A stretch of DNA of 64,000 bases from Dehalogenimonas formicexedens. Its GTDB lineage: Bacteria; Chloroflexota; Dehalococcoidia; Dehalococcoidales; Dehalococcoidaceae. Made by a program: the position numbers and the translations under genes. This document shows positions 1 through 64,000 of the stretch, piece by piece. Where the stretch lies: the NCBI RefSeq assembly GCF_001953175.1, contig NZ_CP018258.1, positions 958,210 to 1,022,209 on the forward strand, in the 5' to 3' direction. The notes below the pieces were generated by a model that did not search any database, had not been told where the DNA came from, and saw only the letters and a program-made list of their open reading frames with translations. Each line of letters starts with the position of its first letter. Positions within the stretch are counted from its first letter, which is position 1.

Positions 1-494
1 TCATCTTGTTGCGGTTTCGTCGAAAACAGAACCCCGAGTGACTTGATTTCGCCAAATTCCGCTTCCTTAGTCAAATGCTTTCTGAAATTATAGCTACCCA
101 GATAAGCCGCCTCGGCTGACACGCGGCCGATCTCTTTCACGCTGATCCCGGTATCCGGCAACGCAAGTATCAGATCGAGGCTGTTTTTTCTGTGAAGAGC
201 CCTGACCGCGTCGGCAACGGCAGCGCGTAATTTGGTGGCGTCGAGGTCTTTTTTCTTGCCCAGGCCGAGAACGGCTACTTTGGCGGCGGCTACCTTGCCC
301 ATGGAGTGAATCACGTTGATTTCGCCAGATTTGCCTTTGATTTCTTTTTTCAGCCGAAGTTCGGCAATTGCACCGCCTAAAGCTTCATCGAGCGACTGTT
401 CCAAGTTATTGCCTTCGCCGTTTTCGAACACCCCGAGAATGATCGCATCAGCCTTGATTTTTTCCAGGTCTCCGGTGATGAGCTTGATGTCCAT
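1..494 (-). CDS. pepA: Leucyl aminopeptidase (M17), N-terminal part, cut by window edge
   Basis: The visible 164 codons begin with MDIKLITGDLEKIKADAIIL and read as the N-terminal macro-like domain of the M17 (PepA) leucyl aminopeptidases. Typical family features are the stretch around VAVLGLGKKKDLDATKLRAA and the alternating beta-alpha pattern. The catalytic C-terminal domain with the two-zinc site lies outside the window, so activity cannot be judged. The ATG is preceded by AAAGGAG at a normal distance. It starts only 10 bases after the stop of the P-loop kinase gene on the same strand, so the two are probably co-transcribed. The family is a cytosolic hexameric aminopeptidase releasing N-terminal residues from peptides. 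Family assignment is fairly sure from the N-domain alone. Confidence 0.8.
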   Translation of the reverse strand, partial: MDIKLITGDLEKIKADAIILGVFENGEGNNLEQSLDEALGGAIAELRLKKEIKGKSGEINVIHSMGKVAAAKVAVLGLGKKKDLDATKLRAAVADAVRALHRKNSLDLILALPDTGISVKEIGRVSAEAAYLGSYNFRKHLTKEAEFGEIKSLGVLFSTKPQQD

Positions 495-504
495 GAGACT
501 CCTT

Positions 505-1128
505 TTATAAATTACTGTTAATTTCAGCGACTATTTTATCAATAACGGGGGAAATGTCCATAATGCCTTTGACCTCGAAATGCGGTTCCCGAATAGGTTC
601 AAAAGCAGGCTCCAATTTCTGATAAACAGTCCAATCCGCGTCCGAATAGCCGTCGCGCCTAAACTGCCGCCCCAGCAAACGTTCCTCTGCCACCTCCCTG
701 GGGGTGTTCAGGTGGATGATAATAAGTTTTGCGCCTGTTTCCTTCGCGATGTTGTACAGAGGTCGCCGCGAATCCTCGCTCAGATTCGTCGCGTCGAGAA
801 TCACATTGTGTTTTTCTTTGAGGATCTCTCTTATCAATTTATGGATAGCATGAAAGAGCCGAAAACTCTCGAATTGGGTGTATATCGGCCGCCTGACCAG
901 GATTTTACGGAGGAAGTCACTTTCAAGAACCACGGCTGAGACTTTTTCGATCAGGCGGGAGGCAAGATAACTTTTACCGCTGCCCGGTAAGCCGACAAAA
1001 ACGATCAAGGCCGGATGATCGGTCCGCGAACCGGCTTTGGTGTTAACAGCCTTACGGAGCCGGGTTGCGTCCCGGGCCAGTAACTGCTCATCCCTCATCG
1101 AAGCTATTATACGCTGAGGGCTTATCAA
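505..1128 (-). CDS. P-loop kinase (AAA/zeta-toxin/polynucleotide-kinase-like)
   Basis: A 207-residue protein with a clear Walker A, VGLPGSGKSYLA, around residues 45-56. This is followed by VVLESDFLRKIL, a substrate- or magnesium-binding Asp typical of the zeta-toxin, Pnk and gluconate-kinase group. A later segment, RLLGRQFRRDGYSDADW, resembles their lid region. It probably phosphorylates a small molecule or a nucleic-acid end, but the substrate cannot be read from the sequence. The start taken is a TTG overlapping the stop of the upstream ligase gene (TTGA). An ATG ten codons further in is an alternative. There is no antitoxin-like partner, so a housekeeping kinase is likelier than a toxin. 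Confidence 0.75.
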   Translation of the reverse strand: MISPQRIIASMRDEQLLARDATRLRKAVNTKAGSRTDHPALIVFVGLPGSGKSYLASRLIEKVSAVVLESDFLRKILVRRPIYTQFESFRLFHAIHKLIREILKEKHNVILDATNLSEDSRRPLYNIAKETGAKLIIIHLNTPREVAEERLLGRQFRRDGYSDADWTVYQKLEPAFEPIREPHFEVKGIMDISPVIDKIVAEINSNL

Positions 1129-2648
1129 ACCTGAACAGGTCTGTCTAGCAAACCGAAGGTATCCAGTTCGCCCTTTGCCTTCCTGGGGATATCATTGACG
1201 AAAACAACTTTTTTGGGGCATTTATAGTTGGCAAGTTTTTCGAGGAAGAATTTCTTGACCTCCTGTTCGGTCATTGCCGCGCCGATTTTCAGCTTGATAA
1301 CGGCAAGCACAACCTCACCCCTCATGCCATCGGGATCCAGGATTCCTGAAGCGGCGGCATCAGCTACCGCAGGATGGGTCAGCAGTAAGTCGGAAATATC
1401 GGAAAAATAGATATTCTGCCCCTTGGTGATCAGCATCGGTTTCTTGACGCCTTTGATGAACAGTTCGCCTTGACCGTCGATGACACCGATGTCGTCGGTA
1501 TATAGCCAGCCTGACCGGATGAACTCTTCCGTCAGGCCGGGCAGGTTGTGATAAGCGCGCATTATCGGTCCCTTGATAATGACTTCGCCGGCTTCTCCCG
1601 CCGCGGCGTCGATGCCGTCTTCGGTCACGACCCGGACTGCAAATCCGGGAATCGCTTTGCCCACCCCGCCGCTCCGTCCGCTTTTTGTTACGTCCTGGCA
1701 AGTGACGTGGCTGGTGGACTCGGTCAGACCGTAGTACTGCACCAGGTTTTTCCCAGTCAATTCTTCAAAATCAGTGATCACCTTTACAGGTATCGGAGCC
1801 CCGGCGCTGCCGCAGAAACGCAGTGTGCTTAAATTGTATTTGAGCCCGTTGTCTTTGATGTGCTTAACGATCATGGCATGGATAAAAGGCACACCGTGGA
1901 ACATGGTGGCGCGTTCTTTCTCAACGGCGCATAAAGCCGCATCCATGGATACGCCGCAGACAATAACCACCCGGCTGCCGGCGAAAAGCGAGGTCATCAT
2001 GATAACCGCGATGCCGATGGTGTGGTGCAGAGGCAGGGCAAACAGAATGACCGTATCCTGATCTGTCTGACCAAAACCAGCCGCAGACCCTGCTGCCGCT
2101 TCGATAAGGTGTTCCTGGGTAATCTCGGCGCCGTGGGGCCTCAGGGTGGGACCGGAGGTGTAGGCGATGTGAGCCAATTCGAGATATTTTTCAACCGGCG
2201 GCGGGGAGTCCGCAGCGTCAAGGAGACTACCTAAAACTGTGTAGTTCATGCCAGGAGTTTCAACGCTACTAATAATGTGTTTCAAAAACTCGAAACGTGA
2301 AAATTCTCCGCCGAGGGTTTTCAAGATGGCCCCCTCGGCAATCACCATCGAAGGCTCACAGTCATCGAAAACCGCTTTGATTTCGAGTATTTTATACTTG
2401 GTATCCAGCGGTATGGCCAGTGCCCCGGCTTTGATAATAGCAAAATAACAGACCGCGAAGTCAGGATTGTTCTCCAGCAGCAAAGCGACCCGCTCGCCGG
2501 GTTTTAACCCTGTCTCAATCAAATTCCTGGCTAATCCGTTGGAGAGTTTGTCCAGATCCCGAAACGAAAGGCATCTGTCGCCCATTTGAAAGGCCGTTCG
2601 GTCCTGGTACTTATCCGCCGCCCCGGCTATAAATTCAACTAAATTCAT
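1125..2648 (-). CDS. Acyl-CoA synthetase (AMP-forming) homologue with degenerate active-site motifs
   Basis: The 507-residue protein has the full ANL-superfamily architecture: large N-domain, YYGLTES motif, TDD(I/V)G motif, and the hinge region GVKKPMLITKGQNIYFSDI. Three signatures deviate. The phosphate-binding loop, usually YTSGTTGxPKG, reads YTSGPTLRPHG (residues 163-173), losing the TTG and the lysine. The C-terminal catalytic lysine motif (PRxxxGK) reads PRKAKGE with Glu at about 494. No other lysine sits in exactly that place. The fold would normally activate a carboxylic acid with ATP. This copy may have altered chemistry or be inactive in adenylation. GAGG precedes the ATG, and the next gene overlaps its stop, so it heads a minus-strand operon. 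Confidence 0.8.
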   Translation of the reverse strand: MNLVEFIAGAADKYQDRTAFQMGDRCLSFRDLDKLSNGLARNLIETGLKPGERVALLLENNPDFAVCYFAIIKAGALAIPLDTKYKILEIKAVFDDCEPSMVIAEGAILKTLGGEFSRFEFLKHIISSVETPGMNYTVLGSLLDAADSPPPVEKYLELAHIAYTSGPTLRPHGAEITQEHLIEAAAGSAAGFGQTDQDTVILFALPLHHTIGIAVIMMTSLFAGSRVVIVCGVSMDAALCAVEKERATMFHGVPFIHAMIVKHIKDNGLKYNLSTLRFCGSAGAPIPVKVITDFEELTGKNLVQYYGLTESTSHVTCQDVTKSGRSGGVGKAIPGFAVRVVTEDGIDAAAGEAGEVIIKGPIMRAYHNLPGLTEEFIRSGWLYTDDIGVIDGQGELFIKGVKKPMLITKGQNIYFSDISDLLLTHPAVADAAASGILDPDGMRGEVVLAVIKLKIGAAMTEQEVKKFFLEKLANYKCPKKVVFVNDIPRKAKGELDTFGLLDRPVQV

Positions 2649-2706
2649 ATTGCCTCGACATGTTCGTCGAGCAGAAGTCTATCAAATCCGGCAGTCAATG
2701 CCAAAC

Positions 2707-2724
2707 TTAATACCAAAGTATTAA
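2707..2724. repeat. Inverted repeat TTAATAC-4-GTATTAA
   Basis: A perfect 7-bp inverted repeat with a 4-base spacer lies between the divergent acyl-ligase and TrpB2 transcription units, ending 3 bases upstream of the -35 box at 2728. The placement suits a repressor or activator operator. No adjacent regulator gene points to which protein would bind. Confidence 0.35.
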
Positions 2725-2727
2725 TAC

Positions 2728-2756
2728 TTGACAGGCAATTTCAATTGGTCTATATT
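2728..2756 (+). promoter_or_regulatory. Sigma70-type promoter for the Trp T-box/trpB2 transcript
   Basis: TTGACA at 2728-2733 and TATATT at 2751-2756 are separated by exactly 17 bases. Transcription would start near 2763, just ahead of the T-box leader. Confidence 0.8.
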
Positions 2757-2774
2757 GGCGCCAAATCAATATCA

Positions 2775-3041
2775 AAGGCTGTGAGCGGGAATAGTAAGTT
2801 CCTCAGCCAGGCCCCAGAGAGCCGGAAAAGGTGAAAGCCGGCGCCTGAGCGGGAATTGAATGGACCCGGGAGCCGCTGCCCGAAAGAAAATAGGAGCAGC
2901 CGCGAGGGATGCGTTATAATCCCAGGATATATACCATCAAATGATGGCGTATCCGTAATGAGATAGCTCCTGCCGTGTGGCGAAGCTAAAAAGGGTGGCA
3001 CCGCAGAGCCCTCTGCCCCTTAATAAGGCAGAGGGCTTTTT
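2775..3041 (+). promoter_or_regulatory. T-box riboswitch, tRNA-Trp specific (specifier UGG)
   Basis: The leader carries the hallmarks of a T-box in order. An AGTAA element lies near the base of stem I, then AGAGAG at about 2816, then the apical GGTGAAAG. The specifier loop GAA-TGG-ACC has the codon TGG (Trp) at 2861-2863. The antiterminator T-box AAGGGTGGCACCGC lies at 2991-3004. It is followed by an intrinsic terminator with 11-bp arms (3007-3017 and 3027-3037) and a run of T. By family knowledge, uncharged tRNA-Trp stabilises the antiterminator and switches on the downstream gene, here the TrpB2-type tryptophan synthase. The specifier codon and the gene agree, which supports both calls. Confidence 0.92.
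3007..3041 (+). terminator. T-box attenuator terminator
   Basis: AGCCCTCTGCC pairs with GGCAGAGGGCT around a 9-base loop and is followed by TTTTT. Its 5' arm directly follows the T-box sequence, as expected for mutually exclusive terminator and antiterminator folds. Confidence 0.85.
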
Positions 3042-3132
3042 GTTGCCCTCGGGAGGTGCACCAAAATGCTTTGAAGGACACTGGTTGACGCCTGAGTGAC
3101 TCTTAAAAGACGAATTGAAAGGAGAAACAACT

Positions 3133-4497
3133 ATGGATCGTACAAAGTTTCTTTTGAATGAAAAGGAAATGCCCACCGCCTGGTACAACATCCAGGCTGA
3201 CCTGCCTACCCCTCTCGCCCCCTACCTGCATCCGGGGACAAAGGAGCCTCTTGGACCCGCCGATTTGGCGCCCCTTTTCCCGATGGAACTCATCATGCAG
3301 GAAGTTTCAAAAGAGCGTTATATCGACGTCCCTGGTGCTGTTATCGACATCTACCGAAGTTGGAGACCGACGACACTGTATAGAGCTCACCGCTTGGAGA
3401 AAGCACTTCAAACACCCGCCAAGATATTCTACAAATACGAGGGCTCTTCTCCAGCCGGCAGCCACAAGCCGAACACCGCTGTCCCGCAGGCATATTACAA
3501 CAAGAAAGAAGGAATCAAGCGACTAACCACTGAGACCGGCGCCGGTCAGTGGGGTTCCTCTATGGCCTTTGCCTGCAGCCAGTTCGGCATTGATCTCAAA
3601 GTCTACATGGTGAAGGTGAGCTACCAGCAGAAACCTTACCGCCGCATGATGATGGAGACCTGGGGCGCTCAGTGCGTGCCCAGCCCCAGCCCGGACACCG
3701 AATCAGGCCGCGCCGCCCTCGCCGAAGATCCCAATAATCCCGGCAGCCTTGGACTTGCGATTTCGGAAGCAGTTGAAGATGCCGCCCCGCGCGCGGATAG
3801 CCACTATGCGTTGGGAAGCGTCCTGAACCATGTCCTCATGCACCAGACAGTGATCGGTCTTGAGTCGTTGAAACAGATGGAAATGGCCGGCGAATACCCG
3901 GATGTCGTCATCGGTTGCGTCGGCGGCGGCTCCAACTTCGGCGGCATGGCTCTGCCCTTCGTCCATCAGAACCTCACTGCGGGCAAGAAGACCCGTATCA
4001 TGGCCGTCGAGCCTTCGAGTTGTCCCTCTCTTACCAAGGGTACCTTCGCTTTCGATTACGGCGATGTCGCCGGAATGGCGCCGATCGCCAAGATGTTCAC
4101 TCTCGGCCGCAAGTTCATGCCCCCGCCGGTGCACGCCGGTGGTCTGCGCTACCATGGTATGGCTCCCATTGTCAGCCATCTTTATAAGTCAGGGCTCATC
4201 GAGGCCAAGGCTGTTCCGCAGCTGCCCACCTTCGAAGCCGGGATCCAGTTCGCCCGGACCGAGGGCTTTATCAGCGCGCCGGAGACCAACCATGCCATCC
4301 GTGCCGCTATCGACGAAGCCATCAAGTGCCGCGAATCGGGAGAGAAGAAGGTGATCCTGTTCAACCACTCGGGTCACGGCCACTTCGATATGGCTGCTTA
4401 TGACGCCTACCTATCGGGTAAATTAGCCGATTTCGAGTATCCGGCCGAGATGGTCAAAGAAGCCCTAAAAGACCTGCCGCAATGCATTCTCAGATAA
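3133..4497 (+). CDS. trpB: Tryptophan synthase beta subunit, TrpB2 type
   Basis: A 454-residue PLP enzyme of the TrpB2 group: longer than TrpB1, with the N-terminal part rich in Pro and Trp ([20 protein letters not shown]). The PLP lysine is in GSHKPNTA (about K112), and the phosphate-binding glycine loop is [10 protein letters not shown]. It condenses indole with serine to give tryptophan. I chose the ATG at 3133 because GGAG sits 8 bases upstream. A TTG 18 bases earlier would overlap the leader without its own ribosome site. No trpA or other trp gene adjoins it. The Trp T-box upstream argues for a true role in tryptophan supply, not side catabolism. TrpB2 proteins in many genomes are stand-alone indole salvagers, which remains possible. 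Confidence 0.92.
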
Positions 4498-4516
4498 AAC
4501 ACCCAGGTAAACGAAA

Positions 4517-4550
4517 GAACGGGGGCGATTAAGACGCCCCCGTTCTTTTT
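4517..4550 (+). terminator. Intrinsic terminator after trpB, probably bidirectional
   Basis: GAACGGGGGCG and CGCCCCCGTTC form an 11-bp stem with a 7-base loop followed by TTTTT. On the minus strand the same hairpin lies just after the ileS stop, with a shorter T tract, so it may serve both convergent genes. Confidence 0.85.
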
Positions 4551-4567
4551 AAATCATATCTATCTTT

Positions 4568-7500
4568 TCAGGCTTTTTTCACTCCCAGTTTGATCTCATG
4601 CCCTTCAAGTTTGAAGCTTTCAGCGGTGATCAGTGAGTTATCCGGCATACCCTTGACCAGTTCTTTCGCCAGGGTTTCCTTTTTGATGTAATCCGCCCAA
4701 TTCGCGATTACCGCTTCGGTATGATCATCGGTTTCATAGTAGACGATGATGCTATCGGCGATCTCGAAATTGGCCGTCCGCCTCAATCCCTGTAGTCGAT
4801 GGGTGATCTCCCTCACCAAGCCCTCGTCGGCCAGTTCCTTGCTCAGGCGTTTGTCTATGGCGACGGTGACTGGACCTTCTGACACCAGCGAGTAGGCATC
4901 AGTTGGTAACGAAGCCGCGTCGGCGATGAAGCCTAATTTCTTTACATTGAGCTCTTCGATTATCGAATCGGCCAGCTTTAAAAGGTTCGCCTGCTCCGAA
5001 GGCGCCAAACCCGCCACCATAGCTTCGGCTATGGGCTGCCGAACCTTGATCGCGGCCTGGGCGCGGGCGGCTCTGCCTACGCTCGACACTTTCATCGCCA
5101 GACGGACGGAGGCTGACAATTCAGAGTCGATTTTCGTCTCGTCCGTTTCAGGGTAATCACAAAGGTGCACCGAATCCGGAGCATTCCCGTCTATCGATAC
5201 CACCAGGTTCTGATACATTTCCTCAGCGACAAAGGGCATGAACGGCGCAAGGAGTTTGGCCAGTTTTACCAGGCACTCGTACAAGGCATTGTAGGCTGAC
5301 AATTTGTCGGCATCGGACTCGCTCTTCCAGAACCGCCGCCTCGATCTGCGAACATACCAGTTTGAGAGGTAGTCGACAAATGCCTCAATAGAGCGCCCGG
5401 CTGAAACCGGGTCGTAATTTTCAAGATCAGCCGTGACTTCCAAAATCAGCTGGTTAAGCTCGGAGATGATCCAGCGGTCCAGTTCCGAGGCAACATCATA
5501 CTTTTCGTTGCCAGGCTTGTAGTTATCGATGTTGGCATAAAGGATGAAAAACGAGTAAGTGTTCCAGAGCGTGGACATGAAGGCGCGGGTAACCTCGCCT
5601 ACCAGCTTTTCAGAAAAGCGGCGGGTATTGCCCGCCGGCGAAGCGGTGAACAGGTACCACCGGACGGCATCGGCGCCGTGTTTAGAGATGACAGTTTCGG
5701 GAAGCACCACGTTGCCCCGCGTCTTACTCATCTTCTCGCCTTTCTCATCCAGGATAAGGCCGAGCGAGATGCAGTTCTTAAAACTGGGTCGATCAAACAA
5801 CAATGTCGCCAGGGCATGGAGGCTATAGAACCAGCCGCGCGTTTGATCGATGCCTTCGCAGATGTAGTCGGCAGGGAACCGCCCGTCATCGAAAATCTGC
5901 AGACTGTCCGCTTCAAAGGGGTAATGGTACTGGGCTACAGGCATCGCACCGGAATCAAACCAGCAGTCGATGACATCGGTGACCCGCTTCATCTTCCCGC
6001 CGCATTGCGGGCAATCGTAGGTCAGGTCATCCACATAAGGCCGGTGCAAGTCGAGCGGTTCTTGGAATCCCGAAAACCCCGGTTTGGCTTTCAGATCATT
6101 CATCCCACCGATGCAATCGGTAGCCTGGCAGGATTCACATTTCCAAACGGGAACCGGGGTTCCCCAGTATCTTTCACGGGAGAAAGCCCAATCAACGTTG
6201 TTTTGGAGCCAGTCGCCGAAGCGCCCCCGCTTGATGTGCTCGGGATACCAGTTGATCTTTTCGTTGCCTTCGATAAGTTCGGCCTTGCACGCCGTTGTCC
6301 GGATGTACCAGCTTTGCTTGGCAAAGTAAAGAAGCGGCGTGCCGCAGCGCCAGCAGAAGGGATAGGTATGGTGTATCTTTTCAGCCTTGTGCACCAGGCC
6401 GTGTTCTTTCAGGGCATGGGTGATCAGTGGATCAGCCGCCTTTACAAATTTGCCGGAACCAGGATACGACCCGGTAATTTTTCCCTGGAGATCGACGTGA
6501 TGGATGAAGTACAACCCGTACTTCTTTCCGGACTCGTAATCGACTTCTCCGTAGGCCGGGGCGGTGTGGACGATGCCGGTGCCGTCTTCCATCGAGACGT
6601 AATCAGTAGCGATAACCGGGTACAGCAAAGAGGTTGTTTCGACGGGCACTATCCCGGCTTCACTCAAACGGTTCACGGGAACACCGAACTCAAACGGATC
6701 AAATAAAGGCCGGTATTTAAGCTTTAACAGGCTATCGCCATTTACCCTGCCGACCTCGTGGGCGGCCTGCAATCCGTTGGGTTCCAGCCGCGCCGAGGCC
6801 AGTACCAGGTACTCTTCACCCAGATCCAGAACGCTGTATTCAGCACTCCCGCAAACCGCGAGCGCCGTATTGGCTGGAAGCGTCCAGGGCGTAGTTGTCC
6901 AGGCTAAAAGGAAAAGAGGTTTGTCCCTGAATGCAGCCATAACGCCGGTCAGTGTTTGAGATTCAATCTTGAACTTTATGTATACCGACGGATCCTCAGT
7001 GTGTTCTTCATAGCCAAGCGCTACCTCGTGCGACGAGAGCGACGTTCCGCACCGGGGGCAATGGGGGGTGACCTTGTGCCCCTGGTAAACGAGTCCCTTG
7101 TCCCAAAGCTGTTTTACCACCCACCACCCGGTTTCGATGTAGCTGTTGTTCATGGTGATGTAGGCGTGGTCGAGATCGACCCAGTAACCTATGCGCTCGG
7201 TCAGTTTGTTCCAATCTTCGACGTACTTGAATACACTCTCCCGGCATTTCTTGTTGAACTCGGCAATTCCGTAGCGCTCGATATCGGTTTTGCTTTTGAA
7301 GCCGAGGGATTTTTCGACCTCGAGTTCCACGGGTAAGCCGTGGGTGTCCCATCCGCCGATGCGGGGAGCGTAAAAACCTTTCATCACCTTGTAACGGGGG
7401 ATGATATCTTTAAATACCCGGGACAAGACATGATGGATGCCCGGTTTGCCGTTAGCAGTCGGCGGTCCTTCATAAAGCGTAAATCTTTCGCCGCCTCGCC

Positions 7501-7603
7501 GGTTCTCGATCGAGCGTTTGAAGATATTCTTCTCCGCCCAGAGCTTGAGTATTCTTTCTTCCACTTCCGGGAAACTCACCCGGCTGCTTACAGGTTGAAA
7601 CAT
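4568..7603 (-). CDS. ileS: Isoleucyl-tRNA synthetase, type 2, with GIHH signature
   Basis: A 1011-residue class I synthetase. The first signature lies at EGPPTANGKPGIHHV (about residues 45-59), where the usual HIGH is replaced by GIHH. KMSKT is at about 621. The CP1 editing domain (LAWTTTPWTLPANTAL) and the zinc ribbons CPRCG and CPQCG are present. The C-terminal part has the eukaryote-like type 2 organisation. The enzyme charges tRNA-Ile in the cytosol. A GxHH variant is known from published work on type 2 bacterial enzymes, where it gives very strong mupirocin resistance. That this copy is resistant is inference. It is preceded by an Ile-specific T-box. No second ileS is in the window. Confidence 0.97.
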   Translation of the reverse strand: MFQPVSSRVSFPEVEERILKLWAEKNIFKRSIENRRGGERFTLYEGPPTANGKPGIHHVLSRVFKDIIPRYKVMKGFYAPRIGGWDTHGLPVELEVEKSLGFKSKTDIERYGIAEFNKKCRESVFKYVEDWNKLTERIGYWVDLDHAYITMNNSYIETGWWVVKQLWDKGLVYQGHKVTPHCPRCGTSLSSHEVALGYEEHTEDPSVYIKFKIESQTLTGVMAAFRDKPLFLLAWTTTPWTLPANTALAVCGSAEYSVLDLGEEYLVLASARLEPNGLQAAHEVGRVNGDSLLKLKYRPLFDPFEFGVPVNRLSEAGIVPVETTSLLYPVIATDYVSMEDGTGIVHTAPAYGEVDYESGKKYGLYFIHHVDLQGKITGSYPGSGKFVKAADPLITHALKEHGLVHKAEKIHHTYPFCWRCGTPLLYFAKQSWYIRTTACKAELIEGNEKINWYPEHIKRGRFGDWLQNNVDWAFSRERYWGTPVPVWKCESCQATDCIGGMNDLKAKPGFSGFQEPLDLHRPYVDDLTYDCPQCGGKMKRVTDVIDCWFDSGAMPVAQYHYPFEADSLQIFDDGRFPADYICEGIDQTRGWFYSLHALATLLFDRPSFKNCISLGLILDEKGEKMSKTRGNVVLPETVISKHGADAVRWYLFTASPAGNTRRFSEKLVGEVTRAFMSTLWNTYSFFILYANIDNYKPGNEKYDVASELDRWIISELNQLILEVTADLENYDPVSAGRSIEAFVDYLSNWYVRRSRRRFWKSESDADKLSAYNALYECLVKLAKLLAPFMPFVAEEMYQNLVVSIDGNAPDSVHLCDYPETDETKIDSELSASVRLAMKVSSVGRAARAQAAIKVRQPIAEAMVAGLAPSEQANLLKLADSIIEELNVKKLGFIADAASLPTDAYSLVSEGPVTVAIDKRLSKELADEGLVREITHRLQGLRRTANFEIADSIIVYYETDDHTEAVIANWADYIKKETLAKELVKGMPDNSLITAESFKLEGHEIKLGVKKA

Positions 7604-7624
7604 AGTATCCCCTTATAAAAACAA

Positions 7625-7885
7625 AATTCCCGTCCACTGTAAGGGACGGGAAATACCCGCGGTACCACCCTATTTCCCCGATATCTCGGGGCGCTTTTTC
7701 GGGCACCACCATGCCCTGCCGGGATAACGGCCGGCTGCCGTCCGTGATTACTTGCCGCTATCGGCGTTCATCTGAAAGCTCAGGAGTGATTTTCAGCCGG
7801 CTTTTTCCCGCCTGCTCGCACCGTACCAGGCTCGCTTGGGGATTTACGCAGCTTACTCGTCTCCGTCAACGCTGTTAGAGGAAGG
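7625..7885 (-). promoter_or_regulatory. T-box riboswitch, tRNA-Ile specific (specifier AUC)
   Basis: On the minus strand the leader shows GAGTAAGC and GCGAG elements of stem I, then a specifier loop reading GAAAATCACTCC with the codon ATC (Ile) at 7790-7788. The T-box AGGGTGGTACCGCGGG is at 7671-7656, followed by the attenuator hairpin. The specifier matches the downstream ileS. Low charging of tRNA-Ile should therefore raise synthetase expression. Confidence 0.92.
7629..7650 (-). terminator. Attenuator terminator of the ileS T-box
   Basis: Read on the minus strand, arms of 7 bp (7644-7650 and 7629-7635) close an 8-base loop, and T-rich sequence follows before the ileS start. Confidence 0.75.
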
Positions 7886-7912
7886 ATAACACAGCGGCCA
7901 ACGTTATGGCAA
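7884..7912 (-). promoter_or_regulatory. Promoter for the ileS T-box transcript
   Basis: On the minus strand, TTGCCA (7912-7907) and TTATCC (7889-7884) are 17 bases apart, just upstream of the first T-box stem. Confidence 0.55.
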
Positions 7913-7919
7913 CTGTATA

Positions 7920-7952
7920 ATAAAAGAAACCGAGGCCTGAAAGCCTCGGTTT
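7920..7952 (-). terminator. Terminator at the end of the rpsF-jag operon
   Basis: A 10-bp stem (7943-7952 with 7927-7936), a 6-base loop and a following CTTTTATT tract on the minus strand lie right after the jag stop codon. Confidence 0.8.
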
Positions 7953-7961
7953 TACCGTTTG

Positions 7962-8651
7962 TTATTTGAAGGACTCATCCCTGGGAACGACGACTACTTT
8001 GCGTTCATCGCCGACACCGACGCTCTGGGTGGCGACATCGGGATCGTTGGCTAACACGAGGTGGATGATGCGCCTCTCGAAGGCAGGCATGGGATCCAGG
8101 GCGAAAGGCATATGGCGTCGCCTGACCTGTTCAGCGGTGCGCCGGGCTAAAACCTCCAGAGCTTTGAAGCGGCGTTGCCGGTAACCATTGACGTCAACCA
8201 CTATAGGCAGGAAATCGCCGACTTTCTGCGCCACCAGTATCCGGACCAGGTACTGGAAATTGGCGAGCGTCTGGCCGTGGCGGCCGATCAAAAGACCCAG
8301 GTCATCGCCAAGGATATCGAAAACCATTCCGGATTCGTTTCCGCTGTCTTCGGTCACCATGGCGTCCGGAAGGTATTCAACCCCGGCATCCAGATCCATG
8401 CGGTCGACGAGATCCTGGATCACCTGGCTGGTTACCTCTATGGCATCAGCGGCCCTTGTTCCGATCCCGGTAAAGGGCTGTTCCTCGACGCGGGCGATTA
8501 CTTTGGCTTCGCCAGTTCCCATGGCGAACGACCCCTGGCTACCTTCGCTTACGACGTCTATCTCCGCCTCGTCCCGGCTGACCTTTAGTTTGGCCAGGGC
8601 GCGGTTGATTGCTTCCTCCACCGTCCGCCCTGTTGCTTCTACTTCCTTCAT
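7962..8651 (-). CDS. jag: Jag/KhpB RNA-binding protein (SpoIIIJ-associated)
   Basis: 229 residues in three parts. An N-terminal Jag_N segment starts MKEVEATGRTVEEAINRALA. A KH-type domain carries GRHGQTLANFQYLVRIL. An R3H domain follows near the C-terminus with ALDPMPAFERRIIHLVLAND. The family binds RNA with KhpA and affects cell wall growth and division. The usual neighbour is yidC, as here. The ATG has GAGGAG seven bases upstream, and this site lies inside the yidC coding sequence: the two genes overlap by 113 bases in different frames. Translational coupling is likely. A strongly acidic middle region, typical of the family, is present. Confidence 0.93.
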   Translation of the reverse strand: MKEVEATGRTVEEAINRALAKLKVSRDEAEIDVVSEGSQGSFAMGTGEAKVIARVEEQPFTGIGTRAADAIEVTSQVIQDLVDRMDLDAGVEYLPDAMVTEDSGNESGMVFDILGDDLGLLIGRHGQTLANFQYLVRILVAQKVGDFLPIVVDVNGYRQRRFKALEVLARRTAEQVRRRHMPFALDPMPAFERRIIHLVLANDPDVATQSVGVGDERKVVVVPRDESFK

Positions 8652-9492
8652 TGACTATCTCCTCGGCCTGTTCAACAACAATTTTGGGGGCGGGTTGAGC
8701 AGGTGATTTTTCGGCTTTTGTCACCCTGGATTGATATGACGGTTTCTGTCCGAACCGGGCCACGATGCCCTGAAGCCACGGTTTGAGTTCCCCCGGACCG
8801 GTGGCGGCAAATTGCACCACGACCCTGAGTATGCTGGAGGTCAACCAGTAAAGCGCCAGGCCGGCGGGGAAGGTAATCGAGATGAAAACGAACATCGCCG
8901 GCATCATGAAGAGCATCAATTGGCTTTGAGCGGCAACTTTCGGATCGGTCGCCGGCGGCGTGGTCATCTTCTGCTGAATGAACATGGCAACGCCAACAAG
9001 CAGGGCGAGGACGTAATCCGGATTGGCGAGGTCTATCCAGAGAAATTTACTGCTCAGGGGCAGAACGTTATAGACTACCTGCCAGTTATAAAGATGACCA
9101 GAAAGATTGAGGAAGTCCTCCGGGGTGACAGCCAGAACCCTGACGATGGCCTGATACAAAGCCAGCCATATCGGGAACTGTATCAACGTGGGCACAAGAC
9201 AGCCTGTGGCGCTGGTCCCGGATTCCCGCATCAGAGCCATCTGCTCCTGAGCGAGGCGTTGCCGGTCCTTGGCGTATTTCTTCTGTAGCGCCTGCAGCTT
9301 GGGCTGCAGCACCTGCATCGCCTTGGCCGCTTTCATCTGTTTGATGGTCAGGGGATACATCAAACCAAAGATGACGGCGGTAAGGACGATAACCGTTAAC
9401 CCGAAATTATGAAACAGGATGCTTGACAGCCAGACCATCCCGTTGATCAGCGGGTCCAGGATGATTACATTCCAGATATCACCGATACTCAC
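8539..9492 (-). CDS. yidC: YidC/Oxa1 membrane protein insertase
   Basis: 317 residues. It has five predicted membrane segments and the hydrophilic coiled hairpin KAAKAMQVLQPKLQALQKKY that is diagnostic for YidC. There is no large periplasmic domain, so it is the short Gram-positive/Oxa1 type. It inserts Sec-dependent and independent proteins into the cytoplasmic membrane. The C-terminus is a long charged tail (SNQPRPGQTKGQPGRGGDRR) that would contact ribosomes. The last 37 codons overlap the start of jag in another frame. It follows a beta-propeller lipoprotein in the same operon. There is no signal peptide; the first membrane segment acts as anchor. Confidence 0.95.
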   Translation of the reverse strand: MSIGDIWNVIILDPLINGMVWLSSILFHNFGLTVIVLTAVIFGLMYPLTIKQMKAAKAMQVLQPKLQALQKKYAKDRQRLAQEQMALMRESGTSATGCLVPTLIQFPIWLALYQAIVRVLAVTPEDFLNLSGHLYNWQVVYNVLPLSSKFLWIDLANPDYVLALLVGVAMFIQQKMTTPPATDPKVAAQSQLMLFMMPAMFVFISITFPAGLALYWLTSSILRVVVQFAATGPGELKPWLQGIVARFGQKPSYQSRVTKAEKSPAQPAPKIVVEQAEEIVNEGSRSNRADGGGSNQPRPGQTKGQPGRGGDRRRKRR

Positions 9493-9504
9493 GCAATTTC
9501 CCCT

Positions 9505-10581
9505 TTATTGAACGCGATATTGCCAGAGCGCAGTCCCGGCGACCGCATTGAGCGCATAGATTGTCTCGTTGGTCTGACTGTGAAGATAGACGATATCCCC
9601 GTCCGCCGTGATCGGAGCCCGAACGGTGGTCTGGAGATCGCTGATCTGCTTTTGCTGATTGGATGACGTGGCGATGGTACTCACCTTGCCTGTCTCGGTC
9701 GAGACCACCACCTGGTCGGCGGCAAGCGCCGGCGACGAAGCGATCGAACTTCCGAGGTCAAGAGAGGCTACCTGATCGCCGGTGGAGGCGTTCAGTACGT
9801 AAACTTTGCCGTCGGTATTCGGGGCATAAACGTTGTTCCCCACAACAATGGCGTCCGCCCAGAACCATTTTTGACCTTCGAACCGCCAAACTACCTGTCC
9901 GTTGTTTATATCCAGCGCATAGATATTGCGGTCCAACGAACCGACGATAAGATTGTTGCCGGAGATCACCGGAGAAGCGTTGAAAACTCCGGCTGCATCG
10001 AATTTCCAGATCTGATGGCCGTCATCGGCCGAAAGGGCATAAAAAGAATTATCGAAGGATCCGATATAGACGATGCCGTTGTCGACAACGGGCGACGCCC
10101 AGATTTTATCGCCGGTGGCGAACTTCCAGACCTGCTGGCCGGTTTCCGCGTTGAGCGCATATACGTTTTTATCGGTGCTGCCGTAATAGAGGTTCCCGTT
10201 GCTGTAAGCCAATCCGCTGATTATCGCATCAGGCGACTTGGATTCCTGCGTAGTCGGCGACGTCCATTTCAACACGCCGCTGGTATTGACGGCAAAAACG
10301 CGGCCGCCGTAGGTAGTGACATATATCGTGTCACCCGAAACCAAGGGAGCCCCGTAAACGCCTTGAGCGCCTTCGAGACTGAGCTGCCACTGCACGGTGC
10401 CCGTGTCTTTGTTGAGTGAAAACAGCGTACCGCTGTGCGTTCCGAAGTATAGGTTGTTGCCCGACACCGTAACCCCGCTCCACCCCAGCGGGCGGTTACG
10501 CGCCCCGGAGCAACCGGTAATTACGGTGGCTAAGACAACCACCAATATCAGCAATATGGATACTTTACGCAATTTTCGCAA
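9505..10581 (-). CDS. PQQ/BamB-like beta-propeller lipoprotein
   Basis: 358 residues. A signal peptide ends in the lipobox VITGC (Cys24), so the mature protein should be lipid-anchored on the outer face of the membrane. The rest is built of about seven repeats of the type NLYFGTHSGTLFSLNKDTG and GQVVWRF, the tryptophan-docking beta-propeller seen in BamB and PQQ dehydrogenases. No catalytic residues for quinoprotein chemistry are evident, so a scaffold role is likely. It lies between yidD and yidC. BamB belongs to outer-membrane assembly, which a one-membrane organism lacks. An assisting role in membrane protein insertion is inferred from position only. Confidence 0.85.
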   Translation of the reverse strand: MRKLRKVSILLILVVVLATVITGCSGARNRPLGWSGVTVSGNNLYFGTHSGTLFSLNKDTGTVQWQLSLEGAQGVYGAPLVSGDTIYVTTYGGRVFAVNTSGVLKWTSPTTQESKSPDAIISGLAYSNGNLYYGSTDKNVYALNAETGQQVWKFATGDKIWASPVVDNGIVYIGSFDNSFYALSADDGHQIWKFDAAGVFNASPVISGNNLIVGSLDRNIYALDINNGQVVWRFEGQKWFWADAIVVGNNVYAPNTDGKVYVLNASTGDQVASLDLGSSIASSPALAADQVVVSTETGKVSTIATSSNQQKQISDLQTTVRAPITADGDIVYLHSQTNETIYALNAVAGTALWQYRVQ

Positions 10582-10592
10582 AGCGTTCTCCT

Positions 10593-10811
10593 TTATAGAT
10601 GATCGGGAACGGGATCGTAGCCGCCTTTATTCAGCGGGTGGCAACGGGCCAAACGCTTGATCCCCAACCATATACCCCTGATAATCCCGAACCGCTCGAT
10701 GGCTTCAAACGTATATTGGGAGCAGGACGGTCGAAAACGGCATGAAGGCGGCATGCTCCGCGAAAGGGTATTTTGATATAACCTGATTAGATTAAGAGCC
10801 AGTTTCTTCAT
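10593..10811 (-). CDS. yidD: Membrane protein insertion efficiency factor YidD
   Basis: 72 residues with the YidD signature: [21 protein letters not shown] near the start, the conserved cysteines in [11 protein letters not shown], and the [14 protein letters not shown] end. The protein is a small peripheral membrane protein that helps YidC-mediated insertion. Its start overlaps the end of rnpA by 20 bases, the usual arrangement in rpmH-rnpA-yidD operons. Confidence 0.93.
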
Positions 10812-11184
10812 TTTCAGCCATTACCAGTCCGGCTCGTTTAAGCAGGCTTTTTACACTGCTTTCAAGGATCGAGTATGGCGCCCTGGCCGCGGAAGATCGG
10901 GCGATAAAGACCAGGTCGGCTCCGGGTTTCAGTTTTAATGGTCCCAGGATTCCTCTCAGCCGGCGCCTGACCAGATTCCTCTCGACAGCCCCGCCGACCT
11001 TCTTGCTGGTCACCAATCCAATACGGCTCAGTCCGGCGGTGCCTTCGGCCAATTTCAATACCAGGTAATTGTCAGCCCGGCTGCGCCCGGTGGCCAGCAC
11101 CCGCTGGAAATCTTCCCTTCGCCGAAGTCGACGTTCTCGCTGAATATATCCTCCGTCAATTGCATCCGGAGGGCAAGCCTGCAT
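10792..11184 (-). CDS. rnpA: Ribonuclease P protein component
   Basis: 130 residues with the family signature [12 protein letters not shown] and the N-terminal pattern [18 protein letters not shown]. It binds RNase P RNA to process tRNA 5' ends. The rnpB RNA gene is not in the window. The ATG overlaps the rpmH stop by one base (TAATG), indicating coupled translation. The first 17 residues before the core are extra relative to short family members, and an internal start is possible. Confidence 0.94.
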
Positions 11185-11324
11185 TAAACTACGGTTAACC
11201 GTTTGCGGCCCTTGGCCCGGCGAGACTTTAGTACGTCTCGTCCGCCCCTGGTGGACATGCGGGCCAGAAATCCATGTTCGCGTTTGCGCGGGATCTTTTT
11301 AGGTTGATAAGTCCTCTTGGGCAC
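11184..11324 (-). CDS. rpmH: 50S ribosomal protein L34
   Basis: A 46-codon gene starting with GTG, product [18 protein letters not shown] then [20 protein letters not shown] and RKRLTVV. This is the standard L34 sequence, highly basic. It sits between rpsR and rnpA. Its stop shares a base with the rnpA start. Confidence 0.96.
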
Positions 11325-11353
11325 GATAAATCCTCACTAGGTAATTCGAAAAT

Positions 11354-11791
11354 TTAGGTCGCCGGAGTAGCTTCTGCAGCCGGCGCGGCAGGTACGGTTG
11401 AGGTCTCAGGTTTAACCTCAACAGCTGCGGTTTTTGCCTCAACCGGAGCTTCCGGGGCTTTCGGCACCGAAGGGCTCATCGTCCAAAAAGTGCCGCCCTT
11501 TCGGATGTGCTCGGGTACAAACGGCAAAAGCGCGATAATCCGGGCCTGCTTAATAGCTTCGGCGAGTTTGCGCTGGTGCCTCGCGCAGGTCCCGCTCCTT
11601 CTCCTCGGATCGATCTTGGCCCTCTCGGAGATGTAGCGCGATAGGCGCGCCGTGTCTTTATAATCGATAACGATGTTCTTATCGGCGCAGAAGGCGCACA
11701 CTTTACGCCTTTGCTGAAAGCGGCCGCGTCCTCCGAACCGCCCCGCGGGACGTCCCTGCGGCCTGGTGCCCTGATCTCGTGAAGTTACCAA
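11354..11791 (-). CDS. rpsR: 30S ribosomal protein S18 with long C-terminal tail
   Basis: The core is clear: [40 protein letters not shown] and [17 protein letters not shown]. Family members are usually 75-100 residues, while this one has 145. The N-terminus carries a basic Gly/Arg/Gln-rich lead (about residues 1-28). The C-terminus has about 45 residues of low-complexity Ala/Pro/Glu/Val sequence after the core. The tail is probably disordered and surface-exposed. It lies in the rpsF-ssb-rpsR order common in bacteria. Confidence 0.95.
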
Positions 11792-11830
11792 CTTTTCGTT
11801 TCTCCTGTATAAATGATCTTATATACGAAA

Positions 11831-12235
11831 TTAAAATGGGATATCGTCCGGCGAGATGTCGCCGGCGGCATCAGAGCCGGAGGCGGCTTCACCGGCAGCG
11901 GCTTGCCGCTTATCAAGCGGCATCACCCTGTTGGCGATAACCTCGGTTTTGTAATGTTTCTGGCCATCTTGGCCGTCCCAGGACCGGGTCTGAAGCCTGC
12001 CCTCAACGTATACCAGGCGGCCCTTGGCGAGGAACTGGTTGCACTGTTCCGCCAGTTTTTCCCAGGCGACCACGTTGAACCATTCGGTTTCTTTCTTGGG
12101 TTCAGCGCCCTGGGTATTTATCGTCCGGTTAGTAGCCACGCTGAAGGAAGTCACCGGATGCCCGGAGGGCGTGAAACGCATCTCCGGATCGCCGCCGACA
12201 TTGCCGATGATCATTACCTTGTTCAAACTGGCCAC
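11831..12235 (-). CDS. ssb: Single-stranded DNA-binding protein
   Basis: 134 residues with the OB fold of SSB: ASLNKVMIIGNVGGDPEMRF, TSFSVATNRT, EWFNVVAWEKLAEQC and LVYVEGRLQTRSW. The tail ends in DISPDDIPF, the acidic tip that recruits replication and repair partners. It lies between rpsF and rpsR as in many bacteria. Confidence 0.96.
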   Translation of the reverse strand: MASLNKVMIIGNVGGDPEMRFTPSGHPVTSFSVATNRTINTQGAEPKKETEWFNVVAWEKLAEQCNQFLAKGRLVYVEGRLQTRSWDGQDGQKHYKTEVIANRVMPLDKRQAAAGEAASGSDAAGDISPDDIPF

Positions 12236-12264
12236 GATACTCTCCTAACGGGTCTGATCGAAGG

Positions 12265-12615
12265 TTAATCTTCGATCTTGACTATCAAATGGCGCAAGAC
12301 GTCTTCAGAGATGCGCAGATCCGCGTTGAGCTTCTTGGTGACCTGGGAACCGGCGGTGAACTTGATCAGATTGTAAATACCCTCCGCCTGGTGCTTGATC
12401 GGATACGCTAATTTGCGCTTGCCCCAGGGCTCAACGGAGGTAATATTGCCACCGCGTTCTTTCACCGTTTTGGTGACATGCTCAACGCCCGCATCGACCT
12501 TTTCCTTGGTCAACTCCGGGCGGAAAATGATGACGAGCTCATAATTGCGGACCGGTTCGACGCGGCTTGCCAGCAACTCGGTTACCGCTTTGGTTTGTTT
12601 TTCTTTGACAGCGAT
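12265..12615 (-). CDS. rpsF: 30S ribosomal protein S6, probable non-canonical AUC start
   Basis: The S6 core is clear: RNYELVIIFRPELTKEKVDA, SVEPWGKRKLAYPIKHQAEG and LRHLIVKIED. The start is a problem. The longest frame opens at a TTG (12690) that falls in the -35 box of the operon promoter, so it cannot be in the mRNA. Between the promoter and the core no ATG, GTG or TTG is in frame until a TTG shortly before the core. GGGAGG (12629-12624) lies 8 bases ahead of an in-frame ATC (12615-12613), which fits a non-canonical AUC start giving 116 residues. Identity is secure and the start is inference. Confidence 0.9.
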   Translation of the reverse strand: MAVKEKQTKAVTELLASRVEPVRNYELVIIFRPELTKEKVDAGVEHVTKTVKERGGNITSVEPWGKRKLAYPIKHQAEGIYNLIKFTAGSQVTKKLNADLRISEDVLRHLIVKIED

Positions 12616-12661
12616 GGAAGTATCCTCCCTAAAAACAATCGTACTTTTGAAAGACTCGGGT

Positions 12662-12690
12662 ATTATAGCACAAGGAATATCGTCAAACAA
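12662..12690 (-). promoter_or_regulatory. Promoter of the rpsF-ssb-rpsR-rpmH-rnpA-yidD-yidC-jag operon
   Basis: On the minus strand TTGTTT (12690-12685) and TATAAT (12667-12662) are 17 bases apart, and TGC immediately before TATAAT makes it an extended -10. Transcription should start near 12655. Confidence 0.75.
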
Positions 12691-12744
12691 TACTTACGGC
12701 GGTTGACACAAATCACCTGATATTGATACACTCTCTTTTCGCGC

Positions 12745-12821
12745 GGCCCCGTGGTGTAGCGGTCTAACATGCCACCCTGTCACGGTGGAGATCGTGGGTT
12801 CGAATCCCATCGGGGTCGCCA
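12745..12821 (+). tRNA. tRNA-Asp (anticodon GUC)
   Basis: The cloverleaf can be drawn by hand: acceptor arms GGCCCCG (12745-12751) and CGGGGTC (12811-12817), anticodon stem CCACC/GGTGG around CTGTCAC with anticodon GTC at 12779-12781, and T-loop GGTTCGAATCC. Discriminator G is followed by an encoded CCA. The acceptor holds one G-T pair. Confidence 0.97.
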
Positions 12822-12889
12822 CTCTTAATTTCCTCGGTTCTCTCCCTTGCGGGCTTCGCAATCGTCTTTTATGTAAAACATCCCCGTGC

Positions 12890-12895
12890 TACAAT
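12890..12895 (+). promoter_or_regulatory. Extended -10 element for mutS2, near-leaderless
   Basis: TGC-TACAAT ends 8 bases before the mutS2 ATG at 12904. A start 7 bases after the -10 would leave an untranslated leader of about two bases. The -35 (TTTTAT) is weak. Confidence 0.5.
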
Positions 12896-12903
12896 ATTGA
12901 ACC

Positions 12904-15255
12904 ATGCTCGAAAAAGATCTGTCTCTTCTGGAGTTTCCCAGGGTACGCGACATCATTGCCGGATACTGCGCCTTTTCCCTTTCGCGTGAACTCGCGCTCG
13001 CTCTCGAGCCATACAACGATATTGACCCGATCAAAGCCAGGCTCGAAGAATCCGCCGAAGCTCGAAGATTTATCGAACTCGAACCCAATTTCTCGGTTCA
13101 TGGCCTTATAGATGTCTCCCAGGAGTCTCTCTCGGCCGCTCGAGGACGCATCCTTGAACCGAAAACCCTGTCCGAAATCGGCCGATCCCTGGGGATTCTC
13201 AAAAGGCTGAAATCGAAACTCGTTGAATTTACCGAAAGCATGCCTCTACTAAGCGCAATCAGCTCCGAAATCGGTGTTTTCGGGCATCTTGAGAAGTCGA
13301 TCAACAGAGCCGTATCTCCTGAGGGGGAATTGTTGCCTGATGCCTCGGACAAACTAGCCGGTATCAGAGAAAGGCTCAGGGGAAAACGGGCTGAAGTAGT
13401 CGACAGGCTTCAAAACTATATTCATTCGGACGCCACTCGCCGTTATATCCAGGAGCCGATCGTCACCGAGCGCGAAGGCCGGTTTTCCATCGCCGTCAAG
13501 GCGGAATACAAAGGTGAAATCAAGGGTATCGTCCATGACGTTTCTAATTCCGGCGCCACCGTCTTCGTTGAGCCGTTCGCCACATTGGAACTGGGAAACG
13601 AATTCAAAGAATTGGAGATCGAGGAAGTCAGGGAGATCGAGCGGATACTCTCAGAACTTTCGGAATCGGTCGGTTCCGTTGCCAACTCGATAGAATCCAG
13701 CCTGGACGCCGCCGCGCGCATAGATTTTGCCTTCGCCAAAGGTCACTATGCCATTCGGCACAAAGCCCATGAGGCGCTCATATATGAACCGACGCCATCC
13801 GATCCTCCGTTCATTAAGCTGGATGAAGCCCGCCATCCGTTACTTGGCGCGTCAGCCGTGCCCCTGTCACTCGAATTGGGCAGGGATTATTCAATCCTGG
13901 TCATCACCGGCCCGAACACCGGCGGCAAGACGGTCGCCCTGAAAACTATTGCCTTGATGTGCTTGATGACCCAGGCAGGGCTGCCCATACCCGCTTCGGA
14001 AAAGACCAGGCTGCCTCTTTTTCATGGAGTATTCGCAGACATCGGCGACGAGCAGAGCGTTCAGGCTGCGCTCTCGACGTTTTCCGGTCACATGAGCAAT
14101 ATCGCCCGGATTCTAACCCATATCCAGGGTACGAGCCTGGTGGTCCTCGACGAGCTGGGCGCCAGCACCGATCCGCAGGAAGGCTCAGCCCTGGCCCGCG
14201 CGATACTGCAGCATCTTAAAACTAAAAATGTGCTTGCGGCGGCGACCTCGCACTACACTGAGCTGAAAGTGTTTGCCCACGTTACTCCTGGCCTGCAGAA
14301 TGCCTCTTTCGATTTCGATCCAATGACGCTGACTCCTACCTATCACCTGACGCTGGGCATGCCCGGCGGTTCGAACGCCATCGCCACTGCCGCCAGGTTC
14401 GGGGTGCCGTCCGATGTCATCGATAACGCAAAAGCGCTTTTGGCTGAAGGCGCCCGGCAACTTGATGACCTGCTGACCGAACTTCAGGCGGACAAGAAAC
14501 GCCTTGAAGACCTGAATAAAATGGTATCGCGCCAGAAAGACAGCCTGCAGGCGCAAAATAAAACCCTTCTGACTGAGTTGAAAAATCTCAGGGAACAAAG
14601 ACAGGCGATCCTGCAGCAGGCCCGCGATTCCGTCGTCGAAGAGGTCGCCGCGCTGCAGAAAGACATGAAGCTTGCCCGTTCAGCTCTCGAACGGGAAAAA
14701 TCTCAGGCGGCGATTGCCAACGCCAGGGAAGTATCCGATTTGGTACGAGAACGTTTGAGACAAGGGGTCTTGAAAACCCAGGCGTCCGTGGCCTCGAAAG
14801 AGGATGCACCCATTTCGCTAGGCGATCGGGTTTGGCTCAAGGAAGCCGAAATTGAGGCCGTTGTGACCGGCATCAACCAGAAGACGGGGCAATTTGAAGT
14901 TTCATCAGGCCCTCTGCGATTCATACTCGGACGAGAAGGTCTTTCAAAAACCGGAGGTGCCCCGGCAAATGTCCCGGCGCCCAAAATCAGCGTTCGTTCC
15001 GCCGGCAAGTACGTTGGCCTGGAACTTGATCTCCGCGGCAAGCGCGCCGATGACATAGAACCTCTGCTGGATGAATACCTGAACGAGGCCGCCACTGCCA
15101 ATCTCCCGGAGGTGCGGATAATCCACGGCTTCGGCACCGGCGCGGTGCGCTCCATCGTCCGCGAAATAGCTGCTAAACATCCTCTTGTAGCCTCTTTCCA
15201 TTCTGCGCCGCGAGATCAGGGCGGTGACGGAGCGACCGTTTTGCGTTTGAAATAG
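12904..15255 (+). CDS. mutS2: Endonuclease MutS2
   Basis: 783 residues in the MutS2 order: N-terminal clamp and lever region, ABC ATPase with Walker A ITGPNTGGKTVALKT (about 336-350) and Walker B VVLDELGASTDP, a long coiled coil (about 520-610), and a C-terminal Smr nuclease domain (LDLRGKRADDIEPLLDEYL, IIHGFGTGAVRSIV). MutS2 lacks the mismatch-reading domain. It acts on branched DNA, and in some bacteria splits collided ribosomes as RqcU. The Smr LDLRG and HGxGxG motifs are intact. A possible extended -10 just upstream suggests a leaderless mRNA, and no Shine-Dalgarno is visible. Confidence 0.95.
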   Translation: MLEKDLSLLEFPRVRDIIAGYCAFSLSRELALALEPYNDIDPIKARLEESAEARRFIELEPNFSVHGLIDVSQESLSAARGRILEPKTLSEIGRSLGILKRLKSKLVEFTESMPLLSAISSEIGVFGHLEKSINRAVSPEGELLPDASDKLAGIRERLRGKRAEVVDRLQNYIHSDATRRYIQEPIVTEREGRFSIAVKAEYKGEIKGIVHDVSNSGATVFVEPFATLELGNEFKELEIEEVREIERILSELSESVGSVANSIESSLDAAARIDFAFAKGHYAIRHKAHEALIYEPTPSDPPFIKLDEARHPLLGASAVPLSLELGRDYSILVITGPNTGGKTVALKTIALMCLMTQAGLPIPASEKTRLPLFHGVFADIGDEQSVQAALSTFSGHMSNIARILTHIQGTSLVVLDELGASTDPQEGSALARAILQHLKTKNVLAAATSHYTELKVFAHVTPGLQNASFDFDPMTLTPTYHLTLGMPGGSNAIATAARFGVPSDVIDNAKALLAEGARQLDDLLTELQADKKRLEDLNKMVSRQKDSLQAQNKTLLTELKNLREQRQAILQQARDSVVEEVAALQKDMKLARSALEREKSQAAIANAREVSDLVRERLRQGVLKTQASVASKEDAPISLGDRVWLKEAEIEAVVTGINQKTGQFEVSSGPLRFILGREGLSKTGGAPANVPAPKISVRSAGKYVGLELDLRGKRADDIEPLLDEYLNEAATANLPEVRIIHGFGTGAVRSIVREIAAKHPLVASFHSAPRDQGGDGATVLRLK

Positions 15256-15309
15256 GACGAGGGGCAAACGAAAGACGCTCCTAAAGAGCCGTCATCATGG
15301 CGACGCGGC

Positions 15310-15337
15310 TTGCGCTTATTCTAAACTGACCTATAAT
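15310..15337 (+). promoter_or_regulatory. Possible promoter before the frameshifted membrane protein
   Basis: TTGCGC (15310-15315) and TATAAT (15332-15337) lie 16 bases apart, about 120 bases ahead of the ATG at 15456. The rest of 15256-15455 holds an inverted repeat of CTCGAG (around 15396-15422) and no gene I can support. Confidence 0.5.
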
Positions 15338-15455
15338 GGCTTTAGGGAAGCTCACCAAGATAATTTCGATCGATTCAACTTCCAAACTTCCTCGCTCGAG
15401 GGTAATCGGATCACACTCGAGCAAACAACCACATTAGTAACGATTTGGAAAGCCC

Positions 15456-16183
15456 ATGGAAAAACGAGCCAATGTGGTCGTCAGACCAGAGGTTCTCGGA
15501 GGCATTATCGGGCTCGTTGTCGCCGTGGGCCTTAGCAGCTTTCGGATTTTCAATGAATCCTTTGGCTCCTCATCCCCTTTAATTCGATGGGTTTTAATGA
15601 GGAGCTTTTTGGTAACGTAGTCTTCACCCTGGTTCTGGCAACCCCGTACCTGGCTGCTCTATTTTCTACCAGTCTTCCCGCTGGAACGAGGTGGGTGATT
15701 CTTCTTCCTGCCGTTGTAATCGCCTTGCCTTCCCTGTTCATCAGTTTTTCGTTTATAGGTTTCTTGTTTGTTCCCTCAATAATTCTGTTGTTTATGGCTG
15801 TTGGAACATCAATGAATCGCAGCGTCGTTTCCGGGATGGGCAACGTTCTCGCCGTGTTAATGGCGGTCGTGGCTGTTGTTACCGTATCCGCTGCTGGAAT
15901 AGCTTTGCTGCGCAACCATAACGACGCCAGGGGATGGGCGTACACGACCTTTCCGGATGGACACACCGAGTGGCAGAGCGTGCCCCAGACCCCGGGGCAT
16001 TTGGGATCAGGGATACTCCATGCGCCGGACGGCGGCAAATCTGGTTTCACCGCCACTTCCGACATTATCACTAATTCTGAAGCCTCTGTTTCTGGCAGCT
16101 TGCTGTTGCTGGCCTGGATTGAAATGGGAACCGTTGGAATTTATACTGCAAGGCGTTTCAGGGATGGAACCCTCGTTTCATAA
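15456..16183 (+). pseudogene. Hypothetical multi-spanning membrane protein, apparently frameshifted
   Basis: Two overlapping reading frames together look like one membrane protein. The first (15456-15620) starts MEKRANVVVRPEVLGGIIGL, has one hydrophobic segment, and stops at TAG. The second frame (from the ATG at 15587) continues with four or five further hydrophobic segments (FTLVLATPYLAALF, VVIALPSLFISFSF, GNVLAVLMAVVAVVTV, LLLLAWIEMGTVGIY), and stops at 16183. The second frame has no ribosome-binding site of its own and a stop codon just upstream. A single-base indel around 15570-15590, natural or from sequencing, would explain this. An alternative is two small coupled genes. I do not recognise the family. 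Confidence 0.5.
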
Positions 16184-16204
16184 TAGGCATTTAGACGCGC
16201 CCAA

Positions 16205-16233
16205 TTGATAAATTTCGGCGTTGAAGTTACAAT
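16205..16233 (+). promoter_or_regulatory. Promoter for typA
   Basis: TTGATA (16205-16210) and TACAAT (16228-16233) are 17 bases apart. The start near 16240 would be followed at once by the perfect palindrome ATTGTCGACAAT (16243-16254), a possible operator. Confidence 0.65.
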
Positions 16234-16300
16234 GTTATGTAGATTGTCGACAATGATTTCTGTAACTGTTACCATGATGCGGCGCCGCCGCTTCCGACTA

Positions 16301-16331
16301 GACGTCTGAATCAGACGTCGATTTTGTTTTT
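16301..16331 (+). terminator. Terminator-like hairpin in the typA leader
   Basis: GACGTCTG-AAT-CAGACGTC followed by ATTTTGTTTTT has the form of an intrinsic terminator. It lies downstream of the best typA promoter and 43 bases ahead of the start codon. It could end the upstream gene's transcript or act as an attenuator in the typA leader. Confidence 0.65.
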
Positions 16332-16373
16332 CCCCCAAGTTTTTCGACCTGCCCGCTATGTAAGGAGATTTTT

Positions 16374-18212
16374 GTGCCCCAATATCGAGATGACATCCGT
16401 AATATAGCCATCATCGCCCACGTCGACCATGGCAAGACCAGCCTGGTGGACGTCCTGCTGAAGCAGAGCCATGTCTTCCGGGAGAACCAGGAAGTAGGCG
16501 AACTAATCCTGGACCGGAACGCCCTGGAAAGAGAAAAGGGCATCACCATTCTGGCCAAGAACACCGCGGTTGAGTTCCGCGGCCACAAGATCAACATCAT
16601 CGACACGCCCGGCCATGCCGACTTCTCCGGCGAGGTCGAGCGGGTGTTGAACATGGCTGAAGGCTGTCTGTTGCTTATTGACTCGACGGACGGTCCGATG
16701 CCCCAGACCCGGTTCGTGCTCAAACAGGCTATGGAAAAGAAACTTAAACCCATCGTCGTCATTACCAAGATGGATCGGCCGACGCGCCGTATCAAAGAAG
16801 TGCTTTCCATGACCCAGGACCTGTTTCTGGAACTCGCCACGGAGGACTCGCAGTTGGACTACCCTGTGATCTACTCCAGTTCCCGGGCGGGCTTTGCAAC
16901 CACCGACCCTGATGTTATGGGCACCGACATGGTGCCTTTATTCGAGGCGATCATCAATAATGTGCCGCCTCCGGAGATCGAAGAGGGCTACCTTCAACTG
17001 CTGGTCTCCAACCTCGATTATTCGACGCACAAAGGCCGCATCGCCATCGGCCGGATTCGGCGCGGCTCCATCTCGCCGCGCGATCCCGTGGTCGTCATCG
17101 ATAAAAACGGCGAGCAGCACCGTTACAATATCAGCGAAGTCTTTACTCACATGGGTTTGGCCAGGCAGGAGGTCGATAAAGCCGGAGCCGGTGATATTGT
17201 GGCGGTAACCGGAATGGAAGAGGTCAATATCGGCGACACCATCGCCAGTCCGGACCAACCGGAAGCGCTCCCGGGAATTACCATCGGTGAACCCACCGTC
17301 AAAATGACCTTCGGCGTCAACACCTCGCCGTTCGGCGGACGGGAAGGCAAATACTGCACCTCCCGCCAGCTCAGGGCGCGGCTTTACCGCGAATTGGAGA
17401 CCAACATCAGCCTGCGGGTCGAGGACACCGATTCACCGGATGTCTTCCTGGTTTCAGGGCGCGGCGAACTTCACCTTTCGATCCTGATTGAGACGATGCG
17501 CCGCGAGGGATATGAACTCGAACTTTCCAAGCCGGAAGCGATCACCAAGGTTATCGATGGCAAGGTGATGGAGCCCATGGAAGCGCTGATCGTCGATACG
17601 GTCGATGATTGCATTGGAGACCTCACGGAGATGCTGGCCAAGCGCAAAGGTCGTATGACCAACATGCACCATGACGACATGGGCAATGTCAGGATGGAAT
17701 ACCATATTCCCACCCGCGGCTTGATCGGTTTCAGGAGTGCTTTTCTGACCACCACCCGCGGCCGCGGCGTAATGAACACCCTCTTTTTGGGTTATGAGCC
17801 TTGGCAGGGAGAAATCGGCACCACCCGGTCAGGCGTTTTGATTGCCGCTCAAGCCGGCACCGCCGTGACCTACGGCTTGAACAACGCCCAGGGACGGGGA
17901 CTAACTTTCATCGATCCGATGACCGAAGTCTACGAGGGCATGGTCGTCGGCCTGCACGCTCGCGGTTCGGATCTGGTGGTCAACGTTTGCAAGGAAAAGA
18001 AGATGACTAACATCCGGTCATCGACCTCCGATATCGCTATCAAGCTGACCACTCCGGTTAAAATGTCCCTTGAAGAATCGCTTGATTTCATTGAAGGCGA
18101 TGAACTTGTTGAAGTAACGCCCAAGAATATCCGTCTTCGGAAAAAGATGCTCTCCGCCCATGACCGCAAGCGCGCTGAGCGCGCGGGACCCGGTGAAGAA
18201 TCGGACGAGTAG
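16374..18212 (+). CDS. typA: GTPase TypA/BipA
   Basis: 612 residues, full length. The G1 motif AHVDHGKTSLVD is at residues 15-26, followed by the switch region EREKGITILAKNT, G3 DTPGH and G4 TKMD. EF-G-like domains III and V and the TypA-specific C-terminal domain (GRGLTFIDPMTEVYEGMVV, RSSTSDIAIKLTTP) complete the protein. It is a ribosome-associated translational GTPase involved in subunit assembly and stress, including cold. The GTG start has TAAGGAG upstream at good spacing. A promoter and terminator-like hairpin lie in the 190 bases before it. Confidence 0.97.
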   Translation: MPQYRDDIRNIAIIAHVDHGKTSLVDVLLKQSHVFRENQEVGELILDRNALEREKGITILAKNTAVEFRGHKINIIDTPGHADFSGEVERVLNMAEGCLLLIDSTDGPMPQTRFVLKQAMEKKLKPIVVITKMDRPTRRIKEVLSMTQDLFLELATEDSQLDYPVIYSSSRAGFATTDPDVMGTDMVPLFEAIINNVPPPEIEEGYLQLLVSNLDYSTHKGRIAIGRIRRGSISPRDPVVVIDKNGEQHRYNISEVFTHMGLARQEVDKAGAGDIVAVTGMEEVNIGDTIASPDQPEALPGITIGEPTVKMTFGVNTSPFGGREGKYCTSRQLRARLYRELETNISLRVEDTDSPDVFLVSGRGELHLSILIETMRREGYELELSKPEAITKVIDGKVMEPMEALIVDTVDDCIGDLTEMLAKRKGRMTNMHHDDMGNVRMEYHIPTRGLIGFRSAFLTTTRGRGVMNTLFLGYEPWQGEIGTTRSGVLIAAQAGTAVTYGLNNAQGRGLTFIDPMTEVYEGMVVGLHARGSDLVVNVCKEKKMTNIRSSTSDIAIKLTTPVKMSLEESLDFIEGDELVEVTPKNIRLRKKMLSAHDRKRAERAGPGEESDE

Positions 18213-18224
18213 CCGCCCGGCACG

Positions 18225-20063
18225 ATGAACGAAACTAGCGCATTAATCATCGTCAGGCTCACCGGCCTCGGTGAGTTCGGCGAGACCGTCGCCGAATATG
18301 AAGGTCGAACCATCAACATCTTCGGCGGCATCCCCGGAGAAACTGTGGAAGCGAGGGTCATTCGCAACACTCCGGGCGCCGCTGATGCCATAGTCACTAA
18401 AGCGATCGTAGCTTCTGTCCATCGGCGCGAGCCTGTCTGTCCCCGCTTCGGAGAGTGCTCCGGCTGCCAGTGGCAGCACGTTGAATATAGCCACCAGCTG
18501 GAACTCAAGCGCGGCTTGGTCAAACGGGCGCTGGAGTCCGAAGGCCTCGACGGTTCTTTGGTTCGCGAAGTTGTTCCTTCCCCATCGGAATTCGGTTATC
18601 GCAACCACGCCCGTCTTTCGATCCGCCGCCGTCTTAATTCCTTTGGATTCATCAACAGGGTAACACACCAGTTTGTGGCCGTCGACCGCTGCCCCATCAT
18701 GGCCGAAGGCGTTAATAGCCTGCTCGCCGCCCTGAACGGGCGGTGCGGAGAAACTACCCAATTTTCAATCCGCTACGGCATAAACACGGATGAATATCTG
18801 ATCCAGCCCCAATTCAAAAACCCCGAAGTGACGGTCATTACCGGTCAGGTGCATTATCACGAGATCATGGCCGGGCGAAAATTCCGTATCTCGTCGCCAT
18901 CTTTTTTCCAGGTCAACACCCCGCAGGCTGAACGACTCGCGGAAATCATTCGGCAACGGTTAACCCTTAACGGGGACGAAACCATCATCGATGCCTACGC
19001 CGGGGTCGGCACTTTTTCGGTAATGTTGGCTCCTTATGCGAATAAGGTTATCGCTATCGAAGAATCCGGAGCCGCCATCAAGGACGCAAGGATTAACGTT
19101 CGCGAGATTCCTAATGTGGAACTGATCGAAGCGCGGACTGAAACAGTTTTACCCCACCTCGGCCGCCTCGCTGACGCAACGATCATCGATCCTTCGCGTG
19201 TCGGCTGCCATCCGGCGGCCCTCAAAACCCTGAATTTTTATCCCTCGAAAAAACTGGTGTATGTTTCCTGCAACCCGGAGACGATGGCCAGAGACCTGCG
19301 GGTATTGGCCCACGGACCCTACGAGATTCAGGATGTCACCCCGGTGGATCTTTTCCCGCAAACCTACCACGTGGAATCGGTGGCTTTACTGCGTTTCGAC
19401 CCCGAAAAAGAAAACGCCTTTATCGAAAAACAGCGGATAGTTCTGGCTTCTACATCTCCCCGACGTTCGGAGATTCTGGCTTCCATGGGTCTGAAATTCG
19501 AAATCGTGGCGTCCAATTTCGACGAAACCCCGGCTGAAGGACTGTCCCCGGAAGAGCAGGCGGCGTCGCACGCCAGGGCTAAGGCCGTGGCTGTTGCCGC
19601 CGGTCGCTCCTCCGGCACCGTCATCTCCGCTGACACTGTAGTCGTTCTGGGTGAGGAAATGCTCGGCAAGCCGGCTTCATCCGCCGAGGCTGTCGAGATG
19701 TTGAAGCAGTTGCGCGATAAGACACACCGGGTCGTCACCGCCGTCGCCGTCACGGACGCGGCGACCAAAGAAACCTTTGCTGACTTCCGCAGTACCCAAG
19801 TCACGATACGTAACCTCACCGATCTGGAAATTGAGGATTATGTCAAGAGTGGCAGTCCGCTCGACAAGGCCGGGGCTTATGGCATCCAGGATAAATTATT
19901 CCAGCCCGTCGCCAGGATCAAAGGCTGCTATTTGAACGTCGTCGGTTTGCCTGTGTGCCTGATGCTGGATCTGCTGCTAAAAATCGGCGTTCATCCCAAA
20001 ATCTCAACGAACTGGCGTCCGCCCGGGGATTGCGCCGATTGCCACAAGTGGCAGTGCGGCTAA
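18225..20063 (+). CDS. Fusion: RlmD/TrmA-family RNA (uracil-5-)-methyltransferase + Maf nucleotide pyrophosphatase
   Basis: 612 residues with two complete enzymes. Residues 1-391 form a TrmA/RlmD-type methyltransferase. It has a TRAM-like start, cluster cysteines C72, C78, C81 and C156 (CPRFGECSGC ... DRCP), the SAM motif DAYAGVGTFSV, IDPSRVG, nucleophile C349 in YVSCNP, and the base E384. Residues from about 404 are a Maf domain with LASTSPRRSEIL, ISADTVVVL (D470) and KAGAYGIQDK, which hydrolyses non-canonical or modified NTPs. The tail adds a Cys-rich end (CADCHKWQC). The frame is continuous, with no start site between the domains. Both activities look intact. A physiological link is inference: RNA methylation and removal of unwanted uridine or thymidine-like nucleotides. 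Confidence 0.92.
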   Translation: MNETSALIIVRLTGLGEFGETVAEYEGRTINIFGGIPGETVEARVIRNTPGAADAIVTKAIVASVHRREPVCPRFGECSGCQWQHVEYSHQLELKRGLVKRALESEGLDGSLVREVVPSPSEFGYRNHARLSIRRRLNSFGFINRVTHQFVAVDRCPIMAEGVNSLLAALNGRCGETTQFSIRYGINTDEYLIQPQFKNPEVTVITGQVHYHEIMAGRKFRISSPSFFQVNTPQAERLAEIIRQRLTLNGDETIIDAYAGVGTFSVMLAPYANKVIAIEESGAAIKDARINVREIPNVELIEARTETVLPHLGRLADATIIDPSRVGCHPAALKTLNFYPSKKLVYVSCNPETMARDLRVLAHGPYEIQDVTPVDLFPQTYHVESVALLRFDPEKENAFIEKQRIVLASTSPRRSEILASMGLKFEIVASNFDETPAEGLSPEEQAASHARAKAVAVAAGRSSGTVISADTVVVLGEEMLGKPASSAEAVEMLKQLRDKTHRVVTAVAVTDAATKETFADFRSTQVTIRNLTDLEIEDYVKSGSPLDKAGAYGIQDKLFQPVARIKGCYLNVVGLPVCLMLDLLLKIGVHPKISTNWRPPGDCADCHKWQCG

Positions 20064-21076
20064 TCCGGGAAAGCGGATTTCAGCGCCCGTAGCGCCCGCA
20101 ATGTCACCCATTTGCTTGGTTCGTTTTTAATCTCAATATCGTCCCACATCTTGCCATTATAGGAATATTCCATCGGCCATCGGCCTTTTACATCCTGCTT
20201 CTCCAACACCAACGACCAGGCTTTCTCCAGCCGCGGGTCTTGTCCTTCCCCAATTCGTGACATCACCTCGAGCACTTCGAGCACATCACCGATGTAATAA
20301 TTTGGAAAACCGAACTTGAACCAGTTGCCGCTCGGTTTGCCTTTATTAAGGTTGGAAAATTTACATACGGTAAGGTCGGCGTTGAAAAACAACTTCTTAC
20401 CATATTCAAGGGCTGATTTCATTATCGGGGTGCGTTGGAGCTCGGGCATACTGGATATCGCTTTCATCGCCTTGACCGCGCCCCAGGCGCAGGGCAGTTT
20501 ACCGCAGATAAAGTTTGGCCCGGACGTGTAGTGATAGAACCTGAGCGGTTCCTGGCTACCCATCTCGGCAACGCCTTCGCCCGTAACCAATTTCGCTTGC
20601 ATTTCGATGGCGATGTTCACTCTTGGGTCGTCACCGAATCCCAAACCGACCATAGCTTCCCCGAGATATCCGGCGTGGCAATGGATAACACCGGAAGGCG
20701 TGCCATTGTAACTGAACCACCCAACCGGCGAAATGGTATTTTTCAGCACATACTCGGCCGCAGTTTTTACTCTGGGGTCAGATATATCAGCTCCCATCTG
20801 CGCCAGCAACGTCAAAGACCAGACCGTGCCGCTATATTTCGGATTGTAGCCGCCCCCCGGCTTCACCCAATATCCTTTCGGGTTTTGGGCTGCGAGGATC
20901 TTGGGAATCGTTCCCGTCGAAAAAATCATTGATTTTGCGGCGGCTAGTTCCGTAGACTCTTCCGGCAGACCGATAATGTCGCGTAAAGCCAGGTAGCGAA
21001 CGGCCGGATTGGCATCGTCCGGCTCAAGGAGCCAGGTGACTGGATCACCCCGAACGAGGTCTCTCCAGGTGGGCAT
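20060..21076 (-). CDS. Prenyltransferase/squalene-cyclase-like alpha-toroid protein, function unknown
   Basis: 338 residues without signal peptide. Repeats such as IPKILAAQNPKGYWVKPGGG, SGTVWSLTLLAQMG and VLEKQDVKGRWPMEYSYNGK have the QxxxGxW spacing of terpene cyclase/prenyltransferase alpha-alpha toroids. The cyclase acid motif DxDD is not evident. Several Cys and His residues (HCHAGYLGEA, FICGKLPCAWG) might bind metal, which I cannot confirm. The gene follows nadE by one base, and its 3' end overlaps that of the methyltransferase-Maf gene by four bases in convergent orientation. The substrate is unknown. Confidence 0.55.
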   Translation of the reverse strand: MPTWRDLVRGDPVTWLLEPDDANPAVRYLALRDIIGLPEESTELAAAKSMIFSTGTIPKILAAQNPKGYWVKPGGGYNPKYSGTVWSLTLLAQMGADISDPRVKTAAEYVLKNTISPVGWFSYNGTPSGVIHCHAGYLGEAMVGLGFGDDPRVNIAIEMQAKLVTGEGVAEMGSQEPLRFYHYTSGPNFICGKLPCAWGAVKAMKAISSMPELQRTPIMKSALEYGKKLFFNADLTVCKFSNLNKGKPSGNWFKFGFPNYYIGDVLEVLEVMSRIGEGQDPRLEKAWSLVLEKQDVKGRWPMEYSYNGKMWDDIEIKNEPSKWVTLRALRALKSAFPD

Positions 21077-21077
21077 G

Positions 21078-22814
21078 TTACCCTCCTTCGCGGAATTTGC
21101 TGGTGATCGGTTCCCGCCGGTCGCGGCCGAAGGCTTTGGGCGTAATCTTTATGCCGGGAGGCGCTTGCCGCCGCTTGTATTCGCTGACATCAACCAGGCG
21201 CGCGACTTTCACGACCAGTTCTGGCTCATAGCCCTGGGCAATAATCTGTTCGACCCCTTTATCTTCTTCCACGTAAGCCAGGAGAATGGGATCGAGAACT
21301 TCATACTCAGGCAGAGTATCGGTGTCCTTTTGACCCGGGCGCAGTTCCGCCGAAGGCACCCTGTTTATCACGGCATCGGGTATTAGGTCGAAACCGGCCT
21401 GGTTGTTCCGGTACCTGCACAAACGGTACACGAGGGTTTTCGGCACGTCCTTGATCACCGCATAGCCCCCGGCCATGTCCCCGTACAGAGTGGTATAGCC
21501 GGTCGCCACTTCGCTTTTGTTGCCCGTGTTCAGCACCATCCACCCAAATTTGTTGGAAAGGGCCATGAGCAGCGTGCCCCTGATTCGGGCCTGGATGTTT
21601 TCCTCGGTTACATCGGGTTTCGTATCGCGGAAGACCTCGGAGAGGCTGTCCAGGTAGGCCGTATAGGCTTTTTCGATCGGCACGGTGAATGTCTTGATCC
21701 CCAGGTTGGTCGCCAGCTTTGCCGCGTAGTCCGCGCTCAACGGCGCTGAAAAACGCGACGGCATGATGAGTCCGTGGACCGACTTCGGCCCGAGAGCATC
21801 TACCGCTACGGCGGCGACCAGGGAAGAATCCACCCCGCCCGAAAGACCAATGATCACCCCTCCAAATCCGTTTTTCAAAATATAATCGCGTGTCCCTAAA
21901 ACCAGGGCTTTATAGACTTCCGAGTCAGATTCGAGCAGAGGCGTGATCTGTTTCGGCAGCATGGCGCGAGGGGAATCCTGGCGGGGAGCGCTGACCATGA
22001 TCCGGTCGGTCGGGCAGTCGCATTCCAGTTGCTGTCCTTCCTTGCGCCACCTTGGATCCTGCAGCCTGCTGTGAAAAACGCTTTCGACATCAAGATCGGC
22101 AATAAGCAATTCCTCTTCGAACTGTCTGGCCCTGGCGATCAGGTTGCCTTGCTCATCGAATATGACGCTGCCGCCATCGAAAACGAGTTCATCCTGCCCG
22201 CCGACCAGATTGCAGAATGCCACGATAGCGACATTATCGGTAGCGCGGGCGCCGAGCATTCTTTCCCTGAAATGATGCTTTCCGTGGTGGTAAGGAGAGG
22301 CGGAAATATTCAGAATGACCTCAGCCCCGCCACTGGCTTGAACGGTGGCGGGACCGGTGTCATACCAGATGTCTTCACACACGCTGATACCAACGTTGAC
22401 GCCCGATATTTCATAGATCGGGCAACTGGAGCCAGGGTGAAAATACCTTTTTTCATCGAAGACGCCATAATTGGGAAGATATATTTTATGGTAAATGGAT
22501 GCTAACTTGCCTTCGTGTATGATGGCGGTAGCGTTGTAGAGTTCTTCTTTTCTATCGACGAAGCCTATGACAACGCTAATTCCCTTTGAGGCTGTGACGA
22601 TTTCTTCGAGCGCCCTCAGGTTTGCGTCTATAAAGCTGGATTTTAATAATAAATCTTCAGGAGGATACCCCGGAATCGCGAGTTCAGGGAAGGCGACGAG
22701 GTCGGCGCCTGCCGCTCTGGCTTTTAATATGTTTTCGGTGATTAGCCGGACATTGCCTTTGAAATCCCCGACTGTCGAATTGATCTGCGCCAGGGCGATA
22801 CGAAGCTGTTTCAT
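21078..22814 (-). CDS. nadE: Glutamine-dependent NAD(+) synthetase
   Basis: 578 residues. The N-terminal nitrilase-type glutaminase domain (LRIALAQINSTVGDFKGNV, catalytic Glu in AFPELAIPGYPPED, Lys in YHKIYLPNYGVFDE, Cys in SVCEDIW) is followed by the ATP-pyrophosphatase synthetase domain (IIGLSGGVDSSLVAAVAV). The glutaminase channels ammonia to convert deamido-NAD to NAD. A textbook promoter (TTGACA, 17 bases, TACGAT) ends 8 bases before the ATG, so the mRNA is probably leaderless. No Shine-Dalgarno is visible. The following toroid protein gene is co-directional and nearly abutting. Confidence 0.96.
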   Translation of the reverse strand: MKQLRIALAQINSTVGDFKGNVRLITENILKARAAGADLVAFPELAIPGYPPEDLLLKSSFIDANLRALEEIVTASKGISVVIGFVDRKEELYNATAIIHEGKLASIYHKIYLPNYGVFDEKRYFHPGSSCPIYEISGVNVGISVCEDIWYDTGPATVQASGGAEVILNISASPYHHGKHHFRERMLGARATDNVAIVAFCNLVGGQDELVFDGGSVIFDEQGNLIARARQFEEELLIADLDVESVFHSRLQDPRWRKEGQQLECDCPTDRIMVSAPRQDSPRAMLPKQITPLLESDSEVYKALVLGTRDYILKNGFGGVIIGLSGGVDSSLVAAVAVDALGPKSVHGLIMPSRFSAPLSADYAAKLATNLGIKTFTVPIEKAYTAYLDSLSEVFRDTKPDVTEENIQARIRGTLLMALSNKFGWMVLNTGNKSEVATGYTTLYGDMAGGYAVIKDVPKTLVYRLCRYRNNQAGFDLIPDAVINRVPSAELRPGQKDTDTLPEYEVLDPILLAYVEEDKGVEQIIAQGYEPELVVKVARLVDVSEYKRRQAPPGIKITPKAFGRDRREPITSKFREGG

Positions 22815-22822
22815 ATACAGCT

Positions 22823-22851
22823 ATCGTATGTGCCTGATATGCGCTTGTCAA
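22823..22851 (-). promoter_or_regulatory. nadE promoter giving a near-leaderless mRNA
   Basis: On the minus strand TTGACA (22851-22846) and TACGAT (22828-22823) are 17 bases apart. A start 7 bases after the -10 falls at about 22816, two bases before the ATG at 22814. Confidence 0.75.
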
Positions 22852-22863
22852 GAATCGCCGGCT

Positions 22864-23769
22864 TCAGCAGCCGCAATCCGGATCGACGATGGTGCTTCCA
22901 AGCAAGATGCCGTTAGCCCAGTAGGCTCCCGATGTTCCCGCAGGTAAAATATCATACGTCCGGCCTTCGTAACCGACTCGCTGGATAGAGACGACCCCCG
23001 ATCCATCGAGCAGATCTTCCGGTTGGAGATTCCCCAGCAGCCTGCCATCAACTGCCGGATGCCCTGGAGAGGCGGTCACCGAACGGCCGTCCGCCAGGGT
23101 TATCCTGAGCAACTCAAAACTCGAGGGGGCCGGTGTCGCTTTCGTCTTGATTATGGGCGACGCCACTTTTTCACCATTCTCTCCGAGAGTCCAGATCAAA
23201 TCGCCGGGTGTGAGTTGTTCAACCGCAACGGCGCCATACGGCGTGTCGATCAGCGTGCCCTTGGAAAGGCATATGGGGCAGGTATTGAAACTGGTTTCCG
23301 TTTTGGTGACGGAAATTTTCCCGGTGTTGGAAATAGTGCCGGTTATCTTTTGCCCCTGGCTTTCACCAACTCGTATCACAAAGATAAAACCGTTGTTTGT
23401 TGACTCAAAATCAAGCATTACATCGGTGAGGAGTTTATGCTGGCGGTAGACGAGCAGTTTTTCTTCAGGAGTATAATCGGACTTCCGGTCAAGGCCGATC
23501 CGGTTGATGATCGAGGAGAATTCCTGGTCATCGCCCTTTATGGCATCGAATTGAGCCAGCGCATTGGCCAATTCGCCGCCGGGACTCCCGATCGGATAAA
23601 AATCCGGATCGCACCAGAAATAATTGGGATAGGCATCAATTACCCTGTATCTCAGGTCATAAGAGCTTAAAAGTGCATTGGAGGTCGTCGTTGGAGCCGA
23701 ATCGCCGCAGGAAAAGCCAAGTGAGATCGAGGCAATCAGTATCGCAACCAGGAGCGTTTTCTTTAACAA
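22864..23769 (-). CDS. Putative lipoprotein with C-terminal Hint (hedgehog/intein) domain
   Basis: 301 residues. The start is a signal peptide with a slightly irregular lipobox (GFSC, Cys21). Residues 30-160 are an unrecognised domain. From C167 (CLSKGTLIDTPYGAVAVEQL) the protein has a Hint fold: PGDLIWTL, a block-B like SVTASPGHPAV with the TxxH pattern, and a terminal VGYEGRTYDILPAGTSGAYW. There is no C-terminal intein His-Asn pair and no extein after the domain. It may therefore cleave or attach its N-terminal part without splicing. The TTG start has GGGGAGG five bases upstream and a good promoter. The mature protein should be outside the cell. Confidence 0.75.
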   Translation of the reverse strand: MLKKTLLVAILIASISLGFSCGDSAPTTTSNALLSSYDLRYRVIDAYPNYFWCDPDFYPIGSPGGELANALAQFDAIKGDDQEFSSIINRIGLDRKSDYTPEEKLLVYRQHKLLTDVMLDFESTNNGFIFVIRVGESQGQKITGTISNTGKISVTKTETSFNTCPICLSKGTLIDTPYGAVAVEQLTPGDLIWTLGENGEKVASPIIKTKATPAPSSFELLRITLADGRSVTASPGHPAVDGRLLGNLQPEDLLDGSGVVSIQRVGYEGRTYDILPAGTSGAYWANGILLGSTIVDPDCGC

Positions 23770-23790
23770 AACAACCTCCCCACCACTACC

Positions 23791-23818
23791 ATTATATCCT
23801 CAGACTCTTCTAACGCAA
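23791..23818 (-). promoter_or_regulatory. Promoter of the Hint lipoprotein gene
   Basis: On the minus strand TTGCGT (23818-23813) and TATAAT (23796-23791) are 16 bases apart, followed by the Shine-Dalgarno GGGAGG (23780-23775). Confidence 0.6.
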
Positions 23819-23849
23819 TATCCCCGGGTAAGGATAGCCCTGAAAACGA

Positions 23850-23877
23850 GATGGGGGATCTGATCGGCCCCCCCATC
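23850..23877 (-). terminator. Terminator after glnA
   Basis: GATGGGGG (23877-23870 read on the minus strand) pairs with CCCCCATC (23857-23850), with a T-rich sequence TCGTTTTC after it. Confidence 0.65.
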
Positions 23878-23897
23878 TTCAAGCGCTATTTGGAGTT

Positions 23898-25250
23898 CTA
23901 CAGGATGGGTAGATATCTTTCGCGTTCCCAGTCGGTAACCTGGATGCGGTACCGGTTCCATTCGATCTTCTTGTTTTCGATGAACGCGTTGAAGACGTGC
24001 TCTCCAAGTGTGTTCCGCATCAGCTCGCTATTTTCGAACAGCCTGATGGCTTCGTCAAGGCTGCCGGGCAGAGTTTCGATGCCTTTCTGACGCCGCTCTT
24101 CCTCGCTCATTTCATAGACGTTCTCCTCGATGGGGGCAGGAGGCGGCAATTTCTTTTCGACCCCCTCAAGTCCCGCCGCCAGCATCACCGCAAAGGCCAG
24201 GTAAGGGTTGCAAGCAGGGTCCGGCGACCGGAGTTCTATTCGCGTCGAGGTTTCTTTGCCGGGCCGGTACTCCGGCACCCTGACTAAATCCGACCGGTTT
24301 CGCCGTGCCCAGGAAAGATAAACGGGGGCTTCATATCCAGGCACGAGACGCTTGTAGGAATTAACCCACTGGTTTGAAATGGCGCAAAATTCGGGCGCGT
24401 ATTTCAGGATGCCGGCAATAAAATAGCGCGCCGTGTCCGAGAGATGATAAGGATCATTCTTGTCGAAGAACGAATTATTGTCGCCTTTGAAAAGAGACTG
24501 GTGGCAGTGCATCCCCGAACCGTTGACGCCGAACACCGGCTTGGGCATGAAGGATGCGTAGACGCCGTTCTGCCGCGCGATCTCTTTTACCACGAGTTTG
24601 TATGTCATGACGTTGTCAGCCATAGTCAGCGCATCGGTGTATTGGATGTCGATCTCATGCTGCGATGGGGCTACCTCGTGGTGCGAATACTCGACAGGGA
24701 TGCCCATTTTCTCCAATGTTAAAACGGTCTGCCGGCGGAGATCGGTCGCGACATCGAGAGGCGTAAGATCGAAATACCCGCCCTGGTCCAGGAATCCGGT
24801 GCTCTTCTGGTCCTTGTTTTCGTCTTTGAAATAAAAATATTCCAGTTCGGGCCCGACATAGTAGATGTATCCAGCCTCGGCGGCCTTTTTGAGCATCCTT
24901 TTCAGGACGTAACGCGGATCGCCTTCGAACTGTTCGCCTCCGGGCTTCTTGATGTCGCAGAACATCCTGGCTACCGCGGCTTCATCCTTGGGGCGCCACG
25001 GCAGGGTCTTGTAGGTGTCGGGGTCCGGTAGGGCAACCATGTCGCTCTCGTCGATCCGGGCGTAACCCTCGATCGACGACCCGTCGAAGCCCATGCCTTC
25101 TTCGAGGGCGCCTTCAAGCTCCTCAACCGTTATCGCGAAGCTTTTCAACTGGCCGAGGATGTCGGTAAACCACAGCCGGATAAATTTGACCTTATCATCT
25201 TTGACTTTCTTCAATACGTATTCAACCGATTCTGAACGTGTCTTTGCCAT
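23898..25250 (-). CDS. glnA: Glutamine synthetase type I
   Basis: 450 residues, the length of the GSI-alpha group. Motifs include GFDGSSIEG (latch and flap region), GPELEYFYF, VEYSHHEVAPSQHEID, VFGVNGSGMHCHQSLF, and the catalytic-loop segment EYRPGKETSTRIELRSPDP. It makes glutamine from glutamate and ammonia. The adenylylation segment of GSI-beta is replaced by NVYEMSEEERRQKGIE, so feedback and transcriptional control are more likely than adenylylation. GTGAGG precedes the ATG. An extended -10 (TGT-TATAAT, 25284-25279) lies upstream. Two GAAAG elements 11 bases apart just beyond it (25300-25315) resemble, on the other strand, the boxes of the amtB and glutamate synthase promoters. Confidence 0.97.
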   Translation of the reverse strand: MAKTRSESVEYVLKKVKDDKVKFIRLWFTDILGQLKSFAITVEELEGALEEGMGFDGSSIEGYARIDESDMVALPDPDTYKTLPWRPKDEAAVARMFCDIKKPGGEQFEGDPRYVLKRMLKKAAEAGYIYYVGPELEYFYFKDENKDQKSTGFLDQGGYFDLTPLDVATDLRRQTVLTLEKMGIPVEYSHHEVAPSQHEIDIQYTDALTMADNVMTYKLVVKEIARQNGVYASFMPKPVFGVNGSGMHCHQSLFKGDNNSFFDKNDPYHLSDTARYFIAGILKYAPEFCAISNQWVNSYKRLVPGYEAPVYLSWARRNRSDLVRVPEYRPGKETSTRIELRSPDPACNPYLAFAVMLAAGLEGVEKKLPPPAPIEENVYEMSEEERRQKGIETLPGSLDEAIRLFENSELMRNTLGEHVFNAFIENKKIEWNRYRIQVTDWERERYLPIL

Positions 25251-25584
25251 ATTTCACCTCACGGAAGAATTCAGTCCGATTATAACAACACCAAAGGTTG
25301 AAAGAAAACGGAAAGCCGCGTAAAGAAGGGTTTTATGAGAATGTTAAGCAATCTATCATTTTGGGGAATCGAATCATCATTTGGAAAGCGGGGTTAATCC
25401 TGAACCGATGCCCGTACTAATGTATAGTTCCCCTGTTTCCCACTTCTACCTATATCACCCCTTTTAAGTGGTATAATAAGGCGTTCTCGCGGACAATCTT
25501 CATTAGCCCCGTATTAAGTGCAAGGCGCCCGATCCCGTAAGCGTCTTGTGTTGATAAATGTCTTTTTCAGAAAGGGAGGCTGCT
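25251..25584. other. Intergenic region between glnA and mgsD with divergent promoters
   Basis: The left part holds the glnA extended -10. The right part holds TGG-TATAAT (25469-25477) for the mannosylglycerate gene, leaving a leader of about 100 bases before its ATG. Between 25320 and 25460 I see no gene and no clear structure. Confidence 0.6.
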
Positions 25585-27639
25585 ATGCGTTTAGAGAGAA
25601 CCCGTCAGGCTGAGCATCTTGGTTCCGTTACTGTTTTTGGCGTCAGGCGCGTGCTTGAGTTGGACTCGGGCCCTAAAAATCCCCAGCTCAACGAAGCCGC
25701 CGACGTTCAAAAGATCGAACGGGAAGCCATCGACGAAATCGAAAAGAAATTAGCCATCGTCCTTCCGGTGAAAGACGAAGATCTCAAAGTGTTTGAAGGT
25801 GTCCTGTCGGCGATACCTCACGAATGTTTTATCATCGTGCTATCCAATAGCCAGAGGGAAGGAGTCGATACCTTTAGGGCCGAAAGAGACATACTGGGTC
25901 GTTTTTGTCAGAGTACCCGGAGACAGGCGATGATCGTCCACCAAAAAGACCCAGCTGTCGCCAAAGCATTGCTAGACGCAGGTTATCCTGAAATTGTTGG
26001 TAATGACAAGTTGATCCGTAATGGTAAGAGCGAAGGGATGATCCTCGGCATCATTCTCGCCAAGTTGCTAGCGAAAGAATATGTGGGATTCATCGATACC
26101 GACAATTATATTCCGGGCGCCGCCCTCGAGTACGTCAAGCACTACGCGGCAGCTTTCAGTCTGTCAAAGACACCGTTTTCCATGGCACGCATTCAGTGGC
26201 GGTACAAACCCAAGATCATGGGGGAACTCTATTTCAAGAAATGGGGCCGTGTTTCGGAAATCACCAATAAACACCTTAATAACCTTCTCTCTGCCATGGG
26301 AAAGTTTGAGACCGAGGTGATCAAAACCGGGAATGCCGGCGAACACGCCATGAGTCTGGCTCTTGCGGAGCGCTTGACTTACGGCACCGGTTACGCTGTG
26401 GAGACCCAGGAGATAATTTCCATTCTGGAACAGTTTACCGGAATCCTGCCCGTGGCAAATAAAGACGTCTCCGAAAAAGGTCTGGAAGTGTACCAGACAG
26501 AGACCGTCAATCCGCATCTTCATGCCGATAAAGGCGATGAGCATGTCGTGCTTGAAATGATGATGCCCAGTCTTTCGGTCATATACCACAGCCCTCTGTG
26601 CCAGGATAAAACCAAAGAAGCCATTTTACGGGAATTGACGGAAGTCGGGTGCATAAAGCATGGTGAAGAACCCCCGAAGGTCAGGCTCATGCCTCCGCCA
26701 CAGAAGCTTGATATGCCCAAGTTCTCAGCCAGCCTGGCTGCAGAAATGTCAAAATTATTTGTACCTGAAGGCTCGCCGTCGCCGATTACCCAGTCCAGAG
26801 TCATCGGACCCGCCCAGAAGGTTGTCTTTACAGATCTGGACGGCACATTATTACACCCCTCAACCTACACTTATGCCCCAGCCCTGGATTCCCTCAGGAG
26901 ATTGCAATCGCTGAACATTCCCATCGTTTTTTGTTCTTCCAAGACCCGCGCTGAACAGATCGAATTAAGGCAGGAACTCAGCATCAATGATCCGTTCATC
27001 GTCGAAAACGGTTCAGCCATTTTTATCCCAAAAGACTACTTTCACCTGCCTTTCTCGTACGACCGGATTGCCAACGATTATCAGGGCATCGAATTAGGCA
27101 TGGGTTACGAGGTGTTGAAACTCAAGTTAGCTGCCATACTTGAGACGGTTCGGGCAAAGCTTTTGGATAACGTCTGGGCAGGCAGTCTTTCGGTGAGGGC
27201 GTTCGGGGATATTTCGGTCGAAGACGTTGCCCGGGAGACTGGTCTCGGCCTCAAAGCCGCTGCCGCGGCCAAGCAGCGCGAGTATTCTGAAACCCTAAAG
27301 ATCCATGGCAGCAGGCAGGCAGTGGAATACCTGCTTAACGAAGTAAAAAAATCAGGCCTTTCGTACGCATTCGGCGGCAGGTTTTATACCATCACCGGAG
27401 GTAATGATAAAGGTAAAGCGGTCAAGGTTTTGACCGAATTATACAAGCTCAACAGGGGACAGGTTTACACAGTTGGGATCGGCGATTCGGAAAACGACGC
27501 CAAGATGTTAGCCGCCGTAGACCGGCCTATCCTTGTCCAGAATAGGGAATTGCGCTGGGCCAAGTTTAAACTTCCCTCGTTAAACTTTGCCAGAGGCGTC
27601 GGTCCCGAAGGGTGGAACAACGCCCTTGCATCTTTGTGA
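25585..27639 (+). CDS. mgsD: Bifunctional mannosyl-3-phosphoglycerate synthase/phosphatase
   Basis: 684 residues. The N-terminal GT55 synthase (about 1-400) transfers mannose from GDP-mannose to 3-phosphoglycerate. The C-terminal HAD phosphatase starts at about 412 with VVFTDLDGTLLH and ends with VGIGDSENDAKMLAAVDRPI, removing the phosphate to give mannosylglycerate. The one-polypeptide form was first characterised from Dehalococcoides, where it is called MgsD. The product is a compatible solute for salt or heat stress. I place the start at the ATG with AAAGGGAGG five bases upstream. An ATG nine codons earlier has no such site. A GH38 enzyme follows. Confidence 0.95.
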   Translation: MRLERTRQAEHLGSVTVFGVRRVLELDSGPKNPQLNEAADVQKIEREAIDEIEKKLAIVLPVKDEDLKVFEGVLSAIPHECFIIVLSNSQREGVDTFRAERDILGRFCQSTRRQAMIVHQKDPAVAKALLDAGYPEIVGNDKLIRNGKSEGMILGIILAKLLAKEYVGFIDTDNYIPGAALEYVKHYAAAFSLSKTPFSMARIQWRYKPKIMGELYFKKWGRVSEITNKHLNNLLSAMGKFETEVIKTGNAGEHAMSLALAERLTYGTGYAVETQEIISILEQFTGILPVANKDVSEKGLEVYQTETVNPHLHADKGDEHVVLEMMMPSLSVIYHSPLCQDKTKEAILRELTEVGCIKHGEEPPKVRLMPPPQKLDMPKFSASLAAEMSKLFVPEGSPSPITQSRVIGPAQKVVFTDLDGTLLHPSTYTYAPALDSLRRLQSLNIPIVFCSSKTRAEQIELRQELSINDPFIVENGSAIFIPKDYFHLPFSYDRIANDYQGIELGMGYEVLKLKLAAILETVRAKLLDNVWAGSLSVRAFGDISVEDVARETGLGLKAAAAAKQREYSETLKIHGSRQAVEYLLNEVKKSGLSYAFGGRFYTITGGNDKGKAVKVLTELYKLNRGQVYTVGIGDSENDAKMLAAVDRPILVQNRELRWAKFKLPSLNFARGVGPEGWNNALASL

Positions 27640-27700
27640 TCATTTCCTCCTCAAGTTCCTGCCGGAAAAACACCTGGATCTGAGTTAGGAGGCCGATAAG

Positions 27701-30292
27701 TTGCATACCATCTATCTGATCCCTCACAGTCACTACGACGCGGTATGGGCTTTCAACAAGGAAGACTATTTTTTTATCAATATCGAGAAGATCCTGAAAC
27801 CGGCGATCGAACTGATGTCGGATCCGGGCTACCGTTTTTTGATCGAACAGACGGCCCTGATTGAAGAGATAGAGCGGCGCAGTCCCAGCCTGTTCGAGGA
27901 TATCAAACATTTCGTTCAAAACGGTCAAATAGAGATAGCCAGCGGCGAGCATCTCATGCCGGATACCATGATGCCGCTAGGCGAAACCCTGGTGCGGCAG
28001 ATCTTGACTGGCAAAAGTTATATCCGCGATAAATTCGGCGTTAAAGCCCCGGTAGCCTGGGGCGCCGACAGTTTCGGCTATAACGCCCAGATGCCCCAAA
28101 TCTACGTTAAATCCGGCTACCGGTACTTCGCCTTCCGGAGGGGAGCAGACAAGGCTTCGCCGTCAGAGTTCTGGTGGCAGGGGCTGGACGGCAGCCGCAT
28201 CCTGGCCCACTGGATGCCTCTGGGATACCGCGCCGGCTTATACCTGGACAAGCTGGACGAAAGCTTTGAAATTCTTAAAACCGCCGCCTCCACCCAGAAT
28301 ATCCTCATGCCCGCCGGAAGTGGCTCGGTTCCCCCCCAGCCCGAGACCGTTCATGTGGTCCGCGCCTGGAACCGCAGCCACAAGGAAGCCCGAATCGTCG
28401 TGTCAAAATCGGAGGATTTCTTTAAAGCCCTTGAGCAATCGAACCCGGAACTGGAAACCCGCTCTGGGGAACTCTATTCCGGCCGCTATTCAATGGTTTT
28501 CCCCAATTGTTCTTCGTCCCGGATCTGGCTGAAACAAAACCTCAGGCATTACGAGCACCTGATCCTGGCTTGTGAGAAATGGCTGACCATGGGGTGGCTT
28601 CTCGGTATGCCTTATCCTTCGGATGAGTTCTACGACAATTGGCAGAAAATCCTTCTCGGCGCCTTCCATGACGTGGTTCCCGGCACCGGTATGGACGAGG
28701 GATATGAAGAAGTCCGGCACAACTTCGAGTACCTGCAAAGTCATCTGTCTCAGATGATGTCCAATTTTGTGGATCTGATCCAGGAAAACCTGATCACCGC
28801 CAATGATGTTATAGTTCTCAATCCGCTTTCCTGGGAGGTGAAAAACTGGGTCGAGGTTGAACTCGGCTTTGATCCGGGTAAGATCAAGCGTTTGGGCGGA
28901 CTGGAAAGCAACGGCCAGGAGATCGCCGTGGAAGTCCTGGAAGCTACGCGTTACTCGGATGATTCCTTTCACACCGTGAAAATCGGTTTCGTGGCGGTGG
29001 TACCCTCTTTCGGGTTCCGGACTTACAAGTTGCTGAGATACAGCGTCCCCTACCGTCCTTCGGTTGACGGCCGGCGCATCAAGACAACCAGCAACAGCGT
29101 TCAGAACAAGTTTTTTCGCCTCGAAATCGATCCTAGCAGTGGGCTCCTCGACATATTTGTCGATGGCAAGCATCTTCTTAAAGGCAACGAACTTACCATC
29201 GAGGAGGAGACCGGCGACCTGTATTATCACCGCCAGAATTTCACCGGGGAATATCGCACCGAGAGCGAAGCCGGCTTGACCTTCGGCAAATTCCGGCTGA
29301 AACATTTCGAGATTTTGAAGACGCCTCTGCGCCGGATAATCCGCCTGGAGAGTGATTATTACTCGTTGATCTGGCCTTACCGGATGCAGGAAAAGCTCCG
29401 CACCGTGATGTGGCGTCACAGTTATCTCTCGGTATCCAAGACCATTACCATTTATCACGACATCCCTCGAATAGATTGCGTCACTAAAGTCGATAACCGG
29501 CACCCTCAAATCAGGCTTAGGCTCAAGTTCGCCACCGATATCAAGTCTCCCGAGTACTCTTCGGAAATCCAGTTCGGCGCCGTCAGCCGCCCGGTCGACC
29601 AGGGGGCAAAGCCGGTGGAGGGGGACTGGGTCGAAAAACCATGCGGCGTATTCCCATCGCTCAACTGGATCGATTATTCCGACGACCAGCGAGGGATAAC
29701 CCTTATCAATCAGGGCTTACCCGCCCATCAGATCCAGGGGGGCACCATCTATCTGACGCTGTTCCGTAGCATCATGATGCTCTCCGCAGACGGCGTCACC
29801 GGCCCAGCAGTCCCCACACCCGACGCCCAGGAATTCAAGAAACACACCTTTGAGTACTCACTGTACCCTCACTCAGGCACCTGGAAAGAGGCCAGTTCGT
29901 TCCTGCACGGCTATGAGGTCAACAGCGGACTCCAGGCTTTTCAGATATCCCCCACGCGGATCCGCCGGAAACACCTGCCCCAGGGCTTTTCTTTCATCCA
30001 GGTGAGCGCCCCGAACATCATTGTCGCCGCCTGTAAACGGGCCGAAGACGGCAAGGGCATAATTCTTCGCCTTTACGAGGCCAGGGGTGAAGCCACCGAG
30101 GCTGAAATTCAATTTTTCAAACCGGTCTTAAGCAAGGAAAAAGGAGCGGATTTCGACCGGTTGCGTCATCCGGTTTCTGCCAAACTGGTGAATCTCCTTG
30201 AGGAAGATGAGGGAGATCTGCCGTTGGATTCCGGGGTTATCAGATTACCCTTCAAACCTTTTGAGATCATCAGTATCAGGGTTGGCTTTTGA
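27701..30292 (+). CDS. Glycoside hydrolase family 38 alpha-mannosidase-like enzyme
   Basis: 863 residues with GH38 layout. The N-terminal catalytic barrel starts TIYLIPHSHYDAVWAFNKED, with the zinc ligands of the HxHxD pattern as HSHYD. The nucleophile region is AWGADSFGYNAQMPQ, and ASGEHLMPDTMMPLGE follows the family. A mid helical bundle and a C-terminal beta-rich domain complete the enzyme. The TTG start has AGGAGG eight bases upstream. It lies 61 bases behind mgsD with no terminator between. The E. coli GH38 enzyme MngB acts on phosphorylated mannosylglycerate, so breakdown or recycling of mannosylglycerate is a reasonable inference. Glycan trimming is the alternative. No signal peptide is seen, so it is cytosolic. 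Confidence 0.88.
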   Translation: MHTIYLIPHSHYDAVWAFNKEDYFFINIEKILKPAIELMSDPGYRFLIEQTALIEEIERRSPSLFEDIKHFVQNGQIEIASGEHLMPDTMMPLGETLVRQILTGKSYIRDKFGVKAPVAWGADSFGYNAQMPQIYVKSGYRYFAFRRGADKASPSEFWWQGLDGSRILAHWMPLGYRAGLYLDKLDESFEILKTAASTQNILMPAGSGSVPPQPETVHVVRAWNRSHKEARIVVSKSEDFFKALEQSNPELETRSGELYSGRYSMVFPNCSSSRIWLKQNLRHYEHLILACEKWLTMGWLLGMPYPSDEFYDNWQKILLGAFHDVVPGTGMDEGYEEVRHNFEYLQSHLSQMMSNFVDLIQENLITANDVIVLNPLSWEVKNWVEVELGFDPGKIKRLGGLESNGQEIAVEVLEATRYSDDSFHTVKIGFVAVVPSFGFRTYKLLRYSVPYRPSVDGRRIKTTSNSVQNKFFRLEIDPSSGLLDIFVDGKHLLKGNELTIEEETGDLYYHRQNFTGEYRTESEAGLTFGKFRLKHFEILKTPLRRIIRLESDYYSLIWPYRMQEKLRTVMWRHSYLSVSKTITIYHDIPRIDCVTKVDNRHPQIRLRLKFATDIKSPEYSSEIQFGAVSRPVDQGAKPVEGDWVEKPCGVFPSLNWIDYSDDQRGITLINQGLPAHQIQGGTIYLTLFRSIMMLSADGVTGPAVPTPDAQEFKKHTFEYSLYPHSGTWKEASSFLHGYEVNSGLQAFQISPTRIRRKHLPQGFSFIQVSAPNIIVAACKRAEDGKGIILRLYEARGEATEAEIQFFKPVLSKEKGADFDRLRHPVSAKLVNLLEEDEGDLPLDSGVIRLPFKPFEIISIRVGF

Positions 30293-30303
30293 TAGTGAGA
30301 GAG

Positions 30304-31134
30304 TCAGGTCCGCCCGGTGATCGCCTGAAGGTGGTTGATCACGGCTACTAGAATAACGCCACCCAGCACGTTGCCGATAAGCGCTGGGGCCATGTAATCC
30401 GAGAAGTATGATGAGACAGAGATGGTATTTATCATGGTGGCATACAGGGCGTCGGCGGATCCCGCAATTATATGAGGAAATCCTCCGAGGCTCACCAGAT
30501 ACGTCATTATGAAAATGATGCCCACCCTGGCTGACTCGGCGCCCGGCAGCATCCAGACCATCAGGGCGATGATCCATCCCGCGAAGATCCCCTTAAGCAC
30601 CATCGTCCAGAAATCAGGTAACAGCGCTGCCTGAGCTGTGTTAGCCAGTGAGGTTTTAACTTCCGGACCCATTACCCCCGTGTGTGCAATTACAAGAGTG
30701 AAGATAAGAACCCCTACGAGATTGGCGACAAGGACGATTCCCCACAACCTTGCTACCAGGCCCAAAGTCTCATTGCTCCATTTTTGTAAAAGAGGAAGAA
30801 CCGCTGTAAGCGTATTTTCGGTAAACAACTGTTGCCTGCCGAGTATCACAATGATAAAACCCAGTGAGTACCCGGCGCTTGTTACCAGCGACTTCCAGGC
30901 GGCGCCGGTCGGTAAGAATGCGTCCAAAAGCGCGACGCCAAGAAATGAAAATCCCATGGATAACCCTGCCGCCAGCCCCGACCACATTAACGCCGCGGGG
31001 TGACGGCAAATCTCGTCTTCCCCTTCCTGCCTCACCGCTTCGTGAACGACAACCGCGCCTATGGCTGTCCGCTTGACGATCTCTTTCGCCTCGGATTGCC
31101 TTAATCCCAATTCATCAGGTGGATTTTTACTCAT
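30304..31134 (-). CDS. Formate/nitrite transporter (FNT) family channel, YfdC-like
   Basis: 276 residues with six predicted membrane segments and the FNT pattern (WSGLAAGLSMGFSFLGVALL, SLGFIIVILGRQQLFTENTL, ARLWGIVLVANLVGVLI). The long hydrophilic N-terminus with EAVRQEGEDEICRHPAALMW is typical of the YfdC branch, whose substrate is not settled. FNT proteins pass formate, nitrite or hydrosulfide as pentamers. The gene lies downstream of glnK in the same direction, past a terminator, so it is probably its own unit. A role in nitrogen supply is only suggested by the neighbourhood. Confidence 0.85.
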   Translation of the reverse strand: MSKNPPDELGLRQSEAKEIVKRTAIGAVVVHEAVRQEGEDEICRHPAALMWSGLAAGLSMGFSFLGVALLDAFLPTGAAWKSLVTSAGYSLGFIIVILGRQQLFTENTLTAVLPLLQKWSNETLGLVARLWGIVLVANLVGVLIFTLVIAHTGVMGPEVKTSLANTAQAALLPDFWTMVLKGIFAGWIIALMVWMLPGAESARVGIIFIMTYLVSLGGFPHIIAGSADALYATMINTISVSSYFSDYMAPALIGNVLGGVILVAVINHLQAITGRT

Positions 31135-31218
31135 TGTTTGTTACCGATCCTGATTTTGAGTATATCAGTAAGAATATCTTTCCCGTTAAAACCGCGCGAA
31201 GCCGTGACATCATAAACA

Positions 31219-31246
31219 AATCCCTCTCCTGGATTGGAGAGGGATT
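31219..31246 (-). terminator. Terminator after the first glnK (proximal pair)
   Basis: AATCCCTCTCC and GGAGAGGGATT form an 11-bp stem with a 6-base loop. On the minus strand it follows glnK and is trailed by TTGTTTATG. Confidence 0.7.
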
Positions 31247-31302
31247 GTCGATGTTTTGATGCCTGATATGAATTTTGAAGCGGTCTTATAGATTGGCGTT
31301 GC

Positions 31303-31641
31303 TTAGACGACGCTTTCCCCGGTTTCTCCGGTGCGTATCCGGAAGGCTGCTTCAACCGGCATTACAAAAATCTTGCCGTCGCCGATCCTACCCGTTTTCG
31401 CCGCCTTCATGATGGAATCGACGGCGATATCGCAATCGTCGTCATGGCATACAATTTCGATTTTTAGTTTCGGCAGGAAATCGACCCGGTATTCACCAAC
31501 CCGCCACTGCAGCGAGATGCCTTTTTGTTGACCGCGACCGGACACCTCGGTGACCGTCATGCCGTGAATGCCGTGCTCCTCAAGCGCTTTTTTTACCGCG
31601 TCCAGCCGCTCTTCGCGGATAACCGCTTCGATCTTTTTCAT
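31303..31641 (-). CDS. glnK: PII signal protein (GlnK), copy 1
   Basis: 112 residues, standard PII length. T-loop [20 protein letters not shown] keeps Tyr51, the uridylylation site in enterics, while position 46 is Trp. The signature KIFVMPVEAAFRIRTGE near the C-terminus binds ATP/ADP. PII trimers sense 2-oxoglutarate and energy state and plug AmtB when nitrogen is ample. It starts directly at the amtB stop. It differs from the second copy (33021-33359) at about ten positions, consistent with a tandem duplication. Confidence 0.96.
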   Translation of the reverse strand: MKKIEAVIREERLDAVKKALEEHGIHGMTVTEVSGRGQQKGISLQWRVGEYRVDFLPKLKIEIVCHDDDCDIAVDSIMKAAKTGRIGDGKIFVMPVEAAFRIRTGETGESVV

Positions 31642-32871
31642 CTACCTGATGCCTCCGAAAGCGCGTTCACCGTGCTGGGACAGGTCAAGACCGACCACTT
31701 CTTCCATTTCTTTTACTCTCAATCCGAATGTTGTGTCGATGACTTTGGCGATGATCCAGGTACCGCCGAAAGCGAATCCTCCGACGCTCAGTATCCCAAG
31801 CAGCTGCTTCCCGAGAAGCGTCAATCCGCCGCCGAAAAGCAGACCATTTGCCCCGACTGGGTTCACCGCAATCGAGGCAAATATACCAACAGCCAGTACT
31901 CCGATAATTCCTCCAACACCATGAACGGCCATAACATCCAGAGAATCATCGATCCCCATTTTCATCTTGGCGATCATGGCGTAGTAGCAAATGACCGCGG
32001 CTACGATACCGACCAGGACGCCGTAAATCGGGGGAATGAAGCCGGCTCCCGGGGTCACCGCGGCAAGGCCCGCCACCGCGCCAGTGGCGATTCCGAGCAG
32101 TGTCGGCCGCCGCTGGTTCCAGGCCAGCAGCATCCAGGTCGTAGCCGCGGCCGCGCCAGCGGAATTGGTAGCGACCAGGGCGGAAGCCGCCAGCGAGTTG
32201 GAACCGAGCGCCGACCCGGCGTTAAAGCCGAACCAGCCGAACCACAGTAACCCTGCTCCGAGCATGACCAGCGGTATCGATGAAGGCTCCATCGGTTCAT
32301 GCCGGAAACCCTTGCGGGCCCCCAGAACGATCACCAGAGCCAAGGCCGAAAGACCGGCGTTTACGTGAACAACTATGCCCCCGGCAAAATCAAGCACTCC
32401 GAGTTTCGCCAGCCAGCCACCGGCACCCCATACCCAGTGGGCTACCGGGGCGTAGATCAAAGTCAGCCAGGCGACGGCAAAGATCATTAGAGCCGAGAAT
32501 TTAATTCGCTCAACAACCGCCCCGGTGATAAGCGCCACGGTGATAATGGCAAACATCCCCTGGAACATCATGAACGCCAGATGCGGAACCGTCGTGGCGT
32601 AGGTAGAAGAAGGTTCTCCTCCGACATTGTTTAGAAATACGTATTTGAGACTCCCGATAAATCCGCCAGAATCCGGTCCGAAAGAAAGGGAATAGGCGTA
32701 AAATACCCAGAGAAGTCCTACGACGCCGAGCATCGCGAAGTTCATCATCAGGGTCGAAATAACGCTCTTTTTCCGTACCATGCCGCCGTAGAAAAGCGCT
32801 ACTCCCGGCGTCATCAGCATAACCAGGGCAGTTGAGATCAGGATCCAGGCCGTGTCGCCGGCATTGACCAT
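31642..32871 (-). CDS. amtB: Ammonium transporter AmtB, copy 1
   Basis: About 409 residues with eleven membrane segments. Pore features are present: the gate region MMFQGMFAIITVALITGAVVERIKFSA, the first pore His in FAGGIVVHVNAG and the second in MAVHGVGGIIGVL. It conducts ammonium into the cell. I set the start at the ATG (32871-32869) with GGGGAGG ten bases upstream, giving MVNAGDTAWILIS. A TTG eight codons earlier overlaps that site. A GTAAT-6-GAAAC element lies upstream of a TAGAAT -10. It is followed directly by glnK. Confidence 0.95.
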   Translation of the reverse strand: MVNAGDTAWILISTALVMLMTPGVALFYGGMVRKKSVISTLMMNFAMLGVVGLLWVFYAYSLSFGPDSGGFIGSLKYVFLNNVGGEPSSTYATTVPHLAFMMFQGMFAIITVALITGAVVERIKFSALMIFAVAWLTLIYAPVAHWVWGAGGWLAKLGVLDFAGGIVVHVNAGLSALALVIVLGARKGFRHEPMEPSSIPLVMLGAGLLWFGWFGFNAGSALGSNSLAASALVATNSAGAAAATTWMLLAWNQRRPTLLGIATGAVAGLAAVTPGAGFIPPIYGVLVGIVAAVICYYAMIAKMKMGIDDSLDVMAVHGVGGIIGVLAVGIFASIAVNPVGANGLLFGGGLTLLGKQLLGILSVGGFAFGGTWIIAKVIDTTFGLRVKEMEEVVGLDLSQHGERAFGGIR

Positions 32872-32905
32872 GGAATGGACACCTCCCCGAAACAATTCCG
32901 GGGAA

Positions 32906-32937
32906 ATTCTAGCTTAGATGTGTTTCCAAAAGATTAC
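32906..32937 (-). promoter_or_regulatory. amtB copy 1 promoter with GlnR-like box
   Basis: On the minus strand GTAAT (32937-32933), six bases, GAAAC (32926-32922), then the -10 TAGAAT (32911-32906). No good -35 is seen, as expected for an activated promoter. The core TTGGAAACACA is identical to that before amtB copy 2. Confidence 0.6.
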
Positions 32938-32954
32938 GTGTTTAACCAATCAAA

Positions 32955-32995
32955 AACGGCGAAGGGTTCGGTACTTATCGAAACCCTTCGCCGTT
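32955..32995 (-). terminator. Terminator after glnK copy 2
   Basis: A stem of about 14 bp (AACGGCGAAGGGTT with AACCCTTCGCCGTT) closes a short loop. On the minus strand it follows glnK copy 2 and runs into TTTTTGATT. Confidence 0.85.
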
Positions 32996-33020
32996 GAAAA
33001 ACCCGAACTACGTTTGTCGC

Positions 33021-33359
<339 letters not shown>

Positions 33360-34580
33360 TTATTTGATCCCCCCGTAAGCCCGTTCGCCGTGTTGAGATA
33401 GATCGAGACCGACCACTTCTTCAACCTCGGTCACCCGAAGTCCCATGGTCTTATCGATGATTTTGCCAATCACCAGGGTGCCGATGAGGGCGAAGCCACC
33501 GGTGGCCAGGACGCCCAAAGCCTGTTTTCCGAGTTGCATGGCATTTCCGTGGAACAATCCGTCAAAACCGGCGGCGTTAACCGCTACCGTCGCGAAAAGT
33601 CCGGTGGCCAGAGCCCCTACTATACCTCCCACGCCGTGGCAGGCAAATACGTCCAGCGAATCGTCGAAGTTACGCTTGCTGCGCCAGTTCATGGCGAAGT
33701 AGGAAGCGCAGGCGGCGATGGCGCCGATGGCGATGGCAGCAAGTGGAGTAACATAGCCTGCAGCCGGGGTGATCGCTACCAAACCGACTACGGCACCCGT
33801 CGCGGCACCGAGCAGGGTCGGCCGCCGCTGTCGCCAGGAAAGCAGAATCCAGGTGAGGGCCGCCATTGCGGCTGCGGTGTTGGTGGTAACAAAGGCTTCC
33901 GCAGCCAATCCGTTAGAACCTAAAGCGCTGCCGGCATTGAAACCGAACCAGCCGAACCACAGTAGCGACGCGCCGATTAGCACCATGGGTATGTTGTTGG
34001 GTTCCATGGTTTCCTTTTTGAAACCTTTTCTAGCGCCCAATAACAGGACAAGAGCTAACGCTGAGACGCCCGCGTTGATATGGACCACCGTTCCGCCGGC
34101 AAAATCCAGAACGCCAAGTTGAGCCAGCCAACCGCCGCCCCACACCCAGTGCGAGATCGGTCCGTATATGAGTGCCAACCAGGCAACCGCGAAGACCATG
34201 AGCGCCGAGAACTTGATACGCTCCACCACCGCCCCGGTGATCAGGGCTACCGTGATGATGGCGAACATGCCCTGGAACATCATGAAAATGAGGTGCGGAA
34301 CTGTGGTTGCGTATACGTCCGAAGGCGCTTCGCCGACATTGTTCATCCCGAAGAAATGGAAGTTGCCGATAAATCCGCCGATATCGGGCCCGAATCCTAA
34401 AGTATAACCGAAGACTATCCACAGCACGCCCACCAGCGCAAGGATCGAGAAGCTCATCATTAGCGTCGAGATAAGATTCTTGCGCCTGACCATGCCACCG
34501 TAGAATAAGGCTAACCCCGGTGTCATCAGCATCACCAACGCTGTCGAGACCAGGAGCCACGCGGTATCGCCCGTGTCCAA
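33360..34580 (-). CDS. amtB: Ammonium transporter AmtB, copy 2
   Basis: About 406 residues with the same membrane layout and pore histidines (DFAGGTVVHINAG, FACHGVGGIVGAL) as copy 1. I take the TTG at 34580 as start (product begins MDTGDTAWLLVS) because AAAGGGGG lies nine bases ahead. Longer starts would swallow that site. Its upstream region has two pairs of 11-bp-phased GAAAC elements. It heads the amtB-glnK unit and lies downstream of the GlnR-like regulator gene on the same strand. Confidence 0.95.
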   Translation of the reverse strand: MDTGDTAWLLVSTALVMLMTPGLALFYGGMVRRKNLISTLMMSFSILALVGVLWIVFGYTLGFGPDIGGFIGNFHFFGMNNVGEAPSDVYATTVPHLIFMMFQGMFAIITVALITGAVVERIKFSALMVFAVAWLALIYGPISHWVWGGGWLAQLGVLDFAGGTVVHINAGVSALALVLLLGARKGFKKETMEPNNIPMVLIGASLLWFGWFGFNAGSALGSNGLAAEAFVTTNTAAAMAALTWILLSWRQRRPTLLGAATGAVVGLVAITPAAGYVTPLAAIAIGAIAACASYFAMNWRSKRNFDDSLDVFACHGVGGIVGALATGLFATVAVNAAGFDGLFHGNAMQLGKQALGVLATGGFALIGTLVIGKIIDKTMGLRVTEVEEVVGLDLSQHGERAYGGIK

Positions 34581-34661
34581 GGTAGAGTTCCCCCTTTCGT
34601 TTTCCTGATACCAGTCTAACAGCCGGACGTTACCCGCTGATTTCACCGGTATTACGAAGGG

Positions 34662-34735
34662 GTTAAGATTGTGTTTCCAATTTGTTTCGGGTGATGTTGC
34701 GCGATGCCACGGTTGAGATGTTTCAACCGTGTTTC
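34662..34735 (-). promoter_or_regulatory. Tandem GlnR-like operator before amtB copy 2
   Basis: On the minus strand GAAAC occurs at 34688-34684 and 34677-34673 with TTAAC at 34666-34662, all in steps of 11 bases. A second pair is at 34735-34731 and 34724-34720. One DNA turn between half-sites is the layout bound by OmpR-family dimers, and GAAAC is the core of actinobacterial GlnR boxes. Confidence 0.6.
34708..34731 (-). terminator. Hairpin after the response regulator gene
   Basis: CACGGTTGA and TCAACCGTG form a 9-bp stem with a 6-base loop about 100 bases after the regulator stop. There is no T tract, and the hairpin overlaps one of the GAAAC pairs, so it may be an operator instead. Confidence 0.35.
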
Positions 34736-34833
34736 ACGTGTGAAGTGTTCCGGGGAAATATGAAAAGTCGGTGATAGGAACCTGGAGACTAAAATTTGTA
34801 ATTTGAAATCTGGGTATAAGCTCGCGTGGGGGG

Positions 34834-35496
34834 TTAGATAACCCTCTTGAACCGGTAACCGATGTTCCTGACGGTTTCCACATAGATCTGTCCGGACTCC
34901 TCGATCTTGGAACGCAACCGTCTGACATGGACATCTACCGTCCTGTCGCCGCCAAAGTACTCGTAGCCCCAGACCTTGTTCAGCAGCACCTCACGGGAAA
35001 AAACCCGGCCGCGATTAGAAGCCAGGAATTTCAGTAGCTCATATTCACGGAAGGTCAGTTCCACCGGAGAACCACCCAAAGACACCTCGCACCTGGCTGT
35101 ATCGATAATAAGGTCACCGGCGGTAATGATATCGGAAGGTGGAGTTGCCTTAGCCCGCGCCGCCAGGCGGCGGATCCGGGTCAGGAGTTCATCGACGTCA
35201 AAAGGCTTGAGCACAAAATCGGTGATGTCATCCCGGGTAGCCAGTTCCTGCATCCGCGGACGGAATGCCACCGCGATTATCATCGGCCCTTTGCCGTCGC
35301 TGGATGTATCCAGAGTCGGTATCTCGCCGTCGGGACCGACGTCAAGGACGACCAACCGGGGTGCCTGCTGCGCCGCGATTTTCTCGGGCTCATTCCCCGG
35401 CGGAGTAAGGGTACAAACGTAGCCCTCCCGGGAGAGACGGTTTTTGAGCTCACGGGTCTTGTCGTTTTCTTCGGCTAGTATCAGTATGTTAAACAA
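34834..35496 (-). CDS. OmpR-family orphan response regulator, GlnR-like
   Basis: 220 residues: receiver (1-120) and winged-helix DNA-binding domain (about 125-220). The receiver is atypical: the usual acidic pair reads AEE (residues 8-10), although an Asp in VVLDVG and the Lys in FVLKPFD remain. The DNA-binding part, with LTFREYELLKFLASNRGRVF then VWGYEYFGGDRTVDVHVRRL, closely matches actinobacterial GlnR as I remember it. No histidine kinase adjoins it. It sits between the glutamate synthase genes and amtB. GAAAC boxes at neighbouring promoters fit a GlnR-type nitrogen regulator. The role is inference; the family is sure. Confidence 0.85.
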   Translation of the reverse strand: MFNILILAEENDKTRELKNRLSREGYVCTLTPPGNEPEKIAAQQAPRLVVLDVGPDGEIPTLDTSSDGKGPMIIAVAFRPRMQELATRDDITDFVLKPFDVDELLTRIRRLAARAKATPPSDIITAGDLIIDTARCEVSLGGSPVELTFREYELLKFLASNRGRVFSREVLLNKVWGYEYFGGDRTVDVHVRRLRSKIEESGQIYVETVRNIGYRFKRVI

Positions 35497-35544
35497 ATCA
35501 TTGAACGGGTACCAAAAGAATCCGGTGCTGGGCTCATTCTACCA

Positions 35545-36318
35545 CTAATATGAGTAGAGTCTGCCGTATGGACGCAGGTACTTGGGATAAAGCTTCTTAA
35601 ACGGCTTCCGCAGGATAGCCTCCGCGTCGCAGTCGAAATGAGCGCAGTATTCGTTCACCAGGTCGCCCAGTATTTTCCGGTCTTTATCGTCCAATTCGGC
35701 GACGCCAACCTCTTTGCCCAGCTGATGAGGTTCGAACGCCCCGGAAATATATATGACGCCGCCGTGAATGCCGGTGCCGATGAAGTTCGCTTTGTGTGTC
35801 TCGCCCTCTTTAAGACCTAGACCGAGAACTACCAGCACCCCTCCGGCCATATATTCGCCCATGAAGTCCTGGCCAGTGCCGCCGACGACCATCATCGGCT
35901 TCTTATCCTGGTACTCCTTCATGTGGATGCCGGCGCGGTAACCGACATAGTCCCGGACGAAGATTTTACCGCCGCGCGCGGCCATGCCGCAGATGTCTCC
36001 GGCATGCCCATGGATAATGACTTCACCGGCGTTGAGGGTGTTGGCCATGCAGTCCTGGGCGTTGCCGAATACCTCGATCCGCGACCCATTCATGAAGGCG
36101 CCCAGGTCGTTGCCCGGCGTGCCGTAAATCTTGATATCGACGGGGCGGGAAAGGTCGGTGGCGATATAGCGCTGACCGCAGACGTTGGTAAGTTCGATGT
36201 GTTCAACACCTTCGTCCACCAGTTGGCGCAATTTGGCGTTGAGATCCCGGTAATATATTCCGGCGGTGTCGATTTTGACCATTTTGGGGGTCGCCACGTT
36301 TTCGGTCATTTTATTCAC
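35545..36318 (-). CDS. Glutamate synthase GXGXG domain subunit (archaeal-type, GltB3)
   Basis: 257 residues forming only the C-terminal beta-helix domain of glutamate synthase large subunit. It shows repeated glycine turns: YGTPGNDLGAFMNGSRIEVF, GNAQDCMANTLNAGEVIIHG, VVGGTGQDFMGEYMAGGVLV. In the fused bacterial enzyme this domain is structural and adjoins the ammonia tunnel. Its start overlaps the end of the FMN-domain gene by eight bases, so the two are translationally coupled. The C-terminus is rich in Tyr and basic residues. Confidence 0.92.
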   Translation of the reverse strand: MNKMTENVATPKMVKIDTAGIYYRDLNAKLRQLVDEGVEHIELTNVCGQRYIATDLSRPVDIKIYGTPGNDLGAFMNGSRIEVFGNAQDCMANTLNAGEVIIHGHAGDICGMAARGGKIFVRDYVGYRAGIHMKEYQDKKPMMVVGGTGQDFMGEYMAGGVLVVLGLGLKEGETHKANFIGTGIHGGVIYISGAFEPHQLGKEVGVAELDDKDRKILGDLVNEYCAHFDCDAEAILRKPFKKLYPKYLRPYGRLYSY

Positions 36319-37816
36319 CTGCCATCCTTACGCCCAGAATCTCGAGTTCCTTTTCGTTCAGGTCTACGCCACGAAGGTGCAATCTGTTGCCACGCAAACT
36401 TTCGAGAGCATTGACGCCCATGCCTCCAAGCATGTCATCGATCTCGAGCTTCCAACCGCGCAGCATGTTGACCAGCCTCCTGGCCCCGATCTCCGGATTG
36501 ATGCGCTTGGTGAGCTTGAGATCGGAGGTGCAGATGCCCCAGGCGCATTTGCCGGTATAGCACTGCTGGCAGACCCGGCACCCCAGGGCGACCAGGGCGG
36601 CGGTACCTATATTGACCGCGTCGGCGCCCAGAGCGATGGCTTTGGCCACGTCGCCGGAATTGCGTATGCCGCCGGAAATTACCAGGGAAGCCTGGTTGCG
36701 GATGCCTTCCGCTCTCAATCGGGTATCGACTGATGCCAGGGCTAGTTCGATCGGGATGCCGACGTTATCACGGATGGCTTTAGGTGCCGCCCCGGTTGCG
36801 CCCCGTATGCCGTCGAGGACGATGATATCAGCTCCAGCCCGTACCATTCCGGAGGCGATGGCCGCCGAGTTATGCACCGCGGCGATCTTGACCGAGATGG
36901 GCTTGGTGTAATTGGTCGCCTCTTTCAGGGCGTAAATCAGTTGGGACAGGTCTTCGATGGAGTAGATATCGTGGTGCGGGCACGGGGACAGGGCGTCGGT
37001 GCCCTGCGGAATCATGCGTGTGAGCGACACCTCTGCTGAAACCTTTTCACCCGGCAGGTGACCGCCGATACCCGGTTTGGCGCCCTGGCCGATCTTGATC
37101 TCAACGATCCGGCCGGCTTTGAGATAATCTGAATAAACGCCGAAGCGGCCGCTGGCCACCTGGACGATAGTGTTGTTGCCGTATTTGACCAGCGACTGGT
37201 GCAGGCCGCCTTCACCGGTGTTCCACATCGTCCCGGCTTGAACCGCCGCCTGTGCCAGGGAGTGCTGCACGTTGAGAGACACGGCGCCGTAGCTCATGGC
37301 GGAGAACATCACCGGGATATCCAGCTTGACCTGCGGCGCCAGCTTCGTTTTTAAAGCTCCGGTCGCCGGGTCGATCTCGATCTTGTCGGGTTTGCTGCCC
37401 AGGTAAGTCGTCATCTCCATCGGCTCGCGGAGGGAGTCGATGGACGGGTTGGTAACCTGGGAGGCGTTCAAGACCAGGTGGTCCCAGTAGATGCGCTGCG
37501 GCTTGTCCTTGCCCATGCCGGTAAGGATCATGCCGCCCTGTTCCGCCTGCTTCTGGATGTCTTCGATGTACTCCGGCATCCAGCTGTAGTTATCGCGGTA
37601 TTCCAGCGGGCTGCGGCGGACGTTCAACGCGCCGGTGGGGCAGAACAGAACACAGCGGTGACAGCCGATGCATTTGCCGGCTCGAGTCTTAACATCGTCT
37701 TCTTCAGCATCGAAATAATGGCTGTCGAAGGTGCACTGGTTGACACACACCTGGCATTTGATGCACTTGCTGGCGTCTCGTTCGACGATGAACTTAGCGG
37801 GTACTAGAGTTCTCAT
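36311..37816 (-). CDS. Glutamate synthase FMN/ferredoxin domain subunit (archaeal-type, GltB2)
   Basis: 501 residues. Two [4Fe-4S] motifs open the protein (CIKCQVCVNQC and CIGCHRCVLFC). The FMN-binding barrel of glutamate synthase follows (GEGGLHQSLVKYGNNTIVQV, GQGAKPGIGGHLPGEKVS, RGATGAAPKAIRDNVGIP). The cysteine cluster CRVCQQCYTGKCAWGIC binds the Fe-S centre near FMN. It reduces the imino-glutarate formed from 2-oxoglutarate and ammonia. Electrons likely come through the N-terminal clusters from the polyferredoxin or flavoprotein of the same operon. The gene lies between hisF and the GXGXG subunit. Confidence 0.95.
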   Translation of the reverse strand: MRTLVPAKFIVERDASKCIKCQVCVNQCTFDSHYFDAEEDDVKTRAGKCIGCHRCVLFCPTGALNVRRSPLEYRDNYSWMPEYIEDIQKQAEQGGMILTGMGKDKPQRIYWDHLVLNASQVTNPSIDSLREPMEMTTYLGSKPDKIEIDPATGALKTKLAPQVKLDIPVMFSAMSYGAVSLNVQHSLAQAAVQAGTMWNTGEGGLHQSLVKYGNNTIVQVASGRFGVYSDYLKAGRIVEIKIGQGAKPGIGGHLPGEKVSAEVSLTRMIPQGTDALSPCPHHDIYSIEDLSQLIYALKEATNYTKPISVKIAAVHNSAAIASGMVRAGADIIVLDGIRGATGAAPKAIRDNVGIPIELALASVDTRLRAEGIRNQASLVISGGIRNSGDVAKAIALGADAVNIGTAALVALGCRVCQQCYTGKCAWGICTSDLKLTKRINPEIGARRLVNMLRGWKLEIDDMLGGMGVNALESLRGNRLHLRGVDLNEKELEILGVRMAGE

Positions 37817-37825
37817 ATTGGCTCC

Positions 37826-38584
37826 TTAGCGCCTGATGGCTACGCCCTTGCGGGCCAGAAATTCTTTGACTTGTGATATCGAGTACGTCCCGTAGTGAAA
37901 AATGCTGGCAGCCAGGACGGCGTCGGCTTTACCGACGGTGAGCGCGTCATACAGGTGATCCGGAGTCCCGGCGCCTCCTGAGGCGATGAGCGGGATCGAC
38001 ACTGATTCCGATATCGCCCGGTTCAAATCGTTGTCATAACCCTTCTGATGTCCGTCGCTGTCGATACTGGTGACCAGGAGTTCGCCGGCGCCCATTTCCG
38101 CCGCTTTCTTGGCCCATTCGACGGCGTCAAGGTTAGAGGCCTGGGTGGCGGAGTGGGTGCGGACAACCCATTTGCCTTCGCCGCTTCGTTTGGCATCAAT
38201 GGCGACGACGATGCACTGGCTGCCGAATTTGATAGCTCCCTCCGTGATGAGTTCCGGCCGCGCTACCGCCGCGGTATTGATCGCCACCTTGTCAGCTCCC
38301 GAAAGCAGCATTTCCCGCATGTCGGCGATGGTGCGGATGCCGCCGCCGACAGTCAGGGGCATGAAAACATATTTTGAAAGTTCGGCGATGATGGAGGCCA
38401 TTGTCTTGCGGCTTTCGACGGTGGCGGTGATGTCCAGAAATGCCAGTTCGTCAGCCCCCTGCTCGTAATAGAATTTTGCCAGCGCCACCGGATCCCCCGC
38501 GTCGCGAAGGTTAAGGAAACTCTGTCCCTTGACCACCCGGCCGCCGGTGACATCCAGGCAGGGGATGATTCGCCGCGTAAGCAA
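37826..38584 (-). CDS. hisF: Imidazole glycerol phosphate synthase subunit HisF
   Basis: 252 residues, a (beta/alpha)8 barrel with the catalytic Asp residues in [13 protein letters not shown] and [10 protein letters not shown]. The phosphate loops are VGGGIRT and ASGGAGT. It uses ammonia from HisH to form imidazole glycerol phosphate and AICAR in histidine synthesis. It sits between two glutamate synthase genes, with gaps of 9 bases and 1 base. The partner hisH is in the same operon, two genes upstream. Confidence 0.97.
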
Positions 38585-38585
38585 T

Positions 38586-39728
38586 TTAGACCGCTCCCCC
38601 GGCTACGGCAACCCTGTCGGCGCCAATGGGATGCTTGAGCGAACCGATAACCGGCTCGCCGCCCATGGGTATCCAGGCTTTATCTAGCTCGGGACAGACC
38701 AGTCGGATGGCCGCCTCTTCGGATGACAGGTACAGCATGCTGCCTTTCTCGCCGACGGTCAGCGGTCTGAGACGGATTCGGTCGGTCAAGCCGATCATTT
38801 CGCCCTCGTGGGCAAGGATGACGGTGAACGGGCCGTTCATCAGCAGGCTGGCATATACCTGCCGCAGAGCTTTCAACAACTCCCGTTCTTTAGCCGGGCG
38901 GCGCTCGATCTCCTCCCATAGCGGCGGGGCAAAAATCTCGGCGACGACCTCGATGGGCAGGTTGTGCTTGCGTACCAGAAGGTCGACGGCATAGGCCAAA
39001 ACCTCGGTATCGGTTTGAAGCGTGCAGTGATACCCGAACTGTTCCAGGTAGCGCTTGTTGATGCCGTATGAGGAGATTTCGCCGTTGTGCACCACCGTCC
39101 AGTCCAGGATATTGAACGGGTGCGCTCCTCCCCACCAGCCCTTGGTATTCGTCGGGAAACGGCCGTGGGCGGTCCACAGGTAACCGTTGTAGCTTTCGAG
39201 GCAGAAGTACTCAGAAATTTCTTCGGGGTAACCGACACCTTTGAAGGCCGCCATGTTCTTGCCGGAGGAAAACACGTAGGCGTCGTCGATGCCCGTATTA
39301 ATGTCCATGACTCTGGCAACAACATAATCGTCAGGAGAAAGTTTCCCTTCGCGCTGGCATTTGTCGGCATCCAGAAAGTAGCGCCACACCATCGGCGGGT
39401 TTTTGATAGCCGCTACCGGTCGGGTCGGCACTTCTTCGGAGTGGTGCACGTTAAAATGCTCATTCAGAAATCCCTCGGTGCAGGTCTTGCCTTCCTTGCT
39501 GTCGTACATGATGTGGAAGGCGTAGTAGTCGGGGTACTGCGGATACAGACCGTACACGGCAAAACCGCCACCCAGCCCGTTGCCCCTGTCGTGCATGTTG
39601 GCGATGGCTCGCGTCACGTCCCGCCCGGAAAAGCATTTGCCGGAGGTATCCATCATGCCGAACAGGCAGCAGGCATCGATGACCTTGCCGTCGCCGTATA
39701 CATTGCTGATCCTGGTTAAATCTTTCAT
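38586..39728 (-). CDS. Glutamate synthase glutaminase subunit (archaeal-type, GltB1)
   Basis: 380 residues of class II glutamine amidotransferase. The nucleophile is most likely Cys20 in ACCLFGMMD, so a 19-residue propeptide must be removed to free the cysteine. [20 protein letters not shown] and [12 protein letters not shown] are typical substrate-site motifs, and [11 protein letters not shown] is the family DTE block. It hydrolyses glutamine and passes ammonia to the FMN subunit. No Cys occurs at position 2, which is the point to check for processing. Confidence 0.92.
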
Positions 39729-39795
39729 CTTGATTTCTCCGATGTTTAGCCGTTAGCGTTGTTTGGGTATTGCTTCTTGTATCTTGGTTATTTGT

Positions 39796-41088
39796 TCAGG
39801 CTTCGCCGATCTTGACCCGGCCCGCCGTCGCTCCGGTCAGGCGCTCTTCGATCACTTCCTTCGGTAATTGCGCCAGTCCGAAATCGTCGGACAATAGTTT
39901 TTTCTTGAATGCCGTCACCGGTATGCGGTCGCGCATCAGGCCGAAATACACACCAGCCTTGTCGATATCGCCCAGGAAGATCATGCCTACCAGTTTGTCC
40001 TCGGAGTTGATCACCAGCTTGCGGTAGCTGCCGGGACCTTCGCTCTTCAATACTTCATACCCCTCCGGCGATGGCGGCGATGCCATACCGGCGGTTGCCA
40101 TTTCCAATCCAAAATAGTTCAGCGAGTTCATCGCCGTGCCGCCGCGGTAACGGGTTGGCGAACCAGCCATGTTGTAGCCGGCCACCCGGCCCCCAATGTA
40201 GGCGTTAGGCCAGACCGGCGACAACCGTCCGGAACCGTAAACGTAATCATATGCTTCGGAAGCGTCACCGCAGGCGTACACGTCCTGGACGCTGGTCATC
40301 ATGTGGTTGTCGACGACGATGCCGCGGTTGACCGTGATGCCCGCAGCCTGCGCGAGTTCTATCCGCGGGAAAACGCCGACGGCAACTACCACCATGTCGC
40401 ACACCATCTCGTGACCGTCGTCATAGACGACGCCGGTGACCTTGTCTTCGCCAAGGATCCGCGCCACGGTGCGGCCGGTCATCATGTTGACGCCGTACTT
40501 TTTGATCGCCATCTCCGCTATGCGTCCCGCCGGCTCGTCGAGGATGGTGTTCAAAGGATAGCTTTTCATCTCGACCACCGTGCACTTGATGCCACGTTTG
40601 ACCAAAGCCTCGGTTGCCGAGATGCCGATAAGGCCGCCGCCGATGACCACCGCGCGGCGCACGTTCGGCAGGTATTCTTCAACTTTCTTGGCATCGGACA
40701 AGGTGATGAAATTGAAAATGCCGGCTTTACCCATGCCTTCCATTTTAGGTACGATCGGTTTGCCGCCGGTGGCGATAAGCAGTTTCTGGTACTCGATTTC
40801 GGTGCCGTCATCCAGGGTTACCGTTTTCGCCGCGGTGTCCATCTTATAAGCCTTGTGGCCCATGACGACATCGATATTATTGTTTTCGTAAAATTTTTCG
40901 GATCGTATGCGCATCGTTTCGGGTGTATATTCACCGGCAACATACTTCGAAATCAGGGGCCGGGAATAGGCCTCGAAAGGCTCTTCACCGACGATGGTGA
41001 TGATCCCCAGCTTGTCGATTTCCCGGATAGCCTCCGCGGCTCCGATACCCCCGGCTGAATTGCCGATGATCAGGTACTTCGTTTTCAT
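39796..41088 (-). CDS. FAD-dependent pyridine nucleotide-disulfide oxidoreductase (NADH oxidase-like)
   Basis: 430 residues with FAD motif YLIIGNSAGGIGAAEAI, NAD motif AVVIGGGLIGISATEAL, and the second FAD motif DVYACGDASEAYDY. The redox-active disulfide Cys pair of glutathione-reductase-type enzymes is absent, so it belongs to the NADH oxidase or ferredoxin-reductase-like branch. Within this operon it is the natural candidate for delivering NAD(P)H electrons to the split glutamate synthase, replacing GltD. That role is inference. It overlaps hisH by one base. Confidence 0.88.
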   Translation of the reverse strand: MKTKYLIIGNSAGGIGAAEAIREIDKLGIITIVGEEPFEAYSRPLISKYVAGEYTPETMRIRSEKFYENNNIDVVMGHKAYKMDTAAKTVTLDDGTEIEYQKLLIATGGKPIVPKMEGMGKAGIFNFITLSDAKKVEEYLPNVRRAVVIGGGLIGISATEALVKRGIKCTVVEMKSYPLNTILDEPAGRIAEMAIKKYGVNMMTGRTVARILGEDKVTGVVYDDGHEMVCDMVVVAVGVFPRIELAQAAGITVNRGIVVDNHMMTSVQDVYACGDASEAYDYVYGSGRLSPVWPNAYIGGRVAGYNMAGSPTRYRGGTAMNSLNYFGLEMATAGMASPPSPEGYEVLKSEGPGSYRKLVINSEDKLVGMIFLGDIDKAGVYFGLMRDRIPVTAFKKKLLSDDFGLAQLPKEVIEERLTGATAGRVKIGEA

Positions 41089-41702
41089 CAGTTTCCCCTA
41101 ATCGCTGATTTCAAAAAATTGTCGTACATTTTGAGCCCCGCCGCGCCGCTCTTCTCGGGATGGAACTGGGTGGCTACCAGGTTGCCCCGGGCGATGGCGC
41201 TGGTGAAGTTTAGGCCGTAATCGGTCGTGCCGATGACCTCCGTCCCCAGGTCGGGTTCGACGTAGTAGCTGTGGACGAAGTAGAAAAACGAATCATCGTC
41301 GATGCCGTTGAATAAAGTATGCGCTCTTGTGTTTTTGACGTTGTTCCATCCGATATGCGGCACCTTGACGCCGGCGGGCAGCTTGCGGACCTTGCCCGGC
41401 AGCAGCCCCAGGCACTGGCAACCGCCGCCTTCTTCGGTTTCTTCAAAGAGCACCTGGAGCCCCACGCAAACGGCAAAAAAAGGCGTTTCCCTGGCAATGA
41501 CTTCTTTCAGGGCATCATCGAGACCGTGCGCCTTGAGCGAACTGACTGTATCGGCGGCGGCGCCGACTCCCGGTAGAAAAACGGCATCAGCCTTGACGAT
41601 ATCATCCGGGGAGCTTGTGATTTTGGCGTCATAACCGAGCAGCGCGATCGCATTTGCCACCGAGCGCAAATTCCCGGCTCCGTAATCTATGATGGCGATC
41701 AT
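41088..41702 (-). CDS. hisH: Imidazole glycerol phosphate synthase subunit HisH
   Basis: 204 residues, class I amidotransferase. The nucleophile elbow FFAVCVGLQVLFEETEEGGG contains the Cys, and ATQFHPEKSG carries the His-Glu pair. GVGAA near the start replaces the common PGVG loop closely. It supplies ammonia to HisF. It lies between the polyferredoxin and the flavoprotein genes, and is separated from hisF by two genes. Confidence 0.96.
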   Translation of the reverse strand: MIAIIDYGAGNLRSVANAIALLGYDAKITSSPDDIVKADAVFLPGVGAAADTVSSLKAHGLDDALKEVIARETPFFAVCVGLQVLFEETEEGGGCQCLGLLPGKVRKLPAGVKVPHIGWNNVKNTRAHTLFNGIDDDSFFYFVHSYYVEPDLGTEVIGTTDYGLNFTSAIARGNLVATQFHPEKSGAAGLKMYDNFLKSAIRGN

Positions 41703-41706
41703 GCGG

Positions 41707-42165
41707 TTACTTCTTTTGAGCGACAGTCTCGGTCTCGATCAGGATGATAGCTTCATTAGGGCAATTCGCCACGCAGGCCGGTGTTTCCAGGCCGGGGCAA
41801 AAATCGCATTTTCTGACTATTTTGGTTGTTTTATCTTTCACCAAAGCGCTGTTGGGGCACGACACGACGCAGGTCCAGCAGCCAATGCACTTCTCAGGAT
41901 CTGAGGTCACCACTCCGGTGACCGGGTCCTTGCTCATGGCCCCGGTGAGGCAGGAATAAACGCACCACGGTTCATCGCAGTGACGGCAGGGAACGGAAAA
42001 GCTCGTCTCATTCTGCCGCTCGACCTTAAGCCGCGGGATGGGCTTGGCGGATTCCTTGTGGAAGGCTTTGAGGATGTCCTTCGAGTTGGAATGTTGGGTT
42101 GCGCAGTACACGCGGCACAACCCGCATCCGATGCAGACTTCTTTCTTGATCTGGATCTTTTTCAT
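41707..42165 (-). CDS. Polyferredoxin with four [4Fe-4S] motifs (CooF/HycB-like)
   Basis: 152 residues with four cysteine clusters: CIGCGLCRVYC, CRHCDEPWC...C, CIGCWTCVVSC and CDFCPGLETPACVANC. The layout is that of the DMSO-reductase-type electron-transfer subunits and CooF. There is no signal peptide or membrane segment, so it is a cytosolic electron carrier. As first gene of the operon it probably feeds electrons to glutamate synthase or links it to the flavoprotein. Partners are inferred from position. Confidence 0.9.
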   Translation of the reverse strand: MKKIQIKKEVCIGCGLCRVYCATQHSNSKDILKAFHKESAKPIPRLKVERQNETSFSVPCRHCDEPWCVYSCLTGAMSKDPVTGVVTSDPEKCIGCWTCVVSCPNSALVKDKTTKIVRKCDFCPGLETPACVANCPNEAIILIETETVAQKK

Positions 42166-42233
42166 ACCCCACCTGCGGCGCCGAAAATACGGCAGTCATT
42201 TACCAACGGGTAAGCAAAGATGATACCAGACCT

Positions 42234-42282
42234 ATTATAGCCTGTCAAAGGTTTTGTTTCAAACTTGTTTCTCGTTTGAAAC
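42234..42282 (-). promoter_or_regulatory. Promoter of the glutamate synthase/his operon with GlnR-like box
   Basis: On the minus strand GTTTC (42282-42278), GAAAC (42271-42267) and GAAAC (42260-42256) repeat every 11 bases. The last overlaps the -35 TTGAAA (42262-42257), which is 17 bases from TATAAT (42239-42234). The overlap allows direct regulation by a protein binding the repeat. Confidence 0.65.
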
Positions 42283-42403
42283 GCTTCGATCGATTGGAAT
42301 AAACCGATCGCGGATCAATTGTACGGCAATTACCGTAAGCGTTTTGCCGTATTTCAATGTGTCACAGGTACCTGAAGTCCCAAATATTATGTTAATTTGC
42401 CGT

Positions 42404-42967
42404 TTATCCATTGAGGCCGTCGAGGAGCACCTTCAGACCTATGACGATAAGCACCAGCCCCCCGATAAGTTCGGCCCGCTTCCCGACGATATCGCCCACC
42501 CGCCTCCCCAGCCAGACGCCGATAAGGGTAACGGTGAATGCGGTAATCCCGACAAGCAGGCTTGCCGGCAAAATGGAAACATCGATCAGCGCAAAAGTCA
42601 GCCCGGCCGCCAGGGAATCGATGCTGGTCGCGATCGAAAGCCCGACCAGTGTTCTTCCTTTGCTGATGTCGACAACTTCGCACTCTTCTTCTTTTTCGAA
42701 GGATTCTTTGATCATGTGACCGCCGATGAGTGCCAGCAGTCCGAAGGCGATCCAGTGGTCGAAACTCTGGATGATGTTCGTGAGCGTGCTGCCGGCAACA
42801 AAGCCGGCCAGGATCATCCCGAATTGGAACAAACCGAAAAAGGCCGCCACCTTGAGTGCTTTAGCCTGGTTCAGGGCTCTTCCCATGCTGATGCTGCCGC
42901 AGATCGATACCGCCAGGCAGTCGGCGGAAAGGCTCAAGGCAACCAGCAATACGGCAATAAAATCCAT
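42404..42967 (-). CDS. mntP: Putative manganese efflux pump MntP
   Basis: 187 residues with six membrane segments in two similar halves. Each half carries the Asp motif of the family: LSLSADCLAVSICGS in segment 1 and SIATSIDSLAAGL in segment 4. The cytoplasmic loop between halves is short and acidic (EKEEECEVVDIS). It exports Mn(II). I looked for a yybP-ykoY manganese riboswitch upstream and did not find one. The -10 TACACT (42982-42977) with -35 TTGAGG at 17 bases places the transcription start only about three bases before the ATG, so the mRNA is probably leaderless. Confidence 0.93.
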   Translation of the reverse strand: MDFIAVLLVALSLSADCLAVSICGSISMGRALNQAKALKVAAFFGLFQFGMILAGFVAGSTLTNIIQSFDHWIAFGLLALIGGHMIKESFEKEEECEVVDISKGRTLVGLSIATSIDSLAAGLTFALIDVSILPASLLVGITAFTVTLIGVWLGRRVGDIVGKRAELIGGLVLIVIGLKVLLDGLNG

Positions 42968-42976
42968 AGGTCAGCA

Positions 42977-43005
42977 AGTGTAACAGACAAGCCCGGGCGC
43001 CTCAA
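42977..43005 (-). promoter_or_regulatory. mntP promoter, near-leaderless
   Basis: On the minus strand TTGAGG (43005-43000), 17 bases, TACACT (42982-42977) with TGT ahead of the -10. The ATG is at 42967. Confidence 0.6.
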
Positions 43006-43056
43006 ATAATTTCGGCCTTTACCTTGTGGGTTTCAGCCATTTCGTTCGTCCAATCC

Positions 43057-43308
43057 TTGAAGTATAAAGTCCGGGGTGGTATCATCCTTGCATCTGTCGG
43101 AGGAGGCCTCCGGTTTCCGGAGGTGACAGGCTTTTTAAGCCAAGGAGTGACCGGCAAACAGGAACGCCTCGCGAACTTTACCGTGGTCCGCAGCCCCGGA
43201 TATTTTCCCCCGAACTGCCCCATGCGCGCTAGCCGCAGACGCCGTAGCAACCTATCCTGCTATTAAAGAAGACCCAACGTCTTCTCTTCCCCCGCTGCCG
43301 ACCGTTGA
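43057..43308 (+). promoter_or_regulatory. Promoter and long structured leader of the ArsB-like gene
   Basis: TTGAAG (43057-43062), 17 bases, TATCAT (43080-43085) forms a promoter. The leader of about 215 bases holds several hairpins. CCTCCGG-TTT-CCGGAGG is enclosed by CTGTC/GACAG (about 43094-43130). GGCTT-TTT-AAGCC is next (43129-43141). GAAGAC-5-GTCTTC (about 43268-43284) lies just before the gene. No known riboswitch consensus fits, and I see no credible gene in the 340 bases between mntP and the transporter. Confidence 0.45.
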
Positions 43309-44565
43309 ATGATCGCCAGTTTAATCGTTTTCTTTCTAACCATTGCCGGAATCATCTGGCGCCCCTGGCGCCTGTCCGAAGCCCTGATCGCCTCACTCGG
43401 CGCCGCCGCCATGGTAGCGGCAGGCCGTCTTTCGGCCGGCGACGCTTTGAACGCCCTAGAAAACAATCTGAACGTGCTCGGCTTTTTCCTGGGGCTGATG
43501 ATCGTCGCGGCTATCGCAGAATCTGCCGGATTGTTCGAAACGGTTACCGAAAAAGCTGTGGTGCTGTCGCGCGGCAGCGGCAGGCGGCTCCTCCTGATAG
43601 TCTTCGGCATCGGCGTGGTCGTCACCGCTTTGTTATCCAACGATGCCACGGCTTTAATGCTGACCCCGGTCGTGTTTCTTCTGGTCAGGCATCTCGAGGT
43701 TGATCCCATACCCTATGTCTTCGCCTGCGCCTTCATCGCCAACGCCGCGTCTTTCCTGTTGCCGGTTGCCAATCCGGTAAACCTCGTAGCTGTCGACGCC
43801 TTTGATCTTCGCCTCGGCGATTACCTGGCTCACCTGTTGCTGCCGAGCATGGTTGTCATCGCGGTGACCGTCGGCCTGTTCCTGTATATCTTCCGGAGAG
43901 AAATTCAGTCAGTCTTCTCTCTCGGGGATTTCTCGATGAAGGTAAGTTCCCGAAAGCTGGACCGCCCCGTTGTCGCGGTCTTGATCTTGATCGCCCTTGG
44001 TTACGTCGTATTTTCCCTTAATGGCTGGCCTCTCTCGGTGCCGGTGCTCATTGGAGCCTTGACTCTACTCGGCGTTTTTGCAGGGCGAAAAATAAGATTG
44101 TCCGAGATTTCCCGCTCGATAAGCTGGTCCATTCTCCTGTTCGTCGCTGGCTTGGCCGTCCTGGTCCGGGGGTTGGAAGCAAGCGGAGTCACTCAAAGCC
44201 TCGGTGAATCTTTCGCTCGCCTCCTTGGCCACGGGGAACTGCCTGGCGCCCTGGCAACCTCTTTCGGCACCGCGGCTGGCTCCAATCTGATGAACAACTG
44301 GCCGATGATGATGGTCTCCGTGACCACCCTTTCAGGTGCCCCGGACGCCGTCGCCGCCAATCCGGGTTTACCCTACCAGGCTATCCTTGGCGCCGCCCTG
44401 GGACCTAATATCGCCGTCATGGGATCGTTGTCTTCAATGCTGTGGCTGCTCATCCTCCGCCGGCGGGGGCTCAACGTCACCGCCGGTTCATTCCTGAAAC
44501 TGGGACTACTGGTGACTCCGGCCGCCCTCCTGTGCGGCAGTTTAGTCCTGTATCTCTTGAGTTGA
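43309..44565 (+). CDS. ArsB/NhaD/SLC13-type membrane transporter
   Basis: 418 residues with about 11-12 membrane segments. The ArsB-like halves each carry a conserved hairpin: SNDATALMLTPVVFLLVRHL in the first and GSNLMNNWPMMMVSVTTLSG in the second. ANAASFLLPVANPVNLVAVD is typical of the ion-transporter superfamily. Candidates are arsenite or antimonite export, or an anion/Na+ carrier; no arsR, arsC or arsA is beside it, so the substrate is open. The ATG has no strong Shine-Dalgarno. The next gene starts one base after its stop. Confidence 0.82.
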   Translation: MIASLIVFFLTIAGIIWRPWRLSEALIASLGAAAMVAAGRLSAGDALNALENNLNVLGFFLGLMIVAAIAESAGLFETVTEKAVVLSRGSGRRLLLIVFGIGVVVTALLSNDATALMLTPVVFLLVRHLEVDPIPYVFACAFIANAASFLLPVANPVNLVAVDAFDLRLGDYLAHLLLPSMVVIAVTVGLFLYIFRREIQSVFSLGDFSMKVSSRKLDRPVVAVLILIALGYVVFSLNGWPLSVPVLIGALTLLGVFAGRKIRLSEISRSISWSILLFVAGLAVLVRGLEASGVTQSLGESFARLLGHGELPGALATSFGTAAGSNLMNNWPMMMVSVTTLSGAPDAVAANPGLPYQAILGAALGPNIAVMGSLSSMLWLLILRRRGLNVTAGSFLKLGLLVTPAALLCGSLVLYLLS

Positions 44566-44566
44566 T

Positions 44567-45880
44567 ATGAAAAGTTTCACCACCAATCCGACGGTAAATA
44601 AAAGCCTGAGGCTTTCGGTCTTCGATGGCGCCGCGTTCAACGCCATGATGGGTCTGACCCAGGACTTCATGTCCCCGTTCGCCCTTGCCCTCAAGGCTTC
44701 CACCGCCCAGATAGGTTTGCTTGCCAGCCTGCCCAATCTTGCTCTGGCTTTGTCGCAACTGGGTTCCCCCTGGATTTCCGAAAGGCTGCGGAGTCGAAAA
44801 AGTCTCCTGGTGCCCATGGTTATCACCCAGGCTGTCCTCTGGCTGCCGATATTTATCATGCCCCAGCTTTTCCACAACATGGCGGTATGGTGGCTCATCG
44901 CGCTGTTCACTGCCGGCAGCGTTTTCGGCGCCCTGGGGAACCCCGCCTGGGGCAGTATGATGGCCGATCTTGTTCCCGCCGGTATGCGGGGCCGCTATTT
45001 CGGCTTCCGTAACCGGATCGGCGGCGCTACCCTGCTGGCCTGCTTTTTCCTCGGCGGGCTGGTACTGCAGGCGTCATCGAACCAGATTATGCTGGGTTTC
45101 GGCCTGTTGTTTGGCGCGGCGGTTATCTTCCGCCTGGCCTCCGCTTACTTCCTTTCCAAAATGTACGAACCGCCGATGCGTCGGTGCAATGATCCGTGGC
45201 ATCCCTTTCATGAATTGAAGACCCTGCCCGCCACCCCGGTAGGCCGTCTCAGCCTGTTCGTTGGGGCAATGATGCTGGCCACCTATGTCGCCTCGCCGTT
45301 CTTTGCGGTTTACATGCTGAACGATCTGGGCTTCGGGTATGGGGCTTTTGTTGTCGTCACCGCGTCGGCCAGCGTCGCCAATTTCCTGTTCATGGGGTTC
45401 TGGGGAAGGCGCGCCGATAGATCCGGCCATCTTCAGATCGTCCGGGTGACGGCGCTCATGATCCCGCTGGTGCCGGTGTTGTGGCTTGCCGGCCATAACA
45501 TCATTTATCTTATCGTCATCCAGGTGTTTTCCGGGTTTGCCTGGAGCGGTTTCAATTTGTCCGGTACCAATCTCCTCTATGAGGCTGCCGCGCCGGAACG
45601 GCGCACCCGGGCGATCGCTGTCTTCAATGCCCTCTCAGGTACGGCTATGTGTATCGGAGCGGCCGTCGGGGGACTGATCGCCACCAGACTTCCGGAAATA
45701 TCCGGGCAATCGCTCCTGACCCTGTTTTTGATCTCCGGGATTTTGCGCGGCGCGGTTACGGTGTTCATACTCCCGAGCCTCGGCAGGTCAAAACGGGTTG
45801 ACCGGATGCCCATTCTCTCCCAGGCTCCTTCTTCTTTGGCGCTCCGGGTTCTCAGGGCTTTCCAGCGTTTCATCGACTAG
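44567..45880 (+). CDS. Major facilitator superfamily transporter
   Basis: 437 residues with 12 predicted membrane segments. Family marks are the loop after segment 2 (ISERLRSRKSLLVPMV) and the second-half equivalent WGRRADRSGHLQIVRV. Substrate is unknown; sequence around AFNAMMGLTQDFMSPFALAL fits a small group of uncharacterised MFS proteins. It is directly coupled to the ArsB-like gene, suggesting a joint transport or resistance role. Confidence 0.88.
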   Translation: MKSFTTNPTVNKSLRLSVFDGAAFNAMMGLTQDFMSPFALALKASTAQIGLLASLPNLALALSQLGSPWISERLRSRKSLLVPMVITQAVLWLPIFIMPQLFHNMAVWWLIALFTAGSVFGALGNPAWGSMMADLVPAGMRGRYFGFRNRIGGATLLACFFLGGLVLQASSNQIMLGFGLLFGAAVIFRLASAYFLSKMYEPPMRRCNDPWHPFHELKTLPATPVGRLSLFVGAMMLATYVASPFFAVYMLNDLGFGYGAFVVVTASASVANFLFMGFWGRRADRSGHLQIVRVTALMIPLVPVLWLAGHNIIYLIVIQVFSGFAWSGFNLSGTNLLYEAAAPERRTRAIAVFNALSGTAMCIGAAVGGLIATRLPEISGQSLLTLFLISGILRGAVTVFILPSLGRSKRVDRMPILSQAPSSLALRVLRAFQRFID

Positions 45881-45948
45881 CGTAGCGGGGGTTCTCGTCA
45901 GCATTAAAAATATTTTTTATTCATAGCTAAACCAAAGCTAGAACGTTC

Positions 45949-45976
45949 TTGACGTCAGGTACAGGTTTGCTACAAT
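45949..45976 (+). promoter_or_regulatory. Promoter of the lysine aminomutase cluster
   Basis: TTGACG (45949-45954), 16 bases, TACAAT (45971-45976). The palindrome GAACGTTC overlaps the 5' side of the -35. The GTG start at 46007 has AGGAG six bases ahead. Confidence 0.65.
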
Positions 45977-46006
45977 GAATACAATTCAAATTTCTAGGAG
46001 CATCAA

Positions 46007-47308
46007 GTGAAAGAAGAGACCCTGATTACCGAAGACCCGGCTGATCCTCCCTCGTGTTCGCACGAAGCTGACGAACCTCCCCTTACTTCGTCACAAAGTT
46101 TCCGCCTCAAGTTCTACCCCGATGTCAGCGACGCCCAGTGGAATGACTGGCACTGGCATTTCAAGAACCGAATCACCTCCATCGAAGACCTCATCCGTTT
46201 TATTCCCATGTCCGTAAAGGAAAAAACCCGTCTCAAACTGGTAACGGCCCGCTTTCCTTTAGCTATTACCCCTTATTATCTTTCCTTGATGGACCTTTCA
46301 GATCCCAATGACCCCGTCCGTCTCCAGGCAGTCCCCTCGACGTTGGAAACCGCCGCCGGCACCGGCAACGAGGATCCCCTGGCGGAAGAGCGGGATTCGG
46401 TCGTCCCCGGCCTGGTCCACCGCTACCCCGACCGCGTGCTGATGGTCCTGACCGACATTTGCGCCATGCTCTGCCGCCATTGCACCCGCAAGCGTGAATG
46501 GCAGCACGGCGGCTGGATCCACACCCCGGAACAGGTCGAGCGCATGCTGGATTACATCCGCAAGAATCCCCAGATCCGGGATGTCATCATCTCCGGCGGC
46601 GATCCGTTGACCCTCTCCACCCATCAATTGGAGAAAGTCCTCATCGCCCTGCGCCAGATCAAGCACGTCGAGATCATCCGCATCGGCACCCGTTTCCCGG
46701 TGGTCCTGCCGCAACGGATCGACGAAGAACTCTGCGCCATGCTTTCGAAATACGGCCCTATCTGGCTGAATACCCATTTCAACCATGTGAATGAAATCAC
46801 CCCGGAAGCCGCTGCCGCCTGCGACCGCTTGCTGCGGGCTGGCGTCCAGGTCAACAACCAGAGCGTGCTGCTCCGAAGTATCAACGATACCGTGGAATCT
46901 CAGCTCAAGCTTTGCCACGGACTCCTGAAGGCCAAGGTCCGCCCGTACTATCTCTTCCAGTGCGACCAGGTACAGGGTACCGAACACCTGTGGACGCCCG
47001 TCGAAGTCGGTTTGCGAATCATTGAAGGTATGCGCGGCCATACATCCGGCCTTGCCATCCCGAACTATGTCATAGACCTTCCCGACGGCCGGGGCAAGAT
47101 TCCGATGACTCCGAATTACGTCCTTACCCGTACCGACAGCGAACTCGTGGTCAGAAACTACGAGGGGCACATCAGCCATTTCGCCAATCCCAAGCCGGCC
47201 CCGGCGCCGCGTAAACCAAGGCCGGTCTCACCACCCGTACCCCAACTTTCGCTTGATTGGACTGTAACTGAGGTAAAGAATGAAAATAGGGCTGGCGTAC
47301 GACCTTAA
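46007..47308 (+). CDS. kamA: Lysine 2,3-aminomutase (radical SAM, PLP)
   Basis: 433 residues. The radical-SAM cluster is C152, C156, C159 (CAMLCRHC). The PLP lysine is K364 in the GRGK motif. The two Asp residues that bind the epsilon-amino group of lysine in the clostridial enzyme (D293, D330) are kept as D320 (FQCDQV) and D357 (VIDLPD). Glutamate 2,3-aminomutase has Lys and Asn there, so lysine is the predicted substrate and beta-lysine the product. The C-terminal cysteine-rich end of the clostridial enzyme is replaced by a Pro-rich tail. The end overlaps the next gene by 29 bases. The cluster suggests further conversion of beta-lysine. Confidence 0.92.
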   Translation: MKEETLITEDPADPPSCSHEADEPPLTSSQSFRLKFYPDVSDAQWNDWHWHFKNRITSIEDLIRFIPMSVKEKTRLKLVTARFPLAITPYYLSLMDLSDPNDPVRLQAVPSTLETAAGTGNEDPLAEERDSVVPGLVHRYPDRVLMVLTDICAMLCRHCTRKREWQHGGWIHTPEQVERMLDYIRKNPQIRDVIISGGDPLTLSTHQLEKVLIALRQIKHVEIIRIGTRFPVVLPQRIDEELCAMLSKYGPIWLNTHFNHVNEITPEAAAACDRLLRAGVQVNNQSVLLRSINDTVESQLKLCHGLLKAKVRPYYLFQCDQVQGTEHLWTPVEVGLRIIEGMRGHTSGLAIPNYVIDLPDGRGKIPMTPNYVLTRTDSELVVRNYEGHISHFANPKPAPAPRKPRPVSPPVPQLSLDWTVTEVKNENRAGVRP

Positions 47309-48281
47309 ACAATCCATCACCGCTACGCCCGCTGCCCCAGTTGATGCTTTAGAAGAATACGATTCAGCCGAAACGGTGAATCTTCTCGCCGCCGCCATCG
47401 AGCAAGCCGGCCACCAGCCGGTCAAACTCGGCGGCGGTCGCGAATTTTTAGACAACGTTTTGGGCAACCCGGTTGATTTCGTCTTCAACATCTCCGAGGG
47501 CCGCGGCGCCTACCGTTCACGGGAAGCCCAGGTGCCGTCGGTACTGGAAATGCTGGGCATACCCTATTCGGGGGCGGATCCGCAGACCCTGGCTATTGCC
47601 CTGGACAAGCCGCTGACCAAGCAAATCGTCCAGTTGGCCGGGGTGAAGACCCCGCAATGGCGCTTCTTCGCTAAACCTGAAGAGGCTAGACATGCAGACT
47701 GGGATGACTTCCGGTTTCCCGCCTTCGTGAAGCCGGCTTTCGAAGGTTCCAGCAAGGGCATCCGCCTGACGTCGACCGCCGGTAGTCCTGCGGAGGTAAT
47801 TGATCACGTCGAAAAGCTTTTCGAAGGTTACGGGCAGGCTGTGATAGCTGAAGAGTTTATCGATGGCGATGAAGTCACCTGCGGTGTCATCGGCAATATC
47901 TCCCCGGGCAAGCCCCAACCCCTGGTGCTGCCTATGCGCATCGTGCCCCGGCAGAAAAATGGCCCGTTTATCTATTCCCTCGAGGTCAAGCGGGACTACA
48001 AAAAGCTGGTCGACTACGAGTTTCCGGCACAGCTTCCGCCGGCTGTCATTGATCGCATCAAATCGCAGGCGCTCACCGTTTTCGGCACCCTTGGTTGCCG
48101 GGATTTCACCCGCATGGATTTCCGCATCGCCGCGGACGGCACGCCGCATTTTCTGGAGGTCAACCCGTTGCCCGGTTTATCGCTGGACAGCGATCTGTTC
48201 ATCATTGCCACCGGAATGGGATGGAGCCATGCCAGGTTGATTGTGACCATCCTGGAAAACGCCATTTCCCGATACCCTTAG
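47280..48281 (+). CDS. ATP-grasp ligase, D-Ala-D-Ala ligase-like (first of two)
   Basis: 333 residues with the ATP-grasp core: FPAFVKPAFEGSSKGIRLTS (lysine and glycine loop for ATP), AVIAEEFIDGDEVTCGVIGN, and the metal-binding end FLEVNPLPGLSLDSDL. It forms a peptide-type bond from a carboxylate via an acyl-phosphate. Compared with true Ddl, the N-domain and the serine loop differ (NISEGRGAYRSREAQVPSVL). It is coupled to the aminomutase, so the amine donor or acceptor may be beta-lysine. Peptidoglycan Ddl is the conventional alternative, but there is no mur gene nearby. Confidence 0.85.
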   Translation: MKIGLAYDLKQSITATPAAPVDALEEYDSAETVNLLAAAIEQAGHQPVKLGGGREFLDNVLGNPVDFVFNISEGRGAYRSREAQVPSVLEMLGIPYSGADPQTLAIALDKPLTKQIVQLAGVKTPQWRFFAKPEEARHADWDDFRFPAFVKPAFEGSSKGIRLTSTAGSPAEVIDHVEKLFEGYGQAVIAEEFIDGDEVTCGVIGNISPGKPQPLVLPMRIVPRQKNGPFIYSLEVKRDYKKLVDYEFPAQLPPAVIDRIKSQALTVFGTLGCRDFTRMDFRIAADGTPHFLEVNPLPGLSLDSDLFIIATGMGWSHARLIVTILENAISRYP

Positions 48282-48283
48282 TT

Positions 48284-49279
48284 ATGCAAATAGCCCTCAT
48301 ATATAATGCTCCGATCCCTTCTCTCTACGACGCCCGCGGCGAATCGAAAGCCGAGTCGGGCGTCCTGGAGGCGGTCAGAGCGGTCCGCCGCTCAATCCGG
48401 GCGCTTGGCCATAATCTGATCGAATTCCCCCTGTTGCCGCCGTTGGAGAGCGTCAGAAAGACACTGGCAACGGTCAAGGCGGACTGCGTTTTCAATCTCT
48501 TCGAAGGTTTCGCCGGTCTGCCGAGGACCGAGGCCGAGGTCGCCGGATGCCTTGAGGACTTGGGGCTCCCGTTCACCGGCTCGCCGTCATCGGCGCTTTT
48601 ATTGGCTCTTGATAAAGCGGCCGCGGCCAGCCGGTTGCGCCACCGCGGTATCCGAACCGCCGCTCAGCAGCTGCTCGAAACCGGATATTTGTCGAACTTT
48701 CACTTGAAATTTCCGTGCATCGTGAAACCACAGGCGGATGACGCCTCCCACGGTCTATCGGAAAACAGCGTAGTATTTGATACCGGTGCCCTCTTCCGGG
48801 AAGTGCAGGCCTCCGTCGAACGGTACGACAGCGCCCCGGCCCTGGTCGAGGAATTCCTGCCCGGGCGTGAATTCAATGTCACCGTGTTCGGTAACGACGT
48901 TCCCGAGGTCTTGCCGCTTTCGGAGATTATCTACACCCTTCCTCCCGGCCTGCCCAAGATTCTGACTTTTGCAGCTAAATGGGAACCCGAGAGTTCCTAT
49001 TTTCAAAATACCAATGTTAAGTGCCCGGCTGACATTACCCCTGAACTTGCCTCCGATCTTAGATCGACCGCTTTGGCGGCTTTTAATGCCATCGGCTGCC
49101 GAGGCTATGCAAGAGTCGATATGAGGCTTGATTCCGAGGGACAACCGGTGGTGATGGAAGTCAACGCCAATCCAGACCTCTCCCCCGATGCCGGCACCGT
49201 CCGTCAGGCCAAAAAAGCCGGGTTGTCTTATAAGGGCATGGTGAAACGGATTATCGAATTTGCCCTGGAGAAAACATGA
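48284..49279 (+). CDS. ATP-grasp ligase, D-Ala-D-Ala ligase-like (second of two)
   Basis: 331 residues from the ATG at 48284, two bases after the previous stop. The product begins MQIALIYNAPIPSLYDARGE. The core is FPCIVKPQADDASHGLSENS, ALVEEFLPGREFNVTVFGND and VVMEVNANPDLSPDAGTVRQ. It is clearly diverged from the first ligase, so the pair is not a recent duplication. It may use a different amino acid. Two ligases in series could build a three-part product or use two different partners. It overlaps the acetyltransferase start by four bases. Confidence 0.85.
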   Translation: MQIALIYNAPIPSLYDARGESKAESGVLEAVRAVRRSIRALGHNLIEFPLLPPLESVRKTLATVKADCVFNLFEGFAGLPRTEAEVAGCLEDLGLPFTGSPSSALLLALDKAAAASRLRHRGIRTAAQQLLETGYLSNFHLKFPCIVKPQADDASHGLSENSVVFDTGALFREVQASVERYDSAPALVEEFLPGREFNVTVFGNDVPEVLPLSEIIYTLPPGLPKILTFAAKWEPESSYFQNTNVKCPADITPELASDLRSTALAAFNAIGCRGYARVDMRLDSEGQPVVMEVNANPDLSPDAGTVRQAKKAGLSYKGMVKRIIEFALEKT

Positions 49280-49752
49280 TAACCTACCGTGAACTTACTG
49301 CTGCCGACCGCCCCGCCATTACCGCTTTCCTCAAGCGGATACCGGAATTCGCTCCGGATGAACTGCCGGTAGCCGAGGAAGTACTAGACGATTCTTTGGA
49401 TGAATCGCATGAATCAGGGTACTACACCATTGTCGGCCTCGAGGACGGCCGGCCCGTAGGCTATGTCACCTATGGCAATACGCCGCTGTCCAAAGGCAAC
49501 TGGGAGATCTACTGGGCGGCTGTGGCCCCCTCTGAACAGGGCAAAGGCATTGGGCAAGAGCTTATGCACCGGGCTGAAGAAGCGATCAAGAGCCTGGGCG
49601 GCTGGCAGATAACCCTGGAAACTTCCTCAACGCCGCTCTACGATAAAACACGCCGGTTTCACATGAAGTGCGGTTTCAAGGAGATCGTGCGGATTCCGGA
49701 TTTCTATGACCGCGGCGATGATCTGGTGATTTTCTTTAAAAAACTGGATTAA
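49276..49752 (+). CDS. GNAT-family N-acetyltransferase
   Basis: 158 residues with the GNAT acetyl-CoA motif VAPSEQGKGIGQELMHRAEE (Q/RxxGxG/A) and the later FHMKCGFKEI. It transfers acetyl from acetyl-CoA to an amine. It is the last gene of a tight four-gene unit after lysine aminomutase. In methanogens and some bacteria an aminomutase (AblA) with an acetyltransferase (AblB) makes N-epsilon-acetyl-beta-lysine, an osmolyte. Here two ligases are added, so the acetylated species could be a dipeptide. The ATG overlaps the preceding stop (ATGA). Confidence 0.85.
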   Translation: MITYRELTAADRPAITAFLKRIPEFAPDELPVAEEVLDDSLDESHESGYYTIVGLEDGRPVGYVTYGNTPLSKGNWEIYWAAVAPSEQGKGIGQELMHRAEEAIKSLGGWQITLETSSTPLYDKTRRFHMKCGFKEIVRIPDFYDRGDDLVIFFKKLD

Positions 49753-49757
49753 GCCGG

Positions 49758-50081
49758 CTACCGCTCTTCAGGTTGTCCATCCGAAGGTTTACAGTATGTG
49801 CAATAAAATCGCCCATCGCCTTCGGCCAGTTCGCACTCGCCGCAAAGACAAACGGGATCGCCTGTTTTCTCTTCCCCCACCGACGCTGCATCATCTTTTC
49901 GGCAATAGAGTCCCCGAAACTTGTCTCCTGGTGATTCGTCGAACAGGTTGCCGAGCAACTCCTTGAGCCTGGTGCTGTTGCATGCCCTCTTTTTTGAAGT
50001 ATCGCATTCCTGGCAGCGGCAGCGCAGCAATTCTTCAGAGTCATCGTCAGTATTAATATTTTTCGAATGTTCGATCGTCAT
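49758..50081 (-). CDS. Small cysteine-rich protein, possibly zinc-binding (DUF2769-like)
   Basis: 107 residues. Two similar cysteine groups are visible: CRCQECDTSKKRAC at about 21-34 and CLCGECELAEGDGRFYCTYC near the end, with YCRKD between. The CxCxxC spacing recalls the DUF2769 family, which I give as a possibility. Metal binding is likely. It is convergent with the acetyltransferase, five bases apart, and divergent from the histidine kinase. Confidence 0.6.
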   Translation of the reverse strand: MTIEHSKNINTDDDSEELLRCRCQECDTSKKRACNSTRLKELLGNLFDESPGDKFRGLYCRKDDAASVGEEKTGDPVCLCGECELAEGDGRFYCTYCKPSDGQPEER

Positions 50082-50127
50082 TGATGCGGTCGTTTCCCAG
50101 TTTATGACCTGAATCTTGTTCGTATAG

Positions 50128-50133
50128 TATAAT
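50128..50133 (+). promoter_or_regulatory. -10 element just before the histidine kinase ATG
   Basis: TATAAT ends nine bases before the ATG at 50143, implying an untranslated leader of two or three bases. A convincing -35 is missing (TGACCT at 17 bases). Confidence 0.45.
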
Positions 50134-50142
50134 GTAATTTAT

Positions 50143-51369
50143 ATGCTTGATAAATCCAACGGGCTGGACCATTCGTCTCAAGGCCAAGCCGCTTCGAGCA
50201 CCCAAAAGGCAGCCTCCTGTGACCCCGGGGAACATGAGGAGCTGCAACAGAGCGAGAGCAAGTTCCGCATGCTCTTCCACAATGCCGGCGATGCCATTTT
50301 TCTGTGGGAATTGAAGCCCGGCGTTTCTCCGGTGTTGATCGAAGCCAACGAGACAGCCGCCCGCCGGTTAGGTTATCTCATTGGCGACATGCCGGGGATG
50401 CCGTTGACCGTTATCTCGCCGATGTCGCTCAATGAAATGTCGGACATCCTGGGCAAATTGGCAACAGAAGAATACAGCACGTTTGAATCCGCCTATCGGA
50501 CCTGCGACGGGACCTACGTCCCGATCGAAATCAGCGCTCACATCTTTAAACTGGGTGAAAAGACAGTCATGCTTTCCATCGCCCGCGACATTTCGGCGCG
50601 GAAAGCCGAATCCAAATCGCTTACAGAGGCGTATAACCGCGAGAAAAAATTAAGGCAGGACCTTGAAACAGAAATCGGTAAGAGGGTGGATTTTACCCGC
50701 GCCCTGGTCCACGAACTGAAAACTCCGCTCACCCCGCTTATTGCCTCTGGTGAAGCCTTGCTAGAAATCTCTCAGGGCGAAACTGAACTGCGTTTGGCCG
50801 GCAACATCTACCGAGGCGCCATGAATTTGGAGCGCCGCATCAACGATCTGCTGGATTTTGCTCGCGGCGAAATGGGTGTCCTCAAAGTTCGGACTCAACC
50901 GCTAAATATATCACCTTTGCTCCTCGACCTGGCGACTGAGGTCTCGCCCCAGTTCGATCGTAAGCAACAGTCTCTCGAACTGGAAATCGATGATGACATC
51001 CCCCTGGTTACCGCTGATGAGGACCGCTTGCGCCAGGTTTTGCTCAATCTTCTCAATAACGCGGCCAAGTTCACGCAGCGCGGCGGGCAGATTACCATTG
51101 GCGCAACCGTTAGTGGTAAAATGCTTCAACTGAGCATCGCCGATACCGGGCGTGGGATGTCGCCCGAGGAGCAGGCTCATATCTTCAAACCCTACTACCG
51201 GGTTGAGGACGAACTTGATCAGAACGACGGCATGGGTATCGGCCTCACCTTATGTAAAATGCTGGTTACCCTTCAAGGCGGAGACATCTGGTTCGAAAGC
51301 GAGAAAGGCCGTGGCAGTACATTTTACTTCACACTGCCTCTGGCGATGAAAGTGGAGAGAGATGGTTAA
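50143..51369 (+). CDS. PAS-domain sensor histidine kinase
   Basis: 408 residues, no membrane segment, so a cytosolic sensor. PAS domain about 38-160 (SKFRMLFHNAGDAIFLWEL). Dimerisation helix with phospho-His in FTRALVHELKTPLTPL (about 187). ATPase domain with N-box LLNNAAKFTQ, G1 IADTGRGMSPEE, G2 GMGIGLTL. It phosphorylates the response regulator whose start overlaps its end by eight bases. Kinases of this shape accompany reductive dehalogenase genes in related bacteria, but none lies here. The signal is unknown. Confidence 0.92.
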   Translation: MLDKSNGLDHSSQGQAASSTQKAASCDPGEHEELQQSESKFRMLFHNAGDAIFLWELKPGVSPVLIEANETAARRLGYLIGDMPGMPLTVISPMSLNEMSDILGKLATEEYSTFESAYRTCDGTYVPIEISAHIFKLGEKTVMLSIARDISARKAESKSLTEAYNREKKLRQDLETEIGKRVDFTRALVHELKTPLTPLIASGEALLEISQGETELRLAGNIYRGAMNLERRINDLLDFARGEMGVLKVRTQPLNISPLLLDLATEVSPQFDRKQQSLELEIDDDIPLVTADEDRLRQVLLNLLNNAAKFTQRGGQITIGATVSGKMLQLSIADTGRGMSPEEQAHIFKPYYRVEDELDQNDGMGIGLTLCKMLVTLQGGDIWFESEKGRGSTFYFTLPLAMKVERDG

Positions 51370-52063
51370 TAAACCAGAACTGACCGTGGTACTGGTCGAA
51401 GACGATGCCGAGATTATCGAGGCGGTAACTCTGACCTTCAAAATCAGGTGGCCTCAGGCCACCTTCCTCTCGACCGATTCAGGCCAGGAGGGATTGACCC
51501 TGGTGGAGAAACACAATCCCGACCTCGTCATCCTTGACCTGGGATTGCCAGATACCAGCGGCTATAATGTTTTGAAAGAAATTAGGCGTTTCAGCCACGT
51601 CCCGGTCATCATCCTGACCGCTCGCGGGGAAGAGACCGATATTGTCCGCGGCTTGGAACTTGGCGCGGATGAATACATTGTCAAGCCCTTCCGCCAGATG
51701 GAACTTCTGGCTCGGGTTAAAGCCGTTCTGCGGCGTCAGGAAGCAGTCTCCGAGGAATTACCTCTGGCCATCGGCGGCATGACTCTCGGCCCTTCGATCC
51801 GTGATCTCACCCTGAAGGGCAAAAAGATCAATCTGACCCGTACCGAAGGTATCGTCCTAGGACAACTCATGCGCCACGTCGGTCACCCTGTATCTCATGC
51901 CGTCCTGGCAAAAGCCCTGTGGGGTGAGGAATACCCCGGCGCTGCCGAGAGCCTGAAGGTCTACGTCCGCCATCTCCGCGAGAAGATTGAAGAGAATCCC
52001 AGTGATCCCAAGCTGCTGCTCACCCGCATCGGCGCCGGCTACCAGTTAGCCAAGCCTGAATAG
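51362..52063 (+). CDS. OmpR/PhoB-type response regulator
   Basis: 233 residues. The receiver is complete: VEDDAE acidic pair, phospho-Asp in VILDLGLPD, Thr in ILTARG and Lys in IVKPFR. The C-terminal winged helix covers about 130-230 (INLTRTEGIVLGQLMRHVG, AESLKVYVRHLREKIEENP). It is the partner of the overlapping kinase. A strong terminator follows. Target genes cannot be read from this window. Confidence 0.94.
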   Translation: MVNKPELTVVLVEDDAEIIEAVTLTFKIRWPQATFLSTDSGQEGLTLVEKHNPDLVILDLGLPDTSGYNVLKEIRRFSHVPVIILTARGEETDIVRGLELGADEYIVKPFRQMELLARVKAVLRRQEAVSEELPLAIGGMTLGPSIRDLTLKGKKINLTRTEGIVLGQLMRHVGHPVSHAVLAKALWGEEYPGAAESLKVYVRHLREKIEENPSDPKLLLTRIGAGYQLAKPE

Positions 52064-52071
52064 GATTTTTA

Positions 52072-52100
52072 AGAGGCGGGCAGAAAACCCGCCTCTTTCT
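52072..52100 (+). terminator. Terminator after the two-component pair
   Basis: AGAGGCGGG and CCCGCCTCT form a 9-bp stem with loop CAGAAAA, followed by TTCTTT. Confidence 0.85.
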
Positions 52101-52136
52101 TTGAATTTGCTTTTTTCATCGAGGTTTTATCAAGTA

Positions 52137-52916
52137 ATGCCCGTCCTGAAAGTCGCCCTGCTGCATCTCGATCCCCGCCCCGGGGAACTCGATTTCAACC
52201 GTGCGCTGGTCGAGAGAGCCGTGCGTCTCGCTGCCGCCAGCGGCGCCCGGTTCATCGTCACCCCCGAACTCGTCGAGAGCGGCTACCATTTCCGCGATCA
52301 CATCGGGACGGATTGGGTTGGTCCGGAATCGAAAGCGTGGCTAGATCGAATGAATACCCTGGCCGCAGATCTGGGGATAACCCTGCTACTGGCCACCGCC
52401 GAACGTGATGCCAGGACCGGCCAGCTTTACAACACCATGTTCGCCCTGACTGGAGACAGCCAATATTCCGGCAAGCACCGGAAGATCAACATTCACCCCT
52501 CCCACACCCTGGAGTCATGGTCAGGGATCAATGACAGTGCCGAAATTATCGAACTGCCCCAGTTCAAGATCGGCGTGCTTATCTGCGCGGATGCCTGGCG
52601 CCCGTCTATCGCCCGTGAACTGGCCTCCAAGGGCGCCGAACTTCTGATTTCCGGAGCCAATTGGGGGGAAAGGCCGTGCCCGCCGGAAGACTGCTGGGAA
52701 AAGCGATCATTTGAGAATGATGTTCCGGTCTGGGTCTGCAACCGTACCGGTGTTGAGGCGGAACTCAGCTTCGAAGATGCCCCCAGCGTCGTCTCCGTAG
52801 GTGGTAAACGATTACTGAGTCACTACGGACCCGGATCGGTGATCCTTCTTTTTGATTGGGATTTGGATAAGAAAGTCCCGCTCCAGGCCGACTTTGAGGT
52901 GGTACCCGTCTCGTAA
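52137..52916 (+). CDS. Carbon-nitrogen hydrolase (nitrilase superfamily)
   Basis: 259 residues from the ATG at 52137. The triad is visible: Glu in VTPELVESGY, Lys in KHRKINIHPSH and Cys in GVLICADAW. The fold hydrolyses amides or nitriles. Substrate is not evident. I prefer this ATG over an upstream TTG because the extra residues overlap the terminator. TTGAAT (52101-52106) and TTTTAT (52125-52130), 18 bases apart, could place the start of transcription at or next to the ATG; GAGG at 52121 is an alternative ribosome site. Confidence 0.88.
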   Translation: MPVLKVALLHLDPRPGELDFNRALVERAVRLAAASGARFIVTPELVESGYHFRDHIGTDWVGPESKAWLDRMNTLAADLGITLLLATAERDARTGQLYNTMFALTGDSQYSGKHRKINIHPSHTLESWSGINDSAEIIELPQFKIGVLICADAWRPSIARELASKGAELLISGANWGERPCPPEDCWEKRSFENDVPVWVCNRTGVEAELSFEDAPSVVSVGGKRLLSHYGPGSVILLFDWDLDKKVPLQADFEVVPVS

Positions 52917-52919
52917 ATT

Positions 52920-52945
52920 TCCTCTCTCACGGCGCTGTGGGAGAG
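52920..52945. terminator. Hairpin between convergent genes
   Basis: CCTCTCTCAC and GTGGGAGAGG pair around GGCGCT with one mismatch, between the nitrilase and rhodanese stops. There is no T run, so termination is uncertain. Confidence 0.4.
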
Positions 52946-52977
52946 GACTAAGGTGGGGCGAGATAAATCCCTGTATT

Positions 52978-53400
52978 TTAACTTACCACCGGGTAACCCG
53001 CCGACATCCACGCCTCGATACCGCCGTCCATGTCGTATACTTCTTTGAATCCAAGGTCTTTCATAATGTCCACCGCCAGGCCCGACCGGTGTGACGTCCG
53101 GCAATAAACCAGGTAGCGTTTGTTCTTATCGAGCTTGGAGACTTCAGCCTGGAAATTTCCGGCGTTATAGTCTATATTGATCGCCCCGGACAGGTGTCCC
53201 TGGCTGAATTCCGAAGGCGTTCGAACGTCAAGCACCACGAAATCGGCTTTGCCGGCGTTGGTCTGGATCAAGGTTTTGGCCTCGGCAACACTTATCTTGC
53301 GGATAGTCTGGTTGGGCGCCGTGTCCGAAGGGCTCCCGGCGCAGCCCACGAAAGTTGCTGTTAACAGAGCCGTCATAATCAAAACCTTTAATTTTTTCAA
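52978..53400 (-). CDS. Rhodanese-domain lipoprotein
   Basis: 140 residues. A signal peptide with lipobox FVGC (Cys20) anchors it outside the membrane. The single rhodanese domain has ADFVVLDVRTPSEFSQGHL and the active-site loop YCRTSHRSG with the nucleophilic Cys. It would handle sulfane sulfur at the cell surface. The gene follows folE by 11 bases and may be part of that operon. Confidence 0.9.
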   Translation of the reverse strand: MKKLKVLIMTALLTATFVGCAGSPSDTAPNQTIRKISVAEAKTLIQTNAGKADFVVLDVRTPSEFSQGHLSGAINIDYNAGNFQAEVSKLDKNKRYLVYCRTSHRSGLAVDIMKDLGFKEVYDMDGGIEAWMSAGYPVVS

Positions 53401-53411
53401 CTACACTCGTC

Positions 53412-53975
53412 CTATTTCTGAATCAGCGACATAAATTCGGCGCGGGTCGCCGCCTTCTTCGAGAAAATACCGCGGAGGGCGCTGGTTACCACTTTGGCTC
53501 CCGGCTTCTTGATGCCCCGCATCGTCATACACATGTGCTCGGCCTCGATGACCACCCCCACCCCGTCAGGCTTAAGCCCTTCCATGATGGCGTCGGCGAT
53601 TTCGGTAGCCATCCGTTCCTGGATCTGCGGCCGCCGGGCGATGATATCGACCACCCTGGCCAGCTTGGAAATCCCAACCACCCGCCCGTCTATCCCTGGA
53701 ACATAGCCGACGTGGGCGACGCCGGAGAACGGCAGCAGGTGGTGTTCGCACATCGAGTAAAACGGGATATCCTTAAGGATGACCATCTCCCGGTGCCCCA
53801 GCTCGTAGCCCACCTTGAGTTCGTCGACCGGATTCTGCCTCATGCCCCCGAAAATCTCGGCGTACATCTGGGCAACCCTTTGCGGCGTGTCGATGAGTCC
53901 TTCGCGCTTCGGGTCGTCGCCAATTGCGGTCAGAATGTTTTCGACCGCGCCTTTTATCATCTTTTCATCTATCAT
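53412..53975 (-). CDS. folE: GTP cyclohydrolase I
   Basis: 187 residues. Zinc and active-site motifs are complete: [20 protein letters not shown] and [19 protein letters not shown]. It converts GTP to dihydroneopterin triphosphate, the first step to folate. Length and motifs are typical of the canonical FolE (IA) type. It lies between the flavoprotein and rhodanese genes. No other folate gene is nearby. Confidence 0.97.
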
Positions 53976-53990
53976 CTTCAGGTTCCCGTT

Positions 53991-54557
53991 TTAGGATCTC
54001 GTTCTTTCGACTTTATCTATCGTCGATTTTTGCTTGGTGATGTACTTGTCGTTGCCCAGGTAAAAGGCCGGAGTGACCGCTTTCATGTCCAGGGACCCGT
54101 CCTCGGAAAAAGCTTCGGCCAGCCAGTGTACCGCTACCACCTCCCCAACGATCAGTTGGTGGTCGCCGTACTGCCGGGTTTCGGTCAGTTTGCACTCATA
54201 GGCGGCGTAGGCGTCGGCTAGCACCGGAGCGTTGGTTTTCAGGGGAATATCCTTGGCGATACTGAACGCGGCGAATTTATCGGTGGTCGCCCCCTTCGTA
54301 CCCCCCACCGCCGCCAGCAACCCGGCTGACTCCGAGGCCATGAAATTCACCGAAAACTCCCCGCTGTCGATGATTAACTGGTAAGTGAACCTCTTGGGAG
54401 AGAGCAAAATGCCGAACAGCGGCGGTTTGGAGGAAAGCGGGCAATGCCAGGTGCAGGTCATGGCGTCCGTCTTGCCCTCGTGGTAGGCGCAGACGATAAC
54501 CGCCGTCCGGGGATAGTGCTGATAAAACGCCCCGGTGCTTTCGGAGACCTGCTTCAT
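53991..54557 (-). CDS. Flavin reductase-like FMN-binding protein
   Basis: 188 residues of the FMN-binding split barrel family (flavoredoxin group): YPRTAVIVCAYHEGKTDAMT, LSPKRFTYQLIIDSGEFSVN, and ECKLTETRQYGDHQLIVGEV. It binds FMN and may pass electrons between carriers or reduce flavins. The substrate is unknown. It lies just ahead of folE. Confidence 0.85.
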   Translation of the reverse strand: MKQVSESTGAFYQHYPRTAVIVCAYHEGKTDAMTCTWHCPLSSKPPLFGILLSPKRFTYQLIIDSGEFSVNFMASESAGLLAAVGGTKGATTDKFAAFSIAKDIPLKTNAPVLADAYAAYECKLTETRQYGDHQLIVGEVVAVHWLAEAFSEDGSLDMKAVTPAFYLGNDKYITKQKSTIDKVERTRS

Positions 54558-54655
54558 CTGAACGCCCCTCCAGAAGGCTTTTGATCGACGACTTCATTAT
54601 AACACCGGGCGCCCCTTATGAAAGAAAGAGAAACCTGAAACGCAACGACTGCCGG

Positions 54656-55708
54656 CTAGTAACCCAGGGCTTTTTCCAGCGCCTTTAGTTCGGCGGGGAT
54701 CTCGATGAACTTGCCGGAAAAGCCCTTGATCGCCGTATCCGCGTCCTTAAGCCCGCTGCCGGTGACGACGCACACCGCCGTCCGGCCGCTGAAATCAAAA
54801 CCCATCCGGCTCATCTTGAGTAGCCCTGCCAGTGATGCTGCCGAGGCGGGCTCGCCGAAAATGCCGCCCTTTGCCGCCATGAGGTGGTAGGCTTCAAGTA
54901 TCTCTTCGTCGGTGACCGATTCGATATTGCCGTGAGATTCGTCCCGCGCCGCCACCGCCTGCTTCCACGAAGCCGGGTTGCCGATGCGGATGGCGGTAGC
55001 TATAGTCTCCGGTTTCTCGACCGGGTGTCCCAGAACGATGGGCGCGGCGCCCGCCGCCTGGAAGCCCAGCATCTTCGGCGTCGATGAAATGATACCCGCC
55101 GACTGGTATTCTTTGAAACCCTTCCAGTACGCGGTGATGTTGCCGGCATTGCCCACCGGCAGAAATAGCAGTTCCGGCGCCCGGCCGAGGGCGTCGCAGA
55201 TCTCGAAGGCGGCGGTTTTCTGGCCCTCGATGCGGTTGGGATTAACCGAATTGACTAGCGCCACCGGCTGTTTTTCGGTCAGTTCCCTTACCAGCCGCAG
55301 GGCGTCGTCGAAATTGCCGTCAACCATTATTATTTTGGCCCCGTAGACGATAGCCTGGGCCAGCTTGCCCAGGGCGATCTTGCCCTTGGGAATGATGATG
55401 ATGGACTCGATGCCCGCGGCGGTGGCATAGGCGGAAGATGACGCCGAGGTGTTGCCGGTGGAGGCGCAGGCCACTGCCTTATAGCCCGACTCCAGCGCCT
55501 TGGCCACCGCCACCACCATGCCCCGGTCCTTGAACGACCCGGACGGGTTGCAGCTCTCCAGTTTGAAATACAGCTCGCCGACGCCCAGCTCTTTTTCCAG
55601 CCTCGGCGACCTGACCAGCGGCGTCTCGCCCTCCCCGAGAGTCAGCAGCGGAGTCTTATCCGTTACCGGGAGGTATTGCCGATAGTGAGAGAGTACCCCG
55701 CTTTTCAT
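54656..55708 (-). CDS. thrC: Threonine synthase
   Basis: 350 residues with the PLP-lysine motif NPSGSFKDRGM (about K60) and the phosphate loop LPVGNAGNITAYWKG. It converts O-phosphohomoserine to threonine. The length fits the short group II type. Homoserine dehydrogenase precedes it by 134 bases on the same strand. Homoserine kinase is not in the window. Confidence 0.93.
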   Translation of the reverse strand: MKSGVLSHYRQYLPVTDKTPLLTLGEGETPLVRSPRLEKELGVGELYFKLESCNPSGSFKDRGMVVAVAKALESGYKAVACASTGNTSASSSAYATAAGIESIIIIPKGKIALGKLAQAIVYGAKIIMVDGNFDDALRLVRELTEKQPVALVNSVNPNRIEGQKTAAFEICDALGRAPELLFLPVGNAGNITAYWKGFKEYQSAGIISSTPKMLGFQAAGAAPIVLGHPVEKPETIATAIRIGNPASWKQAVAARDESHGNIESVTDEEILEAYHLMAAKGGIFGEPASAASLAGLLKMSRMGFDFSGRTAVCVVTGSGLKDADTAIKGFSGKFIEIPAELKALEKALGY

Positions 55709-55808
55709 ATTCCCTACCTGTCTTTCTGACCATTGAGTGGGCCGGGTAGAATAATTCTAATCCCGTCATATGCCAGTTTGTGTAATGCCTCGGGTTTCAC
55801 TTGAGGCG

Positions 55809-55841
55809 TTTCGGATTTCGATATTCGATTTTCGGATTTCG
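55809..55841. repeat. Direct repeat TTTCGGATTTCG (two copies)
   Basis: Two perfect 12-base copies at 55809-55820 and 55830-55841, 21 bases apart, lie between hom and thrC in a TTCG/GATTT-rich stretch. The run reads like a short degenerate intergenic repeat; its function is unknown. Confidence 0.5.
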
Positions 55842-55842
55842 G

Positions 55843-57144
55843 TTAAATGCCTACCCTGATAAAATTGTGCACCGCTTTGATGGTATCGAGGCTGCGTAGG
55901 GCTTCGACGGCCTGCTGCACCGCGGATTCTTTCGCCGGGTGGGTCATGATGACTACTTCGGCGCTTTCGGTGGCTTCATCCACTTCTTTCTGCAGCACGG
56001 AGGCGATGCTGATCTTGTTATCGCCGAAAATGCCGGCGATATGGGCTAAAACGCCCGGTTTATCAGTTACGTTCAGTCGGAAATAATAACGGGTAACGAC
56101 CTCGGACATCGGCATGAGCTTCTTGCCTCCATCCAGCCGCCACCGCATCCGGTTGCCGACGCACGAAGCCGCGTCCTGCGCCGCGGCCAGGACGTCGGCC
56201 ACCACGGCCGATGACGTCGGCGCGGGCCCGGCTCCCTGCCCGGAGAAGATGACATCGCCCACCAGGTCGCCGGTGGTCAAGACAGCGTTAAAGACGCCGT
56301 CGACGTTAGCCAGGAAATTGTCGTCCGGCAAAAACACCGGGTGGACCCGTAGTTCTATCTGCCCGTCGGACTCCTTGGCGATAGCCAGCAGCTTGATGAC
56401 GAAACCCAGTTCTTTGGCATACTGGAAATCGCGCCCCTCCAGGGTGGTGATCCCCTCCCGGTAGATGTTCTCCGGTTTGACCTCGGTGTCGAAGGCCAGC
56501 ATCGAGAGTATGGCCAGCTTGTAAACGGCGTCATGGCCCTCGATGTCGTTCTTGGGGTTGGCCTCGGCGTAGCCCAGCGCCTGGGCCTGCTTGAGCGCCT
56601 CGGCGAACTCGATGCCCTCCTGGGCCATGCGGGTCAGGATATAGTTGGTGGTGCCGTTGATGATGGCGAAAATGCCTTTTATCTCGTTGACCGAAAGATC
56701 GTACTGGAAAGGTTCCAATAGCGGGATGCCGCCGCCGACGGAGGCCTCGAAGCGCAGCCCGACGTTGTTTTTCCGGGCTAGCGCCAATAGTTCGGCGGCG
56801 TGCTTGGAAACGACTTCCTTGTTGGACGACACGACGTGCTTGCCGGCCATGAGGGCCTTTTCCAGGTAGTGGAAGGCCGGGAATTCGCCGCCGATGGCCT
56901 CGACGACGATGTCGATGTCCGGGTCGCCGAAAAATTCGGCTTCATCGGTTGTGAATATTCCGGCGGGGAATTCCTTGATGATCGGCCGGGTCAGGTCTAT
57001 GGGCGCTATCTTGATCTTCCGGAGGACGACCGGAGCCCCGGCCAGTTCCGCCAGTTTGGCCGAACGGTCACGCAAAACGCGCGCCACCGCCCCGCCGATG
57101 ACCCCCACCCCTATCAGCCCGATGCCGATGCTGTTTTTCTTCAC
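55843..57144 (-). CDS. hom: Homoserine dehydrogenase with ACT domain
   Basis: 433 residues. The NAD(P) fold opens with IGIGLIGVGVIGGAVARVLR. The catalytic region has GGGIPLLEPFQYDLSVNEIK, GTTNYILTRM and EANPKNDIEGHDAVYKLAIL. A C-terminal ACT domain (about 355-433, VTDKPGVLAHIAGIFGDNKI) suits feedback by threonine. It makes homoserine for threonine and methionine. It follows the PPIase gene by ten bases. Confidence 0.96.
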   Translation of the reverse strand: MKKNSIGIGLIGVGVIGGAVARVLRDRSAKLAELAGAPVVLRKIKIAPIDLTRPIIKEFPAGIFTTDEAEFFGDPDIDIVVEAIGGEFPAFHYLEKALMAGKHVVSSNKEVVSKHAAELLALARKNNVGLRFEASVGGGIPLLEPFQYDLSVNEIKGIFAIINGTTNYILTRMAQEGIEFAEALKQAQALGYAEANPKNDIEGHDAVYKLAILSMLAFDTEVKPENIYREGITTLEGRDFQYAKELGFVIKLLAIAKESDGQIELRVHPVFLPDDNFLANVDGVFNAVLTTGDLVGDVIFSGQGAGPAPTSSAVVADVLAAAQDAASCVGNRMRWRLDGGKKLMPMSEVVTRYYFRLNVTDKPGVLAHIAGIFGDNKISIASVLQKEVDEATESAEVVIMTHPAKESAVQQAVEALRSLDTIKAVHNFIRVGI

Positions 57145-57154
57145 GTCGTTGTCC

Positions 57155-58447
57155 TTAAGCTTTTTCAGATTGCGAGGCGATCAGATCGCGCTGGGCCTCG
57201 GTCAGGGTGACCTCATCGATCTTGTTGGCCGGGTCGTCGGCCAGGGCCTTGGCCCAGTCCGAGAAGGCGGCGTTGACGAGCGTCGTCTGGTCGTCCTCGG
57301 TGAAATCGCGGTTGGGTTGCTCGGAGACTATCTGGTACAGCCAGTAGGCCCCGGTGGTGGCCGAATCGGTCGTCTTTATCGTATCGCTGACCGCTCCCAC
57401 CTGGGTGTTCTCGTCGAAGACCCAGTCCACATACGCCCCGGTCGATGTCCCCTGGGTCAGCGTCGCCAGGACGCCGCCGGTGTCCTTGGTGGTGGAATCC
57501 TGGGAATTGTCCTTGGCCAGGGTGGCGAAATCGCCGCCCTCCGCCAGTTTCTGCTGGATCTCCTGTGCCTTTTCGATGGTGGGCAGGAGGATGCCGGAAA
57601 CCTTGGCGGTGGTGACGCCGTTTGAGGTGCTCTTTTCGGTGACCTTGATTATCCAGTAGCCGAGCTGCTTGCTCTTGGTGTCGTCATAGTAATAGGAAAT
57701 ATCGTTCACCGCGCCGCTGAAGATCTTGTCGTCGAGGCCGGTGGCGGTCACCAGTCCGTCGAAGATCCCCTTGGGATGATATCCCAGGTCGCCCTTATCG
57801 GTTTTGGTCGTCGCATCGAGCGACAATTCTGCCGTGATGTCGGCAAAACTCTCGCCGGCTTTTAACCGTGCCATGACGGCTTCAGCCTCGGCGGCGCTCT
57901 CCAGGAGCATGACGTAAGCCTGTCTCTGTAGCCCGGACGAGCCGATCTCGGGCTTGAACTTCTGGTCGATCAGCTTCTTGTACAACAGCGAGCCGTAGGC
58001 GATATCGCGGGTGGTCTGGTTGTCTTTTAATTTGGCGTCAGACAGGTAAGCCTTGACCTCGTCATCGCTGACGGTGATGCCCAGTTTGGAGGCCGCTTCC
58101 TTGATCAGCTGATCCTGCTTGGCCGTCTCGATGGCGTAGTCGATGTAGAGGTAGGCATAGGTCGGATCGCCGCCGGTGAAGTAGTTGACCAGTCGGGCGA
58201 TGTATTGGGCGTTGTACTCGACGCCGTTAACCGTAAGGACCGTCTTGTGCAGCGGGATGATCACCGGGATCAGCTGCTGGGTGACGAAGCCGGTGAGCAG
58301 GATGATAGCCACCAGGGCGACGACGCCGATGCTGGCCCACAGGGTGACCTTTTTCCGCTGTTTCTGTTTTGCCAGGCGCGATTGGGCTAGCTTCGAAATG
58401 CCTATCGAAGGATGGTCCTGATGTTGACGCTTGTGTTTCTTAGCCAA
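57155..58447 (-). CDS. Membrane-anchored peptidyl-prolyl isomerase (SurA/PrsA-like)
   Basis: 430 residues. A very basic cytosolic start (MAKKHKRQHQDH) precedes one membrane segment (about 34-56). A SurA_N-like helical chaperone part is followed by two parvulin-type domains, visible as RLKAGESFADITAELS...DLGYHPKG and KLAEGGDFATLAKDNS...TGGVL. It should fold exported proteins at the outer face of the membrane. A promoter with a 160-base leader lies upstream. Confidence 0.88.
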   Translation of the reverse strand: MAKKHKRQHQDHPSIGISKLAQSRLAKQKQRKKVTLWASIGVVALVAIILLTGFVTQQLIPVIIPLHKTVLTVNGVEYNAQYIARLVNYFTGGDPTYAYLYIDYAIETAKQDQLIKEAASKLGITVSDDEVKAYLSDAKLKDNQTTRDIAYGSLLYKKLIDQKFKPEIGSSGLQRQAYVMLLESAAEAEAVMARLKAGESFADITAELSLDATTKTDKGDLGYHPKGIFDGLVTATGLDDKIFSGAVNDISYYYDDTKSKQLGYWIIKVTEKSTSNGVTTAKVSGILLPTIEKAQEIQQKLAEGGDFATLAKDNSQDSTTKDTGGVLATLTQGTSTGAYVDWVFDENTQVGAVSDTIKTTDSATTGAYWLYQIVSEQPNRDFTEDDQTTLVNAAFSDWAKALADDPANKIDEVTLTEAQRDLIASQSEKA

Positions 58448-58903
58448 TTTTTTAACCCCTATCTAGAATGACGTGTGTGCGGATATGTTACCAGAAAACT
58501 GTGAATACTTTATGTGAAATATTGTTCCTCTTAGCTTACAACGGTTGGAACCGGGAAAAGTTGCCTTAGCCACGCGTAAATTAGAAGCACGCTTCCGCGT
58601 GCCAACCGTCCCATTATAAGTTGTAGCGTTGTGGCCTTGCAACGGATGCCTGTTAAAAATACATGCGAAAGGATATCTATAAACCAATGGAATCTCAGTC
58701 TGACGTAATCACCTGCGGTCGCTATTATTAAAATATATGTAGTCGACACCAATCGCCTGCGTACCCACTTTAACATTGAGACTATTTGTTGTAGAATGAT
58801 TAGCCTTTTCCAAAGATTGAGGCTCGCTCGCGTTTCCAATAGTATCGTACTCTGCCTCTGGCGCTTGACCAAAAACAAACAGCTCTGGAAGGAGATAGCA
58901 GGG
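58448..58903. other. 456-base intergenic region with divergent promoters and a structured leader
   Basis: On the minus strand TTGCAA (58642-58637), 18 bases, TATAAT (58618-58613) would drive the PPIase gene. Its leader can fold with ACGGTTGG/CCAACCGT (58541-58548 with 58602-58609), enclosing the hairpin GCACGC-TTCC-GCGTGC (58587-58602). On the plus strand a separate promoter drives PEP synthase. Between 58643 and 58765 I see no gene. Confidence 0.5.
58769..58797 (+). promoter_or_regulatory. Promoter of PEP synthase
   Basis: TTTAAC (58769-58774), 17 bases, TAGAAT (58792-58797). The leader is about 100 bases long before the ATG at 58904. Confidence 0.55.
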
Positions 58904-61162
58904 ATGCAGAAAAAGCCGGAAGCGATTGTCTGGTTCGACCAGGTTACCAAACAGGATATACCATTGGTCGGCGGCAAAGGCGCTAACCTCGGTGAAATGA
59001 CCAATGCCAAGATTCCAGTGCCCCCCGGCTTTATCATTACATCATCTGCCTATTACGATTTCATAGATTCTTCCGGCGTCCAATCTCAGATACGCAAAAT
59101 TCTCGAGGGTCTTGACATCGAGAATTCGAAAGCCTTGTCTGCCGCATCGGTCAAGATCAAAGATTTAATCATGCAGACAGTTCTGCCTGACAGCCTCGCC
59201 CGTCAGATTAAAGATGCTTATGCCAAGCTGGGAGGTGGGCTGGTAGCTGTGCGCTCCTCAGCCACAGCAGAGGATCTTCCCGAAGCGTCCTTCGCCGGTC
59301 AGCAAAGCACCTACCTCAATCAGGAAGGCCCCGATCAGGTGGTGCATGCCGTTCAGATGTGCTGGGCCTCTCTGTTCGAAGCGCGCGCCATATATTATCG
59401 CCAGGAACAGCATTTCGATCATTTCAAGGTCGGTATCGCCGTACCCGTGCAACGCATGGTACAGTCGGTCACCTCCGGCGTTATTTTTACCATTGAACCA
59501 ATAACTCACGATCCTTCGAAGATCGTAATCGAAGCCATTTACGGACTGGGAGAAGGATTGGTTTCAGGTGAAATCAATCCTGATCTTTTTATCGTCTCCA
59601 AACAGGGGCCGGCGATCCTGTCACGACGGATAAGTTTTCAGGACCGGCGACTTGTACGAAACACTTCGGGAACCGGAGAAGGCGCAAATTACTGGCAGCA
59701 GGTACCGGTCGACAAGCAGGAGCAGCAAAAACTTTGCGACGAAGATGTTCTCAAGCTTGCCGAATTAGCCATGCACATTGAAAAGCACTATGGAGTTCCA
59801 CAGGATATCGAATGGGCAAAGGAAGACGGGGCAATTTACGTTGTTCAATCCCGACCGGTAACCGCCATTAAGGAACAAGCGCTGGAGGAAGAGCCTGAGA
59901 TCAAAGAACAGCCGATCCTGGAAGGGTCCCCGGCCAGCCCCGGCTTGGCCTCCGGACCGGTCAAAATACTGATGGATCCATCTGAAATCGACCGAGTCGA
60001 TTCAGGCGACATCCTTGTCGCCGAAATGACCACTCCTGACTTCGTCCCGGCGATGAAAAGAGCTGCCGCCATCGTCACCAACCGCGGCGGCCGGACGTCT
60101 CATGCCGCGATCGTGAGCCGGGAACTGGGTATCCCCTGCGTCGTTGGAACTCATGAAGCAACAAAAGTACTTCGGAATGAGCAGATCATTACGGTCGATG
60201 GTACTCACGGCAAGGTATATCCGGGTAAGGTTGCCCGGCGTATTCAAACCTCGTCCGTCGTCAGCATGGTGCGGGACGCGATCAAGACAAAAACTAGAGT
60301 TTATGTAAACTTAGCCCAGCCCGAACTGGCTGACATGGTCGCCGCCCGCAACGTCGATGGCGTTGGCTTGCTTCGAGCCGAGTTCATCATAAGCGGAATC
60401 GGCAAGCATCCCAACTATATGATCGAAACCGGCAGGCAGGAAGAATTCATCAATAAGCTGTACGAGGGTATCGTCCCTTTCGCCAAGGCTTTCCATCCGC
60501 GTCCCGTGGTCTACCGCACGACTGATTTCAAAACCAATGAATATCGCGAACTTGAAGGCGGCGACAAGTACGAACTACCCGAGGAAAATCCGATGCTGGG
60601 TTATCGGGGCGCTTCCCGGTATATCCGAGATATCGACAGCTTCAAAATGGAAATTGAGGCCATCAAGAGGGTGCGTAAGGACTATCCTAATCTCTGGGTT
60701 ATGATTCCCTTTGTCCGTACCGTTGATGAGCTCAGAAGAACCAAAGAAATTCTGGAAGCCGAAGGCTTGAAGCGGGGACCTGACTTCAAGCTGTGGATGA
60801 TGACAGAGATCCCCGCCAATATCTTCCTGATGGACAAATTTATCGACGTTGGAATTGACGGTATCTCGATCGGTTCGAACGATCTTACTCAACTTACACT
60901 CGGAATTGACCGCGATTCGGAGAAACTCCAGGAAACATTCGATGAACGTAACGATGCCGTGATGGCCGCGCTTGAAATAGCGGTAAAGACCGCTAAGCGA
61001 AAAGGTATCACGTCTTCAATCTGCGGTCAGGCTCCCTCAGTCTATCCCGAAATGACTGAGAAACTCGTAGCATGGGGCATTACTTCTGTTTCGGTCAGTC
61101 CGGATATGATCGGCACGACCAGGGAAATCATCGCCAAGGCCGAAGCTAAGGTCCATGGTTAG
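58904..61162 (+). CDS. ppsA: Phosphoenolpyruvate synthase (pyruvate, water dikinase)
   Basis: 752 residues in the order ATP-binding domain (VGGKGANLGEMTNAKIPVPP, VRSSATAEDLPEASFAGQQ), phospho-His domain (TNRGGRTSHAAIVSRELGIP) and PEP/pyruvate barrel (SIGSNDLTQLTLGIDRDSEK, catalytic Cys in ICGQAPSVYP). It makes PEP from pyruvate with ATP, the gluconeogenic step. I chose the ATG with GGAAGGAGA eight bases upstream; earlier frame codons overlap the -10 box. The slightly short length resembles archaeal-type enzymes. Confidence 0.95.
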   Translation: MQKKPEAIVWFDQVTKQDIPLVGGKGANLGEMTNAKIPVPPGFIITSSAYYDFIDSSGVQSQIRKILEGLDIENSKALSAASVKIKDLIMQTVLPDSLARQIKDAYAKLGGGLVAVRSSATAEDLPEASFAGQQSTYLNQEGPDQVVHAVQMCWASLFEARAIYYRQEQHFDHFKVGIAVPVQRMVQSVTSGVIFTIEPITHDPSKIVIEAIYGLGEGLVSGEINPDLFIVSKQGPAILSRRISFQDRRLVRNTSGTGEGANYWQQVPVDKQEQQKLCDEDVLKLAELAMHIEKHYGVPQDIEWAKEDGAIYVVQSRPVTAIKEQALEEEPEIKEQPILEGSPASPGLASGPVKILMDPSEIDRVDSGDILVAEMTTPDFVPAMKRAAAIVTNRGGRTSHAAIVSRELGIPCVVGTHEATKVLRNEQIITVDGTHGKVYPGKVARRIQTSSVVSMVRDAIKTKTRVYVNLAQPELADMVAARNVDGVGLLRAEFIISGIGKHPNYMIETGRQEEFINKLYEGIVPFAKAFHPRPVVYRTTDFKTNEYRELEGGDKYELPEENPMLGYRGASRYIRDIDSFKMEIEAIKRVRKDYPNLWVMIPFVRTVDELRRTKEILEAEGLKRGPDFKLWMMTEIPANIFLMDKFIDVGIDGISIGSNDLTQLTLGIDRDSEKLQETFDERNDAVMAALEIAVKTAKRKGITSSICGQAPSVYPEMTEKLVAWGITSVSVSPDMIGTTREIIAKAEAKVHG

Positions 61163-61266
61163 CCTGTCTTAAAGGTTTTACTTTCACAATAATAGTCTTT
61201 CCATTCCCTTTGGAAAATTTAAGGTCGGGGACAGTATTGAGGCAGTTCGCCCCCAGGATTGGGCAC

Positions 61267-61295
61267 TTGACAATCTTTGGGCGAACTGTTGTCAT
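61267..61295 (+). promoter_or_regulatory. Possible promoter for dgt-dnaG
   Basis: TTGACA (61267-61272) is followed after 17 bases by TGTCAT (61290-61295). The -35 is perfect and the -10 weak. Confidence 0.4.
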
Positions 61296-61349
61296 TTTTC
61301 GGGATATAGCCGAACGTTGTTTTCGGATTGACCGCAGAGGCACATCCTG

Positions 61350-62384
61350 ATGACCAACCCCTCCGATATCCGTCTTTATCTGGAAGAGCGTGAGCGCCAA
61401 TGGTTGTCGCCCTGTGCCGCCCTGTCGAGCAACACCCTGGGACGGGCAAAGGCTGAAGAACCGAGTCGGGTACGCACGGAGTTTCAACGCGACAGGGACC
61501 GTATCATTCACAGTAAAGCTTTTCGCCGGCTGAAGCATAAAACCCAGGTATTTATTGCGCCTTCGGGCGATCACTATGTTACCCGGCTGACCCATACCCT
61601 GGAGGTTTCGCAACTGGCGCGAACGATAACCAGGGCTCTACGCCTTAACGAGGATTTGGCTGAAGCCATAAGTCTCGGTCACGATCTGGGCCACACCCCT
61701 TTCGGACATGTGGGTGAAGAGGTATTGAATGAACTGTACCCGGGCGGGTTCAGGCACAATTTACAGAGTCTCAGAGTGGTTGAAACACTTGAAAATAACG
61801 GGCAGGGATTGAACCTGACCGCCGAAGTCCGCGACGGCATTCTCAATCATTCCAAAATCCCGGGCAACATCATGGCTTCAGCCGCTGGTAAACCAGCGAC
61901 TTTGGAAGGTGAGGTATGCCGGCTGGCTGATGCTTTAGCTTACATCAACCACGATATAGGCGACGCGGTCAGAGCTGGCATGATTTCGATATCGGATCTC
62001 CCACTTCAGGCGGTGGGGATATTGGGGGAAACTCAATCCAAAATGGTTGACACTATGGTCCGCGACGTCATAACCTTTTCGATCGGTGTATCTGACCTGT
62101 CACCGGGATTGCCGGCTAAAATCGGCATGAGTCAGCCGGTTCTTACCGCCTGCAACCAGTTAAGAGATTTTTTGTTCGAGCGGGTGTACCATAACCGCGA
62201 TCGCAATGCTGAGAGTGCCCGGCTAACGATGAGGAACCTGTATAATTTCTATCTGGAGTCTCCGGAGCGTCTGCCGCCGGAATTCCGTGACTTAAAAGAT
62301 CCGGCTAGAGGGGTCGTCGACTACATCGCCGGAATGACCGATCAATTCGCTACTCAGACAGCCGCGTCATTTGGTCTTATCTAA
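61350..62384 (+). CDS. dgt: Deoxyguanosinetriphosphate triphosphohydrolase-like protein
   Basis: 344 residues, HD superfamily. Metal ligands show in RLKHKTQVF...THTLEVSQLART and SLGHDLGHTPFGHVGEEVLN. ADALAYINHDIGDAV completes the site. It hydrolyses dNTPs to nucleoside and tripolyphosphate, or is a dNTP-regulated homologue of the same length class. The stop is directly followed by the dnaG ATG (TAAATG), so the two are translationally linked, a common pairing in bacteria. Confidence 0.94.
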   Translation: MTNPSDIRLYLEERERQWLSPCAALSSNTLGRAKAEEPSRVRTEFQRDRDRIIHSKAFRRLKHKTQVFIAPSGDHYVTRLTHTLEVSQLARTITRALRLNEDLAEAISLGHDLGHTPFGHVGEEVLNELYPGGFRHNLQSLRVVETLENNGQGLNLTAEVRDGILNHSKIPGNIMASAAGKPATLEGEVCRLADALAYINHDIGDAVRAGMISISDLPLQAVGILGETQSKMVDTMVRDVITFSIGVSDLSPGLPAKIGMSQPVLTACNQLRDFLFERVYHNRDRNAESARLTMRNLYNFYLESPERLPPEFRDLKDPARGVVDYIAGMTDQFATQTAASFGLI

Positions 62385-64000
62385 ATGGATGTCATTAACG
62401 AAATAAAATCCCGTGCCGATATAGCGGAACTGGTCAGCCAATACACGACGTTGATCCGGTCCGGCAAATCGTTGAAAGGCCTTTGCCCGTTTCACTCGGA
62501 GAAACACGGTAGTTTTTTCGTTTATCCCGAATCCGGCACCTGGCATTGTTTCGGAGCCTGCGCCACCGGCGGCGACATATTTTCATTCCTGATGAAAAAA
62601 GAAGGGCTTTCATTCTCGGAAGCGCTCGAAAGGCTGGCCGAAAAATACGGCGTCCCTCTGCCTTCAAGATTCCAACCGGTCCCTGAAACCAGCCATCGGT
62701 CGGATCTCTATTCGGTTAATGCAGCCGCCGCCCAATATTTTCATGGCTTACTTTTAAATACCGACGCGGCGGAAAAAGCACGTGCTTATTTACAGAAACG
62801 AGGCGTCAATGCCGGATCGATAGACTCTTTCCAATTGGGCTATGCCCTACCCGAATGGCAGGCGCTTAAAGACTATCTCAATAACGCCGGCTACACCGAC
62901 GAGTTGCTGACCGAGGCGGGGTTGTTGGGCAGAAGCGACTCCGGCCGTTATTACGACAGGTTCCGTGACCAGATCATGTTTCCCATAACGGATATTAAGG
63001 GGCATGTCACCGGCTTCGGGGCTCGAGTCCTGGATGATTCGCAACCAAAATATCTGAACTCACCCGAAACACCCCTGTTTTCGAAAAGTTCCACCTTGTA
63101 TGGCATCAGTCTCGCAGCTACGCCTATCCGCAACGCCGATGCCGCCATCATCGTTGAAGGGTATCTTGATACGATCATCAGTCATCAGTACGGATTCACC
63201 AATACGGTGGCATCGATGGGTACCGCCATCAATGAAAAACAGTTACACATCCTGAAAAAATTATCAGCCAATCTTATCCTGGCTCTCGATGCCGACGCGG
63301 CGGGCGAGGAAGCGATGGCACGGTGCGTCCCGTTTGAAAACCTGTTGGAACGCGAGATTAAGGTGGTGGTGGCTCCCACTGGTCAGGACCCGGACGAAGT
63401 GATTAGAGCCGATGCCGAACACTGGCGCAGGTTGCTGACTTCGGCAACACCCATGGTCGATTTCGTATTTAATAGATCCATTGAATCTGCCGACCTCCAC
63501 ACTGCCATGGGCAAATCAGACCTAGTGACCAAATTGTTACCTGTTGTCGCCGGAATCAACGACCCGGTACGGCGGACGCACTACCTGGCCCTGCTTGCCA
63601 GCCGTGTCGGAACAGCAGTATCGGACTTGCAATTCAGCCTGGCTCAACTTAAACTACCGCAGCCCGGAGTTAGAGCAACGGGACAACCTGCCAAGGCCCC
63701 TCCAATACGAAATCACCAAACAGAGAATTATTTTCTTTCGATACTCGTAAAACACCCTGAGTTAAGGTCAGTCTGCGCTGGTTTCCGCGGGGAATATCTT
63801 GAAAGCATCGAGGATCGGGAAATATACCGCCTTTGTTTGACTTGTGACGAACCCGGATTGTTTAAGACGAGACTCGATCCCGCGGTTTGGCAACGCTTGG
63901 AAATCGTGTCGGCTGGACCCGTCGCCGAAGATCGCCTGGCTGACAGGTTAACGGAGTGCGCTCTGCGCTTGGAAGAAAACTACCTGAAAGCCGCTGCCTC
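62385..64000 (+). CDS. dnaG: DNA primase, N-terminal 538 residues (cut by window edge)
   Basis: The zinc finger is C34, H37, C55, C59 (LCPFHSEKHG ... WHCFGACATGG). The TOPRIM catalytic core has Glu258 in IIVEGYLD and Asp302/Asp304 in ALDADAAGEEA. The start of the helicase-binding domain is visible. It makes RNA primers for replication. The frame is open to the window end, so the C-terminus is missing here. rpoD often follows dnaG, which lies beyond the window. Confidence 0.96.
   Translation, partial: MDVINEIKSRADIAELVSQYTTLIRSGKSLKGLCPFHSEKHGSFFVYPESGTWHCFGACATGGDIFSFLMKKEGLSFSEALERLAEKYGVPLPSRFQPVPETSHRSDLYSVNAAAAQYFHGLLLNTDAAEKARAYLQKRGVNAGSIDSFQLGYALPEWQALKDYLNNAGYTDELLTEAGLLGRSDSGRYYDRFRDQIMFPITDIKGHVTGFGARVLDDSQPKYLNSPETPLFSKSSTLYGISLAATPIRNADAAIIVEGYLDTIISHQYGFTNTVASMGTAINEKQLHILKKLSANLILALDADAAGEEAMARCVPFENLLEREIKVVVAPTGQDPDEVIRADAEHWRRLLTSATPMVDFVFNRSIESADLHTAMGKSDLVTKLLPVVAGINDPVRRTHYLALLASRVGTAVSDLQFSLAQLKLPQPGVRATGQPAKAPPIRNHQTENYFLSILVKHPELRSVCAGFRGEYLESIEDREIYRLCLTCDEPGLFKTRLDPAVWQRLEIVSAGPVAEDRLADRLTECALRLEENYLKAAA

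Follow-up and report, generated by a model that had tools for sequence, protein, structure and literature searches.

Background

The pathway to N-epsilon-acetyl-beta-lysine consists of the gene pair ablA-ablB (Pflueger et al. 2003, cited via PMC1224877 and PMC3543383; PMC11337218). The pathway to the osmolyte dipeptide N-acetylglutaminylglutamine amide (NAGGN) comprises the asparagine synthetase AsnO and the fusion protein Ngg, and is glutamine-based (PMC8070244). In this study, we analyzed a four-gene cluster from a 64,000-nucleotide stretch of the Dehalogenimonas formicexedens genome (hereafter the window), which encodes a lysine-2,3-aminomutase-type radical SAM enzyme (KamA), two Ddl-fold ATP-grasp ligases (G1 and G2) and a GNAT acetyltransferase. 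An earlier note on this DNA had stated that no characterised pathway with this set was known, and likewise no description of the four-gene pathway was found in the open-access literature. We give roughly even chances to the proposal that the product of the operon is a small intracellular compound, peptide-like with two or three residues, acetylated and containing beta-lysine, which may serve as a compatible solute.

Results and discussion

Organization of the gene cluster

The four genes occupy positions 46007 to 49752 of the forward strand, on which all features described below also lie. The layout given in the earlier note was reproduced by the ORF coordinates, with an overlap of 29 bases between KamA and G1, a gap of 2 bases between G1 and G2 and an overlap of 4 bases between G2 and the GNAT gene. 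KamA starts with GTG, with AGGAG a few bases 5' of it, and the longer TTG start given for G2 by the ORF finder is spurious. The single promoter claimed for the four genes corresponds to one sigma-70-like site (45949..45976; TTGACG, 16 nt, TACAAT, with an extended -10 formed by TG before the -10) placed 30 bases 5' of the KamA start, a consensus match of 10/12, of which chance alone would give about 2 across the scanned region. An MFS transporter gene (44567..45880), possibly accessory and likely its own transcription unit, is located 5' of the cluster, and MFS homologues also flank the cluster in loci L036, L050, L055 and L096.

The aminomutase

KamA (46007..47308, 433 aa) scored 333.9 bits against TIGR00238 (cut-off 199.2) in the profile search, which also returned PF12544 and PF04055, and it carries the CxxxCxxC motif and the PLP lysine of the radical SAM aminomutases. 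The KamA family profile matched the Clostridium KAM structure 2A5H with 531 bits, and alignment placed equivalents of C125, C129, C132 and K337 in 34/34 cluster KamAs. The same 34 proteins all keep the substrate residues D293, D330 and R134 of lysine 2,3-aminomutase, together with Y113 and Y287; the two lysine-binding Asp residues, which the earlier note had reported as retained, are D320 and D357 in the window protein. KamA is thus predicted to convert L-lysine to beta-lysine. Glutamate 2,3-aminomutase differs at the positions of D293 and D330, and the score against the model of that enzyme, TIGR04368, was 450.6 bits, under the cut-off of 650; profile scores and the two kept Asp residues together disfavour a glutamate or arginine aminomutase. 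Against the AblA equivalog TIGR03820, KamA reached 469.7 bits, below the cut-off of 525.4, while the Dehalococcoides AblA used as a control reached 757.7 bits.

An acidic motif, (D/E)(D/E)PP[G/S], was found near the N-terminus in 42 of 59 KamA ORFs versus 0 of 725 other ORFs, and the window protein has two acidic-PP motifs there, DPPS (46043..46054) and DEPPL (46070..46084). It is absent from the Anaerolineae-type KamAs, which are unlinked to G1, and is possibly a docking site. Residues 25-28 of G1 form a conserved acidic EEYD patch.

The ligases

G1 (47280..48281, 333 aa), the core partner of KamA, and G2 (48284..49279, 331 aa) matched PF07478 with 105.8 and 101.5 bits (cut-off 24), and their AlphaFold models had pLDDT values of 95 and 93. 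ATP/Mg residues and fold place them in the Ddl-type ATP-grasp superfamily, the fold search having covered G1, for which the best PDB match was DdlB. Both fell far under the cut-offs of all Ddl/Van models, with best scores of 155.2 and 137.2 bits against a Ddl cut-off of 243. When pocket residues were mapped onto Ddl by sequence alignment, K97, K144, E180, E187, K215, D257, E270, N272 and R255 were kept in 44/44 G1 proteins; G2 keeps the ATP/Mg residues and R255, with S150 replaced by A or G and G276 mostly by D. The position of the substrate-pocket residue Y216 of Ddl is occupied by R in 42/44 G1 and by W in 34/34 G2 proteins. Both ligases look active yet are not Ddl, and the Ddl substrate pocket is changed family-wide in both, which agrees with their description in the earlier note as diverged D-Ala-D-Ala-like enzymes.

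The Ddl fold would suit synthesis of a wall peptide or cross-bridge, the latter being a suggestion of the earlier note. Neither a Mur pathway nor a true Ddl was found in the D. formicexedens genome, whose only protein with a Mur-ligase domain (448 aa) is probably FolC and which has no further strong Ddl-like protein; since AblB is missing as well, wall cross-bridge synthesis and plain N-epsilon-acetyl-beta-lysine formation both fall as readings, and we regard the former as very improbable.

The acetyltransferase and related neighbours

The GNAT protein (49276..49752, 158 aa; PF00583) matched the solved structure 2R7H with 155 bits, the next-best structure giving 34 bits. The AblB model TIGR03827 matched neither this protein nor any other in the whole genome. 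An aminomutase with a kept lysine pocket beside an acetyltransferase recalls the abl pair, so that KamA and GNAT might give N-epsilon-acetyl-beta-lysine while the ligases are unrelated; against this, the constant partner of KamA is G1 rather than GNAT, and a genuine Dehalococcoides AblA-AblB scores 757.7 and 344.6 bits, well above both cut-offs. This route was rejected on the absence of AblB and the profile scores, and we hold it to be improbable. Dehalococcoides in fact carries the canonical AblA-AblB as a fusion together with a separate KamA-G1 pair, which indicates that the cluster is more than an alternative way of making the same compound.

An HDAC-GNAT fusion gene sits within several clusters, which fits acetyl chemistry. 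Bacterial HDAC-family enzymes frequently act on acetylpolyamines, and the fusion could belong to a pathway for a different amine: the ligases might attach amino acids to polyamines, or KamA might take some other basic amino acid, with polyamine-like products as the targets of the acetylating and deacetylating enzymes. In one locus (L194, genome G084), genes for pyruvoyl arginine decarboxylase, agmatinase and a deoxyhypusine-synthase-family protein lie directly upstream (2-base gap) of an ATP-grasp 3-G1-G2-GNAT array. This neighbourhood occurs in one genome only, however, and both ligases keep Ddl Arg255, the binder of the acceptor's carboxylate, a group that polyamines do not have; a different amine is accordingly considered unlikely.

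Distribution and conservation

The same gene order was found in 22 of 30 relatives' loci, and KamA-G1-G2-GNAT recurs in Dehalococcoidia, Acidobacteria and Desulfobacterota-type genomes; KamA-G1, mostly with G2, was found too in Planctomycetes, Omnitrophota, Margulisbacteria and Clostridia. The wide separation of the genes in relatives that the earlier note named as evidence to the contrary was not seen in Dehalococcoidia and several other phyla, although in Anaerolineae-type genomes KamA and G1 are both present but unlinked. Among 80 loci from many phyla, G1 had KamA nearby in 69 and G2 in 60; G1, and not GNAT, is the constant partner of KamA. In 300 sampled Chloroflexota genomes, about one fifth of which carry G1, KamA was present in 57/59 with G1 versus 67/241 without it (p = 7e-24, for genomes that are not independent); G1 was carried by about one third of 247 sampled Desulfobacterota-type genomes. 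KamA, G1 and G2 show correlated distances (r 0.86-0.91), to which shared species history contributes. Eighteen of 20 selected genomes carry a KamA, most of the 20 having none beside G1. G2 is missing from several lineages, and the G1-G2 loci L075, L077, L108, L113 and L160 have no adjacent KamA and may therefore start from another first substrate. The four genes are a real, conserved and co-evolving set, not a local accident.

Peptide hydrolases flank the Omnitrophota and Margulisbacteria versions (S66; TldD/PmbA-like by eye), and a MarR-like winged-helix gene is divergent from the cluster in several Dehalococcoidales loci.

Some neighbours would suit a small peptide that is secreted or imported (antibiotic-like or metal-binding) and is not an intracellular solute: the MFS homologues in the window and the four loci named above, the S66 peptidase within the Margulisbacteria array, a type known from self-immunity, and, after KamA-G1 in Dehalococcoides, a same-strand Fur-family regulator with ZnuA-type zinc uptake genes. 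No transporter is constant among the loci, the zinc genes adjoin KamA-G1 in some loci only, and presence in 8/8 genomes of the genus and 3/3 Dehalococcoides genomes is unlike a patchy natural product. The zinc link, like the polyamine link, comes from few genomes, and we consider such a peptide rather unlikely. A natural-product megacluster was rejected, as no NRPS and no constant tailoring genes were noticed among the neighbours listed.

Proposed pathway

In the preferred reading, an acetylated intracellular peptide, KamA would convert L-lysine to beta-lysine, as its pocket residues suggest, and G1 would activate a carboxylate with ATP and couple beta-lysine with an amino acid; invariant extra acidic residues of G1 near the amine site of the first substrate would suit a substrate with two positive charges, as beta-lysine has. 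G2 may attach a further residue to give a tripeptide-like product, and is seen as an extension of the KamA-G1 core because several lineages lack it. GNAT would then acetylate an amino group of the intermediate or product. In the weakest step, the compound would most likely serve as a compatible solute, or otherwise accumulate in the cell, as in the N-acetylglutaminylglutamine amide dipeptide pathway. No osmotic-stress genes were seen adjoining the cluster, and since Dehalococcoides keeps KamA-G1 beside a canonical AblA-AblB, there is no obvious need for a second osmolyte; the KamA score under the AblA equivalog cut-off, the G1-G2 loci with no KamA beside them and the unlinked, motif-less KamAs of Anaerolineae-type genomes also weigh against the pathway. 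More tentatively, we propose an undescribed, phylum-crossing acetylated beta-lysine peptide pathway in which the acidic-PP motif in the KamA tail would dock the ligase and channel beta-lysine into the peptide and not into abl-type acetylation.

If the preferred reading is right, a metabolite common in anaerobes and in wall-less organohalide-respiring bacteria has so far gone unnoticed. Two Ddl-like ligases that are likely to be mistaken for wall enzymes would then acquire a function, and small-peptide metabolism outside NRPS would include a beta-amino acid. Carriers of G1 also include Planctomycetes, Acidobacteria and Omnitrophota.

Comparison with known systems

BacD-type L-amino acid ligases (3VOT) likewise form peptide bonds as stand-alone ATP-grasp enzymes without NRPS, but they match the cluster ligases weakly (51-64 bits) and have no aminomutase partner. 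The closest solved relative of the GNAT protein, 2R7H, is titled a putative D-alanine N-acetyltransferase of the GNAT family, a name that is the depositors' guess for what is a structure only; we know of no activity reported for it. Ddl/Van ligases share fold and ATP/Mg residues with G1 and G2, which differ in their low model scores, in the R or W at Y216 and in a host without a Mur pathway. The abl operon also combines a lysine-pocket KamA with an acetyltransferase gene; the cluster KamA, however, lies below the AblA cut-off and has a shorter C-terminus, its GNAT is not AblB, its constant pairing is with G1 and not with an acetyltransferase, and the cluster has two ATP-grasp ligases where abl has none. 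NAGGN resembles the proposed product as a small non-ribosomal peptide acetylated by a GNAT enzyme, and its genes likewise have a peptidase and a divergent MarR-type regulator as neighbours. No asparagine synthetase was seen beside the cluster within the 64-kb window, and whereas NAGGN is built from glutamine with such a synthetase, the cluster would combine predicted beta-lysine with two separate Ddl-fold ligases.

Organization and distribution of the gene cluster

The four genes span 46007-49752 of the window, all on the + strand, and encode KamA, a lysine-2,3-aminomutase-type radical SAM enzyme (46007-47308), two ATP-grasp ligases of D-alanine--D-alanine ligase (Ddl) fold, G1 (47280-48281) and G2 (48284-49279), and a GNAT acetyltransferase (49276-49752). 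Their spacing (29-base overlap, 2-base gap and 4-base overlap) was exactly that reported in the earlier note. A promoter-like motif match (TTGACG-16-TACAAT, extended -10; 45949-45976) sits within the 126-base space 3' of an MFS gene. An ArsB/CitMHS-type transporter gene was located two genes upstream of the cluster (43309-44565), and T-box leaders precede a TrpB-like gene (2772-3023, +) and an isoleucyl-tRNA synthetase-like gene (7639-7878, -), both genes being named by eye.

G1 orthologues were identified in 8/8 genomes of the genus, in 3/3 of a second genus of the family, inferred to be Dehalococcoides, and in about half of the sampled relatives (32/61). The four genes, proposed earlier as a unit, were indeed conserved together in 22 of 30 loci from relatives (L006-L035), the remainder being truncated by contig ends or short flanks or, in Dehalococcoides, retaining KamA-G1 alone. 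A wider scan of 84,980 species yielded 80 best loci, from Dehalococcoidia, Planctomycetes, Acidobacteria, Deltaproteobacteria, Omnitrophota, Margulisbacteria and Clostridia, among which G1 had KamA close by in 69 and G2 in 60. G1 was found in 86 of 247 genomes from the phylum to which a Syntrophaceae genome belongs, many with the order KamA-G1-G2-GNAT. Among 300 Chloroflexota genomes, which are related to one another, KamA occurred in 57/59 with G1 versus 67/241 without it (Fisher p 7e-24), and it was also found in 18 of 20 genomes chosen mainly because KamA had not been seen beside G1. Pairwise distances of KamA, G1 and G2 correlated at 0.86 to 0.91 (51 loci; shuffled maximum 0.24), to which shared species history contributes. 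In our reading, KamA and G1 are the core, and G2 and GNAT are extensions.

KamA and its N-terminal motif

KamA scored above the cut-off of TIGR00238 (333.9 against 199.2) and below that of the equivalog for AblA, the aminomutase of the N-epsilon-acetyl-beta-lysine pathway (469.7 against 525.4), and its sole solved relative found was the Clostridium lysine 2,3-aminomutase 2A5H. The two lysine-pocket Asp residues recognized earlier (D293 and D330, 2A5H numbering) were retained in all 34 cluster KamAs, together with R134, K337, Y113, Y287 and three cysteines, and this retention leads us to predict the conversion of lysine to beta-lysine.

The N-terminal tail of the cluster KamAs is variable and contains, once or twice, an acidic-PP motif of the form (D/E)(D/E)PP[G/S] or a close variant of it; in the window these are DPPS (46043-46054, +) and DEPPL (46070-46084, +). 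Among predicted ORFs of L036-L115, the motif fell within the first 90 residues of 42/59 KamAs versus 0/725 other ORFs; over all fetched loci it was present in 118 of 154 partly redundant rows of G1-associated KamA. It was retained in two genomes where KamA is distant from G1 (G084 and G102), was absent from KamAs of Clostridia, some Desulfobacterota and Anaerolineae-type genomes, and occurred in 1/20 KamAs from G1-negative genomes, probably by chance. Our guess is that it may serve in docking.

Ligases and acetyltransferase

In profile searches, G1 and G2 matched PF07478 strongly and scored far under the cut-off of every Ddl or Van model. Structure models were confident (pLDDT 95 and 93, respectively), and the best PDB matches of the G1 model were DdlB. 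Ddl pocket residues were placed by sequence on 44 rows of G1 and 34 of G2. G1 retains K97, K144, S150, E180, E187, K215, R255, D257, E270, N272 and G276 in 44/44 rows, with Y216 replaced by R in 42; in G2, R255 and the residues for ATP and Mg are kept in every row or almost every row, with Y216 replaced by W in 34/34, S150 by A or G, and G276 mostly by D. Both ligases look active, with substrates other than D-Ala, and the retained R255 suggests an acceptor bearing a carboxylate. Ddl E15 binds the first amine; near its position, as placed by eye, E26 and D28 of G1 are invariant and E25 is nearly so, a pattern that would suit a substrate which, like beta-lysine, carries an additional amine. GNAT fell under the cut-off of every acetyltransferase equivalog searched, and its nearest solved relative is 2R7H, to which the depositors gave the name putative D-alanine N-acetyltransferase.

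Two genomes of the same genus have a further Ddl-like ATP-grasp gene (L118:3657-4763 and L119:3175-4305), located 3' of a conserved gene for a protein of about 338 aa.

Neighbouring genes

No recurrent neighbour was universal among the cluster loci, and no constant exporter was found there. An MFS family recurs, including the gene upstream of KamA in the window, as do a MarC membrane protein and a divergent MarR-like regulator in Dehalococcoidales. In several Dehalococcoidales and Desulfobacterota, a fusion of GNAT and histone deacetylase is a direct neighbour or a member of the cluster (e.g. L056:5197-6933); its homologue in this genome is away from the cluster (L208:4139-6043). A third, RimK/LysX-like ATP-grasp recurs with KamA-G1 (L103-L105, L111, L096, L076, L143 and L194; the L104 member had no Pfam match), accompanied in Omnitrophota and Margulisbacteria by an S66 peptidase. 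A possible polyamine link was seen in one genome, G084, where genes for a deoxyhypusine-synthase-family protein, agmatinase and pyruvoyl arginine decarboxylase lie immediately 5' of ATP-grasp 3-G1-G2-GNAT (L194:3880-10107). In Dehalococcoides genome G010, genes for a Fur-family regulator and for ZnuA-type zinc ABC uptake lie 3' of KamA-G1 in the same orientation (L116:4477-9800).

Proposed pathway and comparison with known systems

The simplest chemistry, to which we give an even chance, is that KamA would convert lysine to beta-lysine, the other steps being ligation of a carboxyl-bearing partner, or of two, and an acetylation. A wall cross-bridge, suggested in the earlier note, was excluded since the host genome (one contig, 2.09 Mb) encodes a single protein with a Mur-ligase domain, which is probably FolC (448 aa, 40 bits), and no strong Ddl-like protein besides G1 and G2.

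The genome profile search found no AblB in this genome. Dehalococcoides has the canonical AblA-AblB osmolyte genes as one fused protein (L207:4727-6949 in G010; homologues in G008 and G009), which as a control exceeded both cut-offs (AblA 757.7, AblB 344.6), and a separate KamA-G1 pair. This second osmolyte system and the lack of stress genes near the cluster weigh against a firm assignment of function; an osmolyte role is more doubtful than the chemistry. The likelier product is an intracellular solute, or a metabolite of that sort, because all sampled genomes of the genus carry the cluster, a constant exporter is lacking, and the osmolyte dipeptide N-acetylglutaminylglutamine amide offers a precedent (PMC8070244).

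The component families are known; the four-gene pathway and its spread were not described in the open-access papers searched, nor was the KamA tail motif, never itself the query, met in them. The cluster would belong with non-NRPS systems of small-peptide synthesis that use beta-amino acids.
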